The notes beneath the pieces were generated by a model, which did not search any database, was not told the origin of the DNA, and worked only from the letters and a program-made list of their open reading frames with translations. A stretch of 55,119 bases of DNA, taken from Candidatus Methanoperedens sp. (GTDB lineage Archaea; Halobacteriota; Methanosarcinia; Methanosarcinales; Methanoperedenaceae). Of the stretch, positions 1 through 55,119 are shown piece after piece. The DNA is taken from assembly GCA_026552855.1 (NCBI GenBank), contig JAPMTX010000140.1, forward strand, positions 1 through 55,119, written 5' to 3'. Numbering within the stretch: position 1 is the stretch's first letter; every line of letters starts with the position of its first letter. The position numbers were made by a program, and so were the translations under genes.

Positions 1-196
1 TGTCAAGGAAAAACTCTGCCGAGCGAAGGGGTTCCAGTCTGGAAAGAGTCAAGGAGAACAGCAAGATAACACCAATCAGAAAAGAAAGAGCCAGAAAGGT
101 AGTTGCTGAAAAGAGTAGGCAAAAACGCAATCTGGCAGCAGAATGAAGACGGTGGAACAAATGCTGTGAACCGAGACCGATGGAGACAGAAAAGAA

Positions 197-1447
197 ATGA
201 AAAAGTGGAATCAGCAATACCATGACAAGTTCAAGAGGCACACCCTTATCTTTCAGGTATGGGATGAAAAGAACCTTGAACGAGCATGGAAACAGGTAAG
301 AGCGAACAAAGGAAGTGCAGGAATAGACGACATAACCATCAACGAATTCGAACAAAATCTATCACGGAATTTAGCCGAAATACAGAGGCTGCTGAAAGAG
401 AAACGCTACGTTCCAAGCCCAGTGAAAAGGGTATTCATCCCGAAAGGGAACGGCAAGATGAGACCGCTTGGGATACCAACGGTCAGGGACAGAATAGTTC
501 AGCAAGCCTTAAAGAACGTACTTGAACCAATCTATGAGGAAATCTTTCTTCCTCAGAGCCACGGGTATAGACCCAATACAGATGCACATGCGGCAGTCAG
601 GAAAGCCGAAGCGTACTTCGAAGCAGGCTACCACTGGGTAGTGGATGCCGATATCGAGGGATTCTTCGACCACGTTGACCATCAAATACTGATGGATTTG
701 GTATGCGAAAAGGTCAGCGATGGCAGGGTTCTTTCTCAGGTAGAGTCGTTCCTTGAAAGCGGAATAATGAACGAAGGCATATTCGAGGAGAGTACAGAAG
801 GTACTCCACAGGGCGGAAATCTCAGCCCACTGCTGGCGAATATTTATTTAAATCACTTCGACAGGAGAATGGGCGATTATGGATATCTGCTTCTTAGATA
901 CGCCGATGACATTGTTATATTCTGCAAGTACGAATGGGAAGCAGAGGATGCTCTCAAACGTGCAAGGGAGATTCTTGAGGGAGAGTTAAAACTCAAACTG
1001 AGTCCTGAGAAGACCAAAATCGTGCATGCGAGGAAGAAGGGGGTCGAGTTCCTTGGTTTTCACTTCAATGGACGATGGAGGAGACCGAGGGATAAGGCAA
1101 GGAAGAGGTTCAGGGAAGAGATAAGACAGAGAACACGAAGGCAGCAGCCGAAGAACCTTGAGATGGTGATTCAGTCCATCAACCCGGTTATCCGGGGTTG
1201 GGGGAACTATTTCAAGGGCGGTACTGTGAAGAAATTGTTCGGAGAACTTGACGGATATATCAGAGGACGCTTAAGGAGCTTTCAGGCTAAGAGGCGGACT
1301 CTGAAGATTCTTGTGTTCGGGATTCATCCTGCTGAATTCGCTAAGCTTGGGCTGGTTTCGCTTTCTTCGCTTCTGGATGACACCACCTCCTGCAAAGGGA
1401 TACGCCGGACGAAAGCCGTATACCGGAAATCGGTTCGTACGGTTTGA
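197..1447 (+). CDS. ltrA: Group II intron reverse transcriptase/maturase (LtrA-like)
   Basis: Intron-encoded protein that helps its host intron splice and reverse-transcribes it during retrohoming. The 416 residues contain the reverse transcriptase domain (about 50-280) with the signature RYADD active site and the upstream TPQGGNLSP motif, then a maturase domain X (about 310-390, with RGWGNYFKGG). No HNH endonuclease domain is seen. The reading frame runs into RNA domain V and stops at 1445-1447, so its last roughly dozen codons are also catalytic RNA. The protein therefore looks complete, though its C-terminal tail is shaped by RNA constraint. Catalytic residues are intact, so activity is possible. 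Confidence 0.93.
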   Translation: MKKWNQQYHDKFKRHTLIFQVWDEKNLERAWKQVRANKGSAGIDDITINEFEQNLSRNLAEIQRLLKEKRYVPSPVKRVFIPKGNGKMRPLGIPTVRDRIVQQALKNVLEPIYEEIFLPQSHGYRPNTDAHAAVRKAEAYFEAGYHWVVDADIEGFFDHVDHQILMDLVCEKVSDGRVLSQVESFLESGIMNEGIFEESTEGTPQGGNLSPLLANIYLNHFDRRMGDYGYLLLRYADDIVIFCKYEWEAEDALKRAREILEGELKLKLSPEKTKIVHARKKGVEFLGFHFNGRWRRPRDKARKRFREEIRQRTRRQQPKNLEMVIQSINPVIRGWGNYFKGGTVKKLFGELDGYIRGRLRSFQAKRRTLKILVFGIHPAEFAKLGLVSLSSLLDDTTSCKGIRRTKAVYRKSVRTV

Positions 1448-1486
1448 TGAGGAGTAGGAGGTTGAAAAACCTCTTACTTACTCTAC
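1413..1486 (+). ncRNA. Group II intron domains V and VI
   Basis: Domain V: the AGC catalytic triad region (about 1414-1416) in a stem AAGCCGTA/TACGGTTT (1413-1420 with 1438-1445, one G-U), capped by a short ACCG/CGGT hairpin. Domain VI: an arm from AGTAGGAGGTT pairing to AACCTC..ACTTACT, with an unpaired A available as the branch nucleotide. Sequence pattern and position right after the maturase gene support the call. Confidence 0.75.
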
Positions 1487-1820
1487 TGCGCACTATAGAT
1501 TTTGCATTCTCGTATAAGCGAGAGGATAGCTAAACAACTTCTTCAAACTGAGAATCAGGCGCACCATAGGATTTTTTATTCTCGATTAGGATTAAGATTT
1601 CCTTCATCTTTAGAAAACGAGAATTATAAGTAATTTTCGTTATAATTGTGGAAAGCTTTATCTATAAATTGTGATAAGATTAAGGCATGCTATCCTAAAG
1701 GATGATGAACATTACATCAAATTTGGATTTAAATGTTGAATGATTTTGGTAAATATGATGTTCTAAAAACCAAAATACTGCGAAAGAAAAAATAAAAGAG
1801 CTTACGTAGAGTGGAAACAT
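1487..1820. other. Gene-free AT-rich spacer after the intron
   Basis: No reading frame with a credible start is visible. The stretch contains the small hairpin after the intron junction, a GAGAAT/ATTCTC inverted repeat around 1551-1594 that includes the motif ATCAGGCGCA (also the reverse complement of a motif in the two repeats at 2571 and 4401), and several AT-rich patches near 1640-1670 that could be promoter elements for the next gene. Confidence 0.4.
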
Positions 1821-2396
1821 ATGGCGCCAGGAATGGATCCGCTGCTTAAGGATTGGTTTCAGGTCTTATTTTGGGCAGTCGCTGTTATTGGTGGAGTAGT
1901 AGCTGGGTTCAAAGCGATTTATGAACTACACGAGAGTACGCAACAGAGAGTTGCCGAATTACGTTGGAAGCAGGCTAATGCAGCTAGAGATATTTTAAGT
2001 GAAATACACCATCATACTCTGGCTGCCAATGCTGTGGTAATGCTAGACTGGTATGAGGGCATGCATGATTACAAAATCGAAGAGGGGAATAAAGTAGTGA
2101 TTTCCTATAACGATGTGATATCCGCTCTACGAAAAACACAGTTGGATAACCTTGAAGAGAAAGATATTTACATTAGAGACTGTTTAGACTGGTTTTTCTA
2201 CTTCATAGATCGCATCGAACACTACATAAGGACCGGATTTATTTCCTTCCAAGATGTAGACACTGTTTTTGAGCCTTATGCGAAAAAGATTATGAATCAA
2301 ATAAAAATATATGATGACTTCATGGCTTCACATGATTATGAACTGGCCAGAAAATTTTGGAGGCGATACGAACCCATGCTAACTACGCGAAGTTAG
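1821..2396 (+). CDS. Hypothetical protein with one N-terminal membrane helix
   Basis: I do not recognise a family. The 191-residue product has a single hydrophobic helix at about residues 12-35 followed by a soluble, charged, mostly helical region rich in aromatic residues. The layout suggests a protein anchored by its N terminus with the rest in the cytoplasm. No clear ribosome binding site precedes the ATG. It lies between the group II intron and the repeat-bounded oxidase segment, in the accessory end of the window, so transfer from elsewhere is plausible. Function unknown. Confidence 0.6.
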   Translation: MAPGMDPLLKDWFQVLFWAVAVIGGVVAGFKAIYELHESTQQRVAELRWKQANAARDILSEIHHHTLAANAVVMLDWYEGMHDYKIEEGNKVVISYNDVISALRKTQLDNLEEKDIYIRDCLDWFFYFIDRIEHYIRTGFISFQDVDTVFEPYAKKIMNQIKIYDDFMASHDYELARKFWRRYEPMLTTRS

Positions 2397-2397
2397 A

Positions 2398-2532
2398 ATG
2401 AAGTTTACAAATATGATGCTTATAAATATTAGATGGAAGATTATCTCCAAAGAGACGTTGGATAAAATAACTGCAAAGCTTTCTGATTTTGAAGAAGCCA
2501 TGAAAATCGGTAAACCTTTTTGGAGTAACTAA
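2398..2532 (+). CDS. Possible small ORF (44 aa)
   Basis: An ATG one base after the stop of the preceding gene opens a 44-codon frame with a lysine-rich helical middle part. There is no family match I can make and no separate ribosome binding site; translational coupling to the upstream gene is the only support. It could equally be a decayed remnant. Confidence 0.25.
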   Translation: MKFTNMMLINIRWKIISKETLDKITAKLSDFEEAMKIGKPFWSN

Positions 2533-2570
2533 AATATGAATTATTTGCCATCTCTAAGCTTTTGCTTTTT

Positions 2571-2680
2571 TAATTGTACACCTGCGCCTGAATTAAGATA
2601 CAGAAAGCCAGCTAACCGACAGAACTCCAAAACCCTCGAGAATCCGCGCCGATGCCCCGCAAATTTCATTGCGGAGTCCG
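2571..2680 (+). repeat. Hairpin-bearing repeat, copy 1
   Basis: This stretch aligns with 4401-4516: both run from a T-rich/AT-rich lead-in through TGCGCCTGAAT, a spacer, AACCGACAGA, CCAAAA, a GCGCC block and GATGCC, and then a small hairpin. Here the hairpin is CCGCAA/TTGCGG (2657-2662 with 2669-2674). In the other copy the stem bases differ but still pair, which argues for a conserved fold. A 62-codon frame crossing it is not a credible gene. After the repeat up to 2800 nothing else is recognised. Confidence 0.6.
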
Positions 2681-2820
2681 TAACTGAAGGCGATCGGTTT
2701 TTCATGCTCACAATGACGATATGAATTCAGAAAAACTTCTACTAAGCTTATTATAGGCGCCCTAAAGGGAAATTATAAGTATCACTAAATCCAAGTATAA
2801 TTAAATAAGGTGGGGAGAGT

Positions 2821-2931
2821 ATGAAAAATGATAGTTTTCTCTTTAAATTAGGGAATTTTAAATGCATATCGTCAGCATCAATGAATCTATACTCCAGGGA
2901 GGTAAATTATGGTAGATCGACGAGTCATTAG
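2821..2931 (+). CDS. Possible leader ORF (36 aa) overlapping the oxidase start
   Basis: A purine-rich GGTGGGGAG stretch (2809-2817) sits immediately before an ATG that opens a 36-codon frame. The frame ends at 2931, about 20 bases inside the oxidase gene in a different frame, and crosses the oxidase ribosome binding site. A TATA-like sequence (AGTATAATTAAAT, 2794-2806) lies just upstream. The geometry would suit translational coupling. The peptide has no recognisable family, and the spacing between GGGGAG and ATG is short, so this is tentative. Confidence 0.3.
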   Translation: MKNDSFLFKLGNFKCISSASMNLYSREVNYGRSTSH

Positions 2932-4330
2932 CACTACGGGTACAGTCCTTGACGAAGCGACCATTCAAGAATTCAAGACCAGTCTGCGCGGCGAACTCAT
3001 TCGTCCCGGCGACGAGGTTTACGATACCGCTCGCAAGATCTGGAATGGGATGATTGACAAGCACCCTGCTCTCATCGCACGCTGCACTGGGGTTGCTGAC
3101 GTCATCAGCGCGGTCAACTTCGCTCGAACCAATAAGCTTTTGGTAGCCGTGCGCGGTGGCGGCCACAACGTCGCAGGTAATGCTGTATGCGACAGCGGCA
3201 TTGTCATCGATCTTTCCAAGATGAAGGGAATACAGGTAGACCCGACCACGCGCACTGCCAGAGCCCAGGCAGGCATAGTTTGGGGAGATTTCAATAACGA
3301 AACACAAGCCTTTGGCTTGGCGACCAATGGAGGCTATGTATCCACGACAGGCATCGCAGGACTCACGCTCGGTGGTGGTATCGGCTGGCTCATGCGCAAG
3401 TACGGTCTCACCATCGACAATCTACTGTCCGTCGATGTGGTCACAGCAGATGGTCGGTTCCTGAAGGCTAGCAAGACAGAGAACTCAGACCTCTTCTGGG
3501 GCATCCGAGGCGGCGGCGGGAACTTCGGTATTGCCACATCTTTTGAGTACCGACTGCATCCCGTCGGTCCGATGGTGCTAGCAGGTATGGTTGTCCATTC
3601 AGCTATGAAGGCGAAAGAGGTTCTAAGGTTCTATCGAGAGTACGTTGCCACAGTCCCGGATGAACTCGGCTCCAGCATCATTCTCAGGACTGCACCAAAA
3701 GTACCGTTCCTGCCTGAACACATTCACAACACACCGATTGTGGCCATCCTTATCTGTTACGTCGGGACGATTGGCGAGGGGGAACGGGTCTTGCAGCCGC
3801 TGAGAGAGTTAGGCTCACCACTTGCAGATACAATCGGCCCAATGCCCTACAAGGTGTTCCATGAAATCTTGGACCCCATTGCTCCACCTGGACTCCTTGT
3901 ATACTGGAAATCAGGCTATCTGGCAAGTCTTAGTGATGATGCCATCGATACCATCATCGCTCATGCCTGGAGTACTCGATCGCCACTGTCTTATACGATT
4001 TTGCCACATCTTGGAGGTGCTTTGAGCCGTATCGACGAGGACGAGACTTCCTTTGGCGATCGCTATGGCCAATACGCTATCAATATTAATGCAGTGTGGA
4101 CTGACCCTCAGGAATCTGATGAGCATATCCGGTGGGCACGTGAGTTTTTTGACTCCACGGAACCATTCTCGACCGGCAGTGTGTATGTAAACTTCTTGGG
4201 TAACGAGGGGGAGAAACGGGTCAAGGCCGCTTATGGTGAAGCAAAGTACGAGCGGCTCGTGGCACTGAAGAACAAGTATGATCCCACGAACTTCTTCAGC
4301 CTCAACCAGAACATTAAGCCAAGGACGTAA
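2909..4330 (+). CDS. FAD-linked oxidase with berberine-bridge C-terminal domain
   Basis: A flavoprotein oxidase of the 6-hydroxy-nicotine oxidase/berberine bridge enzyme type, which typically oxidises amines, alcohols or sugars using covalently bound FAD. The 473-residue protein has an FAD-binding PCMH domain (about 50-220) with RGGGHNVAG, where His is the usual 8-alpha-histidyl FAD attachment site, and GLTLGGGIGWL. It ends with the BBE motif YDPTNFF followed by NQNI. The cysteine that gives bicovalent FAD in some members is not evident. A strong GGGAGG ribosome binding site (2897-2902) sets the start. It has no membrane or export signal. The base composition differs from the AT-rich flanks and it lies between two repeat copies, so lateral acquisition from a bacterium is likely. 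Substrate unknown. Confidence 0.92.
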   Translation: MVDRRVISTTGTVLDEATIQEFKTSLRGELIRPGDEVYDTARKIWNGMIDKHPALIARCTGVADVISAVNFARTNKLLVAVRGGGHNVAGNAVCDSGIVIDLSKMKGIQVDPTTRTARAQAGIVWGDFNNETQAFGLATNGGYVSTTGIAGLTLGGGIGWLMRKYGLTIDNLLSVDVVTADGRFLKASKTENSDLFWGIRGGGGNFGIATSFEYRLHPVGPMVLAGMVVHSAMKAKEVLRFYREYVATVPDELGSSIILRTAPKVPFLPEHIHNTPIVAILICYVGTIGEGERVLQPLRELGSPLADTIGPMPYKVFHEILDPIAPPGLLVYWKSGYLASLSDDAIDTIIAHAWSTRSPLSYTILPHLGGALSRIDEDETSFGDRYGQYAININAVWTDPQESDEHIRWAREFFDSTEPFSTGSVYVNFLGNEGEKRVKAAYGEAKYERLVALKNKYDPTNFFSLNQNIKPRT

Positions 4331-4400
4331 TCGCACCAGTATTGAATGAATAGGATTCCAGAGGTTACAGCTATAGCAAGAGCATAATGGCTATTATTCT

Positions 4401-4516
4401 TTTTTAAATTATAACACTGCGCCTGAATCAAAACACATAAAGCATGTAAACCGACAGAGATGCCAAAATCCCGAGCATCGGCGCCTGGATGCCACGGAAT
4501 TTATTCCGGCGGGCAT
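4401..4516 (+). repeat. Hairpin-bearing repeat, copy 2
   Basis: Homologous to 2571-2680 by eye. It begins with TTTTTTAAATTATAA, which resembles an archaeal TATA region, and ends in a hairpin CGGAA/TTCCG (4495-4499 with 4504-4508) enclosed by a second stem ATGCC/GGCAT (4489-4493 with 4512-4516). A further pair GATGC/GCATC is possible inside. The final stem base is directly next to the stop codon of the truncated integrase at 4517, so the repeat boundary coincides with the breakpoint of that gene. Confidence 0.6.
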
Positions 4517-4780
4517 TTAAGTATTAAGATGGCTTACGATTTCAGATTTGCCTGCCCATGTAAAAAACCGCTTTAGCTTGATTTTGTAAATTTCAACTGT
4601 TCCGATTAAACATTCGTTATGCTTTTCCATAATGTACCTGTGAACATCGGTTTTATCCCACTTTTCGAGCGACTTACGCCTATTGATGTTCTTTAAAAAT
4701 TTACTATAATCCGTGATAGTTTTCTCTGCCGCGCCATTAATTTTGAGTTCCTGAAGGAATTGGTCGATTATTCTAATCAT
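4517..4780 (-). pseudogene. Truncated tyrosine recombinase (N-terminal core-binding domain only)
   Basis: The 87 residues match the N-terminal SAM-like DNA-binding domain of phage/XerCD-type integrases (IDQFLQELKINGAAEKTI, then a helix with KRFFTWAG). The catalytic domain with its Arg-His-Arg-Tyr residues is missing: the frame ends just after the core-binding domain, at the edge of repeat copy 2. It cannot recombine DNA on its own. It is best read as a remnant of a mobile element whose 3' part was lost or replaced when the repeat or the oxidase segment arrived. A stand-alone DNA-binding role is an unlikely alternative. Confidence 0.75.
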
Positions 4781-5234
4781 ATTTCTTTATATGTAAGTGC
4801 TAAGCAATAAAGCCATGACCTAAAACAAATCCCCATGATATCTTTTTTTAAAATAAAAAATAATTTAAACTCATATTCTTACGAAATATTAGTTTATAAG
4901 CAATTAAATACCAAATTGTCTTTGATTATCTATTTAAACATAAAATAAATCTTTAAAATTATCTATTTATTTATCGGCCATTTATGAATCGTGCAACGAT
5001 TGCCGGGGTAGATAAGCGAATCAGGTTTAAGATTATTATCGATATACTTGAAATTGCAAAAAAACCAAAGTCAATATAATTCTCGAGCATCCTTGATGCC
5101 CCTTTTTTCGAAAACGGCGGTCTTTGACTGCAACTATGCTCGCTCTCCTGCTCCCGGAAGGCGATAGATAGCCCGAACAACATCTTAAAAACTAAAAATC
5201 AGGTGCACAAAACCTAAAATCAGAAAATAATGTG
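4781..5234. other. AT-rich spacer with one doubtful ORF
   Basis: Mostly AT-rich sequence without a convincing gene. A 70-codon minus-strand frame (4971-5183) has a hydrophobic C-terminal half but no ribosome binding site and an uneven composition, so I do not call it. A short motif ATCAGGTGCA near 5190 recalls the TCAGGCGCA motif seen near 1553 and, reversed, in the two repeats. Confidence 0.35.
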
Positions 5235-5561
5235 CTATTTCTTTAATGAATATGCTCCTGTTAAATAGGTTGATAGAAAAATTAAAATGAAAGGAATCCA
5301 GGTCCCCAAAATACTTTTGAACATGTCAAAGCTCTTTTCAACCACGAAAGCGATAACGAAAAAGTCCATAAAAATTACAAAAGAAACAATGAAATAATTC
5401 AAAGAAATTACTGCAAAGATGACAGGGGCCCCGATCGCATGAGCTATAAGAGTATTTTCTAAAGATGTAATTTCTCTTCCAATTCCTATTATCGCTCCGC
5501 AAAGTGCCCATCCTGCAAATGCATGTGCCAAAATAACAATAGATTTAAATTGGTTTGACAT
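5235..5561 (-). CDS. Small multi-pass membrane protein, unknown function
   Basis: A 108-residue hydrophobic protein with about four membrane segments (roughly residues 8-28, 40-58, 60-75 and 84-103) and almost no charged loops. I do not recognise a family. It is separated from hemD by about 110 bases and points the same way, downstream of it; the spacing is too large to assume co-transcription. The frame is clean and the hydrophobicity pattern is protein-like, which is the main support. Confidence 0.6.
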   Translation of the reverse strand: MSNQFKSIVILAHAFAGWALCGAIIGIGREITSLENTLIAHAIGAPVIFAVISLNYFIVSFVIFMDFFVIAFVVEKSFDMFKSILGTWIPFILIFLSTYLTGAYSLKK

Positions 5562-5671
5562 TTATGCTCTACTCTTTAGTTTTCAATATTGAGGGGATTA
5601 ACTATAAAATTATGGTAAGTTATCTGGCTGGAGCCATTCAAATAATCACTATAACTTAGTCTGTTACACCT

Positions 5672-6457
5672 TTAGCAGTCATGCTCCCTGCATGCCCTGA
5701 GCAATTCCTCGAAAGTATAGTTCTCCGGCATCACCTTTACTTTCACCCCGAACCCTGCCAGGGTATCAGAAGTAGGCTTGCCGATAGCGGCAACAGTCTT
5801 CTCGTTCATAACTCGGATAACCTCTTCTTTTACTCCCACCTCCTCAGCGAGCGCCATGAAATTCCTTACCATCATCGAGCTTGTGAACGCGAATATATCT
5901 ATCCCGCCCGCAAGCGTGCGCTCCATAAGCTCCGTATGCCTCTCATCCCTCGGCATTATTATCTGGTACACCTGCGTCTCGTGCACCACCGCCCCTTTCT
6001 CGACAAGCCCTCTCACAAGCTCAGGCGCCCCGTGGCTGCTCCGAGCAATCTCGACAACCGCTCCCTCAATACCCGTGAGATGCTCTACCAGCCCCTCTGA
6101 GCTGTACTGCTCAGGAACTATACTCACAGTTATCCCGTTCCTCAGGAGCGCATCTTTAGTCCTGGGTCCGATAGCCACGACCTGCGTCTTGTTGAGCTGT
6201 TCTATGAATTCATCAGGTTCATTCAGCTTCAGCAGCGTGAATTCGACCCCGTTCGCGCTTGTGAAAATAACGTAATCGGATTCGCCTTTCATGATGCGTT
6301 CAACGAATCCTTTAAAATTGGCATCTGTCCTGTCAACCACATCGATCATGGGAGCTGTGACGGTCTTAAATCCCATCGAGCTTGCAAGCTTTACGGATTC
6401 AACAAGGTAGCCTGCCGGTCTCATTATAGCTATTACTTTCTTTGCGTCTGCGTTCAT
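5672..6457 (-). CDS. hemD: Uroporphyrinogen-III synthase
   Basis: Cyclises hydroxymethylbilane, with inversion of ring D, to uroporphyrinogen III, the last step common to siroheme, heme, cobalamin and F430. The 261-residue protein has the two-lobed HemD fold pattern: IMRPAGYL at the start, the YVIFTSANGVEF stretch, KTQVVAIGPRTKDAL, and the second-lobe counterpart IFAFTSSMMVRNF followed by KTVAAIGKPTSDTL. It is the last gene of the minus-strand hemL-hemC-cobA-hemD cluster, 28 bases after cobA. Sequence conservation in this family is low, but context makes the call secure. Confidence 0.92.
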   Translation of the reverse strand: MNADAKKVIAIMRPAGYLVESVKLASSMGFKTVTAPMIDVVDRTDANFKGFVERIMKGESDYVIFTSANGVEFTLLKLNEPDEFIEQLNKTQVVAIGPRTKDALLRNGITVSIVPEQYSSEGLVEHLTGIEGAVVEIARSSHGAPELVRGLVEKGAVVHETQVYQIIMPRDERHTELMERTLAGGIDIFAFTSSMMVRNFMALAEEVGVKEEVIRVMNEKTVAAIGKPTSDTLAGFGVKVKVMPENYTFEELLRACREHDC

Positions 6458-6485
6458 CTGCTTTTATCTGCGGTTACTTATATTT

Positions 6486-7229
6486 TCAGTTTCTAATTAA
6501 CTCGTGATGGAGCTTTACCACATCGCCTATGACCGTTATCGCAGGAGCTTTGACTTTTCTCTGTTTGCACAGCCCCACGATGTCCGCAAGCGTACCGACC
6601 GTGACCCTCTGGTCTGGTCGAGTGCCCCTCTCTATGACAGCTACCGGCGTATCGATGGATTTCCCGTGTTTTACCAGTTCTTTCACGTTGCGCTCAAGCA
6701 TGCTCACGCCCATCAGGATAACGAGCGTACCTTCAAAACGCGCAAGAAGCTCCCAGTCAAGACCCGTTTCTCCTTTGGTCGGGTCCTCATGACCGGTGAT
6801 AAAAGTCACCATCGAGGCATAATCGCGGTGGGTGACCGGAATCCCTGCATAAGCCGGGACTGCTATAGCCGACGTTATCCCGGGTACGACCTCAACCTCT
6901 ATCCCCTCACTTACAAGCACCTGCGCTTCCTCTCCCCCGCGCCCGAAGAGGTACGGGTCTCCGCCCTTCAGCCTCACCACTACCTTGCCTTCCTTTGCCC
7001 GCTTGACCAGCAGTTCGTTGATCTGCCACTGGGAGAGCTTGTGGTTCCCTGCATATTTACCAACATCTATCCTCTCAGCAGATGACGGCAGCATATGGAG
7101 GATCTCATCCCCAGGAAGCTGGTCGTAGAGGATTACCTCTGCACTCTCGATAAGCCTCTTCGCCTTTATAGTCAAAAGCTCAGGATCGCCCGGACCTGAG
7201 CCCACAAGATATACTTTGCCCTTAGCCAT
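6486..7229 (-). CDS. cobA: Uroporphyrinogen-III C-methyltransferase (SUMT)
   Basis: Uses two S-adenosylmethionine molecules to methylate uroporphyrinogen III to precorrin-2, the branch point to siroheme, cobalamin, F430 and the archaeal siroheme-dependent heme route. The 247 residues show the class III methyltransferase landmarks: VGSGPGDPELLTIKA at the N terminus, RLKGGDPYLFGRGGEE, VPGITSAIAVPAYAGIPVTH, and FITGHEDP. It is a stand-alone SUMT without the CysG dehydrogenase/chelatase domain. The start overlaps the end of hemC by eight bases, indicating translational coupling in the operon. Confidence 0.95.
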   Translation of the reverse strand: MAKGKVYLVGSGPGDPELLTIKAKRLIESAEVILYDQLPGDEILHMLPSSAERIDVGKYAGNHKLSQWQINELLVKRAKEGKVVVRLKGGDPYLFGRGGEEAQVLVSEGIEVEVVPGITSAIAVPAYAGIPVTHRDYASMVTFITGHEDPTKGETGLDWELLARFEGTLVILMGVSMLERNVKELVKHGKSIDTPVAVIERGTRPDQRVTVGTLADIVGLCKQRKVKAPAITVIGDVVKLHHELIRN

Positions 7230-8187
7230 TTTTCCCTCGTTTTGCTGCGAACGTTTTTACCGCCTCATCAACAAGTGCGCCTCCGCCCTTTTGCTTCAGC
7301 TCGTTACCGATACGCATTGCTTCATTCTCATATTCAGCAGGGTTTATAAATTCATCTATTTTTACGTGGCGTTTTCCGTCCACGGACAGGACTTCGGCGC
7401 ATACGTGGATCCTGTCCCCCTCCGCTCTTGCAAAAGCGCCTACAGGCACAAGGCAGCCGCCGCCCAGTATCCCTATGATGGTGCGCTCGATCTTTGTTTC
7501 TAGCCGGGTGTTGGCATCATCAAGAGCTCTTACGGCTCTCTCTGCCTCCGAGCCTTTCTTTGTAATGATCACAACCGTCCCCTGGTTCGCCGAAGGGACA
7601 AAATCGTCAGGGTTCAGGCGCTCGCCTGGAAGGTCCCACTTCATCCTCTCAAGCCCTGCCTCAGCCAGCAGTATGCCGTCGTACTGCCCTTCTTTAAGTT
7701 TCCGTATCCTGGTATCTATATTCCCGCGAAGGTCTTTGATGTTGAGGTCATTCCTGAACCGCAGAAGCTGGGAACTCCTGCGCAGGCTTGTAGTACCGAT
7801 GACCGCGCCTTCCGGTAAGTCTTTTAGCGCAGTGCCATCACGAGTGAGAAGGAAATCGTAGGGAGAATCACGCTTCAGCACTGCGGCTATAGTAAGCTCA
7901 GGCGGACGCTCGGTAGGTACGTCCTTCATGCTGTGGACGCCTATATCGATCTCCCCTGCTAACATCCTGTCATCTATTTCGCGCACGAACGCCCCGACGC
8001 CCATTCCCATCCCGGTCACCTGGTAGAGCGGTCTATCCACGAACGTATCTCCGCTCGTCTTTATGATATTGAGTTCAGTTCTCACACCCATTCCTGTAAG
8101 CAGGTCTTTTACGTGGTTTGCCTGTACGAGTGCAAGTTTGCTGCCCCTTGTGCCTATCAGGAGGGGCGGATGTTCTGATGCCCTCAT
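7222..8187 (-). CDS. hemC: Porphobilinogen deaminase (hydroxymethylbilane synthase)
   Basis: Polymerises four porphobilinogens into hydroxymethylbilane. The 321-residue protein has the family hallmarks [12 protein letters not shown] near the N terminus, [34 protein letters not shown], and the cysteine in [12 protein letters not shown] that carries the dipyrromethane cofactor. It overlaps hemL by four bases and cobA by eight. The enzymes for glutamyl-tRNA reduction (hemA) and porphobilinogen synthesis (hemB) are not in the window, so the upper pathway is encoded elsewhere. Confidence 0.97.
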
Positions 8188-9449
8188 TTTAAGTTCCTTT
8201 GATAAGCTTCTATGGTCTTATCTATGTCGTCCTTTGAATGGACAAGCGACAGGAAATTGGTCTCGTACTGCGAAGGCGGAAGGAAGATGCCGTCAGAGAG
8301 CATTTTCTTAAAGAACGCATTGAACTTCTCTGTATCGCATTTAAGCGCATCCTGGTAATTATAGGGCATATCGCCGAAGAACACCTTGAACATGCTGCCC
8401 ACGCTGCTCACGCTGTAATCAAGACCGAGACCGCTGATGACATCTAAAAGCGCGCTGTGCAGTGAATCTCCGGCTCTGTTCACTTTCTCATGCACGTTCT
8501 CTTTTCTAAGGGTGCTGATAACAGCCAGTCCCGCGCTCATTGATACCGGACTGCCGTTGAAGGTACCTGCCTGGTATACCGCGCCTGCAGGAGAAATGTT
8601 CTCCATTATTTCGCGCTTTCCTCCTATGACACCGATATGGAAGCCCCCGCCCAGGATTTTGCCGAGCGTGGTCATGTCCGGGGTAACGCCATAGTATTCC
8701 TGCGCTCCTCCCATGGCGAGTCTGAAACCGGTAATAACTTCGTCGAATATGAGAACAACCCCGTTCTCCTCCGTCACTGCGCGTACGTCTTCGAGATACC
8801 CTTTTTTCGGGATGATGGGACCGATATTGCCGAGCACTGGCTCGATGATCACGGCAGCCACATCGTCCTTATAAGCTTCGATCGCCGCAGTCATAGCCTC
8901 GATATCGTTGTACGGTACCTGCAGGGTGTTCTTTGTGAAATCCGCAGGTACGCCTGCTGAATTCGGCGTGCCGAGCGTGGTCGCGCCCGATCCTGCCTTC
9001 ACGAGCACAGCTTCATGCGCCCCGTGGAACCCGCCCTCGATCTTTATGAACTTGTTCCTTTTTGTGAACCCCCTGGCGGCTCGAAGCGCTCCCATGGTGG
9101 CTTCAGTGCCAGTGGAGACAAAGCGCACCATCTCAATGCTGGCGTAAAGTTTGATTATTTCCTTTGCAAGAGCCACCTCAAGTTCTGTGGGCGTTCCGTA
9201 GAGCCAGCCGTCCGAGAGCTGTCTTGTGACCGCTTCCTTTATTGCAGGATGGTTATGACCCAGGAGCAGAGGTCCGTAGCCCATCACATAATCGATATAC
9301 TCATTCCCGTCGATATCCGTTATCTTTGAGCCGTTCGCCCGCTCTGTGTAGAAAGGATACGGTTTTATGGCGCGGACTGGGCTGCTCACGCCTCCGGGAA
9401 GGATCTTCTTTGCTTCTTCGAACAATCTCCTTGATTTCTCCGTATTCAT
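8184..9449 (-). CDS. hemL: Glutamate-1-semialdehyde 2,1-aminomutase
   Basis: PLP enzyme that turns glutamate-1-semialdehyde into 5-aminolevulinate in the C5 pathway. Recognisable landmarks are [18 protein letters not shown], the glycine-rich [27 protein letters not shown] and the PLP-lysine region [11 protein letters not shown]. The longer frame begins at 9542, but the conserved N terminus starts at the Met at 9449, and a TATA-like element (9473-9484 read on the minus strand) about 29 bases away suggests a nearly leaderless transcript. The 422 residues match the usual family length. First gene of the tetrapyrrole operon. Confidence 0.96.
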
Positions 9450-9470
9450 GGGTTCTGAAATTAGGGGATA

Positions 9471-9580
9471 TACTAATATAATTTGTGATTTGGGCGCTGC
9501 ACGGCACAAAATCAAAACGAAAGTATAATATACCGAGAGCAAAATAATTTGTTAAAAACGGGGAAAAACGGCGTATATAG
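9471..9580. promoter_or_regulatory. Divergent promoter region between hemL and the cytochrome
   Basis: The intergenic DNA between two divergent genes holds several TATA-like stretches: AAATTATATTAG (minus strand, 9473-9484) for hemL, and AGTATAATATACC (9522-9533) or TATATAG (9574-9580) for the cytochrome. The spacing of the first plus-strand box would give a leader of about 40 bases; the second is too close to the start codon. Assignment is by spacing only. Confidence 0.4.
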
Positions 9581-9594
9581 TCAGGGTACCTATT

Positions 9595-10539
9595 ATGAGG
9601 ACAGCAAGAACCATCTGTTTATTGTTTATCATGGCTGCCGTGCTTACAGCTGCGGCGCATGCAGTGGAAGAGAACTTTTCAGCATCATCGCTGACAGCCA
9701 AGGATGTAAACTGCAAGAAATGCCACACAGACACCCCGCACGTCATCCATGCCAAAAAATCCGTGGATTGCGTCAACTGCCACGGCGATAAGCTATCGGT
9801 TTCAATACCGCAGTGCACGAAATGCCATGATGGTCCGATCCACAAGGTACATGCAGGTAAAGTGGCTACCCAGACATGCGCGTACTGCCACAAGAACATA
9901 GCCGGGGTACATAATGCTCTTATCAGCGAAGCTGTGTGCTCCCACTGCCACAAAGACCTGATCGATGTGCACGGGCAGAACGAATCATGTACGAAATGCC
10001 ACAAATCCCCGCCTGAGATTGTCAAGCCCGTGAAACTGGAAGGCTCGGTACTGATATGCCAGAACTGTCATCCTGCGACCAGCATTGCGACGATACACGG
10101 GGCTGTCAATGAGAAGAAGGGATGCTACGAATGCCACAGAGGAACTTCAAAAGCCCAGGGGAATGAAATACCGCACATAATCCATGCCACAAAAGTGGAC
10201 TGCAAGGGCTGCCACGAGGAGAACGGGAAAGTAGTCGTACCGCAGTGCACAAGGTGCCACGACATCGATAAGCTCCATGCGTTCAACAAGATAGGAAAGC
10301 TGACATCGCAGAGTGGATTGCAGTGCCAGGTTTGCCATCCCGGAGAATCAAAGCTATCCGCACAGCCGACCGGGCAGCCTGAATCAAAGGATACCTCAAA
10401 GCAGCAGGCTCCGGTAGAAACGGTTACAGCTGCTTCAACGCAAAATCCTGAAGGGATGAAAGTTCCAGGGTTCAGAGCCATACTGGCGATAGGGGTGCTG
10501 ACCATAGGGTACCTCCTGGTACGGAGGAGGGGCTCATAA
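9595..10539 (+). CDS. Membrane-anchored 11-heme c-type cytochrome
   Basis: An electron-transfer protein outside the membrane. After a signal peptide ending near AAAHA (residues 1-22) come eleven CXXCH heme-binding motifs in about 230 residues: CKKCH, CVNCH, CTKCH, CAYCH, CSHCH, CTKCH, CQNCH, CYECH, CKGCH, CTRCH and CQVCH, with extra histidines available as distal ligands. A Ser/Thr/Gln-rich linker then leads to one membrane helix (about 290-307) and a short basic end (RRRGS) that would remain inside. Total 314 residues. It is divergent from the hem operon. Multiheme cytochromes of this layout carry electrons across the S-layer in Methanosarcinales; its specific partner cannot be told from the sequence. 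Confidence 0.93.
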   Translation: MRTARTICLLFIMAAVLTAAAHAVEENFSASSLTAKDVNCKKCHTDTPHVIHAKKSVDCVNCHGDKLSVSIPQCTKCHDGPIHKVHAGKVATQTCAYCHKNIAGVHNALISEAVCSHCHKDLIDVHGQNESCTKCHKSPPEIVKPVKLEGSVLICQNCHPATSIATIHGAVNEKKGCYECHRGTSKAQGNEIPHIIHATKVDCKGCHEENGKVVVPQCTRCHDIDKLHAFNKIGKLTSQSGLQCQVCHPGESKLSAQPTGQPESKDTSKQQAPVETVTAASTQNPEGMKVPGFRAILAIGVLTIGYLLVRRRGS

Positions 10540-10554
10540 CGGTTTAAATACGAA

Positions 10555-10787
10555 TAATCAAGCTATCTAGGGCAAGCTCTTGCGTTCTCAGCTGGGGAAT
10601 AGAGGAGCTTTGTCCCGCAGCCAATTCAGATAGATTTTTATACAAGCAAGAGTCATTATTTAGTGGGTTAGATAACTTAATAGCAGAATTAATTGATTCA
10701 AATAAATCCATCTCCGACAGGTAGCATTAATGGAGGTGGATTTCTAAATACAAGGGGTTATCACCTTCAGATCGGGAGTGCGAAGGT
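10555..10787 (+). promoter_or_regulatory. Long structured leader before the glycosyltransferase operon
   Basis: The 276-base gap contains several strong helices. First is a three-way-junction candidate: outer stem CTATCT/AGATAG (10563-10568 with 10628-10633), inner hairpin GCAA/TTGC (10572-10575 with 10580-10583), and an 8-bp stem GCTGGGGA/TCCC-CAGC with one bulged G (10591-10598 with 10613-10621). Next is a 12-bp hairpin AAATCCATCTCC/GGAGGTGGATTT (10704-10715 with 10732-10743, one G-U). Last is ACCTTC/GAAGGT (10763-10768 with 10782-10787). A TATA-like TTTAAATA lies at 10543-10550. No known riboswitch consensus was recognised. Confidence 0.45.
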
Positions 10788-10815
10788 CAGTCTTTAAGAT
10801 TAAGTCAAAGGGTAG

Positions 10816-11895
10816 TTGGATTTGAAAGAAGTTTCTCTAATAATACCTACATACAATGAACGGGAAAATTTACCTGTTCTTATGGAGAGGATTAGCGGCT
10901 CACTAACTGGTTATGAGTATGAAGTAGTTGTTGTTGATGATAACAGTATAGATGGGACAGGGCAGCTTGCAGATGAACTCGGCGAAGAGTATCCTGTTAG
11001 AGTGATTCACCGTGCTGGTAAGGATGGATTGGCTTCAGCGGTGGTGGAAGGTTATAAACTTGCAGAGGGGGAAATCCTGGGAGTGCTCGATGCGGATCTT
11101 CAGCATCCGCCGGAAAAGATATCCATTCTGTTAAAAGAAATAAAGAATGGAAAAGATATTGCAATTGCAAGCAGATACATAAAAAACGGCGGAATTGAAA
11201 AATGGAGTTTTAAAAGGAAGATAATATCCAGAGGGTCAATAATATTGGCATACCTGATCTTTCCAAAAATCAGACCGATAAAGGACCCGCTTTCCGGATT
11301 TTTTCTAATAAAAAGAAATGTTGTTGATGATGTCAAATTGAATCCTGTTGGATACAAAATACTTCTGGAAATCCTGGTAAGAGGAAAGTACGGTAACGTG
11401 GTAGAAGTTCCTTACGTATTCCAGAACAGGAACGCAGGAAAAAGTAATTTAAATATTAAAGAGCAAATAAACTACCTGCAGCATTTGTACCTGATGGCAA
11501 AGAGCGAGGGTGAACTAAAGAGGTTGCTCAGGTTCGACCTGGTTGGAGTCAGCGGTATATTCGTCAATGAAGGAATATTATATCTCCTGACTGAACATGC
11601 CAGATGGTTTTATCTAATAAGTTCAGTTATAGCCACTCAATCTGCAATCTTGAATAACTTCATGCTCAATCATTTGTGGACGTTCAAGGAGAGAAGGAGT
11701 GAACCTGTAGGTTTATTAAACAGGCTGGGAAGGTTTGAACTCATAAGCATTGCAGGCGCCGCAGTAAGTATTGCCGTACTTTTTATACTGACAAGTTTAT
11801 TTGGTATACATTATCTTGCAAGCAATTTGATCGCGATAGCAATAGCATTCATGATCAATTTTTCGGGCAACAACCTGTGGACGTGGCGGAAATAA
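10816..11895 (+). CDS. Polyprenyl-phosphate sugar transferase (GT2) fused to a GtrA-like membrane domain
   Basis: Likely transfers a sugar from a nucleotide donor to a dolichyl/polyprenyl phosphate carrier on the inner face of the membrane, for protein or S-layer glycosylation. Residues 1-225 are a family 2 glycosyltransferase of the dolichol-phosphate mannosyltransferase type (IIPTYNERENLP, VVDDNSIDGT, VLDADLQHPPE, and QNRNAGKSN). Residues 230-359 have four membrane segments and the GtrA-type ending NNLWTWRK. The start is a TTG, with GGG at a loose distance upstream. It precedes a GT39-like gene by 89 bases, so the two probably act in one pathway. Confidence 0.88.
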   Translation: MDLKEVSLIIPTYNERENLPVLMERISGSLTGYEYEVVVVDDNSIDGTGQLADELGEEYPVRVIHRAGKDGLASAVVEGYKLAEGEILGVLDADLQHPPEKISILLKEIKNGKDIAIASRYIKNGGIEKWSFKRKIISRGSIILAYLIFPKIRPIKDPLSGFFLIKRNVVDDVKLNPVGYKILLEILVRGKYGNVVEVPYVFQNRNAGKSNLNIKEQINYLQHLYLMAKSEGELKRLLRFDLVGVSGIFVNEGILYLLTEHARWFYLISSVIATQSAILNNFMLNHLWTFKERRSEPVGLLNRLGRFELISIAGAAVSIAVLFILTSLFGIHYLASNLIAIAIAFMINFSGNNLWTWRK

Positions 11896-11984
11896 CCGGG
11901 AGAAACCTGCTGCCACTGACCATAAGGATTATACCCTTCCGTAACTATTGTATTCTCATTGTCCGGGATTGGGGAGGTTAAAAC

Positions 11985-13586
11985 ATGGCACTGGTATCGA
12001 TTAATTTTATTCGTAAAATCATAGAAAACAACTTAGTTATTGTATTGCTGCTCATTGGTATAAGTGCACGGGTTCTCTTGTTTGGGAGTATCCCGCCGGG
12101 ATTAAACCAGGATGAAGCCTCTACCGGGTACGATGCATACGCCATCCTGAATTATGGGATGGACAGGAACGGATTTCACAATCCGGTACACATTACATCC
12201 TGGGGCAGCGGTCAAAGCGCATTATATGTTTATTTTGCCATGCCGTTTATTGCTCTGTTCGGGTTGAATGTCATGGCTATCAGAGCTGTTAACCTGGTAT
12301 TTGGTATAATCTCTCTTCTTGTATTTTATTTTCTTGTGAAGAGGGTCTCTAACAGACCAGTGGCACTATTATCCTTATTCCTGCTGGTAATCAGCCCGTG
12401 GCATATAATGATGTCGAGATGGGCGATCGATGCAAACTTGTTCCCGTCAGTTTTTTTAATGGCTGTCTTCTTATTAGTATTATCGTTTGACGACAAACGT
12501 TTTCTGCCCGCATCGCTGTTCGTGTTCGCATTATCCCTTTATGCATATCCTACGGCATTTTTTATTATTCCAATCTACCTGCTGGTCGTTCTTTCATACC
12601 TGCTGTACCATAAAAAAATAGATATCAAAAACGATTTTAAAAACCTGGGTACAGGTATACTGCTTTTCGCTTTTACGGCTTTACCCATTTTTCTGTTCGT
12701 GATTATCAACTATTTTAAAATGGATTCGATACATACAGCATTATTTTCAGTTCCAAGATTGACAGGTCCTCCAAGATTCAGTGTGGCTTCTTCGCTGTTT
12801 AATAGCGATTCCCAGGGCGGCTTTTACCAGAATATCATAGAGGTGCTTAAAATAATAATCAACCAGGACGACGGTCTGATCTGGAACTCAATACCAGAAT
12901 ATGGTTATATGTTCCTGTTCAGTTTGCCCTTTTTAGTCGTCGGCTTTTTGAAATTAGTTTCAGAGAATGTATTTTCAAAAACAAGAAAATTCGAAAAAAG
13001 TTTTGTTTTTTTAGCATGGCTGGCAGTTTCTTTCTTATTAGGATCTTTATTAACCCCACCTAACATAAACAGAATAAATATCCTCTTTATCCCGTTAATT
13101 TTTCTTATCGCTGCGGGCATTTATTATGTCGTACAAAACTTCAGATATTTTACTGTGCCCATAATAATATTATATGTAGTATCGTTTTCCATGTTCTCTT
13201 TCAACTATTTCTCCGCCTATCCTGAAAAGACAGAGCAGACATTTTTTGAATCGTTTGGAGAGGCAATTAATTATGCATCTGATTATGCATCGGAGAGACC
13301 AGATGCAAGGATATATGTAACGAATCAGGTGAATATGCCGTATATCTACGTATTGTTTTACCAGAGAATCAATCCTGAAATATTTAAGAGCTCTGTGAAA
13401 TTCTACAATCCGGGCGCTGAGTTCCAGCGGGTTGAATCATTCGGGAGATACAGGTTTGGGATTAATGACGTAGATCGATACGAGAACGCAGTTTACATTA
13501 TACATAACTCTGAAGAGGAGAAATTTGATAAAAGTGATTTTACGGTTAAGAGATTTAAGTATTATTCTGTCATGACCAGGAAATGA
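11985..13586 (+). CDS. GT39/ArnT-like membrane glycosyltransferase
   Basis: A 533-residue integral membrane protein of the mannosyltransferase/ArnT (GT-C) superfamily, which moves sugars from lipid-phosphate carriers to acceptors on the outside. It has about ten to twelve membrane helices and the typical acidic pair in the first external loop (PGLNQDEASTGYDAY), followed by a loop with SWGSGQSALYVYF and a soluble C-terminal domain (about 415-533). A clear GGGGAGGT ribosome binding site precedes the ATG. Together with the preceding lipid-phosphate sugar synthase it forms a likely surface glycosylation pair; acceptor unknown, the S-layer protein being one candidate. Confidence 0.82.
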   Translation: MALVSINFIRKIIENNLVIVLLLIGISARVLLFGSIPPGLNQDEASTGYDAYAILNYGMDRNGFHNPVHITSWGSGQSALYVYFAMPFIALFGLNVMAIRAVNLVFGIISLLVFYFLVKRVSNRPVALLSLFLLVISPWHIMMSRWAIDANLFPSVFLMAVFLLVLSFDDKRFLPASLFVFALSLYAYPTAFFIIPIYLLVVLSYLLYHKKIDIKNDFKNLGTGILLFAFTALPIFLFVIINYFKMDSIHTALFSVPRLTGPPRFSVASSLFNSDSQGGFYQNIIEVLKIIINQDDGLIWNSIPEYGYMFLFSLPFLVVGFLKLVSENVFSKTRKFEKSFVFLAWLAVSFLLGSLLTPPNINRINILFIPLIFLIAAGIYYVVQNFRYFTVPIIILYVVSFSMFSFNYFSAYPEKTEQTFFESFGEAINYASDYASERPDARIYVTNQVNMPYIYVLFYQRINPEIFKSSVKFYNPGAEFQRVESFGRYRFGINDVDRYENAVYIIHNSEEEKFDKSDFTVKRFKYYSVMTRK

Positions 13587-13647
13587 GCAGGATATTTATT
13601 TATTCTTTCAAGCCAAATATCCCCGCAGGATTTGAAGAGGTGAGGCA

Positions 13648-14379
13648 ATGAAACAGGTACAGATAACACTGACGCCCCGGGAATCAAAGCGGATCATAGC
13701 GATGGGAGTAAAAAGGCTCCCGGTCGTAGAACGGGCGATGAAGAAAGGAACAATACTGATAGCCCTCGGCACCACCAATGCGTACGTTGCAGAGGAGCTT
13801 ACAGGAAAGAGAATAGACCATGAGAGATATGCGGCAGGCTATATCGATGAGACCACTACAGTCGTCCCGAACGATAAGCGCCTGCCCGCTATCGCGCTGC
13901 GGGACGGGATGCAGGTTGAGGCTGAGGGCATCATAGACAAGATGGGCGCGCAGGATGTGGTCATCAAGGGAGCAAATGCCCTCGACCCTCACAACGTGGC
14001 TGGCGTGATGGTGGCAAACCCGGTCGGCGGTACAACGGGAAGTATCCTGGGCATTGTCATGGCGCGAGGGGTCAACCTCGTTATCCCTGTAGGTCTTGAG
14101 AAATCCATACCATACTCGGTGCTTGAGATCTCAAAGAGAATAGGTATCCAGCGCTTCAGTAAAGCCACAGGGCTTCCTGTGGGAATGATACCGCTATGCG
14201 GAACAGTGGTCACAGAGGTAACTGCGCTTTCGCTTCTCGGCGCTGAGGATGTTTTCCCGATAGGCGCAGGGGGTATAAACAGCGGCGAAGGCTCCGTAAC
14301 CCTGTGCGTCGTCGGAGATAAGGCTGATGAGATCTTCGAGCTTGTGAAGAAGGTAAAAGAGAACACGGGAGAGCTGTAG
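13648..14379 (+). CDS. Conserved archaeal protein of unknown function
   Basis: A 243-residue soluble protein with many glycine-rich turns (VANPVGGTTGSILGIV, PIGAGGINSGEGSV) and an alternating beta/alpha pattern. I recognise it as the kind of conserved hypothetical found across methanogens but cannot name a family or reaction. No signal peptide, membrane helix or metal motif is evident. AAGAGGTGAGGCA upstream of the ATG provides a good ribosome binding site. It ends 24 bases before the 3' end of the oppositely oriented initiator tRNA. Confidence 0.8.
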   Translation: MKQVQITLTPRESKRIIAMGVKRLPVVERAMKKGTILIALGTTNAYVAEELTGKRIDHERYAAGYIDETTTVVPNDKRLPAIALRDGMQVEAEGIIDKMGAQDVVIKGANALDPHNVAGVMVANPVGGTTGSILGIVMARGVNLVIPVGLEKSIPYSVLEISKRIGIQRFSKATGLPVGMIPLCGTVVTEVTALSLLGAEDVFPIGAGGINSGEGSVTLCVVGDKADEIFELVKKVKENTGEL

Positions 14380-14403
14380 GGCGAGATCAATAAAAATTCA
14401 CAA

Positions 14404-14478
14404 TAGCGGGGCATGGATTCGAACCATGGATCTACGGGTTATGAGCCCGTCGGGATTTCCTGACTACCCTACCCCGCT
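14404..14478 (-). tRNA. Initiator tRNA-Met (CAT)
   Basis: Read on the minus strand it folds as a 75-nt cloverleaf: acceptor AGCGGGG/CCCCGCT with discriminator A, D arm, anticodon loop CTCATAA in a stem with three consecutive G-C pairs (GGG/CCC), and T arm with GGTTCGAATCC. The first base A pairing to T in the acceptor and the three G-C pairs below the anticodon mark it as the archaeal initiator. No intron and no encoded CCA. Confidence 0.97.
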
Positions 14479-14602
14479 GCGGGAGGGAAAATAGTATACC
14501 CTCAATTGGAACGATTGCTGATAAAGACTTCGGTTATAATTTTTCAGGATGTAGATTGAGAAGTTTAATAATCCTTGAACATTCATAAGGTTATAAAAGA
14601 AC

Positions 14603-15604
14603 ATGCATTATGCGATCGAGACTGAAAAGATAACCAAGGAATTCGGAGACATTACCGCTGTAAACAATATCAGCATCAAGGTTGAACCGGGAGAGCTGTT
14701 CGGTCTTCTGGGTCCAAACGGCGCCGGGAAAACGACCCTGATAAACATGCTGTCCACCATGTCCGACCCCTCATCCGGAAGTGCGAAAGTCTGGGGTTTT
14801 GACGTGCAGAGGGATGCCTCTGCGGTCAGGCAGAATATCGGCATAGTATTCCAGGATACCACGCTGGATGACCGCCTCACAGGCAGGGAGAACCTTGACC
14901 TGCACGGCAGGCTCTACGGCATGGACGGCAAGACCAGGAGAAAAAGGATCGAGGAGGTACTTTCCCTTGTCGAGCTGGCAGATAGAGCCGATGCGATAGT
15001 GAAAACCTATTCAGGCGGGATGATGAGGCGCCTTGAGATCGCGCGCGGGCTCATGCACCATCCCCATGTCCTGTTCCTTGACGAGCCTACCCTGGGGCTT
15101 GATCCGCAGACGAGGAACCATATCTGGGAATACATAAAGACGCTGAACAGGGAGGAGGGAGTGACCATTGTGCTCACAACCCACTATATGGAAGAGGCTG
15201 ACCACCTGTGCGGCAGGATAGCTATAATAGACCACGGCGAGATTGTAGCGCTCGATACACCGGAAGCGTTAAAAGACAGGCTTGGAGGGGATGTTATCAC
15301 CCTTGAGGCAGGAAGTCCTGACGATATTGCAAGATTATGCGAGGTCTATCAGAACAACGGGTGCGCAAACATTGTCTCCCGGCAGAAGAAAGAGATATTT
15401 GTTACGGTCAAGGAAGGCGAGCGGCAGATACCCCATATACTCAACCTTGCTTCAAAAGCAGGCATCCCCATCCTGTCTGTAAGCCTTCGGAAACCCACAC
15501 TGGACGATGTGTTCCTCCACCACACAGGAAGAGCGATAAGGGATAATAAGGAAGTCAGCGAGATCGAGCAGGTCGGGTACAGGATACGGGCGCGGAGGAA
15601 ATAA
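14603..15604 (+). CDS. ABC transporter ATP-binding protein (DrrA family)
   Basis: Energises export through the permease encoded directly after it. The 333 residues contain Walker A (GPNGAGKTT, about 37-45), Q-loop, the ABC signature YSGGMMRRLEIARGL, Walker B (VLFLDEPTLGLD) and the H-loop histidine (TTHYMEEADHLC). The C-terminal about 100 residues form the DrrA-type extension. The stop and the permease start overlap by one base, so the pair is co-translated. Related exporters move drugs, lipids or antibiotics; the substrate here is unknown. Confidence 0.93.
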   Translation: MHYAIETEKITKEFGDITAVNNISIKVEPGELFGLLGPNGAGKTTLINMLSTMSDPSSGSAKVWGFDVQRDASAVRQNIGIVFQDTTLDDRLTGRENLDLHGRLYGMDGKTRRKRIEEVLSLVELADRADAIVKTYSGGMMRRLEIARGLMHHPHVLFLDEPTLGLDPQTRNHIWEYIKTLNREEGVTIVLTTHYMEEADHLCGRIAIIDHGEIVALDTPEALKDRLGGDVITLEAGSPDDIARLCEVYQNNGCANIVSRQKKEIFVTVKEGERQIPHILNLASKAGIPILSVSLRKPTLDDVFLHHTGRAIRDNKEVSEIEQVGYRIRARRK

Positions 15605-16368
15605 TGGTGAAAAAAGCCATCAATACCGTTTATACCATGTGGCTGAGGGAGATGATACGGTTTGAGCGCTCAAAGACGCGAATAATAGGAGCACTTGCTA
15701 CCCCTCTTTTCTTCCTTGTTATTTTAGGTACCGGTTTCAGTTCTGTTTTCCAGTTCCGGGGAGGCGGCACTGTCAATATCGGTTTCTTCGCGCCTGGTTT
15801 TATAGGCATGACCATTCTCTTCTCCTCTCTCCTCGGAGGCGTGTCCATAATATGGGACAGGGAATTCGGGTTCCTTAAAGAGATATTGATCGCGCCGGTC
15901 AGCCGTTTCTTCGTAGCGCTCGGTAAAGCCATAGGCGGCGTCACGACAGCCATGATCCAGGGTGTTCTTATCATGGTTATCGCATGGTTCATCGGGGTTA
16001 AATACGAGTCCCTCATTGGCGTCCTGGCGGCTGTCGTTGTTATGTTCCTCTCAGGCATAGGGTTCATGGGTCTTGGCATTGCGCTTGCTTCCAAGATCGA
16101 CAGCCACGAAGGGTTCCAGATGGTCATGAGTTTCCTGACCATGCCGCTTGTCCTGCTAAGCGGGACGTTTTTCCCGATATCAAGGCTTCCTGGCTGGCTG
16201 AGCGTCCTCGTTTACCTAAATCCACTGACGTACGGCGTTGAGGCTCTCAGGTGGTATCTGCTTGGCAGTTCTACCGTACCGATCGAGCATAGCATTGGGG
16301 TTCTCGTACTGTTCGCCCTTGCGATGATAACGCTGGGCGGGAAGTTATTCGGAAAAATGAGGATCTAA
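15604..16368 (+). CDS. ABC-2 type transporter permease
   Basis: Membrane partner of the preceding ATPase. The 254-residue protein has six predicted helices and the ABC-2 pattern: a cytoplasmic N-terminal WLREMIRFERSK, then a coupling region REFGFLKEILIAPVSR, and SGTFFPISRLPGWL before the last pair of helices with YLNPLTYGVEALR. These landmarks are typical of DrrB-like permeases. It is followed after one base by cofD, so the three genes may share a transcript even though cofD has an unrelated job. Confidence 0.92.
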   Translation: MVKKAINTVYTMWLREMIRFERSKTRIIGALATPLFFLVILGTGFSSVFQFRGGGTVNIGFFAPGFIGMTILFSSLLGGVSIIWDREFGFLKEILIAPVSRFFVALGKAIGGVTTAMIQGVLIMVIAWFIGVKYESLIGVLAAVVVMFLSGIGFMGLGIALASKIDSHEGFQMVMSFLTMPLVLLSGTFFPISRLPGWLSVLVYLNPLTYGVEALRWYLLGSSTVPIEHSIGVLVLFALAMITLGGKLFGKMRI

Positions 16369-16369
16369 T

Positions 16370-17281
16370 ATGATCGTTCTATCAGGCGGGACAGGTACGC
16401 CAAAGCTGCTACAGGGTTTGCGGCTGCTAATACCGGATGAAAAAATAACAGTAATAGTGAATACTGCAGAGGATATCACGGTTTCAGGGAATCTCGTTAC
16501 CCCTGATCTTGATACTGTGCTTTACCTTTTCTCAGGGCAACTGGACGATGCAAAATGGTGGGGTATCAAGAACGATACCTTCCATACGTACCATGCTTTA
16601 AAAAAACTCGGCATCAGCGAAAAGCTCATGATAGGCGACACTGACCGCGCCGCTCATATTTTTCGCTCGGAATTGATGGGAAAAGGAGCGAGCCTGACAG
16701 AAGCTACCCTGCAGCTATCCATGAGGCTGGGAATAAAAGCCCGGATTCTTCCCATGTGCGATGAAAAAGTGGACACGATGATCAACACGCTGCAGGGACT
16801 CGTGCATTTCCAGGATTTCTGGGTGGGGGCGCGCGGTGAGCCAGAGGTTATGGGTCTTCATATCGAAGGCATAGAGGGAGCCAAGCCTTCAGAAGAGGTT
16901 TTAGAAGCCCTTAGCTCTGAGGATAACGTGATAATCGGACCGAGCAACCCGATAACAAGCATTGGTCCGATACTGGCGGTAAAAGGTATGCGGAAAATAC
17001 TGGCGCAGAAAAAGGTAATCGCGGTAAGCCCGATTATCGGGGATTCGCCTGTGAGCGGTCCTGCCGGGAAATTGATGGCAGCGAAAGGATTTCCCGTCTC
17101 TTCGGCTGGTGTGGCTGAATGTTATGGGGATATCCTGGATGCCATGGTTATCGACCAGAGGGATACTGCAAATGAGAGGGACTCTCCTGTAAGAACTGTG
17201 CGGTGCGATACCCTGATGACATCGATCGAGAAAAGCAAGGCTCTCGCAGGGTGTGTGCTTGGGCTTTTTGGAACTTTTTAA
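16370..17281 (+). CDS. cofD: 2-phospho-L-lactate transferase (coenzyme F420 biosynthesis)
   Basis: Transfers the phospholactyl group from LPPG to the deazaflavin Fo, giving F420-0, the core of the hydride carrier used in methanogenesis and methane oxidation. The 303 residues start with the family motif LSGGTGTPKLLQGL and contain VNTAEDITVSGNLVTPDLD, GDTDRAAHI and IGPSNPITSIGPIL, all typical of CofD. Soluble, no signal. The ATG follows the permease stop by one base. Its presence ties the window to an F420-using archaeon. Confidence 0.96.
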   Translation: MIVLSGGTGTPKLLQGLRLLIPDEKITVIVNTAEDITVSGNLVTPDLDTVLYLFSGQLDDAKWWGIKNDTFHTYHALKKLGISEKLMIGDTDRAAHIFRSELMGKGASLTEATLQLSMRLGIKARILPMCDEKVDTMINTLQGLVHFQDFWVGARGEPEVMGLHIEGIEGAKPSEEVLEALSSEDNVIIGPSNPITSIGPILAVKGMRKILAQKKVIAVSPIIGDSPVSGPAGKLMAAKGFPVSSAGVAECYGDILDAMVIDQRDTANERDSPVRTVRCDTLMTSIEKSKALAGCVLGLFGTF

Positions 17282-17336
17282 AGCAGGTGAACAGTAAGTT
17301 ATTTAAACCAATATGTAAAATATAATTATCATTATA

Positions 17337-18452
17337 ATGAAAAAGATGATTATTACCTGGGTTCTTTTCGCGGCAATCATATTAATTAGCGGGTGCACGG
17401 ATACTGAAGAAAAACCTTCTGGAACCACACAAATACCAAATTCCCAGCCAGCAGGAAATCTTCCTGCAAATGTATCTGTCAACAGGGTTGAAACACCTGC
17501 TGGAGCAGTTCGATTAGAAAATTATGACGGTCAATTTTTCTCAATAAATAAGCCCGCTGGCTGGGAGGTTATTCCAGCCGGTTCATGCTCCACTTTCTCT
17601 TTCCTGATAAGGGATAAAAATACGCCCGGAAGTCAGATTTTTTACTTCGGTGAAGTCGGTCCTGTTTATTTAACCAGGGAGCAAAAGGTGGTCGATAAAC
17701 AATATATGGACATGGGTGGATATCCAATAACCTGGTATGAAATGCCTGTTGTTGATCCGCTTACACCTGAAAACTTTCTCAAGCAGTTTCATTTAATCGC
17801 GCAAACAAACATGGCAAAAAATTTCATGCAGCAGATACCCGAACTTAAGAATGTCGAAATAATATCTTCAAATAAAGCACAATCAATTCTCCAGGGAGAT
17901 ACAAAGATAGTACGGGCTTTATTCATACAGAACGGAAAAACGAATGAAGGGTTATTTTATGTCACAGTTACGCCATTGCTGCCATCCTCAGGTTATCCCG
18001 CGGGCGGCATTGGTTATGCATTTTCCTTTATCGGCATCTCTGCTGAAAAAGACGATTTCAAGAACATGCAGGATAAACTGACAGAAAGCATCGGGAGCTT
18101 TTCACTTTCACAGGCTTATGTGAACAATTGTCTCCAGCAGCAAGCGCAGACTACTCAAGGTATTCTGAAAGCAGGGAAAACTCTTTCAGAAACCTCGGAT
18201 ATAATAATGAGTTCGTGGGAAAACAGGAACAGGGTTGATGATATCCTCTCTGAAAAAAGAAGCGATGTTATACTGGGAAAAGACAGGGTTTATAACCCTG
18301 CCACGGCAGAGGTCTTTGAAGTTCCAAACGGGTTTTATGATGATTATAACATTAACAGGCAAAAATACGACATGAACAACCTGCAGCGGTTGCCGGATAA
18401 CGACTGGAACCTCTGGACCTCTTCTGTGATAGATGGCAGTAAAATACATTAG
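17337..18452 (+). CDS. Secreted lipoprotein of unknown function
   Basis: A 371-residue exported protein. The N terminus is a signal peptide with the lipobox-like LISGC around Cys19, followed by a Thr/Pro/Asn-rich linker, so it is probably lipid-anchored outside the membrane. The mature part contains a region (about 65-260) resembling bacterial PsbP/PrsW-like stress lipoproteins only in general layout, and I do not assign a family. A TATA-like AAAATATAATTA at about 17317-17328 lies close to the ATG, suggesting a short or absent leader. Confidence 0.75.
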   Translation: MKKMIITWVLFAAIILISGCTDTEEKPSGTTQIPNSQPAGNLPANVSVNRVETPAGAVRLENYDGQFFSINKPAGWEVIPAGSCSTFSFLIRDKNTPGSQIFYFGEVGPVYLTREQKVVDKQYMDMGGYPITWYEMPVVDPLTPENFLKQFHLIAQTNMAKNFMQQIPELKNVEIISSNKAQSILQGDTKIVRALFIQNGKTNEGLFYVTVTPLLPSSGYPAGGIGYAFSFIGISAEKDDFKNMQDKLTESIGSFSLSQAYVNNCLQQQAQTTQGILKAGKTLSETSDIIMSSWENRNRVDDILSEKRSDVILGKDRVYNPATAEVFEVPNGFYDDYNINRQKYDMNNLQRLPDNDWNLWTSSVIDGSKIH

Positions 18453-18465
18453 AGAACGTAAAAAA

Positions 18466-18768
18466 TTAGATATTGGATAGCAGCACAAGCCCTCTGTCCG
18501 TAAGCCTGTAGGTATCTCCTTCGATCTTGATGTAATTCCCTTTTATCAGGAAGTCGGTCTGGAAATTGAGTATGGCGTCGTTCACGCTCACTTCCTTTTG
18601 CAGCTCACTCTTTTTTTTCCCGAACACGCCGATGGCTTTGATCATCTTCCTCCGCACCGGGTGTTCCAGCGCCTTGACCATGAGCTCGTGGTCTGCGACC
18701 TTTGCCTCCCGCACAGAGGGGCGGCGCTCAAGCATGGCTTCAAGTTCTTCGTCGCTTATTTCCGGCAT
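18466..18768 (-). CDS. Winged-helix DNA-binding protein
   Basis: A 100-residue probable transcription regulator. After an acidic N-terminal helix comes an ArsR-like winged helix: ALEHPVRRKMIKAIG as helix 1, a recognition helix region, and a wing ending YIKIEGDTYRLTDRG. No metal-binding cysteines are seen. It lies 16 bases after the dodecin gene and in the same direction, so the two probably form an operon. Target genes unknown. Confidence 0.8.
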   Translation of the reverse strand: MPEISDEELEAMLERRPSVREAKVADHELMVKALEHPVRRKMIKAIGVFGKKKSELQKEVSVNDAILNFQTDFLIKGNYIKIEGDTYRLTDRGLVLLSNI

Positions 18769-18784
18769 GTCTGTTTTTCAACCC

Positions 18785-18994
18785 TCACTCAAGGAACATC
18801 TCCACCCTGCAGAGGTAAGCAGCTATCTTATTATCCTCGATCTTTATATCGAAGTCCTTGATAGTCGCTTTTGTGATCTTACCTTTCTGCTTGAATATCG
18901 GAAGTTTTGATGCATCCTCTATCGCGTTTTTCGCTGCCAGTTCCCAGCTCTCAGGGGATGAGCCGACTGTATCGATTATTTTTACGAACGGCAT
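18785..18994 (-). CDS. Dodecin-like flavin-binding protein
   Basis: A 69-residue protein matching the dodecin family, which assembles into hollow dodecamers storing or sequestering flavins. The signature is GSSPESWELAAKNAIEDA (about 11-28) after the first strand VKIIDTVG, then two further strands. The tryptophan that stacks on the flavin is present. It is upstream of the winged-helix gene, which may be co-transcribed. Confidence 0.87.
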   Translation of the reverse strand: MPFVKIIDTVGSSPESWELAAKNAIEDASKLPIFKQKGKITKATIKDFDIKIEDNKIAAYLCRVEMFLE

Positions 18995-19078
18995 TTTTAA
19001 TCACTGGGGTATGTTGGGTTTTTAGAGTAATAACATTATGTGTTCGCAGATAGATAATTAGGATTAAGGAGCAAATCC

Positions 19079-19393
19079 ATGAGGACTATGGGAGATATAC
19101 CAGAAAATATACCCATCATAACTCAAGAGATGATGGAGAAAACCACAACAGAGATCGCTAAAAGGAACACTGGTGAAAAAGAATCACCAATGAGAGGCAT
19201 CAAAGATATTAAATGCCCTTCATGTGGAGATAATACAATGAGCTATGCAGATGACCTGGCTTTTGACGTTATCCTGAGCGGTGAAAGAATAGTAATACCA
19301 AACCTCACAGGTCTGAAATGCTCAAAATGCGGTGAAGCAGCCTTTGATGCAAGTTCTACTAAAATAATCGATTCGTTAAATTTGATGACGTAA
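19079..19393 (+). CDS. YgiT/MqsA-type zinc finger protein
   Basis: A 104-residue protein whose C-terminal half has the two paired cysteines of the YgiT-type zinc finger (IKCPSCG near 42-48 and LKCSKCG near 80-86) around a beta-rich segment. In bacteria such domains occur in antitoxins of the MqsA type, but here no C-terminal HTH and no adjacent toxin gene are visible, so a toxin-antitoxin role is not supported. It converges with the next Zn-ribbon gene with three bases between them. Confidence 0.72.
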   Translation: MRTMGDIPENIPIITQEMMEKTTTEIAKRNTGEKESPMRGIKDIKCPSCGDNTMSYADDLAFDVILSGERIVIPNLTGLKCSKCGEAAFDASSTKIIDSLNLMT

Positions 19394-19396
19394 AGC

Positions 19397-19741
19397 TCAA
19401 TACCCACCCGACTTTAGGAAATCATCCGCAAGGTTCTTCCTTATGTTAATCCTGCTCTCGTCCACGACCTCGGTGAACTTGATGACCTTCTGGGCTTTCC
19501 GCTCGTTTTCAGGGCAGCCGCTGCACTCGTAGATATAATGCAGGTATCCGGTCTTGAAATCCTCAACCGTCTGTTTATGGGAGTACGCGGTGCCGCAGTT
19601 GGGGCATTTGCCAACTCTGGGAACCAGTTCACTGCATTCCTGGCACTCATGCACCCAGACCTCAATAATGTTGTTGAGCCTATCCACAGCCGTCAGCTTG
19701 AATTCAGTCTTCTTTTTTTTGGGTTCCTCCAAAAGAATCAC
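19397..19741 (-). CDS. Zinc-ribbon protein, unknown function
   Basis: A 114-residue protein with CQEC, CPNC and a later CSGC motif, indicating at least one structural zinc site. The N terminus is lysine-rich and the C terminus helical. It has no recognisable catalytic domain. The stop is just beyond that of the convergent YgiT-type gene. A nucleic-acid or protein-binding adaptor role would be typical, but this is inference. Confidence 0.7.
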   Translation of the reverse strand: MILLEEPKKKKTEFKLTAVDRLNNIIEVWVHECQECSELVPRVGKCPNCGTAYSHKQTVEDFKTGYLHYIYECSGCPENERKAQKVIKFTEVVDESRINIRKNLADDFLKSGGY

Positions 19742-19819
19742 CCTGTTTTGGTATATCCACTATATCAAAATAAAGATGAAAAATAAGTAAGCCAGCTTCA
19801 TAGAAAATAAAAAAAGGGC

Positions 19820-19894
19820 TTACTTGCTTTTCTTCTTATTCTCGCGGTTCTTTTTGATTCTTTCCATTTCTGCCGGACCGATTACGCCGCCCAT
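19820..19894 (-). CDS. Microprotein, 24 aa, lysine-rich
   Basis: A short frame with a good ribosome binding site (AGGTGA followed by five bases, then ATG). The product starts MGGVIGPAEMERI and continues with a highly basic tail of Lys, Arg and Asn. Below the size normally annotated. The position of the ribosome binding site and the clear stop just before an AT-rich tract support translation. Function unknown; binding to nucleic acid or the ribosome would suit the charge. Confidence 0.5.
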   Translation of the reverse strand: MGGVIGPAEMERIKKNRENKKKSK

Positions 19895-19972
19895 TATTAT
19901 CACCTTTAAGGCATAAGGTATTTCTTCTTATTAATTGTTTTGGTTCGATTTTCGGATGGCTGGCATTGAAGG

Positions 19973-20143
19973 TTAGCACCAAGGAATCCAACGTGACATA
20001 AGCTGCATATTACTACAGGACGCCGGTAATAAATATTTATAGATTGCATACAATACCATAATTAGTATGGCTATCCCTACTATCAACACTACTATTGTTA
20101 TAAGGTTCGGGTCTCCATTCTTGTTTCTTATAAAGCTCTTCAC
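19973..20143 (-). CDS. Small single-pass membrane protein, 56 aa
   Basis: Starts at a GTG with GAGGTG located seven bases upstream. The peptide begins VKSFIRNKNGDP, then has one strongly hydrophobic helix (about residues 14-35, rich in Ile, Val and Leu) and a short tail with aromatic residues and cysteines. The basic N terminus suggests the tail is outside. An inverted repeat with a TATA-like core lies about 20 bases upstream of the start. No family recognised. Confidence 0.55.
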   Translation of the reverse strand: MKSFIRNKNGDPNLITIVVLIVGIAILIMVLYAIYKYLLPASCSNMQLMSRWIPWC

Positions 20144-20163
20144 CTTCAGTCACCTCTATTTAT

Positions 20164-20189
20164 AGATATATTATAGGTGTAATATATCT
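20164..20189. promoter_or_regulatory. Perfect 10-bp inverted repeat, possible operator
   Basis: AGATATATTA and TAATATATCT flank a six-base spacer (TAGGTG). It overlaps the likely TATA region of the small membrane protein gene that starts at 20143 on the minus strand. A repressor bound here would block promoter access; alternatively the palindrome is simply an AT-rich promoter feature. Confidence 0.4.
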
Positions 20190-20303
20190 TATGGTAGCCA
20201 GGTCTATCGGAAGATATAGTGGTGTTTTTTCAGGGAGGCATGCGCTCTCAAGACAGAGAAAGTACACACGTAAGGATTTTATATCGTGCCGGATCCCTGT
20301 TTC

Positions 20304-21548
20304 TCATTTTCTCGATTTTAGACTCAAAGCCCTGGCAGCAAGCATGGAGCCGCCATAAGGCATAACAATAATTTTTGCCGCCTCGCCGTGTTTTTGAAGC
20401 GATTCTCCCAGGGCATCCTGCAGAGTCGCTGGAATGAAATATGCTTTCCTTACCATCTCGTCCGGCAGCGAAGATACAAGGTAAAGGTCGACCCTTTTTG
20501 ATAAAGCCGCGATAAGGGCTGCCTTGTGAGCGCCCATAACGAACCCGCATTTGAACTTCTCGATCGCTTCATCCCTGTTCAGGTTCAGCCACTCCTCGTA
20601 TACACGGTTCCCGCACCCTTCCCTGCACTCTGCGACCAGGATTATAGAACCGCCGTCTTTGACCGCGTTCCTGGCATGCTCAAGCGCTTTGTGCGACTGG
20701 AATATATTGATGTCCTTTGGGTAGCCGCCCGGGGAAACGATAGCAATATCAGCAGGTTCTACCTTAACTTTGGATATCCTGTCAAGGAATTCAACGCCTT
20801 TTCTGTGCGCTTCTATATAATCTCCTGCTGCGGCATATACGACCTCCTTCCTCTCGTTCAATACCACGTTCAGGATAAAATCAATGCCAGCCATGGCGGC
20901 TGCCTCTTCGATATCTTCCCTTACAGGGCTGTCAAGCCTTCCAGCGGAGGATCTCGGGTCAAGCATCAGGGCGTGATTGGCATCGATGCTCCTCTTTGAG
21001 GAAACCGCAGGAAGAACGGATTTTGCGCCGCCAGAGTAACCCGCATAGTAATGGAATTCGATAGTCCCTGTGCATATCACAATATCGGCATTAACAACAG
21101 GTCTGAAGACATCTACAGGCGTGCCCCTCGTTGTAGTGCCCAGGTAAACGCAATTATTTACATCGTGTTCTATGCTCTTTATTTTGCCATATAACTCCCC
21201 TAATATGGCTTTCTTCTCCTCCTCTGTCTGTTTCCTGTGGATTCCAAGTCCGAATATTACGGTGATATCCTCTATCCCGCCCATTTTCAACTCGGATATC
21301 AGGAGCGGAAGCAGTTTGGCTGTAGGCGTGGGGCGGGTTGCATCGCTGACGATTATTACCGCATTTTTGCCCTGTTTTGCGATATCCGACAGGCGCATGC
21401 TTCCTACAGGGGTGCTGATGGCTCTCTCTATCTCTCTTGCTTCATCAATAGCGGTTCTTATTTTATCAGGTTTTAGGACATTTACTTTGTAATTTGCGGG
21501 TATATCGACTGAGGTCTCTGTATTCCCGAACGGCAGATGGTATAACAC
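20304..21548 (-). CDS. larA: LarA-family nickel-pincer racemase homologue
   Basis: Homologue of lactate racemase LarA, whose members interconvert 2-hydroxyacids with a nickel-pincer nucleotide cofactor. The 414-residue protein has the LarA N-terminal domain with SDATRPTPTAKLLP, a central HYYAGYSGGAKSVLPAVSS (the lysine in GGAK is the cofactor attachment position in LarA), and a C-terminal domain with SPGGYPKDIN. The cofactor genes larB, larC and larE are not in the window. The start is a GTG. Substrate may differ from lactate: LarA paralogues act on several hydroxyacids. Confidence 0.88.
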   Translation of the reverse strand: MLYHLPFGNTETSVDIPANYKVNVLKPDKIRTAIDEAREIERAISTPVGSMRLSDIAKQGKNAVIIVSDATRPTPTAKLLPLLISELKMGGIEDITVIFGLGIHRKQTEEEKKAILGELYGKIKSIEHDVNNCVYLGTTTRGTPVDVFRPVVNADIVICTGTIEFHYYAGYSGGAKSVLPAVSSKRSIDANHALMLDPRSSAGRLDSPVREDIEEAAAMAGIDFILNVVLNERKEVVYAAAGDYIEAHRKGVEFLDRISKVKVEPADIAIVSPGGYPKDINIFQSHKALEHARNAVKDGGSIILVAECREGCGNRVYEEWLNLNRDEAIEKFKCGFVMGAHKAALIAALSKRVDLYLVSSLPDEMVRKAYFIPATLQDALGESLQKHGEAAKIIVMPYGGSMLAARALSLKSRK

Positions 21549-21603
21549 ATCATGCTTGAATGCATAAAAATAACTTATATTTTTGGATTGACTGTAGCTA
21601 AAA

Positions 21604-21834
21604 TCATTTCTTTTTTATTTCATTTTGTTTACTGTCCCTGGCATACTTTCTCTTAAAAAAGAAATATAATGTCGTTAATACCACAGCCAGAACCGCTGCT
21701 ACCGCCAGGTCAGATGTTTTGTAATCTTCCCCTCTCATAACATATTTTCTCATCAGCGAACTGGCTGTGATGAAAAGCGCAAATAAGAAAACAACGACCG
21801 CTTCAGATATTTCTTTTATAATCGATTTCGACAT
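21604..21834 (-). CDS. Small membrane protein (two helices)
   Basis: A 76-residue protein with two hydrophobic segments (about 10-27 and 42-60) and a basic C-terminal tail (KRKYARDSKQNEIKKK). The overall look is PsiE-like, but it is short and I would not assign that name. It lies between the frameshifted gene upstream and larA downstream, all on the minus strand. Confidence 0.6.
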   Translation of the reverse strand: MSKSIIKEISEAVVVFLFALFITASSLMRKYVMRGEDYKTSDLAVAAVLAVVLTTLYFFFKRKYARDSKQNEIKKK

Positions 21835-21844
21835 CGCATAGCCT

Positions 21845-22374
21845 CTACCTTACAATCGTTTTTACAAATTCTTTTTCACTTATATTAGATTTGATAACGA
21901 TAATATAATAACCGGGTAAATAAGCCTCTTTTGTCTCTATAAGTTCGCTGTAAACGAAATCGTTGCTCTCGAATGCGATGCTATCGACCAATTCAGATCT
22001 CTCGGTATTATTCACTTTTACATCAAAGTATGATCCGTTGAACCCCTTTGAAGCCAGCAGGGTTTTGTATTCCCCGAATGCCCGGTTCGCTTTTTGTTTT
22101 TCCTTATAATAGAATGAAGCGATGTAGATTCTTTCTTTATATTCGCGCGAATACTTTTCGTTATACCCGGCAGGTTCATAAAACTGCCAGTCGTAATTCT
22201 CCCAGGGGGCATAGACCGCTAACTTGTCGTCTACCTCGTATCCCCCCTGAAAATCAAGGCGTACATCGGGATTTGTTCGCTTTTGGGACCGATTGAGAGA
22301 GAATCTATAATAACGGGGATAGATACAATAGCGATTATAATAACCAGCAGGGCAAGCTTCAGTTTTTTATGCAC
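21845..22374 (-). pseudogene. Frameshifted membrane-anchored protein gene
   Basis: Two overlapping minus-strand frames read as one protein. The first starts at a GTG (22374), has one membrane helix (LALLVIIIAIVSIPVII) and a short linker (GPKSEQIP), then hits a stop. From about 22280 a second frame continues with a soluble domain of about 140 residues (YAPWENYDWQFYEPAGY, ERIYIASFYY, ending EFVKTIVR). The shift lies between about 22230 and 22285, where there is a run of six G residues. Either a true inactivating indel or a sequencing error. Family not recognised. Confidence 0.65.
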
Positions 22375-22559
22375 AGGCTTATTATTTCATTCAGAAATAA
22401 ATAAGTAAAGCCTAAAGAACTGATACTCCAAATTCATCCTTATTTTTTACAATCACCCCATCCTTTAAAAAAAGCCTCTTCACAATCACATTTAGATAAA
22501 GCTAAGAAAAACAAAAATAAGATTATATATGGAATGAGCCTGAAAAGAGGAAATCGATT

Positions 22560-23032
22560 ATGGATGCTACAGTAAAAGCCATAGAAACGACGGGAACGAT
22601 TGATGCTCAGCACCGGCTTCTTTTAGACGAACCGCTACCTGTTGCATGCCCAACAAAGGTTCGCGTCATTATTCTGTTGCCTGAAGAAGCTGATATTAAT
22701 GAGAAGGAGTGGCTCTATGCAGCCGCCTCCAACCCCGCTTTTGATTTCCAACCCTATTGGCCCGCATCGCCACGTCATTCTGGCATTTATCGCCAGTAGA
22801 ATAGTAACTGGCATAGTAACTGGCAACGACTTACTGGAAACCGATGTTGTATTGGACTCAAGCCCATACGGATTTTAATGTAACTGGTTTGCATGTATCC
22901 TCCACACTTCGATTGCATCGGCTTATGACTGTTACGACTGCACTTATCAGGCGTGAGTTGGGAGAGTTAACACCCCGGATGGAGGATGAAGCGGTTGAAA
23001 GGTTGCATAAATTATTTGGTTTAAAGAGTTAA
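22560..23032 (+). pseudogene. Collapsed MazEF-like toxin-antitoxin locus
   Basis: Three reading frames carry pieces of one module. 22560 onward encodes an antitoxin N terminus (TGTIDAQHRLLLDEPLP, VRVIILLPEEADINEKEW) up to NPAFDF. The next bases, in another frame, are the middle of a PemK/MazF-like toxin (SNPIGPHRHVILAFI, LLETDVVLDSSP). A further frameshift near 22865 leads into the toxin C terminus (VSSTLRLHRLMTVTTALI, RRELGEL). So the antitoxin tail and toxin head are deleted, and a 12-bp tandem duplication (ATAGTAACTGGC twice, 22801-22824) sits in the toxin. The locus is almost certainly inactive. Confidence 0.75.
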
Positions 23033-23042
23033 ACTCCTGCAT

Positions 23043-23360
23043 ATGGATAGGGCAGAAGAAATCAAACTACAATACAAACGGCTCAGGAGTGAATATGGCG
23101 AGCTATACGATGAAGTACTGCAAATCTTATTCCGAAATGATCCCATCGGAATTAATTTCGAAATCAATACTGACGAGTACGAGCCAGAAGTTAGCACGAT
23201 TCTTCCACGACTGATAGAAGCGCACTCGGTAGAGGACTTGCAGAAAATAATCCACCAGGAATTTATCCGATGGTTCAGTGCCGATATCGCAGGCTCAAGG
23301 GCAAAATATGCCAGGATTGCCCAGGAGGTATGGGGTGCTTATAAGAAACACGCGGTCTAA
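23043..23360 (+). CDS. Hypothetical soluble protein
   Basis: A 105-residue acidic, helical protein with no family I can name. It starts 10 bases after the toxin remnant and shares its direction, so it may once have belonged to the same defence or TA cluster. Such companion genes of about 100 residues with EYxELYDEV-like N termini occur beside toxin genes in archaeal genomes, but that is an impression rather than a match. No signal peptide or metal motif. Confidence 0.6.
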   Translation: MDRAEEIKLQYKRLRSEYGELYDEVLQILFRNDPIGINFEINTDEYEPEVSTILPRLIEAHSVEDLQKIIHQEFIRWFSADIAGSRAKYARIAQEVWGAYKKHAV

Positions 23361-23424
23361 CATCATGAAGTAATTTAAAATATTTGTGGAAACCCTTTTA
23401 ACTCCACAAAATCATTTCTATATA

Positions 23425-23787
23425 ATGTTCGATAAAGAGGAATTTAATCGCTGGATTGCTCAAGCCTCTGATACTTTAAACTCCGCCAGAATGGATTATT
23501 CAACAAAAAGCTATAACTGGTGTTGCTTTAAGGCACAGCAGGCTGCTGAGTACGCTGTTAAAGGGCTCCTAAAGGGACTTGGGGTATCAGCATACGATCT
23601 TTCAATACAAACTCTGACAACCTGTGCCAGAACCTTGGACAGGCATTATGTACCGGCGCGTTATCCAGATGCCTTTACCGAGGGCAGTCCTTTCGAATTT
23701 TATGATGATAGAACTGCACTTGATGCTCTGGATTGTGCTGAAAAGATTTGCAATTTTTGCCTCACTAATGGAAAGAAATATGAATGA
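23425..23787 (+). CDS. HEPN domain toxin
   Basis: HEPN proteins are helical RNases that usually act as toxins and are paired with MNT nucleotidyltransferase antitoxins. From the Met at 23425 the protein has 120 residues, with the typical early helix YNWCCFKAQQAAEYAVKGLL and an RTLDRH motif (Arg69-x4-His74) that fits the RX4-6H catalytic signature. The longer frame starts at 23386 but adds a poorly fitting N terminus. It overlaps the MNT gene by eight bases, which is the classic arrangement. Confidence 0.85.
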   Translation: MFDKEEFNRWIAQASDTLNSARMDYSTKSYNWCCFKAQQAAEYAVKGLLKGLGVSAYDLSIQTLTTCARTLDRHYVPARYPDAFTEGSPFEFYDDRTALDALDCAEKICNFCLTNGKKYE

Positions 23788-24229
23788 AGCAACTGATATT
23801 TTAAAAGAATACTCAAAGGTACTATCCTCCAAGCTCGGAAAATTTACAGGCATACTCTATGGCTCAATGGCAAGGGGAGATTATAATCTCTGGAGCGATA
23901 TCGATTTTCTCGTAATTTCTGATGAACTTCCAGAGAATCCTTTAAAAAAGCTTGAGTTCCTCTACTCGCTTACGGAGATACCTATCGAGGTTAAGGGATA
24001 TACAAGAAACGAGTTTCTTAAAATGGTAGAAAAAAGGAACCCCATCGCGCTTGATGCCCTTGTAGAGGGGAAGGTTATCGTGGATGATGGCTTCTGGGAA
24101 ATAGCTAAATATAAGTTCGAGGAGACCAAAAAGAAGTATGAGCTTATAAAAGAGGATAAGCACTGGATATCCCTGAGTATGAAAAGAAATTTTTTAAAAG
24201 ATCGAGGAAAAGTATCAGCTACGGGTTGA
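23780..24229 (+). CDS. MNT-type nucleotidyltransferase antitoxin
   Basis: Minimal nucleotidyltransferase that neutralises HEPN toxins, in studied cases by adding AMP to the toxin. The 149-residue protein carries the GSX10DXD signature exactly: Gly28-Ser29 in LYGSMARGDYN and Asp40/Asp42 in WSDIDFLVIS. The C-terminal half is helical and charged. Start chosen at the Met overlapping the HEPN stop; a longer upstream frame exists but runs through the HEPN gene. An intact pair, in contrast to the broken locus just upstream. Confidence 0.87.
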   Translation: MNEATDILKEYSKVLSSKLGKFTGILYGSMARGDYNLWSDIDFLVISDELPENPLKKLEFLYSLTEIPIEVKGYTRNEFLKMVEKRNPIALDALVEGKVIVDDGFWEIAKYKFEETKKKYELIKEDKHWISLSMKRNFLKDRGKVSATG

Positions 24230-24252
24230 TAAAATCTAGCTTATTGATGATT

Positions 24253-25578
24253 TTACCCGCTCCCTCCCACCACCGCCTTCCTCACCAGCACATGCGGCGA
24301 CCCGTCGCTCACAGGCACAAGCTGCCCCGCCTTCCCGCACCTGCCTGAGTTCATCTCCAGGTCATTCCCCACCGCAGCAACGTTATTCAGTATCTCAAGC
24401 GTGTACCCCGATAATGAGACATCCCGCAGGGGCGTGGTAATCTCTCCGTTCTCCACCATGTACCCGCGCTCGGCATTGAACTGGAACACGCCCTCGCCCG
24501 GGTTGACCTGCCCGCCGCGCGAGCCTTTCAGGTATATCCCGTCCTTCAATTCACCCAGCATTTCCTCGAATTTCATCTCCCCGTTGCCTATGAAGGTATT
24601 GCTCATCCTGATAACAGGTCGGGAATAGCCCTGGGCGCGGGAGTTCCTGCTCTCGCCGCCGAGAATGCCCGCGGTCTCTCTTGAATGGAGGTACGATCTC
24701 AGCACGCCGTCCTGTATAAGCGCCGTTCTCTTCGATTCAGCGCCTTCGTCGTCGAAGGGATAGTACCCGAATTCGTGAAGGGAGGGATCATCGTAAGCCG
24801 TAACAAGAGGGGACGCTATCTGCGTGCCGATCTTATCTGTGAGTATGGAGTTGCCCTCAAGCACGTGATCAGCCTCCACGGCATGACCGACTGCCTCATG
24901 AATGAAAACGCCTGCAAGCTCCTGGTCAAGTACCACAGGGTAGGTGCCGCCTTTCGGTGTCTTTGCTGAGAGGAGTTCAATAGCGGTATTTGCGGCTTTA
25001 TGAGCCAGTCCGAACGCATCATACTGCTTAAATATCTCAAACCCTGAAACCCCGAACCTGCTCTCCCTGCCGATCTGGTAAATGCCTTCAGACATAGCAA
25101 CTGCACTGATCGCAAAACCTGTCCTGTTCAGCGTATATTCTGAATCCAACCCTTCTGAGCTTGTGTACCTGACTGTAGTAAGAGACTCAGAGTAGATGGC
25201 GCTTGTGCTCTTGATACCATCCACCCGCGCGGTTTTTTCGATCTCAGCAAGTAGTTTCACCTTATCCTCAATTGGGATGTCCCTGGGATTCTCCTTTACC
25301 TCAGGAAGATTGCGCAGCGTCGGTCTCTCAATGGGCGCAAGCTTGATAGGATTCCTGTGGCTCCTTGTCCCTGCTGCCTCTGCAAGCCTTTTAGCAGAGG
25401 TGACGGCATCATCAAGCTTCTCAGGATTATCCTGGGAAACGAAGCCCCATGTGCCCCCGCTCAGGACGCGCACAGCCGCGCCGCTTGAGAAGTTGTTTGA
25501 GACCTCCCGTATCTCGCCGTTGTCAAGGATAACGGCTGTGCTGATGCTCTTTATAATACGGGTGTCATAAAAATCCAT
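24253..25578 (-). CDS. tldD: TldD-type zinc metalloprotease
   Basis: Catalytic subunit of the TldD/TldE protease, which in bacteria degrades small or modified peptides. The 441 residues include VVLDQELAGVFIHEAVGHA with the HExxxH zinc motif and VEADHVLEG, followed by the family landmarks YPFDDEGAESKRT, RAQGYSRPVIRMSNTF and a C-terminal half with NNVAAVGNDLEMN. TldE (PmbA) is not adjacent in this window. It follows lonB by six bases, so the two proteolysis genes are co-transcribed. Confidence 0.94.
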   Translation of the reverse strand: MDFYDTRIIKSISTAVILDNGEIREVSNNFSSGAAVRVLSGGTWGFVSQDNPEKLDDAVTSAKRLAEAAGTRSHRNPIKLAPIERPTLRNLPEVKENPRDIPIEDKVKLLAEIEKTARVDGIKSTSAIYSESLTTVRYTSSEGLDSEYTLNRTGFAISAVAMSEGIYQIGRESRFGVSGFEIFKQYDAFGLAHKAANTAIELLSAKTPKGGTYPVVLDQELAGVFIHEAVGHAVEADHVLEGNSILTDKIGTQIASPLVTAYDDPSLHEFGYYPFDDEGAESKRTALIQDGVLRSYLHSRETAGILGGESRNSRAQGYSRPVIRMSNTFIGNGEMKFEEMLGELKDGIYLKGSRGGQVNPGEGVFQFNAERGYMVENGEITTPLRDVSLSGYTLEILNNVAAVGNDLEMNSGRCGKAGQLVPVSDGSPHVLVRKAVVGGSG

Positions 25579-25584
25579 GGGCTC

Positions 25585-27492
25585 TCACAGTGCTGTAACG
25601 GGTCGGCTCTCCGGGATGGCGATATTGAATTTTGTCCTTGATGCAAGCTTTTTCAGAGTAGAGATAAGACCTTCCTTCTCTACACCCACAAGGCTGTATT
25701 CCAGGACCTCCTCGATATCTGTCACAGGGACAATCTTGATCTGATCCTTATACTCGTCTTCGATGAGCACGTCTCCAAGGTTTGATTTCGGGATTATGAC
25801 AGTCTTTATACCTGCACGTGCTGCAGCCTCTATCTTGTATGTGACTCCGCCCACAGGCAGCACATCGCCGCGAACCGAGAGTGAGCCTGTCATAGCCACA
25901 CTCTGGTCTATGGGAATACCCTGAATTGCTGAGAGGACTGCCGTAGCTATGGATATGCTGGCTGAATCGCCTTCCACGCCCTCATACGTGCCCACGAACT
26001 GGATATGGACATCCATGCCGGATATATCCTTGCCAGTGGTCTTCTTGATGAGCGCTGAGACGTTCTGTACTGCCTCTCTTGCTATGCTCTTCAGCATGCC
26101 TGTGGCTATGATATGTCCCTCTGACTTGGACTGCGTGGGCGCTACCTCGGCGATTATTGGAAGGACTATGCCTGAATCCTCGCCCATCACTGCAAGACCG
26201 TTGACCCTGCCAATCTGTGCGCCTTCCTTGACGAACAGCTTGTAATCTTTCCTGCGCTCAAGGCTCTGGTAGGCGACCTGCTGCTCGACCGAGCGGGCAA
26301 TGCTCTTGGCTTTCAGTACGTGCTGGGCTGTAGTAAGCGGGGCTTTCTCGCCGTGCGCTATATCGCCAGCCACTCGCACCAGTCCGCCCAGGTCCCTGAG
26401 CTTGAGGGTAAGGTGTCCTTTCCTGCCTGCCCTGCGCCTTGCTTCGCGGATGATCTCCTCCACGGCGCTACGGTCGAAATGCGGTATTTTACCGTCCCTT
26501 ACGACCTCCTGGGCTATGAACCGCACAAGCTTCTGCCTGTTCTCGGCAGAATCCTCGATGGTATCGCTCATGTAGACCTCGTAGCCGTATCCTTTGACCC
26601 TTGACCGCAACGCAGGGTGCATGCCCTTTAAGGCATCAAGGTTCCCTGCGGCGATGAGGATGAAATCGCACGGCACTGGGTCGGTCTTGACCATCGCTCC
26701 GCTTGAGCGCTCAGACTGACCTGTTATTGCGAATTCCTTCTCCTGGAGCGCAGTGAGCAGGTTCTGCTGTGACTCGATGCGCAGCGTATTTATCTCGTCG
26801 ATAAACAGCACGCCTTTGTGCGCCTTGTGAATAGCACCGCTCTCTACCCTGTCATGAGCAGGTGTCTCAAGCCCGCCAGACTGGAACGGGTCATGCCTGA
26901 CATCACCGAGCAGAGACCCGGCATGCGCACCTGTTGCATCAATGTAAGGGGCGATCTCCTTGCCGGTATTTGAGACAAGCAGTTTGGGGATGAATATTGT
27001 CTCTTTCGGCATGAACTGGCGCATCATTATAGCGATAAGTACCGCTGCTATGATGCCCCAGAGGAGCATACCCGTATAAAATGAATAAGCGACTATGCCC
27101 AGCACAAGCAGCATGACGAACATGTTCCTGGCTTGCATTCTCTTTTGAGCCTCAATTTTATGGGCATCGCTTATCTCTTTACCTTTCCCGGCAGGGACGA
27201 TGCGTATCTTGGGATTGTTTGGGTCTTCAGGGTTGTGGTATATCAACACATCCTGCAGCTCTTCCTTCGGCAGCAGCTCAGCCATCGCTTTTGCCAGCAT
27301 CGATTTGCCGGTACCAGGGGTCCCCAGCATCATTACATGCCTTCGCTGATTGGCTGCCTTCTTGACTACCTCAACGGCATGTTCCTGCCCTATTACCTGT
27401 TCTATTAATTGTTTTGGAACCTCGATATCTTTGGTGGACGCTATATCTAACCCGCCAAGAAGATCCTGGTTCTTTAATTCTTTTTTCTCCAT
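25585..27492 (-). CDS. lonB: Archaeal membrane-bound Lon protease (LonB)
   Basis: ATP-dependent protease that removes damaged and regulatory proteins at the membrane. The 635 residues show an AAA+ domain with Walker A (GTPGTGKS, about 58-65) interrupted by two membrane helices (about 124-158), Walker B (VLFIDEIN), and the C-terminal serine-lysine protease domain with the catalytic Ser in [13 protein letters not shown] and Lys in [14 protein letters not shown]. There is no N-terminal substrate domain, as usual in archaeal LonB. A perfect 9-bp inverted repeat lies in the promoter region. tldD follows at once. Confidence 0.97.
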
Positions 27493-27520
27493 GGGTTGTT
27501 ACCAACTAGTATTAACAAAT

Positions 27521-27543
27521 TAGTGTTATTCGTTATAACACTA
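27521..27543. promoter_or_regulatory. 9-bp inverted repeat upstream of lonB, likely operator
   Basis: TAGTGTTAT and ATAACACTA around TCGTT form a perfect dyad 29-51 bases upstream of the lonB start. A third related half-site (TAGTATTAA, 27507-27515) precedes it. The location overlaps where the lonB promoter should be, so a repressor or heat-shock regulator binding here is a reasonable inference. The divergent site-2 protease gene starts at 27673. Confidence 0.45.
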
Positions 27544-27672
27544 TCGCAAGTTCAAGTTGCATATGCTCTAATAAAAATTCGTTCTTATATCTTTTTCGCA
27601 GCATTGAACAAAATCTATACGTAACATTAAACATATTACTTGATTACATATATAATCTGTGGAGGTAACTCA

Positions 27673-28770
27673 ATGAGCACTTCGATTCAAATAGGGAAAA
27701 TAATGGGCATCCCGATCAGGCTTCATATCACTTTTCTCCTGATCCTGCCGGTTTTCGCGTGGATATTTGCAAATAACATGCCTGCATTCGGTTTCGCTGA
27801 TGTTAAACCGGATTCGCTCCGCTATGCACTGGCTCTATCTACGGCAATACTGCTTTTTACATGTGTGCTGCTGCATGAGTTCGGTCACTCCTACGTAGCT
27901 TTGAGACACGGGTCAAATATCCAGAGCATAACGCTTTTTCTCTTCGGCGGGGTTTCATCCATGGAGGAGATACCGAGGAACCCCAGGGTAGAGTTCAAGA
28001 TGGCGCTTGCAGGACCTGCTACCAGCCTTCTGATCGGTGCAACGCTTCTCATAATATACTACGGGTTTTTTAGAACCGACAACTCCATACTCAACCCCTA
28101 CCTGCGCCTTGTCTGGCTGATAGGGTATATAAACATAACACTCTTCATCTTCAACCTTCTCCCGGCGTTTCCCATGGACGGCGGAAGGCTCCTGAGGGCG
28201 TGGCTCGCCGGCAGGATGCCCTACATCAAAGCCACTCAGGCGGCTGCAGGCATCGGGAAGATGTTCGCCATCTTTATGGGCATCTTCGGGTTTTTAACAG
28301 CCGCTATCGGAGGGATCTGGTTCATTCTCATAGCATTCTTTATATACATCGGCGCATCGGAGGAGGAAAAATCCACTGCGGTCAATGTTATACTCGAAGG
28401 CGTAAAGATAAGGGATATTATGTCAAGGGACGTTAAAACAGTAAGTTCCGGGATGAGCGTGGAAGAGCTTGTAGAGATCATGTTCAGGCTGAAGCATATG
28501 GGGTACCCGGTCGTAGATGATGGAAGGCTTATAGGCATAGTGACTTTCACGGATGTCCTGAAGGTTCCCAAGGAGGAGAGGAAAAACGTTAAGGTCTCAC
28601 AGATAATGACAAGAGAACTTATAACCTGCAAGGAAGATGATGATGCTGTAGTAGCATTAAAACTTATGACGATGAACAATATAGGCAGAATAATAGTTAA
28701 AGACGATGGAAAAATGACAGGTATCGTGTCCAGAACGGACATCCTGAGGGCAGTGCAGTTACTGGAATAG
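27673..28770 (+). CDS. Site-2 protease family zinc metalloprotease with two CBS domains
   Basis: Intramembrane protease of the S2P family (SpoIVFB-like, archaeal type), which cleaves membrane-embedded regulators. The first about 225 residues hold six membrane helices with the zinc motif HEFGH (68-72) and the later LLPAFPMDGGRLLRA that supplies the third ligand Asp. The rest is a pair of CBS domains (about 240-365), which normally bind adenosine nucleotides and could tune activity to energy state. The start at 27673 is fixed by GGAGGT at 27661-27666; a longer frame from 27640 has no such support. traB follows after one base. Confidence 0.93.
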   Translation: MSTSIQIGKIMGIPIRLHITFLLILPVFAWIFANNMPAFGFADVKPDSLRYALALSTAILLFTCVLLHEFGHSYVALRHGSNIQSITLFLFGGVSSMEEIPRNPRVEFKMALAGPATSLLIGATLLIIYYGFFRTDNSILNPYLRLVWLIGYINITLFIFNLLPAFPMDGGRLLRAWLAGRMPYIKATQAAAGIGKMFAIFMGIFGFLTAAIGGIWFILIAFFIYIGASEEEKSTAVNVILEGVKIRDIMSRDVKTVSSGMSVEELVEIMFRLKHMGYPVVDDGRLIGIVTFTDVLKVPKEERKNVKVSQIMTRELITCKEDDDAVVALKLMTMNNIGRIIVKDDGKMTGIVSRTDILRAVQLLE

Positions 28771-28771
28771 C

Positions 28772-30367
28772 ATGAACAGCGGGAGTTACGCAGTCAATTA
28801 TAATTTCAACTACAGGAATCCTGCCGTGTCTTCAGGTGGAAGGATCATCCTGGTAGGGACTGCTCATGTCTCTAATAAGAGCGTGGCAGAGGTAAATGAA
28901 GTTATCGACAGGGAAAAGCCTGATATAGTGGCGGTTGAGCTGTGCCAGGGAAGGTACAAGGCGCTAAAAGGGGAAGAAGAGGTCAAAGAGATAAATATAA
29001 AGGATATGCTGAGCGGCGGGAAGTTCTACTACTTTTTGCTGCACTGGCTCCTTGCGTATGTCCAGAAGAAAATCGGCACGGATACGGGTGTGAAACCCGG
29101 CGCCGAGATGCTCTCGGCTATTGAGAAGGCTGAAAAAACCGGAGCCCGAGTTGCGCTTATAGACCGGGATATCCAGGTAACTCTTGCACGCTTCTGGAGC
29201 AGGATGTCCTTTTTTGAGAAACTTAAGCTGTTCGGTTCTCTTACCGCTGCGACGCTCGGTTTTGGCACAAAGGACATTGATATAGACACAGTAACGCAGG
29301 AGGATGTCGTCGCCCAGCTCATCTCTGAGCTAAGGAAGATGGCTCCGAGCGCAGCCTCTGTTCTGCTCGACGAGAGGAATATCATCATGGCGAAGAACCT
29401 GATTGACCTGTCCAGGGAAGGTACGGTCGTGGCAGTAATCGGAGCAGGTCACAGGGAAGGCATACAGAGGTATCTTGATGCCCCCGATACCATCCCCCCT
29501 GTCGGGGAACTGTTGACCATCCCTAAGAAGCGGTTTAGCTGGCTTCGGGCTGCTACTGTTGCGTTCATAGCGATGGTCGTAGGAATGCTCGCTCTTCTTA
29601 TATATTCGGGCGGAGTTACCCTATCGACTCTTCTTACTGCATTTCTCTATCTGTTTATTACCCAGGGGATTCTTTCAGCGATTTGCGTTCTTATAGTCCG
29701 CGGTCATCCTTTCTCTGCACTGACCGCTTTTGGCCTTGCATGGTTCGCATTCCTGCATCCTTTACTTGCTGTCGGGACGCTGGCAGGGTTCGTAGAGGCA
29801 CATTTTCGACCCCCGACAACCAGGGATTTTAAGACGATAATGAAAGATGAATATCTGTTCAGCTGGGATGATGTACCTGGAAAAGACAGCACAAGGCTTG
29901 CAGAGTTCATAGCCAGGAATTACAGTGCAGACTGGGTCAGGACTGCAAAAATTGAAAAAATGAATGAAAGGACTATATCTATCTCGGCGGAAAAGAACCA
30001 GATACTTATCCAGCTTAACGATGATGGAATAAATGATCCGGAATCAATTAAAAGACCCCGGAAAATAACTCTGATATTCAATGATCCATTCATTGATTCA
30101 GAAACCGATGCAGAGAAAGAACATGGGTTAACAGTAGAAACGGAAAATAACAGGCTGAACGTTTACAGAGCCAAAACATTAACAGATCTGATGCAGAACA
30201 AGCTGTTCCGGATAATACTTGTGGCTGCTCTTGCTAATCTTGGGAGTATGATAGGGACTTTTGTAGCAATACCAGTGATGGTACATTACCTGGGCATCCC
30301 CAATCCGCTTGATATTCTCAGGACCGCCCTGGATACCGGGCTGGGCGCATTAAGGAACGTGCTGTGA
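28772..30367 (+). CDS. TraB/PrgY family membrane protein with an inserted module
   Basis: TraB-domain proteins are related to GumN/Tiki-type metalloproteases and PrgY. The N-terminal TraB domain (about 22-250) has LVGTAHVSNKSVAEV, VAVELCQGRYKAL, DRDIQVTLAR and VIGAGHREGI, followed by four membrane helices (about 257-343). Archaeal homologues usually go straight from the RPPTTRDF motif to the final helices (NKLFRIILVAALANLGS, about 476-510). Here some 110 extra soluble residues (about 359-468, starting EYLFSWDDVPG) lie between them, making the protein 531 residues instead of roughly 400. The S2P gene precedes it by one base. The physiological role of archaeal TraB is not established. Confidence 0.9.
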   Translation: MNSGSYAVNYNFNYRNPAVSSGGRIILVGTAHVSNKSVAEVNEVIDREKPDIVAVELCQGRYKALKGEEEVKEINIKDMLSGGKFYYFLLHWLLAYVQKKIGTDTGVKPGAEMLSAIEKAEKTGARVALIDRDIQVTLARFWSRMSFFEKLKLFGSLTAATLGFGTKDIDIDTVTQEDVVAQLISELRKMAPSAASVLLDERNIIMAKNLIDLSREGTVVAVIGAGHREGIQRYLDAPDTIPPVGELLTIPKKRFSWLRAATVAFIAMVVGMLALLIYSGGVTLSTLLTAFLYLFITQGILSAICVLIVRGHPFSALTAFGLAWFAFLHPLLAVGTLAGFVEAHFRPPTTRDFKTIMKDEYLFSWDDVPGKDSTRLAEFIARNYSADWVRTAKIEKMNERTISISAEKNQILIQLNDDGINDPESIKRPRKITLIFNDPFIDSETDAEKEHGLTVETENNRLNVYRAKTLTDLMQNKLFRIILVAALANLGSMIGTFVAIPVMVHYLGIPNPLDILRTALDTGLGALRNVL

Positions 30368-30379
30368 GATTATTTCAGA

Positions 30380-31054
30380 TTATTTCTCGATAACTGTCCC
30401 TGTATACCTTCCATTTACCGCGTCCAGGATATTCCTGGGATTTTCCCCGCTTAGAACTATTGTTTTTATATTGCTGCGCTCTATTACTTTTGCAGCAAGC
30501 AGATCCACGGGCGCGTTTGCACCCGCGACCATCTCGGTCTTAAGGATAATCTCAATAAGCTGTTTTGGTGTGAGTTTATCTAATTTCTTTGCGTCCCTGT
30601 TCTTTTTCGGGTCGCTCGTATATACGCCGTCTATGGACGTGGCATTGATGAGAAGGTCGGCGCCGATATACTCAGCAAGAACCGCGGATACCGCGTCCGT
30701 GGTCTGTCCCGGCGCCACCCCTCCCATGACGATTATTCTTATCGAGAGGCTCGCTCTCTTTGCCTCTTTATAATCCAGGGGGGGCTCACAGTAGGCTGCA
30801 TCACCGAGAGCTGCGATGAGCAAACGGGCGTTTAACCGCGTCAGCTCTATACCGATGAGGTCGCATGTCGCCTCATCGGCACCAAGCTCTCTTGCCACGC
30901 CTATGTAATCGCGCGCCGCTTTCCCGCCCCCGGTTACAACGAACAAAGTGTTATTTTTTGCAATCTCCTTCAACGCCGATGCATAACCTCTGAATTTTTC
31001 AGCATCCAGTGTGCGTGCCAGTACAGAACCGCCTACAGATACTACAATTATCAT
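30380..31054 (-). CDS. pyrH: UMP kinase (archaeal type)
   Basis: Phosphorylates UMP to UDP in pyrimidine nucleotide synthesis. The 224-residue protein is an amino-acid-kinase-fold enzyme with VVSVGGSVL at the N terminus, VVTGGGKAARDYI, MGGVAPGQTTDAVSA, NATSIDGVYTSDPKKN and a C-terminal SGENP. These match the archaeal/bacterial PyrH group, not eukaryotic UMP/CMP kinases. Stand-alone gene convergent with traB. A TATA-like element lies about 25-40 bases upstream. Confidence 0.95.
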   Translation of the reverse strand: MIIVVSVGGSVLARTLDAEKFRGYASALKEIAKNNTLFVVTGGGKAARDYIGVARELGADEATCDLIGIELTRLNARLLIAALGDAAYCEPPLDYKEAKRASLSIRIIVMGGVAPGQTTDAVSAVLAEYIGADLLINATSIDGVYTSDPKKNRDAKKLDKLTPKQLIEIILKTEMVAGANAPVDLLAAKVIERSNIKTIVLSGENPRNILDAVNGRYTGTVIEK

Positions 31055-31121
31055 AGCCCTTAATAAGAATCTCTAATAATATTATCTTTCTTATCAATAG
31101 TAGCTATATTTTACAGTATTA

Positions 31122-31367
31122 TCAGAAGGCTATATGCAGTGCATGGAGCAGTATAACAAGGACCGCACCCGGTACTCCTCCGAGAGCGCAGACGAGTACA
31201 ACGGGGACCGTATATCCGATGCCCAGATTGAAAATAAAGTTGCTCGCTACAAGAAGGATAAGACCCAATATGGTATTTACGATCAGATGCGACGCGGTTT
31301 TCAGTACATAGTACGCGGCGATCACAGCAATGACCACCAGGAATAATATTATCCATTCGATTGCCAT
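31122..31367 (-). CDS. BofA-like membrane protein
   Basis: An 81-residue membrane protein resembling the pro-sigma-K processing inhibitor BofA family: three hydrophobic segments and a conserved central HLIVNTILGLILL patch followed by a polar NFxxNLGIGYTVP-like stretch. In bacilli BofA inhibits the site-2 protease SpoIVFB. Since an S2P gene lies in the same neighbourhood (27.7 kb), a comparable inhibitory role is conceivable here, though archaeal BofA homologues have no proven function. It precedes pyrH in the same orientation. Confidence 0.75.
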   Translation of the reverse strand: MAIEWIILFLVVIAVIAAYYVLKTASHLIVNTILGLILLVASNFIFNLGIGYTVPVVLVCALGGVPGAVLVILLHALHIAF

Positions 31368-31474
31368 AAGTTATACGGATATGCTTCTATTTATTAAATA
31401 TTTCGCTGCTCGTGCCGGCAAACAGCGGGTTTACACCGGCGGATTTTATCCCGAATACTCCTTTTACCTGTCCT

Positions 31475-31540
31475 TTACGTACATGAGGAATGGCACTTGC
31501 AGGCTCCCCTTGCGGTTTTCTTTATTTTCACGATCTTCAT
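31475..31540 (-). CDS. Microprotein, 21 aa, cysteine-containing
   Basis: A 21-codon frame whose ATG is placed five bases after a perfect GGAGGT. The peptide starts MKIVKIKKTARG and ends with a short Cys/His cluster (three Cys, one His in the last eight residues), so it could bind a metal ion. After the stop there is an imperfect hairpin with GCCGG and AAAC arms (around 31400-31435) that may end the transcript. Not annotated normally because of its size. Confidence 0.55.
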   Translation of the reverse strand: MKIVKIKKTARGACKCHSSCT

Positions 31541-31694
31541 GATATACCTCCTTAAATCACGGGTAGTTTCCCAGATTTATCATTAATATTGGTTATTTAA
31601 GTAGCTTTCGGTCGTGAAATGATTGCGCGGAACAATTAGCATTTTTTTTCGTGTAAATAAGTTTTATTAATAGATAATGTATATTATAGTGTTT

Positions 31695-31712
31695 GCAGCA
31701 TCCGAATGCTGC
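31695..31712 (+). promoter_or_regulatory. Hairpin just before the MC1 ribosome binding site
   Basis: GCAGCAT/ATGCTGC with a CCGA loop is a perfect 7-bp hairpin. It is followed immediately by AAGGAG (31713-31718) and the MC1 start. A TATA-like region about 31652-31672 would start transcription near 31680-31695, placing the hairpin at the very 5' end of the mRNA. It might stabilise the abundant MC1 message or serve as a protein-binding dyad. Confidence 0.45.
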
Positions 31713-31730
31713 AAGGAGAGTCGATATATA

Positions 31731-32021
31731 ATGGCAGAAATCAAGAATTTCATTTTAAGGAACAAAAATGGCAGTGAGGACGGTGTATTTACGGGACGCC
31801 AGCCGCGCCAGGCTGCCCTTAAAGCAGCGAACAGGATTGGGGGAACCAAAGATAAACCGGTCGAGATCAGGCTGCGGGAGCGGGGAACTAAGAAGGTTCA
31901 TATATTCAAGGGCTGGAAAGAGGAAATAGAAGCCCCCAAGAACAAGCCATCATGGATGCCGGAAAAGATCAATAAGCCGTTCGTGAAGAAGGTTGGAATT
32001 GAAAAGCTGGAGAAGCTTTAA
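31731..32021 (+). CDS. Chromosomal protein MC1
   Basis: Small abundant DNA-bending architectural protein of Methanosarcinales and haloarchaea. The 96-residue product matches MC1 along its length: NFILRNKNGSEDGVFTGR, QPRQAALKAANRIGG, EIRLRERGTKKVHIFKGW and the basic C-terminal part. The Met at 31731, next to an AAGGAG ribosome binding site, starts the conserved N terminus MAEIKN; the longer upstream frame is not conserved. This gene is one of the best taxonomic pointers in the window. Confidence 0.96.
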   Translation: MAEIKNFILRNKNGSEDGVFTGRQPRQAALKAANRIGGTKDKPVEIRLRERGTKKVHIFKGWKEEIEAPKNKPSWMPEKINKPFVKKVGIEKLEKL

Positions 32022-32098
32022 TCCATCCTTTTTTTAGCGTCTCAAATAACTTTAAGTACATAGAGGGTATTATATATTTACAAGGAGACAGACAAGGT

Positions 32099-32302
32099 AT
32101 GGATATCTTTGATGTACTGGGCGCTATCTCAAAGAGAAAGCTAACGCTCATGTATTCAGGTATTAATGAGAATGAAGCTTTAACTAAGGCTGAACTTGAT
32201 ATATCCTTAGAATATCATATCTCGCTCTTTGATATTGAGAAGCTGGTAGGGCATAAGGCAAGCCGTACCAGGACCCACAGGCACCGCCGCTCGCTCTCGT
32301 AA
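32099..32302 (+). CDS. Small conserved archaeal protein (67 aa)
   Basis: A 67-residue soluble protein with a mixed hydrophobic N terminus, an acidic middle part (INENEALTKAELDISLEYHI) and a basic tail rich in Arg, Thr and His (SRTRTHRHRRSLS). Not a family I can name. The mRNA probably begins close to the gene: GGAGACAGACAAGG precedes the ATG. The basic tail could contact nucleic acid. Confidence 0.6.
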   Translation: MDIFDVLGAISKRKLTLMYSGINENEALTKAELDISLEYHISLFDIEKLVGHKASRTRTHRHRRSLS

Positions 32303-32470
32303 TTTTTTTACTGCCTGCTGTCCAGGTCTTTCCTTATTTAAGGAGCAGGAGTAGTTTAGATGATGCAACCACAGGTGACATTTTAATACCGTTATAATTT
32401 TTTAGCCGCATTTCCATTTTGTAAGCCGTTTAAAATATATAGTGGATACCCGGAATAGGATGGGAAGATT

Positions 32471-32710
32471 ATGAAACGAAGCCGTCTGGAGATAGTAATA
32501 GATATACTGAAAGTATGCGGTGAAGAGACGAAAAAGACCCGCATCATATACAGGACGAACCTTAATTACCAGCTCACAGAGAAGTACCTGGCTCTATTAT
32601 TAGAAAACAGGTGGGTGGAAAGGATCGAGAACGAATATAAAATAACCTGCAAGGGAAAGGAATTCCTGAGCAAGGCAAAGGAAGTCAGTTTGCCCTTTGA
32701 ACTGACGTAA
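32471..32710 (+). CDS. Winged-helix protein (ArnR1-like)
   Basis: A 79-residue single-domain winged helix of a type common in methanogens. It begins with RSRLEIVIDILKVC, then TRIIYRTNLNYQLTEKYLALLLENRW, the usual scaffold and recognition helices, and a wing ending EYKITCKGKEFL. Probably a transcription regulator or a dimerising DNA-binding adaptor. It is convergent with a small minus-strand gene whose stop lies nine bases away. Confidence 0.85.
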   Translation: MKRSRLEIVIDILKVCGEETKKTRIIYRTNLNYQLTEKYLALLLENRWVERIENEYKITCKGKEFLSKAKEVSLPFELT

Positions 32711-32718
32711 AATCCTTT

Positions 32719-32877
32719 TTATCTCTTAATGCTGATATTGATCACCTTCCAACCTTCATCCACACCATGAAGGGCACTGACCGAACCAGCGATTACCCCG
32801 CTCAGCATTCTCCTGACAAATTCATTCATCGGGATCTTTTTCCCATCGACCTCAAGAACAATATCTACGTCTTCCAT
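32719..32877 (-). CDS. Small conserved-looking protein (52 aa)
   Basis: A 52-codon frame with a strong GGGGAGG ribosome binding site. The product starts MEDVDIVLEVDGKKIPMNEF and reads like a compact alpha/beta fold: two short strands, a helix with VRRMLSGVIAGS, then a final strand. Typical small archaeal housekeeping-type gene missed by length cut-offs. Function unknown. Confidence 0.7.
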   Translation of the reverse strand: MEDVDIVLEVDGKKIPMNEFVRRMLSGVIAGSVSALHGVDEGWKVINISIKR

Positions 32878-32979
32878 TAGGATACCTCCCCGTACTCTAT
32901 GTAAGACACCCGTAATAGTTTTACTGATAGGCGTGAATTTTTAGAAAGATTTTAATATACAAAGACTATCGTGGGGCTT

Positions 32980-33666
32980 ATGCAGGAATACAGGCTCAGG
33001 ATCCTTGATATGCAGAAAGAGGAAAGACCCAGGGAGAGGCTTATAAAGAATGGCGCTGCTGCGTTAAGCGATTATGAACTCCTGGCTATAATCCTCAGGA
33101 CAGGTTCCAGGCAGGAGAACGTAATAAACCTGTGCCAGAGGATATTATCCGAACATAATTTAAAACAGCTTTCAACTATCAATATCGCACAGTTGATGAA
33201 AATACACGGCATCAAAGAGAGTAAAGCTGCACAGATCGCAGCCTGTTTTGAGATCGCAAGGAGGCTTGAATCCTTCAGGGAAGAAGTGAAACCCAGAATC
33301 AACTCGCCTGAAGACGTTTACAGGCTGATCTATCCCAGGATGAGGGAGCAAAAGAGAGAGAATTTTATCGAGCTCTGCCTTGATACCAAGAATCAGGTAA
33401 TCAGGGAGGAAACTGTTTCCGTAGGCTCGCTCAACGCCAACATCGTGCATCCGAGAGAAGTATTCAGGACCGCGCTGGCTGTATCTGCCGCGCACATAAT
33501 CGTGGCTCACAACCACCCCTCAGGAGACCCTGCACCCAGCAGGGAAGATATAGAGATAACAAAAAAACTTATAGAAGCAGGAAAGATAATAGGAGTGGAA
33601 GTGCTCGACCATGTCATAATAGGCGATGGACGGCATTTCAGCATGAAAGAGGCTGGACATATCTGA
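32980..33666 (+). CDS. radC: RadC/JAMM-domain protein
   Basis: RadC-family protein: an N-terminal helix-hairpin-helix-like UPF0758 domain (RERLIKNGAAALSDYELLAI) and a C-terminal JAB/MPN metalloprotease-like domain with VAHNHPSGDPAPSREDIE, the HxHPSGD...D zinc-binding pattern, and DHVIIGDGRHFS. Despite the name, RadC's role in DNA repair is not supported in bacteria; it may be a deubiquitinase-like peptidase of unknown target. Start placed at the ATG 32980; a GTG three codons earlier (32971) is possible. The next gene begins directly after its stop. Confidence 0.92.
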   Translation: MQEYRLRILDMQKEERPRERLIKNGAAALSDYELLAIILRTGSRQENVINLCQRILSEHNLKQLSTINIAQLMKIHGIKESKAAQIAACFEIARRLESFREEVKPRINSPEDVYRLIYPRMREQKRENFIELCLDTKNQVIREETVSVGSLNANIVHPREVFRTALAVSAAHIIVAHNHPSGDPAPSREDIEITKKLIEAGKIIGVEVLDHVIIGDGRHFSMKEAGHI

Positions 33667-34284
33667 ATGTATTCTGCTCTCATCCTGGCAGGCGGAAAGG
33701 GCAGCCGCCTGGGCTACCGGGAAAAAGCCCTGATTGATATAAAAGGCAGACCGCTCATAGCCATAGTTATCGAAATGATGGAAAAAGCAGTTGATAACAT
33801 TATAATATCGGTACGCGACAGGGAACAGGGGGAACTGCTGGATTCCCGCCTGTCCGGTCTGGTGAAGCCATCGTACACGTTCGCATACGATGCCTATAAA
33901 GAGAGAGGACCTCTTGCAGGCATACTCTCAGGGCTTGAGGCTTGCAGGGATGAGTACTGTTTTATAGCAGCCTGCGATATGCCGTTTATAAACAAGGACG
34001 TTGTGAAGATGCTCCTTAGGGAGTGCGAACATTACGATGCAGCCGTACCGCACTGGGAAGATGGCTTCCTTGAGCCACTGCATGCTGTTTACAGGCGCAA
34101 GCCCATGATACGGGAGACAAAAAAAGCCATCGAGAGAGGTGAGACCATCATCCTGGCTCCGGTATTCGAACTGAATGTCAATTATGTTGCGGTAGATGAT
34201 ATCAGGAAGCTTGACCCTGAATTAAGAACATTTATAAATATCAATACCTACGAAGATATAGAAAAATTATCTGAAATGTTTTAA
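33667..34284 (+). CDS. mobA: Molybdenum cofactor guanylyltransferase
   Basis: Attaches GMP to molybdopterin to form the bis-MGD cofactor used by formate dehydrogenases, nitrate reductases and their relatives. The 205 residues have the nucleotidyltransferase motif LAGGKGSRLGYREKAL at the N terminus, YKERGPLAGILSGLEAC, and AACDMPFINKDVV with the metal-binding Asp. It heads the mobA-fdhD-mobB run, with one base between it and fdhD, and abuts radC. Confidence 0.93.
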   Translation: MYSALILAGGKGSRLGYREKALIDIKGRPLIAIVIEMMEKAVDNIIISVRDREQGELLDSRLSGLVKPSYTFAYDAYKERGPLAGILSGLEACRDEYCFIAACDMPFINKDVVKMLLRECEHYDAAVPHWEDGFLEPLHAVYRRKPMIRETKKAIERGETIILAPVFELNVNYVAVDDIRKLDPELRTFININTYEDIEKLSEMF

Positions 34285-34285
34285 T

Positions 34286-35029
34286 ATGTATATAGAACAA
34301 TACAGGGCAAAAGAGTTTTCCGGTAATGTACCGCGGAAAAAGACCTATTCAGTAGCGGTCGAGGATACCGTTGATTTGTTCGTAAACAGGATGCACATGG
34401 CTGCGATCCTTGCTACGCCTGAGATGCTGGAAGAGCTAGCTCTTGGCTATCTCATCTGCGAGGGGGTCGTGAAATCTACCGATGAAATCCTGGAGCTTCA
34501 CATAGACGGAAAAAAGATACATATCGAGATAGAGGCAGGCGATGACTTCGAGCTGTGGCGTGAGCTGCGTTCATCAGGATGCGTAGGGGTGCGGTGGGAT
34601 GAGAACGAGGACGTCCATGTGCGCCCGGATGCGCGGTTCAGCCTGGATGCTATCAGAAAAAGCCTTGTCTTCCTGGAGTCCGATATATACAGGGAGACGC
34701 ACGGGACGCATGCCGCCTGCCTCGTGAACGCTGAAGGGAAATGCGTAATAAAGGCGATAGATGTAGGGCGGCACAATGCTTTTGACAAGGTCGTGGGACG
34801 CGCCTACCTCGACAGCCTCGATGTCAGCAGGCATTTCCTCTTCTCAACGGGAAGGCAGTCCGCTGGCATGGTGATGAAGGCTGCGCGCGCCGGAGTACCG
34901 CTTGTAGCCACGAAGACCGCGCCACTGAGCACAGGCATTGAGGCTGCGGAAAGAACTGGGGTTTGCCTCGTATGCTTTGTATCAAACGACAGGCTTTCGG
35001 TCTTTACACATCCTGAGAGGCTCCTGTGA
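34286..35029 (+). CDS. fdhD: Formate dehydrogenase sulfurtransferase FdhD
   Basis: FdhD hands a sulfur atom to bis-MGD in formate dehydrogenase, activating the enzyme. The 247-residue protein matches the family: FVNRMHMAAILATPEMLEEL, ALGYLICEGVV, ETHGTHAACL, AIDVGRHNAFDKVVG and STGRQSAGMVMKAARAGVPL. The conserved CGVC-type motif of bacterial FdhD appears here as SSGCVGVR, keeping only one cysteine. It overlaps the next gene mobB by four bases. It implies a molybdenum or tungsten formate-dehydrogenase-like enzyme elsewhere in the genome. Confidence 0.93.
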   Translation: MYIEQYRAKEFSGNVPRKKTYSVAVEDTVDLFVNRMHMAAILATPEMLEELALGYLICEGVVKSTDEILELHIDGKKIHIEIEAGDDFELWRELRSSGCVGVRWDENEDVHVRPDARFSLDAIRKSLVFLESDIYRETHGTHAACLVNAEGKCVIKAIDVGRHNAFDKVVGRAYLDSLDVSRHFLFSTGRQSAGMVMKAARAGVPLVATKTAPLSTGIEAAERTGVCLVCFVSNDRLSVFTHPERLL

Positions 35030-35520
35030 CCCCGCCCGTCATCTGCATCGTGGGGAAAAGCAAAAGCGATAAAGTGAGGTTGATGGAGGGGCTGATAAGA
35101 GAGCTTAAAACCCGGGGTCTTCGGGTGGGCGCTCTGAAACATCACAAACACGGGGATTTTGAGATGGATATAGAAGGAAAAGATACATGGAAATATGCAA
35201 GGGCAGGGGCTGATACTGTGGCGATATCCTCGCCAACCAGGCTCGCTGTGATAAAGAACGTAGAGGGCGAGATGGACATCGACGAGTTCTGCGGCAGATA
35301 CTTCGCGGACAGCGATATCGTGCTCGCCGACGGGTTCGCGCTATCAGATAAGCCGCGCATAATAGTTGCCGATACCTGCGAGGAGATAGAGCTTTTCGAA
35401 CGTGGATGCGAGGTTGTCGCAGTCGTGGGGAAAGCCGGGATGGGGGATATTAACGGGGTTAAGAATAAGATTCTGAGTTTTTTAGATAAGACCGGGAAAA
35501 CCTCCTCGTTTTCCCGGTAA
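35026..35520 (+). CDS. mobB: MobB-like protein with altered P-loop
   Basis: MobB is a small GTP-binding accessory of molybdopterin-guanine dinucleotide synthesis. The 164-residue product has the MobB architecture: N-terminal strand CIVGKSKSDKVRLMEGLI in the P-loop place, GALKHHKHGDFEMD, KDTWKYARAGADTV and DIVLADGF. The canonical Walker A G-x4-G-K-[ST] reads here as GKSKSDKV, lacking the second glycine and the Ser/Thr after lysine, so nucleotide binding may be weakened. It starts with a GTG overlapping fdhD by four bases. The last gene of the Mo-cofactor operon. Confidence 0.88.
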   Translation: MTPPVICIVGKSKSDKVRLMEGLIRELKTRGLRVGALKHHKHGDFEMDIEGKDTWKYARAGADTVAISSPTRLAVIKNVEGEMDIDEFCGRYFADSDIVLADGFALSDKPRIIVADTCEEIELFERGCEVVAVVGKAGMGDINGVKNKILSFLDKTGKTSSFSR

Positions 35521-35528
35521 ATCTCATC

Positions 35529-38500
35529 TCAAATACCTTTCTTCCCTGATTTCTCAAGCATTTTCTTAATTGCTTCCATGTTTAATTTACTTCTCATTGT
35601 CTCTATATTTAAACTGCTTTTTATTGCATCAAGGCTTATCTTGTTCTTCGCAGTCAAAACATAGATTATAACCGCTCCCAGACCTGTCACTAATCCTCCG
35701 ATCAGGAGATAACTCAGCGGTTCCTCCTTAACCTCAACCGTCTTCTTCTGGCTCATTATTTCAACAGTATAATTACCCTTCGGAAGGGTCATTTCCTGTG
35801 TGAAATTGATTTCCTGCGTCTTACCGGGGTCGATGGTGACGTTGGTGCTGCCTGCAACAGAACCGTTGACCAGAAGCACTACCGGCTGTGTATCTGCCTT
35901 TGTGCCCACGTTCGTGATATTCGACCTGACAAGGTATTTCTGACCTGAGAATATGACCTCAGGCGTGACATTGATGTCGAGCGCCTTGTATTCAGTGAAC
36001 GGCGCCCTTACTTCTACCTCTCTGGAGACAGTGATATAACCGGTCTTGGATGCGGAAACTGTGTGGGTACCGCTTGTCTCAAGCTTGTAGTCCAGGGTTC
36101 CGTTGCTATTTGTCGTCCCGATGGTCGCATTATCATAGGTCACTGTCGCGCCGCTTATCGCTGAACCGTTGTACGTGATTCTTATCCTCATGGTCTCGAA
36201 CTGGTTAGCCTTGGAAGGTGCTTCCATGCTGAGCCTGTACTCGATATATTGCAGTATCTCTATGCCCCTGATGGCTTTCTGGTACCCGAGCTTGGTCGCT
36301 GTTATGTTGTAATTGCCTTTTAACGTCTTTGGCAGGGTATAGTTAAGGATGCCGTTATTGTCAGTCTGCCCCGCATCTGTGGAATCGATCGATAAAGATG
36401 CATTCCCGACTGTATTACCGCCCGCTGTGACCTTTATATTGATCACATCGCCTGCTGTTGCTTTAGACGGCGCGTCTATTACAAGCTGGTTGGCTATCAT
36501 ATTTTCAGTTACCGTCACAAAAGGATAGAACCTCAGGGTACTGGAATCCGCGACTTTAAATTTGATGTCTCCCATCACATCGCTCGTGCTTGAAGATGAC
36601 AGGCTGATAGTACCTTTGTTCTTCATAGTGATCTGGGTTGAATCAACACTTGTGACTTCCATGTTACCTTTCCTGTCTCCGCTCTTCACGTACGTAGGAG
36701 TTGCCGAGATCTGGAACACTCCTTCAACGAACGCTGCATTTATCTCCCTGCCCCTGAATACGTTGGTGAAGTGCACGATTATAATGGGAAGATCGCTCAC
36801 GCTTCCCACCTTGTCAGGTTCATAAACATACGTCTGGTCTCCTGCTAAGGTGCCCTGGTCTACCTCGCTTCCGTCCTTCAGCAGTACATACCATATCTGT
36901 CCTGGTCCTGCGCCTATATCTACAGCCTTGATCTGAAGCACATAGCCTTCTTTTAAGGTTAACGTCCCGCCCTCCGAGACTGTGCGCTTGTCCTTATCGT
37001 CGAGAAGTACCTCGTGGAGCTGGCTTGCAGAGAGGGCGCTTACTGGTACGATATTTGAAGTTTGTCCCGGTGGATGGGTATCGGAAGTATAGGCTGCGAA
37101 ATACTTCTTTGCCATGAACCCTATCACCTGGTACGAGCCGAATCTTGAATACTTGAAGTTGACATTCTGGGGCGAGGTAGTATATACCAGTCCGTTTTCT
37201 GCTATTTGCCTCTGTCCTGAAATGTTAGTCGCTAACTTGAATTTCTCGCTCCCTACATCCCCATCTATATCATAGTAGAAGCCTATGTTCGTGCCGCCGA
37301 CGTTCATGCCGAAGTTCATGGGGGTCCATTCATCGGTAGCATCATAGATCGTTCCCCTTACCTCATAGCTGCCGGAGATATCCGTGGTCAACCCGAAGCG
37401 CAGAACACTGCTATTATCAGCTACCATGATCTTCAGGTTGCCCATCAGGTCTCTTGTGACTCCGGCGGAGAGGTCAATCGTGTTCTCATTTATCATTTTG
37501 ATCTGGGATGCATCAACGCTTGTGACTTTCATGTTACCTTTCATGTCGCCGCTCTTTACGTTGGTCGGGTTATCCGATATCTGGAACACTCCTTCGATAA
37601 AGGCTGCATTTATCTCCCTGCCCCTGAACACGTTGGTAAAGTGCACGATTATAATCGGAAGGTCGGTGACACCGCCTACCCTGCTCGCCTCATAAACATA
37701 AGTCTGGTCTCCGGCTAAAGTGCCCTGGTCTACCTCGCTTCCGTCCTTCAGCAGTACATACCATATCTGTCCGGGTCCTGCTCCTATGTCTACAGCCTTG
37801 ATCCGAAGCACGTAGCCTTCTTTCAAGGTGAACGTCCCGCCTTCTGAGATAGTGCGCTTGTCCTTATCATCAAGCAGAACCTTATGGAGCTGGCCTGAAG
37901 AAAGTGTACTTACCGCATTAATTGTCGATGTCTGCCCCGGAGGGTTTGTATTCGAGGTGTATCCTGCAAAGTACTTCTCTGCCATGAACCCTATTACCTG
38001 GTACTTCCCGAACCTTGAATAAGTGAAGTTGACTTCATATGGGGTTGTGGTATAGATTACATCGCCCTTGTCCAGGTTCCTGTCGATGTTCTTGATCGTA
38101 AGATTCTCCGTACCCAGGTCGTTATCCAGGTTGTAGTAAAAGCCTGAGAAGCTGTACGGGTTCCATGTATAGGTAGTGCTCATTCCCTTGGTCGCGTCCC
38201 ATACGCGGTTGCCGGTCAGATACGTCTTGGGGCGGACGGTCCAGTTCCATGAGTACAAGGCGGTTCCATTATCATTGGTACCATTAACTGTAATATTCCA
38301 TGTACCTAGTGAGGGTGTGTTATTCAGATAATAGGATGAAGTTGTCGAATTGCCTCCAGCGCCGGATATTGTTGCCCCGTTAATGAACCATGAGACATTT
38401 ACAATTTGATCAAACGACACTGTAAAATTAACAGACTCACTTCCAATAGTCTGCTTAGGGGTATCCGGAGAGGGATTTAGAACTCTTGGTGATGGATATT

Positions 38501-39437
38501 TGGTTGTGATATTTCCTATAGAGGAATTGAAAGAATAGCTTTGATTGGTCCCGTTATATACATAAATGCTATAATAATATTTTGTACCATTGTTTAAACT
38601 AGATATTTTTATTGTTCTTGATAAAATGGAAAGGTTATTCCAAGAACCCCAAGTCCCCAATGCTTCGGTGGGGCCATAGTAGATTATGGCTTTTGCATCG
38701 CTCTGGTTTACATCAAAAGTAATATTGACACTTGAGCTTGTAGGAGTATCAGAATTGATATTTGTAATATTAGGTGCTGTTGGATCAACCGTTGTGAAAT
38801 TCTGGATTGAAGAATTAAAGTAAATGCTCTGATTGCTATTATTGTAGGCATAAACACTGTAGAAATACTTTGTGCCACCATTCAAATTAATTAGTTGTAT
38901 TGTTCTCGGTAGAGCGGAGGCATTGTTCCAAGAACTCCATGTATCCAATGCTTCAGTTATGCCATAGTGGACTCTGGTATTGGCATTGCTCTGGTTTACA
39001 GAGAAACGTATCTCTGCACTTGTATCATTAATATTATTGGCTGTTGGACTTGTAACCTCAGGTGCTGTATCGCTGGATGCGCTGGATATGCTCGTTACTA
39101 TCCAAGACCATACCCTTGCAGCAATGTCGCTTGGGTTGCTTGTATTTATTGCAACAGCCTTAATCTCCCAATTTCCTAAACCTGCACTGTTATTTGTATA
39201 ATTAGAAATAGCTATGTTTTCTATTCCTTTCACGCCCGATGTAATAATACTATCATTAATGTACCATGTTACATTTGCTTGATTATCTGTAACAATCTCA
39301 AAGATTCTAGACTCGGTTACATTATTACTTACAGTTAGATTACTTCCTGGAGTGGTTATATTTATAGCAGATGCTGTTGAGATTATGCTCGTTATCAGCA
39401 ATACAAATGCAATTCCTTTAATATATTTATGGATCAT
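35529..39437 (-). CDS. S-layer family protein with duplicated domain
   Basis: A cell-surface protein, 1302 residues from the Met at 39437 (AGGGG ribosome binding site upstream; the longer frame to 39464 lacks one). Order: signal peptide ending near STASA; Asn/Ser/Thr-rich region with two fibronectin III-like repeats (about 130-330); two tandem S-layer duplication domains (about 410-700 and 705-990), each with SRFGxYQVIGFMA, LLDDKDKRT, VDIGAGPGQIWYVLLKDGSE and NVFRGREINAAF; two PEGA-like repeats; a CARDB-like domain; one membrane helix (about 1245-1265) and a short cytoplasmic tail. Many N-x-S/T sites suggest N-glycosylation. The type is characteristic of Methanosarcinales. Whether it is the main S-layer subunit or one of several cannot be told. 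Confidence 0.9.
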   Translation of the reverse strand: MIHKYIKGIAFVLLITSIISTASAINITTPGSNLTVSNNVTESRIFEIVTDNQANVTWYINDSIITSGVKGIENIAISNYTNNSAGLGNWEIKAVAINTSNPSDIAARVWSWIVTSISSASSDTAPEVTSPTANNINDTSAEIRFSVNQSNANTRVHYGITEALDTWSSWNNASALPRTIQLINLNGGTKYFYSVYAYNNSNQSIYFNSSIQNFTTVDPTAPNITNINSDTPTSSSVNITFDVNQSDAKAIIYYGPTEALGTWGSWNNLSILSRTIKISSLNNGTKYYYSIYVYNGTNQSYSFNSSIGNITTKYPSPRVLNPSPDTPKQTIGSESVNFTVSFDQIVNVSWFINGATISGAGGNSTTSSYYLNNTPSLGTWNITVNGTNDNGTALYSWNWTVRPKTYLTGNRVWDATKGMSTTYTWNPYSFSGFYYNLDNDLGTENLTIKNIDRNLDKGDVIYTTTPYEVNFTYSRFGKYQVIGFMAEKYFAGYTSNTNPPGQTSTINAVSTLSSGQLHKVLLDDKDKRTISEGGTFTLKEGYVLRIKAVDIGAGPGQIWYVLLKDGSEVDQGTLAGDQTYVYEASRVGGVTDLPIIIVHFTNVFRGREINAAFIEGVFQISDNPTNVKSGDMKGNMKVTSVDASQIKMINENTIDLSAGVTRDLMGNLKIMVADNSSVLRFGLTTDISGSYEVRGTIYDATDEWTPMNFGMNVGGTNIGFYYDIDGDVGSEKFKLATNISGQRQIAENGLVYTTSPQNVNFKYSRFGSYQVIGFMAKKYFAAYTSDTHPPGQTSNIVPVSALSASQLHEVLLDDKDKRTVSEGGTLTLKEGYVLQIKAVDIGAGPGQIWYVLLKDGSEVDQGTLAGDQTYVYEPDKVGSVSDLPIIIVHFTNVFRGREINAAFVEGVFQISATPTYVKSGDRKGNMEVTSVDSTQITMKNKGTISLSSSSTSDVMGDIKFKVADSSTLRFYPFVTVTENMIANQLVIDAPSKATAGDVINIKVTAGGNTVGNASLSIDSTDAGQTDNNGILNYTLPKTLKGNYNITATKLGYQKAIRGIEILQYIEYRLSMEAPSKANQFETMRIRITYNGSAISGATVTYDNATIGTTNSNGTLDYKLETSGTHTVSASKTGYITVSREVEVRAPFTEYKALDINVTPEVIFSGQKYLVRSNITNVGTKADTQPVVLLVNGSVAGSTNVTIDPGKTQEINFTQEMTLPKGNYTVEIMSQKKTVEVKEEPLSYLLIGGLVTGLGAVIIYVLTAKNKISLDAIKSSLNIETMRSKLNMEAIKKMLEKSGKKGI
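36570..38020 (-). repeat. Tandem intragenic duplication, period 870 bp
   Basis: The two S-layer duplication domains are similar at the DNA level, with an offset of exactly 870 bases (290 codons) at several anchor points, for example GTGCACGATT at 36771 and 37641 and CCGTCCTTCA at 36871 and 37741. Long stretches are nearly identical, so the duplication is young or kept uniform by gene conversion. Confidence 0.85.
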
Positions 39438-39627
39438 TATTTTTCCCCTTCGACTTGTACTCAATTATCCTCGTCTCTTAACCGTTCGTCATACTGCAAA
39501 AATACAATATGATAGGGTATTACTTCTCTAAGAATTCATTATATAAATAAGTTCTGTGACATAAGCCAACTTACCGCAGTTTATCACCGGTAAACCAGGG
39601 AATCCCGATACGTTCGCTGCTAAACTT

Positions 39628-39924
39628 TTAATCCCTGCTGTCCCCGAGCACCCTCTCAAGCATCTCAAACCTGCTCGCGGCAAGCTCCCTTCCTTTTATG
39701 CGCCTGATTATGGCACGCCCGCTGTTGAATACAATCACTTTTTCCACGGGCGGGTTGGTAAGCACCAGCATCTCGTTATCAGGCGTCACAGCCACGCTCT
39801 CAAAATGTTTTTTAAGCTCTTCGAGAGCCTGCGGGGTTATTCTTACATCCCCAAGCTCAGCCTCGCCGCTGAACAGGTCCTCCTCGTCCTTTGTAAAACA
39901 CGGCTCGATAGTGACGATCCTCAT
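39628..39924 (-). CDS. Conserved hypothetical protein downstream of coaBC
   Basis: A 98-residue soluble protein with an acidic N terminus and an alpha/beta pattern (DVRITPQALEELKKHFESV, EKVIVFNSGRAIIRRIKG). Not a family I can name. It starts four bases after the coaBC stop, so the two are almost certainly translated from the same mRNA. A role tied to CoA synthesis is possible by context only. Confidence 0.7.
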   Translation of the reverse strand: MRIVTIEPCFTKDEEDLFSGEAELGDVRITPQALEELKKHFESVAVTPDNEMLVLTNPPVEKVIVFNSGRAIIRRIKGRELAASRFEMLERVLGDSRD

Positions 39925-39928
39925 CGCG

Positions 39929-41119
39929 CTACAGCATTGCCTCCACTTTGTTCATGATCTCTTCCGCTATCAGGCGTTTGGTTCCGCCGACATGCCTTAC
40001 GCCGCCGTCGATAATATAGACATCGTTTTCCTCTGTTCCCATGCCGCCTGAAGATATGTCGTTCGCCACCACCATGGCAAGGTTGTACCTCTCCATCGAT
40101 TCCCGCGCCCGTTCAATAAGCTCATCCTTTGTTACACCCGTCTCCGCTTTAAAACCAATTATCCTGAGTTCGGGGTATCTCAGGCGCACCTCTTTGATGA
40201 GCTTTGGCGCAGGCACCAGGGTAAGGGTGACCTCTTTATCCGATTTTATCTTTGTGCCTGCAGGCTGAATGGTGAAATCCGAGATAGCGGCAGCACTTAT
40301 GAGAAGGTCGTATCCTTTGCTCAATTCACCAAGAACAGCCCCTGTCATATCCTTTGCGCTCTCAACACTGAACTCGTATATCCCCTGCATCCCGGTGCAG
40401 CCCCTGTGCACCAGCGTTACGTCAGCGCCCCTCCTGAACGCTTCCAGCGCAAGCTCGACCCCTGTCCTCCCTGAGGCGCGGCTGGTGAGGAGCCTGATGG
40501 GGTCTATGGCTTCTGCGGTCGCGCCGCCTGTGATGAGTATCCGCTTGCCCGCCAGTTTCTTCCCTCCCAGAGCCCTCTCCACCCTGAGCACTATCTCCTC
40601 CTTCCCTGCTATTTTCGCAGCGCCCTCCTCAACCGCGGGATTTACGAACTCAACCCCCAGTTCTATGAGCTTCCCTATGTTCTCAATGACGACAGGATGG
40701 TTGTACATGGATTCGTGCATGGCAGGAACTATGATAATGGGAACCCCTGAGCCAAAAGCGGTAGTAGCGAACGTGGTCACTGGCGTATCATCGATACCGT
40801 GCGCCATCTTGCCGAGGGTATTCGCTGTGCACGGCGCTATAAGCAGGAGATGCGCTTTCCCGTCCACGCCGCAGAATTCCACATGCTCGACACCGCCCGT
40901 AATCTCTGTTATCACGGGATTGCCTGTAGCGTAGCGCATCGCTTCTGGATGGATGATCTTCTGCGCTTCCCTGCTCATCACGGCATGCACGCCGGCTCCA
41001 TGCCTCATAAGTTCGCGCGCAAGTTCCACGCACCGCACAGCGGCGATACTGCCCGTGACGCCGAGGACGATGGTTTTTCCTTCGAGGGATTTTGACGACT
41101 GGATAACGCGTGTCATCAC
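39929..41119 (-). CDS. coaBC: Bifunctional phosphopantothenoylcysteine synthetase/decarboxylase
   Basis: Catalyses two steps of CoA synthesis: coupling of phosphopantothenate with cysteine (CoaB) and decarboxylation to phosphopantetheine (CoaC). The N-terminal flavoprotein half (about 1-190) has VLGVTGSIAAVRCVELAREL, and the active-site PAMHESMYNHPVV; the C-terminal half (about 195-396) has ILITGGATAEAIDPIRLLTS, and ELLISAAAISDF-like and KIKSDKEVTLTLVPAPKLI motifs of CoaB. It is of the usual archaeal length of about 400 residues. Overlapping alternative starts at the first two Mets. Confidence 0.95.
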   Translation of the reverse strand: MMTRVIQSSKSLEGKTIVLGVTGSIAAVRCVELARELMRHGAGVHAVMSREAQKIIHPEAMRYATGNPVITEITGGVEHVEFCGVDGKAHLLLIAPCTANTLGKMAHGIDDTPVTTFATTAFGSGVPIIIVPAMHESMYNHPVVIENIGKLIELGVEFVNPAVEEGAAKIAGKEEIVLRVERALGGKKLAGKRILITGGATAEAIDPIRLLTSRASGRTGVELALEAFRRGADVTLVHRGCTGMQGIYEFSVESAKDMTGAVLGELSKGYDLLISAAAISDFTIQPAGTKIKSDKEVTLTLVPAPKLIKEVRLRYPELRIIGFKAETGVTKDELIERARESMERYNLAMVVANDISSGGMGTEENDVYIIDGGVRHVGGTKRLIAEEIMNKVEAML

Positions 41120-41198
41120 TTTCCTTTTTAGTGTAAGAAGATAAGAACGTTTTGATGCGAGGATAAGACCAAAATACTAAACAGACAATTATAAACCA

Positions 41199-43091
41199 AT
41201 GATATCCATCGGCGTAATCACAAGAGGAAAATACGGCAGGCGCCTTATCGAGAATATAAAAAGGAACTCGGACTTCAGAGTTTCCTCCGTGGAGCTGCCC
41301 GAATCGCTCCCGGATTTCATAGACGACCCGGAAGATTTCGTGAACGCCCTGAACCTCGATAAGAGCATATTCTCAAGCGATCTCATCATCGCATATACGC
41401 TGCACCCCGACCTTATGCCTGAGATAGTCCGCCTCGCAGGGGAGAACGGGGCAAAAGCCGTAATTATCGCAGGCGGTATGTCAAAAGCAGGTGGGTATTC
41501 CCTGCTGTCAGAGCTGGCAAAGAAATATAATATGCACGTCGAGATACATGAGATATGCTGCGACATAGAAAGATGCGGCAACAGCATCGTTGATGAGTTC
41601 GCATCGTGCTTCGGAAGACCGAAGGTCAAAGTGACCGCAAAAGGCGGCATCATCGAGAACGTGGAGGTGCTGCGCGGAGCCCCCTGCGGAAGCACGCGGC
41701 ACATGGCATGTGCCCTTGCCGGGGTGAGCGAAAAGGACGCGCCTGCAAAAGCGGGGCTCCTTGTGCAGCAGTACCCGTGCAGGGCTCTTCGCGGGATAAG
41801 CGGCGGAATACATAAAGCTGCGGAGTTGCATAAAAGAGCAGTAGAGGAAACTTTGAGGGAGGAAACGATGAAAGAATCTGTATATGAACGGTCGCTTCAA
41901 TTCCATGAATCCCACAAGGGGAAAATAGCGCTGAAAAGCAAAGTGAGGATAGAGACAAAAGAAGACCTGAGCCTGGCGTATACGCCAGGCGTGGCAGAGC
42001 CCTGCCGCAGGATTTATTCTAACAGGGACGACGTTTACCGCTACACTGCGAAAGGGAACTTTGTGGCTGTGGTGAGCGACGGCTCATCCATACTTGGCAT
42101 AGGGGACCTCGGAGCATTAGCAGCCATGCCCGTAATGGAGGGGAAAGCACTTCTTTTTAAGACTTTCGGGGGCGTGGATGCCTTTCCGGTCTGCCTCGAT
42201 ACGAAAGACGTTGATGAGATAATCAACATAGTAAAGAACATAGCGCCCTGCTTCGGGGGCATCAATCTTGAGGACATAGGCGCACCGCGCTGCTTTGAGA
42301 TCGAGACGCGCTTAAAAGGCTTGCTCGACATACCGGTCTTTCACGATGACCAGCACGGCGCTGCTGTGGTGGCTCTGGCAGGGGTGACAAACGCCCTGAA
42401 GGTGGTCGGGAAAAAGTTCGACCAGATAAAGGTAGTCATAAGCGGCGCCGGGGCTGCGGGAACTGCTACAGCCAAGCTCCTGCTCGACATGGGAGTGAGA
42501 GATATGCTCGTATGTGACACTGCAGGTATCATCTATAGAGGAAGGGACGGGCTTAACAAATACAAAGAAGAGCTTGCCAGGCTTACGAACAGGAATAATG
42601 AGAAAGGGACGCTTGCTGATGCAATGAAGGGAGCGGATGTCTTTATAGGTCTGTCCGTAGGCAGGATAGTCTCGCAGGATATGGTGCGTTCAATGGCTCG
42701 CGATGCCATTGTTTTTCCTCTTGCCAATCCCGTGCCTGAGATAATGCCGCAAGAAGCAAAACAGGCTGGTGCGCGCATTGTCGGGACCGGACGCTCCGAC
42801 TGCATAAACCAGCTCAACAACGCACTGGGCTTCCCGGGCATATTCAGGGGAGCGCTTGATGTCAGAGCCAGGGATATCAACGAGCATATGAAAATGGCTG
42901 CTGCAAATGCGCTTGCTTCACTCATCGAGCCTGAAGAGGACATGATAATACCGAGCATTTTTGATCCGAGGGTGGCGCCGACCGTAGCCTCTGCCGTGGC
43001 GCAGGCTGCCCAGGACAGCGGCGTAGCCAGGATCCGTGTGGATGCCGGTTGGGTCGCGGAACATACCAGAGAACTTGTCAGGGTGCAATGA
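41199..43091 (+). CDS. DUF166 domain fused to NAD-type malic enzyme
   Basis: Residues 1-222 match DUF166, an archaeal domain of unknown reaction (ISIGVITRGKYGRRLIENI, Cys motifs IHEICCDIERC, GAPCGSTRHMA and QQYPCRAL). Residues 224-630 are a complete bacterial-type malic enzyme, which decarboxylates malate to pyruvate: LSLAYTPGVAEPCRRIY, VSDGSSILGIGDLGALAAM, FHDDQHGAAVVALAG and the dinucleotide-binding VISGAGAAGTATAKLLL. The two normally occur as separate genes. The enzyme part starts at a Met (41868) with its own GGGAGG site, so it may also be made alone. The rhomboid gene overlaps the stop by four bases. Leaderless-looking start. Product could be a real bifunctional protein or a fusion by stop loss. 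Confidence 0.9.
   Translation: MISIGVITRGKYGRRLIENIKRNSDFRVSSVELPESLPDFIDDPEDFVNALNLDKSIFSSDLIIAYTLHPDLMPEIVRLAGENGAKAVIIAGGMSKAGGYSLLSELAKKYNMHVEIHEICCDIERCGNSIVDEFASCFGRPKVKVTAKGGIIENVEVLRGAPCGSTRHMACALAGVSEKDAPAKAGLLVQQYPCRALRGISGGIHKAAELHKRAVEETLREETMKESVYERSLQFHESHKGKIALKSKVRIETKEDLSLAYTPGVAEPCRRIYSNRDDVYRYTAKGNFVAVVSDGSSILGIGDLGALAAMPVMEGKALLFKTFGGVDAFPVCLDTKDVDEIINIVKNIAPCFGGINLEDIGAPRCFEIETRLKGLLDIPVFHDDQHGAAVVALAGVTNALKVVGKKFDQIKVVISGAGAAGTATAKLLLDMGVRDMLVCDTAGIIYRGRDGLNKYKEELARLTNRNNEKGTLADAMKGADVFIGLSVGRIVSQDMVRSMARDAIVFPLANPVPEIMPQEAKQAGARIVGTGRSDCINQLNNALGFPGIFRGALDVRARDINEHMKMAAANALASLIEPEEDMIIPSIFDPRVAPTVASAVAQAAQDSGVARIRVDAGWVAEHTRELVRVQ
41857..41870 (+). promoter_or_regulatory. 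Internal ribosome binding site for malic enzyme
   Basis: GGGAGG (41857-41862) lies five bases before an in-frame ATG (41868-41870), codon 224 of the fused gene. The following residues (MKESVYERSLQFHESHKGK) are the usual N terminus of stand-alone malic enzymes. This is either a live internal start or the fossil of the original gene boundary. Confidence 0.6.
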
Positions 43092-43708
43092 AACTTACTG
43101 ATTTCCTTATACTGGTGTGCATCGCCTTCAGCCTGTACGTATGGAGCCTGCCGGATGATACTGGTTTCACAAGGTATGCCTTCAGCGGATACGCCCTCTT
43201 CCACGGGGGTTATTATACCCTGCTCACTGGCATTTTCGCTCACGCGAATTCTGTCCACCTTTTCGGGAACATGCTTTTCCTGTATATGTTCGGTCATATC
43301 CTTGAGGATGAAGAGGGGGCGCTGCGCACAGCCGCAGTTTTCTTCACAGGCGGCATACTTTCGTTCATCCTCAGCATACCATTTTACCCCGGCACCAGTA
43401 TGGTGGGCGCATCGGCTGCCATATTTTCAGTCATGGCTGCGGTACTGCTCATCAGGCAGCCGGGTTTTTCGTTCCAGTTCATCTCACCTGTGGGACCTCT
43501 GGCACTGCTGTTCTTCATCTTCAATATAATCGCTATCCAGAGAGGGTCTATAGGGAATGTAGCCTATATCTCACATGTCATCGGCTTTATTATCGGGCTT
43601 TTTTTTGGAGCCAGATGGAACAGGAAGTGGAAAAAAAGCCTGCTGTACACGCTTATACTGCTCGCGGTGTACGTTGTAGTTTATATTTATTTAGTAAATA
43701 CAATATAA
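43088..43708 (+). CDS. Rhomboid family intramembrane serine protease
   Basis: Cuts proteins within the membrane. The 206 residues have six helices and the rhomboid signature: HANSVHLFGNML (His52, His57, Asn61), the nucleophile in GASAAIF (Ser109), and the catalytic histidine in ISHVIGFIIG (His163). The ATG overlaps the stop of the fused malic enzyme gene (ATGA), so translation is coupled although the functions look unrelated. The frame could be extended to 43049 but only through the previous gene. Substrates unknown. Confidence 0.92.
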   Translation: MKLTDFLILVCIAFSLYVWSLPDDTGFTRYAFSGYALFHGGYYTLLTGIFAHANSVHLFGNMLFLYMFGHILEDEEGALRTAAVFFTGGILSFILSIPFYPGTSMVGASAAIFSVMAAVLLIRQPGFSFQFISPVGPLALLFFIFNIIAIQRGSIGNVAYISHVIGFIIGLFFGARWNRKWKKSLLYTLILLAVYVVVYIYLVNTI

Positions 43709-43817
43709 AAATTTAAATTGATAAATCGCAAGGATATACTTCACACGTTCTTCACAATCATACTTAATAGCGTGGTATTCATTTTGTTAGTGCTATAATA
43801 AATAAAGGAGTTTAAAA

Positions 43818-44342
43818 ATGAAGGGTGCAATAGTGCAGTGTTTAGGCGATTTAGTAAAGAACAGCTTTGGAAATGACAAATGGGAAGATTCCCTTGATAA
43901 GGCAGGAATGAGCAAGAAATCTTTCTTTATGCCTCTCCAGAATGTTGAAGATGAGAAGGTATTGAAGCTCATAGACTCTCTGTGCAAAGTCCTGAAAGTA
44001 ACCCCTGCGCAGGCTGCTGATGCCTTCGGGGATTACTGGGTTAACGTCTATGCGCCAAAGGTCTACGGCTCATATTACAAAGGACAGGGCTCTGCAAAGG
44101 ACCTCCTCATGAAAATGGACGAAGTCCATGCGAACGTGACTGCAAATATACCCAATGCCCACCCGCCAAGGTTTGAATACGAGTGGAAAGACCCGAAGAC
44201 CCTCATCATGAAGTATAAATCACAGAGAGGACTTATAGATATACTTGTCGGACTGGTAAAAGGAGTTGGCAAATACTATAAGGAAGATTTGAAAGTAACA
44301 AAGATCGGTCCTGACAGGGTGCAGGTTATATTCCCTAAATAA
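43818..44342 (+). CDS. Stand-alone H-NOX heme-nitric oxide/oxygen-binding protein
   Basis: A gas-sensing heme protein. The 174-residue chain has the H-NOX landmarks: MKGAIVQCLGDLV start, KWEDSLDKAG, FGDYWV, the proximal heme histidine (His104 in MDEVHANV), Pro residues after it, and the YxSxR motif (Tyr133-Ser135-Arg137) that holds the heme propionates. It lacks a fused output domain, so it must act on a partner. Bacterial H-NOX genes usually sit by a histidine kinase or cyclic-di-GMP enzyme; here the next gene is cooS. A GGAG ribosome binding site precedes the start. Ligand could be NO, CO or both. Confidence 0.88.
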   Translation: MKGAIVQCLGDLVKNSFGNDKWEDSLDKAGMSKKSFFMPLQNVEDEKVLKLIDSLCKVLKVTPAQAADAFGDYWVNVYAPKVYGSYYKGQGSAKDLLMKMDEVHANVTANIPNAHPPRFEYEWKDPKTLIMKYKSQRGLIDILVGLVKGVGKYYKEDLKVTKIGPDRVQVIFPK

Positions 44343-44382
44343 ACTTTACGGGTCCCGCGTGCGGTGCATATTTAAATATAAC

Positions 44383-44404
44383 TCCCTTGAAAATTTTAAA
44401 GGGA
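44383..44404. promoter_or_regulatory. Near-palindrome between H-NOX and cooS
   Basis: TCCCTT and AAGGGA flank the palindromic AAAATTTT (one mismatched pair), making an almost perfect 22-bp dyad 41 bases after the H-NOX stop, followed by a T-rich run. It could end the H-NOX transcript or act as a regulator site for cooS, whose TATA-like box lies about 57 bases further on. Confidence 0.4.
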
Positions 44405-44485
44405 TTGTAATTTTTTAATACTGTTGAAATTTTCATGCTATTTTATAATATTACACACCGTTTAAAATATACGTAGAAGTCTTGC

Positions 44486-44523
44486 ATATTATCATTATAG
44501 AGTTAGTCCAGAGATGATAATAT
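44486..44523 (+). promoter_or_regulatory. 10-bp inverted repeat overlapping the cooS start codon
   Basis: ATATTATCAT (44486-44495) and ATGATAATAT (44514-44523) are perfect reverse complements separated by 18 bases. The right arm includes the first two bases of the cooS ATG (44522). A TATA-like TTTAAAATAT at 44461-44470 places the transcription start near the left arm. The dyad therefore covers the start site and start codon: an operator, or an RNA hairpin hiding the start if transcription begins upstream. Confidence 0.5.
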
Positions 44524-46558
44524 GGCTGATAAGGATAGGATTGTTGAGCAGAAACCCTCGAAGATAGAGGAAGTAGAGCCTTTTTCAGGGCAGTTGACCG
44601 CAAAAGGTGCAAATGAGACCATACGGTTACTGGATTATGAAACTGCGGAAATGATAAGACACGCCGAAAGCCTTGGCATCGATACAGTTTTCCAGAGGCA
44701 GTCAAAGTTCAACGGTTCTTCTATCTGCATTGAAAAAAGATGCGTTTTCGGCACTCTTGGTCTGTGCTGCAAGCAGTGCGCCATGGGTCCGTGCAGGATA
44801 CGGCAGGATGATCTCACAAAGCCATATAAAATCAATAAGGGAACATGCGGTGCAGGCGCGGAGACGATCGCAGCGAGGAATTTCCTTATGATGGTAGGCA
44901 GGGGAACTGCAGCGCATGCATCCCATGCAAAGCACGTTGCTCAGATGCTTCTCAAGACAGCGCAGCGCAGGACGCCATATACTATAAAAGACCCCGGGAA
45001 GTTAAAAGCGATATCCTCAAAGATAAAGCTGAACGGGGAAAAGTCGATCGAAGGGATCGCGAACAATGTCAGCCAGAGCGCACTTTCGGATATCCTGGGG
45101 AACGAGGAATACATGAGGTTTGCCATCTCCTACTGTCCGATAGACAGGGACCTTTTCAATCTCGGTGTCGTCCCTAAATCCGTAGGGCATGAGCTGCTGG
45201 AAGAGGGGCATGAGACCTCCATGGGCACAATGGCTGACCCGTCCTCGCTCATTCTTCATGCCGCAAGGCTCGGTCTGGCTGATATCGCGTCGCTCATAAT
45301 AAGCTCGGAGTTACAGGATGTGGTATTCGGGGCGCCAAAACCTGTGAGCTCAAAGATCGGGATAAGCGTGCTTGAGGAAAAGAAGGTGAACGTGGTCATC
45401 CACGGGCACATCCAGATGCTCTCGGAGAAGATAATCGAGCTCTCCGAAGAAAAGGAATTCGTGGACAGGGCAAAGCGCCTGGGCGCAGAGGGCATTAACA
45501 TCGTGGGCTGCTGCTGCTCGGGGAACGACATGCTGGTAAGGCACGGCATCCCGCTGGCAGGCGGGAACCTTGAGCAGGAGCTTATAATCGCGACCGGGCT
45601 TGTGGAAGCGTTCGTCATGGACGTGCAGTGCATATTCCCCAACGTACAGAACGTGGCATGGAGATTCCATACCAAGCTCATATCGACAATGAAAGAGGGA
45701 AGGTTCGCCCGCGCCGTGCATATACCGTTTGAGGAGGAATTCGCGGACGAGATAGCAAGAAAGATACTTGACATGGCTATCGAGAACTTCCCTAACAGGG
45801 ACAGGAACACTTTCCTGCCCGGATCCGAGCCCAGGGAACTGATTGCAGGGTTCTCGGTCGAGGCTCTTCTTGAGTCTCTGTCAAGGTTAGACCCTGATGA
45901 TCCCATGAGACCGCTTATCGACAACATGGCATCCGGGAATATCTACGGTATCGTTCTCCTTTGCGGGTGTACAAGCCCCAAGGTCACTGCCAATCACGCT
46001 GCAATAGCAAAAGAGCTGCTGGCGCACAACGTTCTTGTCGTGGCGACAGGATGCGCAGCGCAAGCCTGTGCCAGATCCGGGCTTTTAGCAGCGGACGCGG
46101 CAGAGAAATACGCAGGCGCAAGGCTGAAGAAAGTACTGAGGGTGCTTGGGGAAGCATCAGGTATTGACGGACCTCTTCCGCCTGTATGGCACTTCGGAAG
46201 CTGCGTGGACAATTCGCGCGTGATTATCCTTATATCAGCGCTGGCTGAGAAGCTGGGTGTGCGTATAAAAGACCTCCCTGTCGCAGCTTCAGCCGCTGAG
46301 TGGGTGACAGAGAAGGCTACGGCTATAGGGATGGGAGCCGTGGCACTGGGCATTACCCTCCACCTCGGCGTGGCGCCGCCTGTCATGGGAAGCAGGGAAG
46401 TTGTCGCACTGCTTACAGAGAAAACCCAGGAACTCTTCGGAGGGAAATTCATCGTAGAGCTTGACCCCAGCCGCGCATCCCGGCTGTTACTGGAGCATAT
46501 AGAAAAAGCCAGGGGAAGACTCGGCATGGCAGCAGAGGCTATACCGGTGCGGTCCTGA
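44522..46558 (+). CDS. cooS: Monofunctional carbon monoxide dehydrogenase
   Basis: Nickel-iron enzyme oxidising CO to CO2 (or the reverse). The 678 residues have the N-terminal iron-sulfur cysteines of the B and D clusters (Cys74, CC at 82-83, Cys86, Cys91, Cys109) and the C-cluster ligands: VIHGHIQ histidine, VGCCCSG, LLCGCTSPK, ATGCAAQAC and HFGSCVDNSR. It is the stand-alone CooS type, not the CdhA subunit of acetyl-CoA synthase. No CooF ferredoxin, CooC Ni-insertase or hydrogenase genes are adjacent, so the electron partner is coded elsewhere. Confidence 0.96.
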   Translation: MADKDRIVEQKPSKIEEVEPFSGQLTAKGANETIRLLDYETAEMIRHAESLGIDTVFQRQSKFNGSSICIEKRCVFGTLGLCCKQCAMGPCRIRQDDLTKPYKINKGTCGAGAETIAARNFLMMVGRGTAAHASHAKHVAQMLLKTAQRRTPYTIKDPGKLKAISSKIKLNGEKSIEGIANNVSQSALSDILGNEEYMRFAISYCPIDRDLFNLGVVPKSVGHELLEEGHETSMGTMADPSSLILHAARLGLADIASLIISSELQDVVFGAPKPVSSKIGISVLEEKKVNVVIHGHIQMLSEKIIELSEEKEFVDRAKRLGAEGINIVGCCCSGNDMLVRHGIPLAGGNLEQELIIATGLVEAFVMDVQCIFPNVQNVAWRFHTKLISTMKEGRFARAVHIPFEEEFADEIARKILDMAIENFPNRDRNTFLPGSEPRELIAGFSVEALLESLSRLDPDDPMRPLIDNMASGNIYGIVLLCGCTSPKVTANHAAIAKELLAHNVLVVATGCAAQACARSGLLAADAAEKYAGARLKKVLRVLGEASGIDGPLPPVWHFGSCVDNSRVIILISALAEKLGVRIKDLPVAASAAEWVTEKATAIGMGAVALGITLHLGVAPPVMGSREVVALLTEKTQELFGGKFIVELDPSRASRLLLEHIEKARGRLGMAAEAIPVRS

Positions 46559-46608
46559 GCCCATACCGCCCTGAAAAGCCTTTTAATGTCCTGACCCAAT
46601 TAAAATAT

Positions 46609-48318
46609 ATGAGAAACGCCGAGGTGGCTGCGCTTCTATACAGCATCAGCGAGCTTCTGGAGCTAAAAGGGGAGAACACATTCAAAGTGAGAGCCTATGC
46701 CAGGGCTGCAAGAGCCATTGAGGGCATGCTGGAGGATATAGAAGAAGTGGCAGCCCGCGGGGGACTGAAGGAGATACCAGGCGTGGGCGAATCCATAGCC
46801 CGGAAGATAGAGGAGTACCTCGCCACAGGGAAAGTTGGATACTACGAGGAGCTGCTGAAGCAGGTGCCTGCGGAACTCCACGAACTCATGAAGATCCCCG
46901 GTATAGGGCATAAGACCGCACTTGTACTGAACCAGAAACTCGGAGTAAGGACAATAGACGAACTGGAAAGGGCGGCGAAGCAGCACAGGATAAGAAGACT
47001 TCCGGGCTTTGGGGCAAAAAAGGAAGAAAATATCCTGAAAGCCATCGAGAGATACAGGCAGAGGAGCACCAGGATCCCGCTGGGTACTGCGCTTCCCCTT
47101 GCCAGGAGAATAGTAGAGGTACTGAAAAGCTCAGATGTCATAGACAGGATAGAGCCTGCGGGGAGCCTGCGGCGGAGAAAGGAGACCGTGGGAGATATCG
47201 ATATCCTTGCGACCTCAAAAGATGCGAAGGCTGCTATCGAGGCTTTCGTGCATTTGCCCGTGGTGAAAAACGTGCTTGGGAAAGGCACGACAAAAGCCAC
47301 CATCGTTACCAGGGATGCGATACAGATTGACCTGCGGATACTGGAAGATAAGTCCTTCGGGACATCCCTCCAGTATTTTACGGGTTCAAAAGAGCACAAC
47401 ATAAAACTGCGGGACATAGCCAGGATGAAGGGATTCAAGCTCTCAGAGTACGACATTGAGGAGGTCGGAACTGGCAGGAAGATCTACTGTATGACCGATG
47501 ATGAGGTGTATATCAGGCTCGGGCTTCTCCCTATCCCGCCCGAGATAAGGGAGGACACGGGCGAGATAGAGGCTGCGCTTTCCGGAAAACTTCCTGAACT
47601 GGTAGAACTTAAAGACCTGAAGGGGGATTTCCATGTGCATACGGACTGGAGCGAGGGCACAAATTCGCTTGAGGAGATGGTAGAGGCTGCAAAAAAACTT
47701 GGCTACGAGTATATCGCCATTACCGACCACTCAAAGTCCCTGGGGGTGGCGCACGGTCTGAGCGAGGAGCGGCTTCTTGAGCAGATAGACAGGATACACA
47801 GATTGAACGACAAGCTATCTGATTTCCACATATTCACAGGTACCGAGGTGGATATAAGAGCCGATGCGAGCATTGATTTCCCTGACAGCATCCTTCGGCA
47901 GTGCGACGCGGTGGTCGCGGCGCTGCATGTGGGGCAGAAGCAAACAAGGCGGGAGATCACAGGAAGGCTGATAACCGCCATGGAGAACGAGCACGTGGAT
48001 ATAATAGCGCATCCCACCGGTAGGATAATCGGGGAGCGGGAGGGATACGACGTGGATATGGACGCGCTGCTGGATACTGCAGCCAGGACGGGTACTGTCC
48101 TTGAGATCAATGCCTATCCGAGCAGGCTTGACCTGAACGATACAAATTCAAGAAAAGCAAAGAGCAAAGGGGTAAAATTGACCGTTGATACGGATGCCCA
48201 CAGCACAGAGCAGCTCGGTTTGATGGAATTCGGGATGAACGTGGCAAGGCGCGGCTGGCTTGAGAAAAATGACCTGGTAAACACAAGGTCTGCCAGGGAT
48301 GTCAGGTTCAAGGGTTAG
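46609..48318 (+). CDS. polX: PolX-family DNA polymerase with PHP domain
   Basis: DNA repair polymerase of family X. Domains in order: an 8-kDa helix-hairpin-helix region (about 1-130, EIPGVGESIARKIEEYL), the polymerase palm (about 150-310) with the catalytic acidic pair in GSLRRRKETVGDIDILATS, and the PHP phosphoesterase domain (about 335-569) with FHVHTDWSEG, ITDHSKSLGVAH, HVGQKQTRREI and DTDAHSTEQL, which can give 3'-5' exonuclease or AP-endonuclease activity. Length of 569 is standard. It starts 50 bases after cooS. Confidence 0.95.
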   Translation: MRNAEVAALLYSISELLELKGENTFKVRAYARAARAIEGMLEDIEEVAARGGLKEIPGVGESIARKIEEYLATGKVGYYEELLKQVPAELHELMKIPGIGHKTALVLNQKLGVRTIDELERAAKQHRIRRLPGFGAKKEENILKAIERYRQRSTRIPLGTALPLARRIVEVLKSSDVIDRIEPAGSLRRRKETVGDIDILATSKDAKAAIEAFVHLPVVKNVLGKGTTKATIVTRDAIQIDLRILEDKSFGTSLQYFTGSKEHNIKLRDIARMKGFKLSEYDIEEVGTGRKIYCMTDDEVYIRLGLLPIPPEIREDTGEIEAALSGKLPELVELKDLKGDFHVHTDWSEGTNSLEEMVEAAKKLGYEYIAITDHSKSLGVAHGLSEERLLEQIDRIHRLNDKLSDFHIFTGTEVDIRADASIDFPDSILRQCDAVVAALHVGQKQTRREITGRLITAMENEHVDIIAHPTGRIIGEREGYDVDMDALLDTAARTGTVLEINAYPSRLDLNDTNSRKAKSKGVKLTVDTDAHSTEQLGLMEFGMNVARRGWLEKNDLVNTRSARDVRFKG

Positions 48319-48387
48319 AAGCGGTATGTCCAGCTCTGGATAAAAGGAATTGGATGGTAAGTTTTTTAACATAAGAGTGTTATTAAC

Positions 48388-48474
48388 ATATTAAAGATAT
48401 ATTTTAAGGATATATAAGCAAGAAGAGTTGTTTGCGGGTCGAAAAAAAGATGTGCATCAATAAGAGAACAACTC
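48388..48474 (+). promoter_or_regulatory. Promoter and 5' hairpin before the PhnD-like gene
   Basis: Two TATA-like stretches (about 48388-48415, AAGATATATTTTAAGGATATATAAG) are followed by a hairpin GAGTTGTT/AACAACTC (48425-48432 with 48467-48474) in a leader of more than 100 bases. The start codon is preceded by CTGGAGGTATAA. The hairpin could regulate the sensory block that follows. Confidence 0.4.
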
Positions 48475-48526
48475 GGAGAGGACAGATCAGTGCTGTACGA
48501 AGTTGCAGGGCTACCTGGAGGTATAA

Positions 48527-49462
48527 ATGAATAAGAAATTAGTCCATATATCTCTGGTCATTATACTGCTGGCAGGGATTACAGGATATTATTTTAATGT
48601 AAAATCGTCGGCTGATGTGAAGGAAAATATCCAGGAAAAAGAGCCTGCAGCCCCAAAAATAACAAAGACGATTAGCATCGGGGTCATCTCTGATAATGCA
48701 GTCAAACATATTAAACTATTCCAGCCTACTGCGGACTATATCGCGGCAAAGCTCAGCGATAACAGTGCCACGTACGAGGGTAAGGTCATAGTCGTAAGAA
48801 CAATCGACAACATGACCGAACTCTTAAGAGAACAGAAACTGGATCTATATATGGAGAGCCCTTTTGCAACTGTGATCATTGCCAACAAAAGCGGCGCAGT
48901 ACCGTTTTTAAGAAGATGGAAAGATGGAGCGGCGGAATACCATTCTGTGTTCATAGCCAGAAAAAATTCGTCTATAAATACGGTGGCTGACTTTGCCGGG
49001 AAAACTATTGCTTTTGAAGACCCGGGGTCTACTTCAGGATACCTGCTGCCAAAAGCATATCTTATCCAGAACGGGCTTAACGTCAGCCAGTCAGCCGGAA
49101 AAAGCAATATCCGGTATACCTTCACCGGGGAGGACGAAAATACCCCTCTGTGGGTGGTTGAAGGGACTGCTGATATAGGTGCGATATCTGACCTGAATTT
49201 TAAAAACCTGCCTGGCTCGATCAAAGTTAATTTGAAAATGATTGACAGGACCATTGATGTGCCGCGGTTCGTGGTCTCCCACAGGTCAGGGATGGAGCCT
49301 GCTATGGTAGAACAGATCAGGCAGATACTCCTGAACATGGACCAGGACCCGCAGGGCATCAAGATAATGAAGGATTTCCAGAATACGGCAAAATACGACG
49401 ATATATCCAGTGAGGATGAGATCTTTGCCAGAGTCAGAGACATGATCAGATTATTAGAATAA
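48527..49462 (+). CDS. PhnD-like periplasmic substrate-binding protein
   Basis: An exported solute-binding protein resembling phosphate/phosphonate-type PBP2 proteins (PhnD). The 311 residues begin with a signal/anchor helix (about 7-25), then KITKTISIGVISDNAVKHIK, NMTELLREQKLDLYMESPFA, FIARKNSSINTVADFAGK, FEDPGSTSGYLLPK and AKYDDISSEDEIF. No permease or ATPase gene lies next to it; the next gene is a membrane sensor. It may thus deliver ligand to that sensor, as binding proteins do in some two-component systems. A GGAGGT site precedes the ATG. Confidence 0.85.
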   Translation: MNKKLVHISLVIILLAGITGYYFNVKSSADVKENIQEKEPAAPKITKTISIGVISDNAVKHIKLFQPTADYIAAKLSDNSATYEGKVIVVRTIDNMTELLREQKLDLYMESPFATVIIANKSGAVPFLRRWKDGAAEYHSVFIARKNSSINTVADFAGKTIAFEDPGSTSGYLLPKAYLIQNGLNVSQSAGKSNIRYTFTGEDENTPLWVVEGTADIGAISDLNFKNLPGSIKVNLKMIDRTIDVPRFVVSHRSGMEPAMVEQIRQILLNMDQDPQGIKIMKDFQNTAKYDDISSEDEIFARVRDMIRLLE

Positions 49463-49520
49463 AGAAGGGGAGATATCTGTAACCCGGAAATTAATCTATA
49501 AGTTAACGGTTCTTGCCATA

Positions 49521-52148
49521 GTGCCTGTCATCTTATCGATGGTAGTATTTGGCAGCCTGTCTTATTCTATTTTCAAAGAGAAGCTGATAGAGGAGCGCAT
49601 AGAAGAGGCAGAGTCCCTGATCGACCTGTCCTCAAAAGAGATCAGCAACCCGTTATATTTTCTTGAATTAGACAAATTAAATGATATTATCAGGAATATA
49701 AAGAAAAATCCTAACATCCTGTCTGTATACATCATGGACTCAAGCGGGAGGGTCATTACAGATGGGACGACTGAGAACAGGTTCTATAACCAGACGCTTG
49801 AAGACAACCTCAGTAAAAGATCCATACATTCGAGCGAATTGCTGGCAGAAATCAAAAACGGTACGCTCCAGGTCTCAGCCCCGGCAGTCATTAACGAAAA
49901 AATAGGGATAATAAGGATGGATTTTTCACTGAAAGAGCTTGACCAGCTTTTAACCAACCTGATATTTCTCCTTTTCATTATCGGCATTGTAATATTTATC
50001 GGGGTCGCCGCCGTTGATGTTTTCGTTTCACGCTCCATCTCAAGACCGGTGACGAACCTGAGGGATGCGGCTCTGGAGATCGCCAGGGGTAATTTCGATA
50101 CATGGATAGAGATCGAATCAGAGGACGAGATCGGCGAGCTGGCTTTAGCTTTCAACAGGATGGCGCAGGATTTACGGAGATCGCAGGACAGCATAATCGC
50201 AGCTAAAGACTATACGGACAATATCATGCGCTCCATGAGTGACACCCTTATGGTCGTTTCTCAGGACGGGATTATCAGGACCGTTAACCCTGCCGCCTGT
50301 GCACTTCTCGGTTACGAGGATAAAGAACTTATCGGCAAGCCTTTCAGCGCAGTGCTTGCTGATGAGAGAGGGTCGCAGTTCAGCGGATTATATCCGGATG
50401 AACTGGTTAAAAAAATGACCGTCCAGAACGTAGAGAAAACATACCTGTCAAAAGACTCAAAAAAGATACCTGTTGTTTTTTCAGCTTCGGTCATGCACGA
50501 CAGCAGCGGCAGGATCCAGGGAATAGTATGCGTGGCGCGCGATATCACAGAGCGCAGGACGGCTGAGGAGGAGTTGTTAAAATTCAAGCTGGGAATCGAG
50601 CGATCGGATGAGGCGATGTTTATAACCAATATCGATGGTACGATAATATATACCAACCCCACCTTCGAAAGGATATACGGCTTTAGCAGGGAGGAGGCAC
50701 TGGGGAAAACACCGCGCATCCTAAAATCGGGACTGCAGCCATCAGAGGCTTACAAACCGTTCTGGGATACGCTTCTTGCAAAGAAAGTTGTAACCGGGGA
50801 ACTAATCAATAAGACAAAGGACGGTCGCCTCTTAAACATTGAAGGTTCAGCAAACCCCATCCTGAACGACCGGGGAGATATTGTCGGTTTTCTAGCGATC
50901 CAGCGTGACATCACCGGGCGCAAGCAGGCAGAGATGGAAAAGGACCGGCTTCTCAAAGCCATTGACAGCAGTACCGATGGCATCACGATAGCGGATGAGA
51001 AAGACCGATATATCTACGTAAATGCGGCATATGCTGCGATTTTCGGCTACACCCAGGAGGAGCTTATTGGAGAGACTTGGAAGAAAATTACCCCTTCGGA
51101 TATGATAGCCACGATCGAAAAGGAATTGCCCGGTACCATGTACAGCAGGGATGTAGGTATGTTCAGCGGAGAGGTTCCAGGGTTGCGGAGAGATGGAATT
51201 ACGATCCCCATAGAGGTAAGGGGTACGAGCCTGTGGGACGAGAACGGCGGCTACCGAGGACATATATGCATAGCCAGAGACATAACCGAGCGCAAACGGA
51301 TAGAGGAGGAGCTTAAGATAAAGGCGGAGCTTCTGGACACCGCCACCGATTCCATCCTTGTGCACGATCTGGATGGAAATTTTATCTACCTGAATGAAGC
51401 CGCCTATAAATCGCTTGGCTATACTAAGGATGAGCTGATGAAGATGAAACTCAGCAATATGGTAACCCCGGAATATGGCAGCGAGATTAAGCAAAAGGTG
51501 AGAGACCTGGTTGAAAAAGGCGAGATAGTGTTTGAATCCGCAAATGTAGCTAAAGATAAATCCGTGGTACCTGTTGAAGTGCATGCCAGCATCATCGAAT
51601 CCGGCGGCAAAAAGCTTGTCCTCAGCGTGGCGCGCGACATCACCGAGCGAAAGAGGTCTGAGGAACTGCTGAAAGAAAAAGCAAGGGCAGAACTTTACGG
51701 TTTCATCGTGAGCGCTCTTCCAGTGTTTGCATCCGGCGTTCCCTCACAGGTCAGGAACAACCTGGTAAAAAACTTCGCCGAACGCTTTGAGAAGAATATC
51801 ATGCCAAAGTTCCAGGAGGAAATAAGACGATTAAGGCGTGACATGAAAATCGAGGGCGAAGGCACAGAGAACGAACAGGAAATGCTTGATATCTACATGG
51901 TATGGCTGCAGGGTCTTTTCTCCAATTTTGGCATAAGATCAAGAAAATTCCCTATAGGGACGAAACGGTGTCTGGAGTTCCTGAACTGCCCCTGGGCAGG
52001 CGAGGCAAAGGGCAACCCGGTATTCTGTTTCATCTGCAGGACGATAGTGATACGAAGCTTTACATGGACTGAGCTTAAAGGGAACGCAGACCAGAGTGCC
52101 AGTATCGCGAACGGTTCGCCAACATGCAGGTTCGAGGTTCATGTTTAA
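49521..52148 (+). CDS. Membrane sensor with HAMP and four PAS domains, no kinase
   Basis: A sensory protein of 875 residues as read from the GTG at 49521. Order: membrane helix (cut short by this start), extracytoplasmic sensor (about 25-140), membrane helix (about 145-168), HAMP (about 165-220), four PAS domains (about 225-345, 350-470, 475-595, 600-715), coiled region, and a Cys-containing C-terminal domain (RCLEFLNCPWAGEAKG, NPVFCFICRTI) that I cannot name. No histidine kinase, cyclase or HTH domain is present. The in-frame codons before the GTG extend the first helix sensibly back to a GTA (49479) that sits at the right distance from GGGGAG, so the true start is uncertain. It follows the PhnD-like gene by 16-58 bases. 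Confidence 0.85.
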   Translation: MPVILSMVVFGSLSYSIFKEKLIEERIEEAESLIDLSSKEISNPLYFLELDKLNDIIRNIKKNPNILSVYIMDSSGRVITDGTTENRFYNQTLEDNLSKRSIHSSELLAEIKNGTLQVSAPAVINEKIGIIRMDFSLKELDQLLTNLIFLLFIIGIVIFIGVAAVDVFVSRSISRPVTNLRDAALEIARGNFDTWIEIESEDEIGELALAFNRMAQDLRRSQDSIIAAKDYTDNIMRSMSDTLMVVSQDGIIRTVNPAACALLGYEDKELIGKPFSAVLADERGSQFSGLYPDELVKKMTVQNVEKTYLSKDSKKIPVVFSASVMHDSSGRIQGIVCVARDITERRTAEEELLKFKLGIERSDEAMFITNIDGTIIYTNPTFERIYGFSREEALGKTPRILKSGLQPSEAYKPFWDTLLAKKVVTGELINKTKDGRLLNIEGSANPILNDRGDIVGFLAIQRDITGRKQAEMEKDRLLKAIDSSTDGITIADEKDRYIYVNAAYAAIFGYTQEELIGETWKKITPSDMIATIEKELPGTMYSRDVGMFSGEVPGLRRDGITIPIEVRGTSLWDENGGYRGHICIARDITERKRIEEELKIKAELLDTATDSILVHDLDGNFIYLNEAAYKSLGYTKDELMKMKLSNMVTPEYGSEIKQKVRDLVEKGEIVFESANVAKDKSVVPVEVHASIIESGGKKLVLSVARDITERKRSEELLKEKARAELYGFIVSALPVFASGVPSQVRNNLVKNFAERFEKNIMPKFQEEIRRLRRDMKIEGEGTENEQEMLDIYMVWLQGLFSNFGIRSRKFPIGTKRCLEFLNCPWAGEAKGNPVFCFICRTIVIRSFTWTELKGNADQSASIANGSPTCRFEVHV

Positions 52149-52212
52149 TATTTTTATAAGAACTTAAAACTGGTTACTAAATATATATGGAGTTACAATA
52201 AAGGATGTACAG

Positions 52213-52929
52213 ATGGAGAGACTCAAGACAGGCGTATCTGAACTGGACGTAGTAATTGGCGGCTTTCCTGCAGGTAAAACGGTTCTTGTCACAGGCGACC
52301 CTGGCACAGGCAAGACCATTTTCGGGCTTCAGTTCGCAAGAACCTGCTGCACCCGGGGCATGAAAACGGCGTATCTCTCTACAGAGGAGAATGCAAGTGA
52401 TCTGCGCCTGCAGGGTGAATCTTTTGGCTGGGATATTGAGGGTCTTGAGAAGGGAGATTTTTTCAGGTTCATTGACTTGGCAGGGTACAGGGCTGCGGAG
52501 ATAAAGACTGCTTTGAGCATAAGCCTTGATGCTGTCAAAGGTAACTTCGTAGAGCTGCTGGACAACCTGCCCGATGATATACAGGTCCTCGTTATAGACA
52601 GCCTCGGGAGCCGTACGTCTAATCTTACTGTTTTTGAGTTCAGGGACAGGTTTGATCTCCTTGTCCATAACCTTGCCAGCAGGAACATCACTGCCATGGT
52701 GATACTCGACAGCGTAACATCAAAGGAGCTAAACGATATTGCCCTCTTCTCAGCATACGGCGCGATCCAGCTCCTGAAAAGGGAAAATCCTTATACGGGG
52801 AGAAGAGAGAGGGTCATGGACATCGTGAAGATGAGGAACACGAAAACGCCGATCCAGCTTCTTGCCTATGAGATAGGCTTGCGGGGCATTGAGCTGATGC
52901 TGCCTGGTGAAATCTCAAAGTCGCTCTGA
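52213..52929 (+). CDS. KaiC-like RecA-family ATPase
   Basis: A single-domain KaiC-like ATPase of the kind common in archaeal signalling. The 238 residues have GVSELDVVIGGFPAGKTVLV, Walker A GDPGTGKT (28-35), STEENASDLRLQG, Walker B VLVIDSLGS and the final VMDIVKMRNTKTP. Lacks the second KaiC domain and the autophosphorylation segment of cyanobacterial KaiC, so a circadian clock role is not implied. A TATA-like AAATATATATGG just upstream suggests it has its own promoter between the sensor and kinase genes. Confidence 0.9.
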   Translation: MERLKTGVSELDVVIGGFPAGKTVLVTGDPGTGKTIFGLQFARTCCTRGMKTAYLSTEENASDLRLQGESFGWDIEGLEKGDFFRFIDLAGYRAAEIKTALSISLDAVKGNFVELLDNLPDDIQVLVIDSLGSRTSNLTVFEFRDRFDLLVHNLASRNITAMVILDSVTSKELNDIALFSAYGAIQLLKRENPYTGRRERVMDIVKMRNTKTPIQLLAYEIGLRGIELMLPGEISKSL

Positions 52930-53000
52930 GAATTCACACCTTTCTCACAACTTTGTTTATATTGGGGTGAATCATACCATATTGCGGTACTGATAATTAT

Positions 53001-54446
53001 ATGTCTATAAAAAAATATTGCAGTCCAAGTCTTTTAACCAAATTCACGGTAATCAGTTTTCTGATAACTGCCACAATTGGCATCGCTCTGGCATGGGGCA
53101 TCCAGCAGTATATGGAAGATAACGCACTCCAGCATGCGGCTGAGGACGCTGCTGACCATGTTGCCACCCTTCTCAACCCCAACATTCGCTCGTCGGACCT
53201 TTCCGATCCCCTTACTCCAGCCAGGTACGAACAGCTCGACTCTCTTATCAGGCAGAGAGTTCTTAACGACCGGATCGTCCGCGTCAAGATATGGGGTCGC
53301 AATGGGCTGCTTTTGTATTCGGACGATAAAAACCTGGTGGGGCGCAGTTACCCGGAGGATGAGGAACTGAAAGAAGCTTTGGAAGGCAGAAGCGTGACGA
53401 TAATAGCCCCGGAGAAGGAGGAGAACGAAGGCGAACGCGAAAAATTCGGCAGGTTGATAGAAGTATTGGTTCCGCTTCGACCCCCTGATTCACCCGATAC
53501 TGCAGGGGTGTACGAGATCTATCATGACATAAACGTTCTTGAACCAGAACTGGCTAAGGTCCGTAACTTTGTCTGGGGCAGCGTCGGCCTTAGTTTTCTC
53601 ATCCTCTACGGCTCGTTATTCGCGTTCGTGCGCAATGCATCGCATGAACTCATCAACAGGAGCGAAGAGAACGCGCGGCTGTACGATGAGGCAAAGCAGC
53701 AGCTTGCAGAGCGCAAACGTGCGGAAGAAGAACTGATCAAGCGCACAGCGCAGCTTGAGGCTGCCAACAAAGAACTTGAAGCGTTCAGCTATTCGGTCTC
53801 ACACGACCTCAGGGCACCGCTTCGGGCGATCGACGGTTTTTCCCGCGTACTGCTTGAGGATCACTCACCTAAACTTGATGATGAGGGTAAACGGCTTTTA
53901 AATATCGTGCGGGGCAATACGCAGAAAATGGGGCAGCTTATCGATGACCTCCTCACGCTCTCCCGCCTCGGGCGCAAGCAGATGGAGCTATCGGACATAG
54001 ATATGGCTAAACTTGCAAAAGCGACATTCGATGAGCTTAAATCAACTATTCCTGAGCGAACTATCATGCTTGATATCAGGGAGCTTCCGCCTGCCCGCGG
54101 CGACCAGTCAATGATGCGCCACGTTTTCGTCAATCTCCTGTCGAACGCCATTAAATTCACGCGACCCAAGGAAAATGCAATGATAGAGGTCGGGGGCAGG
54201 ACTGAGGGCAGGGAGAACATCTATTATGTGAAAGACAACGGCGTCGGGTTCGACATGCAGTATGTAAATAAGCTGTTCGGGGTTTTCCAGAGGCTTCACA
54301 GTGCGGATGAATTCGAGGGAACAGGTGTCGGGCTGGCTCTGGTACAGCGCATCATCCACAAGCACGGCGGCAGGGTATGGGCTGAGGGGAAGGTCAATGA
54401 AGGGGCGGTATTTTATTTCACACTCTTGAACGGAGGAAAAATATGA
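53001..54446 (+). CDS. Membrane-bound sensor histidine kinase
   Basis: Two-component kinase of 481 residues: first helix (about 12-32), extracytoplasmic sensor (about 33-188), second helix (about 190-210), a coiled coil (about 215-262), HisKA with the phospho-accepting His268 in [14 protein letters not shown], and a HATPase domain with N-box [13 protein letters not shown]1 VKDNGVGFD and G2 [10 protein letters not shown]. It belongs to the phytochrome-like HisKA subtype that pairs with Rcp1-type response regulators; such a gene overlaps its 3' end by four bases. Confidence 0.93.
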
Positions 54447-54886
54447 TGAATATAAGCGATGTAGAGATACTTCTGGTAGAGGATAATCCCAACGACGCTG
54501 AGCTCACCCTCAGGGCGTTGAAGAAAAACAACCTTGCTAATAAGATACACCTGGTAAAGGACGGAGCTGAGGCGCTGGATTATATTTTTGCGGCAGGCGC
54601 ATATGCAGGGCGGAACGTTGGAAATAAGCCAAAGGTGATATTCCTTGACCTGAAGCTTCCCAAGGTGGATGGACTGGAGGTTCTCCAGAAGATCAAAACC
54701 GATGATAGGACAAGAACGATCCCCATCGTTGTACTGACCTCTTCCCATGAGGAGAGGGACTTGGTGGAGAGCTATAAATTTGGTGTTAACAGTTACATCG
54801 TCAAACCCGTGGATTTTGATAAGTTCATCCAGGCAGTAGCGCAGCTTGGCATGTACTGGATGTTGTTGAATAAACAGCCTCTATGA
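54443..54886 (+). CDS. Response regulator receiver protein (Rcp1-like)
   Basis: A single-domain receiver of 147 residues, partner of the preceding kinase by overlap. It has the acidic pocket [11 protein letters not shown], phospho-acceptor Asp69 in [13 protein letters not shown], Thr99 in [11 protein letters not shown] and Lys121 in YIVKPVD. No output domain, so it works by protein contact or as a phosphate relay. The longer loop between helix alpha2 and Asp69 ([13 protein letters not shown]) is typical of Rcp1-type regulators. It overlaps the next gene by four bases (ATGA). Confidence 0.94.
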
Positions 54887-55119
54887 ATAAACAGCTTCGC
54901 ATACTGATACTCGAAGATAATGATGTAGATGCCGAGCTGATGGAGCGCGAACTGCAAAAAGCGAACATCACGTTCCAATCAAAGCGTGTGGAAACAGGAG
55001 AGACCTTCCAGAAAGAGCTTAAAGACTTCTCGCCGGACATCATCCTGGCGGACTATACGCTTCCGGTGTTCGACGGCTGCTCTGCGCTCAAAATCGTAAA
55101 AGAAAGATGCCCTGATGTC
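54883..55119 (+). CDS. Second response regulator, truncated by window end
   Basis: Starts at an ATG overlapping the previous stop and continues to the window edge (79 codons). The visible part is a receiver domain: [15 protein letters not shown] acidic pocket and phospho-acceptor Asp in [13 protein letters not shown]. Full length and output domain are unknown; many such genes continue into PAS and kinase domains. Confidence 0.88.

Follow-up and report, generated by a model that had tools for sequence, protein, structure and literature searches.

How does a TraB family protein come to be interrupted by a block of sequence that has no relative in Pfam or NCBIfam? The gene in question lies on the forward strand at 28772..30367 of the window (the whole stretch of DNA analysed, 55,119 nucleotides from a Candidatus Methanoperedens genome) and encodes 531 aa, with matches to TIGR00261 (3.9e-111) and PF01963 (1.1e-34). 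The TIGR00261 alignment covers TraB residues 24-360, the block comes next, and the C-terminal helices of TraB stand after it. The original prediction, made from the letters of the window, described an extra block at this place, and the block is real and present as described. As a query, it retrieves about 28 copies from the window's own 3.4-Mb genome, in 21 ORFs and with E-values down to 5e-17 outside TraB, and it is therefore not a chance feature; this genome has an estimated contamination of 6.5%. We propose that the block is a coding MITE that an IS66 transposase mobilises in trans and that its hosts tolerate as a self-folding insert, a reading to which we would give a probability of about 0.9 on the basis of the sequences compared here.

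The block splits TraB exactly between ...RPPTTRDFKTIMK and the C-terminal helices. This exact break had been predicted and stands; the predicted borders, 29846-30175, are corrected to an element at 29851..30166 (+), which is delimited by sharp nucleotide borders between copies in unrelated hosts and by empty sites. Do all archaeal TraB proteins carry the block, a question raised along with the original prediction? Most orthologues lack it, and the suggested comparison of orthologues with and without it gives a clean insertion site: about 18 same-genus orthologues run through residues 1-360 and then approximately 465-531 in one frame of 424-444 aa, and the block is present in six same-genus genomes (G000, G014, G023, G016, G012, and G010). 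Because the relatives compared are Ca. Methanoperedens, the empty site lies within one genus. Broken or partial TraB paralogues, with stop codons or reduced to a 97-aa fragment, occur at G014:C5:50359-50699 and G005:C14:47143-47436.

In relatives without the block the site reads AAAGCCGA, and in the filled gene it reads AAAGATGA, element, AGAGCCAA. These flanks, at 29843..29850 (+) on the left and 30167..30174 (+) on the right, are degenerate target duplications, each matching the empty site at 6/8 positions, of the 8-bp length found family-wide. The element opens with a left terminal inverted repeat (TIR), ATATCTGTTCAGCT (29851..29864, +; 11/14 to GTATTTGTTTAGCT), and closes with a right one, GGCTGAACGTTTAC (30153..30166, minus strand; 10/14 to AGCTAAACATATAC). 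Its coding part, YLFSW...RLNVY (29852..30166, +), is placed by profile match and keeps the predicted fold (pLDDT 82). The TraB copy is 316 bp long, 54 bp more than the 262-bp family unit, and the excess falls in two expanded turns; the alignment and low-confidence stretches of the structure model locate a 10-codon expansion, GINDPESIKR, at 30026..30055 (+) and a 9-codon expansion, FIDSETDAE, at 30089..30115 (+). In its ends and flanks, the TraB copy fits the family pattern of an element with an 8-bp duplication.

How widely is the block dispersed? With a profile built from 24 own-genome copies, copies were found in 50 of 394 genomes and in 22 of the 136 genera sampled from the phylum, where per-genome counts are to be read as at least the number given, 13 candidates per genome having been scored. 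All the DNA collected yields at least 215 distinct copies (188 of them full length) in 180 host ORFs, overall counts that are lower bounds in genomes largely assembled from metagenomes. These ORFs form 95 clusters without detectable mutual similarity, so the block is not confined to TraB and does occur in unrelated proteins, as the original prediction had it. The FSWD-x2-PG / DWV-x-TAKIEK motif given there is likewise correct, and the Methanosarcinales/ANME range given there holds and can be extended: in a scan of named genomes, copies lie in Methanoperedens, ANME-2, HR1, ANME-3, Methanosarcina, and Argoarchaeum and also in Ca. Altarchaeum/Altiarchaeales, another phylum. The closest pair in different hosts shares 97% DNA identity, and identity across genomes of different families reaches 86%. 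Pfam assignments of 40 hosts include CDC48, RNA polymerase Rpb1 domains, CTP synthase, signal-peptide-peptidase/presenilin, DprA, HsdR, a DEAD_2/Helicase_C_2 helicase, KAP NTPase, type II/IV secretion ATPase, T2SSF, tail and baseplate proteins, DDE transposase, tubulin-like, patatin, and S-layer proteins.

Within this distribution, several local arrangements can be described. In the window's own genome, the region C14:3000-22864 (L089) holds six copies across three adjoining tail/baseplate-like genes (two Baseplate_J and one Tail_P2_I with NHL). Three further loci of that genome (L093, L091, and L101) belong to a family of lipoprotein-like paralogues of about 490 aa with the block at the same place in each, which implies that the family duplicated after insertion. 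A recurrent protein of about 1050 aa carries a copy, apparently at one site, in genomes of family f10 (e.g., G111, G283, G138, G093, G052, G086, G220, G239, G254, and G201), and this suggests an old insertion kept through a family. Spread by viruses and spread by plasmids were both considered and rejected, as IMG/VR holds no relative, whether by protein pattern or by TIR-to-TIR DNA pattern, and PLSDB holds none.

What, then, is the unit that moves? The family unit is 262 bp, GTATTTGTTTAGCT...AGCTAAACATATAC, with 14-bp TIRs. The closest copies in unrelated hosts share approximately 80-97% nucleotide identity and end abruptly at these termini; in alignments of unrelated hosts, homology opens at (G)TATTTGTTTAGCTGGGA and stops at AGCTAAACATATAC, and the flanks are without similarity. 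The ends GTATTTGTTTAGCT and GTATATGTTTAGCT are inverted repeats of each other, limited to about 14 bp per end; the rest of the element is not palindromic. Near both ends, the choice among synonymous codons departs strongly from that in the interior (L=TTG, 58% versus 7%; S=AGC, 76% versus 20%; I=ATA, 84% versus 33%). An 8-bp direct repeat flanks the element, with a lag z of 15 in young copies and 11 in all copies, and the flanks of 180 copies match at 41-55% over the eight repeat positions versus 23% at the neighbouring position. Duplications are in excess at every grade of preservation among these 180 copies: 6 at 8/8 (0.06 expected), 12 at 7/8 (0.7 expected), 22 at 6/8 (4.2 expected), and 18 at 7/8 or better (0.8 expected). 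Exactly 262 bp is the commonest length (97/180), and all 180 lengths equal 1 modulo 3. Since 262 plus 8 is 270 bp, exactly 90 codons, insertion leaves the host frame intact in every case; the remaining five frames of the element contain stops in all or most copies.

The element also inserts into itself. In L108 and L185, an older copy has received a complete second copy in its first beta-turn, which breaks the outer sequence into model positions 3-36 plus 40-89 or 1-42 plus 40-89. Altarchaeum L168 shows an outer copy interrupted by an inner one that is flanked by a perfect GCAAAAAA duplication, and L179 may be a fourth case of nesting.

Which transposase could act on such ends? In 31 same-genus genomes, the TIR pattern TATWTGTTTAGCT is clearly more frequent than its reversed control, and one inverted pair of matches, 1615 bp apart and flanked by the 8-bp duplication AAAAAAAC, bounds a 451-aa transposase that belongs to IS66 (Pfam PF03050, 4.7e-29; NCBIfam equivalog NF033517, 242 bits against a cut-off of 180). 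The intact IS66 in L315/L330 has perfect GTATTTGTTTAGCT ends and the target duplication AAAAAAAC, and the element ends match the L330 IS66 at 14/14 positions on the left and 13/14 on the right. In two IS66 relatives, of 1464 and 1466 bp, the TIR shows 1-2 mismatches at each end, and the flanking 8-bp duplications (GCCTTATT and GATTTTTT) are perfect. In all, three IS66 copies have the duplication at 8/8, and an 8-bp duplication also characterises the element family. The other IS66 subfamilies and transposases of the genus lack the element's TIR, which argues that the match to the L315/L330 IS66 is specific. Just inside the TIR, element and IS66 agree at no more than 9/16 of the next 16 bp and deeper at near chance; because the interior is not clearly IS66-derived, we class the element as a MITE whose ends are of IS66 type and not as a deletion derivative of IS66. 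A search of the window's own genome for an IS66 transposase or autonomous partner found none, and its copies therefore look like relics.

Two other observations bear on TIRs and transposases in these genomes. A DDE_Tnp_1 protein (L195), considered as transposase partner, was rejected as merely another host of the element. At L316-L329, exact TIR sites lie outside coding copies, some of them at contig ends; several continue with IS66 subterminal sequence (CAGGCACAATTCCTGTCTGAG or AACCCTTTTTA) and look like IS66 remnants.

The original prediction that the block is a coding sequence moving between genes is borne out by dispersal, empty sites, terminal repeats, and target duplications; it gave no mechanism, and the TIRs, target duplications, and IS66 partner now supply one.

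The most conserved hosts provide insertion sites that can be examined closely. The RNA polymerase subunit A' (RNAP A') is 879-880 aa and empty in most same-genus genomes compared over the full gene, and it is 977 aa and filled in G016, G012, and G010; the insertion point lies between ...KPTTYIE and EHKLMPTDIR.... In G023, RNAP A' also has the insert and is cut by a contig end, and the four carriers form one clade in the host-sequence tree (100/100 support). CDC48 is 741-751 aa empty versus 835 aa filled, and its insert falls between the nearly adjacent residues 647 and 649 of the archaeal VCP-like structure 5g4g. The CTP synthase of an Altarchaeum, compared with solved structures of the enzyme, is interrupted after residue 128 relative to 3nva. 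Compared with the expected 270 bp, the RNAP insertion has an additional 24 bp and the CDC48 insertion an additional 12 bp, which implies that these sites changed later or had a longer loop.

The choice of RNAP A' and CDC48 resembles that of inteins and raises the question of whether the block removes itself, as an intein or intron spliced from protein or RNA. There are many nonconserved host proteins too, and the block evolves under purifying selection at the protein level, both of which speak against either kind of self-removal. The block is also below typical intein length, has no intein match in Pfam or NCBIfam and no significant fold match to a solved structure, and shows neither a conserved Cys/Ser/Thr at its start nor a conserved Asn at its end. 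We consider self-removal highly improbable.

Can the block be lost once it has been gained? In the CDC48 host tree, the distribution of carriers needs two changes, and one gain followed by a clean loss in G005/G008 would most simply account for it. The TraB copy is also missing in these two genomes; its own distribution calls for three changes, on a tree that is weakly resolved. G005 and G008 are cleanly without both insertions, yet they group with carriers in the host trees, a pattern that points to precise loss or allele replacement. If the history of gain and then loss is right, the block would be dispensable.

The 87-aa product of the element is predicted to be a well-folded domain. A typical 88-aa copy is predicted to be an alpha/beta fold with an AlphaFold pLDDT of 95.8, and the window copy is predicted to keep this fold (pLDDT 82.4), with low confidence only near the two expanded turns. 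A Foldseek search against the PDB gave no significant match (nothing below an E-value of 0.07; best TM, 0.43). In orthologous hosts, dN/dS of the block is 0.11-0.46, and that of the host RNAP and CDC48 is 0.02-0.05 at comparable dS; the product is thus constrained, though far less than the host, the former ratio being several-fold above the latter, and the copies evolve under relaxed purifying selection.

Is the block, then, simply a conventional functional domain, an interaction or regulatory plug-in that was spread by duplication and recombination and is kept by positive selection in each host? Such a domain would be consistent with purifying selection on orthologous copies, with a product predicted to be well folded, and with the finding that all copies are in frame; it fits poorly with hosts that share neither a function nor a compartment and with a dN/dS several-fold above that of host RNAP and CDC48. 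The probable clean loss from CDC48 in G005/G008, from which the TraB copy is missing as well, also weighs against it. TIRs, 8-bp duplications, precise empty sites, nesting, and ends shared with IS66 are transposon footprints, and we regard a conventional domain as very unlikely. What the sequences themselves establish is that the block is dispersed and has empty sites in relatives, that its copies nest and bear terminal repeats and 8-bp duplications, that an IS66 partner has the same ends, and that the product is under relaxed purifying selection.

Why are only in-frame copies seen? Copies outside an open coding frame, intergenic or antisense, were found neither in the window's own genome nor in the profile and DNA-level searches. 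In the nucleotide-profile search of all DNA collected, a single 38-bp fragment lacked a coding match on its own strand, and in 20 of 20 regions re-checked from the DNA-level search the copy lies in coding frames, an outcome with a probability of 3e-16 if about 1/6 of insertions can be read through. In one of these regions, L353 (G017:C51), a frame change inside the copy gives two overlapping frames. Part of the sampling relied on protein similarity, a bias against decayed noncoding copies, although the searches covered six frames and noted stop codons. Under simple random transposition, intergenic and antisense copies would be expected, and the failure to find any counts against our best explanation. 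So do the lack of an IS66 transposase among the sequences of the window's own genome, the weak similarity to IS66 just inside the TIR, and the extra length of the RNAP and CDC48 insertions.

Could the TIR-bounded element be real and its domain nonetheless selected, serving the element or the host, for example by transposase binding or by a response to stress or location? Most random insertions should be noncoding, yet none of that kind was found, all of the re-checked regions being coding, and the product is conserved across two archaeal phyla. Survivorship can give the same pattern, since copies are mostly old and genes alone protect them from deletion; precise losses are probable, and the hosts are functionally unrelated. 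We judge a selected domain unlikely. Also unlikely, in our view, is a MITE whose survival would depend on translation, a domesticated or selfish domain that would enter RNA polymerase, CDC48, and CTP synthase across archaeal phyla only as an in-frame, folded module, kept for a protein function serving host or element. Over selection on the protein, we favour the view that noncoding copies have been removed, DNA without use being deleted and genes providing a refuge.

We thus return to the proposed coding MITE, in which the IS66 transposase would move the element in trans and insertion with its 8-bp duplication would add exactly 90 codons, the host frame never being shifted. One of the six possible readings is open from end to end and encodes a predicted 87-aa alpha/beta domain, and because this product would fold on its own, the host would gain a separate surface-loop domain and not be broken. 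The N and C termini of the domain are probably close together. Tolerance by the host is probably the reason for persistence, and out-of-frame and intergenic copies would be lost by selection and deletion.

In-frame mobile repeats are already known from Rickettsia and some bacterial MITEs, and archaeal coding repeats have been reported from Methanocaldococcus jannaschii. As described in PMC10969869 and PMC2229807, Rickettsia palindromic elements (RPEs; Ogata et al. 2000) are short, inverted-repeat-bounded sequences of about 100-150 bp whose in-frame insertions fall in conserved protein genes of unrelated kinds; they are palindromic and also occur in intergenic regions and RNA genes; their target duplication is listed as unknown in a review table. 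The element described here resembles them in its in-frame insertion into unrelated protein genes (95 host clusters), whereas it is 262 bp long, encodes a complete globular domain, and has an 8-bp target duplication, an IS66 partner, and archaeal hosts; only its ends are inverted, and no noncoding copy was found. The M. jannaschii repeats of Suyama et al. 2005, which have coding potential, are reported in PMC2229807 to be archaeal repeats likewise, with open frames fused into protein genes. With intact same-genus IS66 insertion sequences, the element shares the terminal repeat GTATTTGTTTAGCT and the 8-bp duplication; unlike them, it has no transposase and is 262 bp long. Prokaryotic MITEs with ORFs (ERIC and Coxiella QMITE) are nonautonomous, with TIRs, target duplications, and occasional in-frame fusions, and are mostly intergenic or yield short fused peptides (PMC5896051), whereas all copies found here are in-frame domain insertions. 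PARCEL coding repeats are protein coding and have spread between distant microbes as 25-residue tandem repeats with dyad symmetry (PMC2996958); here, by contrast, a single domain is inserted with TIRs and a target duplication. A search of the literature on Methanoperedens with MITEs or in-frame insertions found no description of the element. What differs from the known systems is the complete domain, the identification of TIR, target duplication, and IS66 partner, the RNAP and CDC48 hosts, and the absence of noncoding copies.

In this element we see a natural domain-insertion machine, in which a transposon unit of 90 codons, target duplication included, delivers a self-folding domain into any gene without a frame shift. 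Its targets include essential proteins such as RNA polymerase A' and CDC48, and it has passed from one archaeal phylum to another. Many inserts left unannotated in proteins of ANME archaea and Methanoperedens are also explained, which is relevant to annotation and structure work. For protein-coding mobile repeats, a transposase candidate, a TIR, and a target duplication are now available, items that are partly unknown for the Rickettsia elements according to the review. How do new domains enter conserved proteins, and why do in-frame copies alone survive? Both questions become testable.
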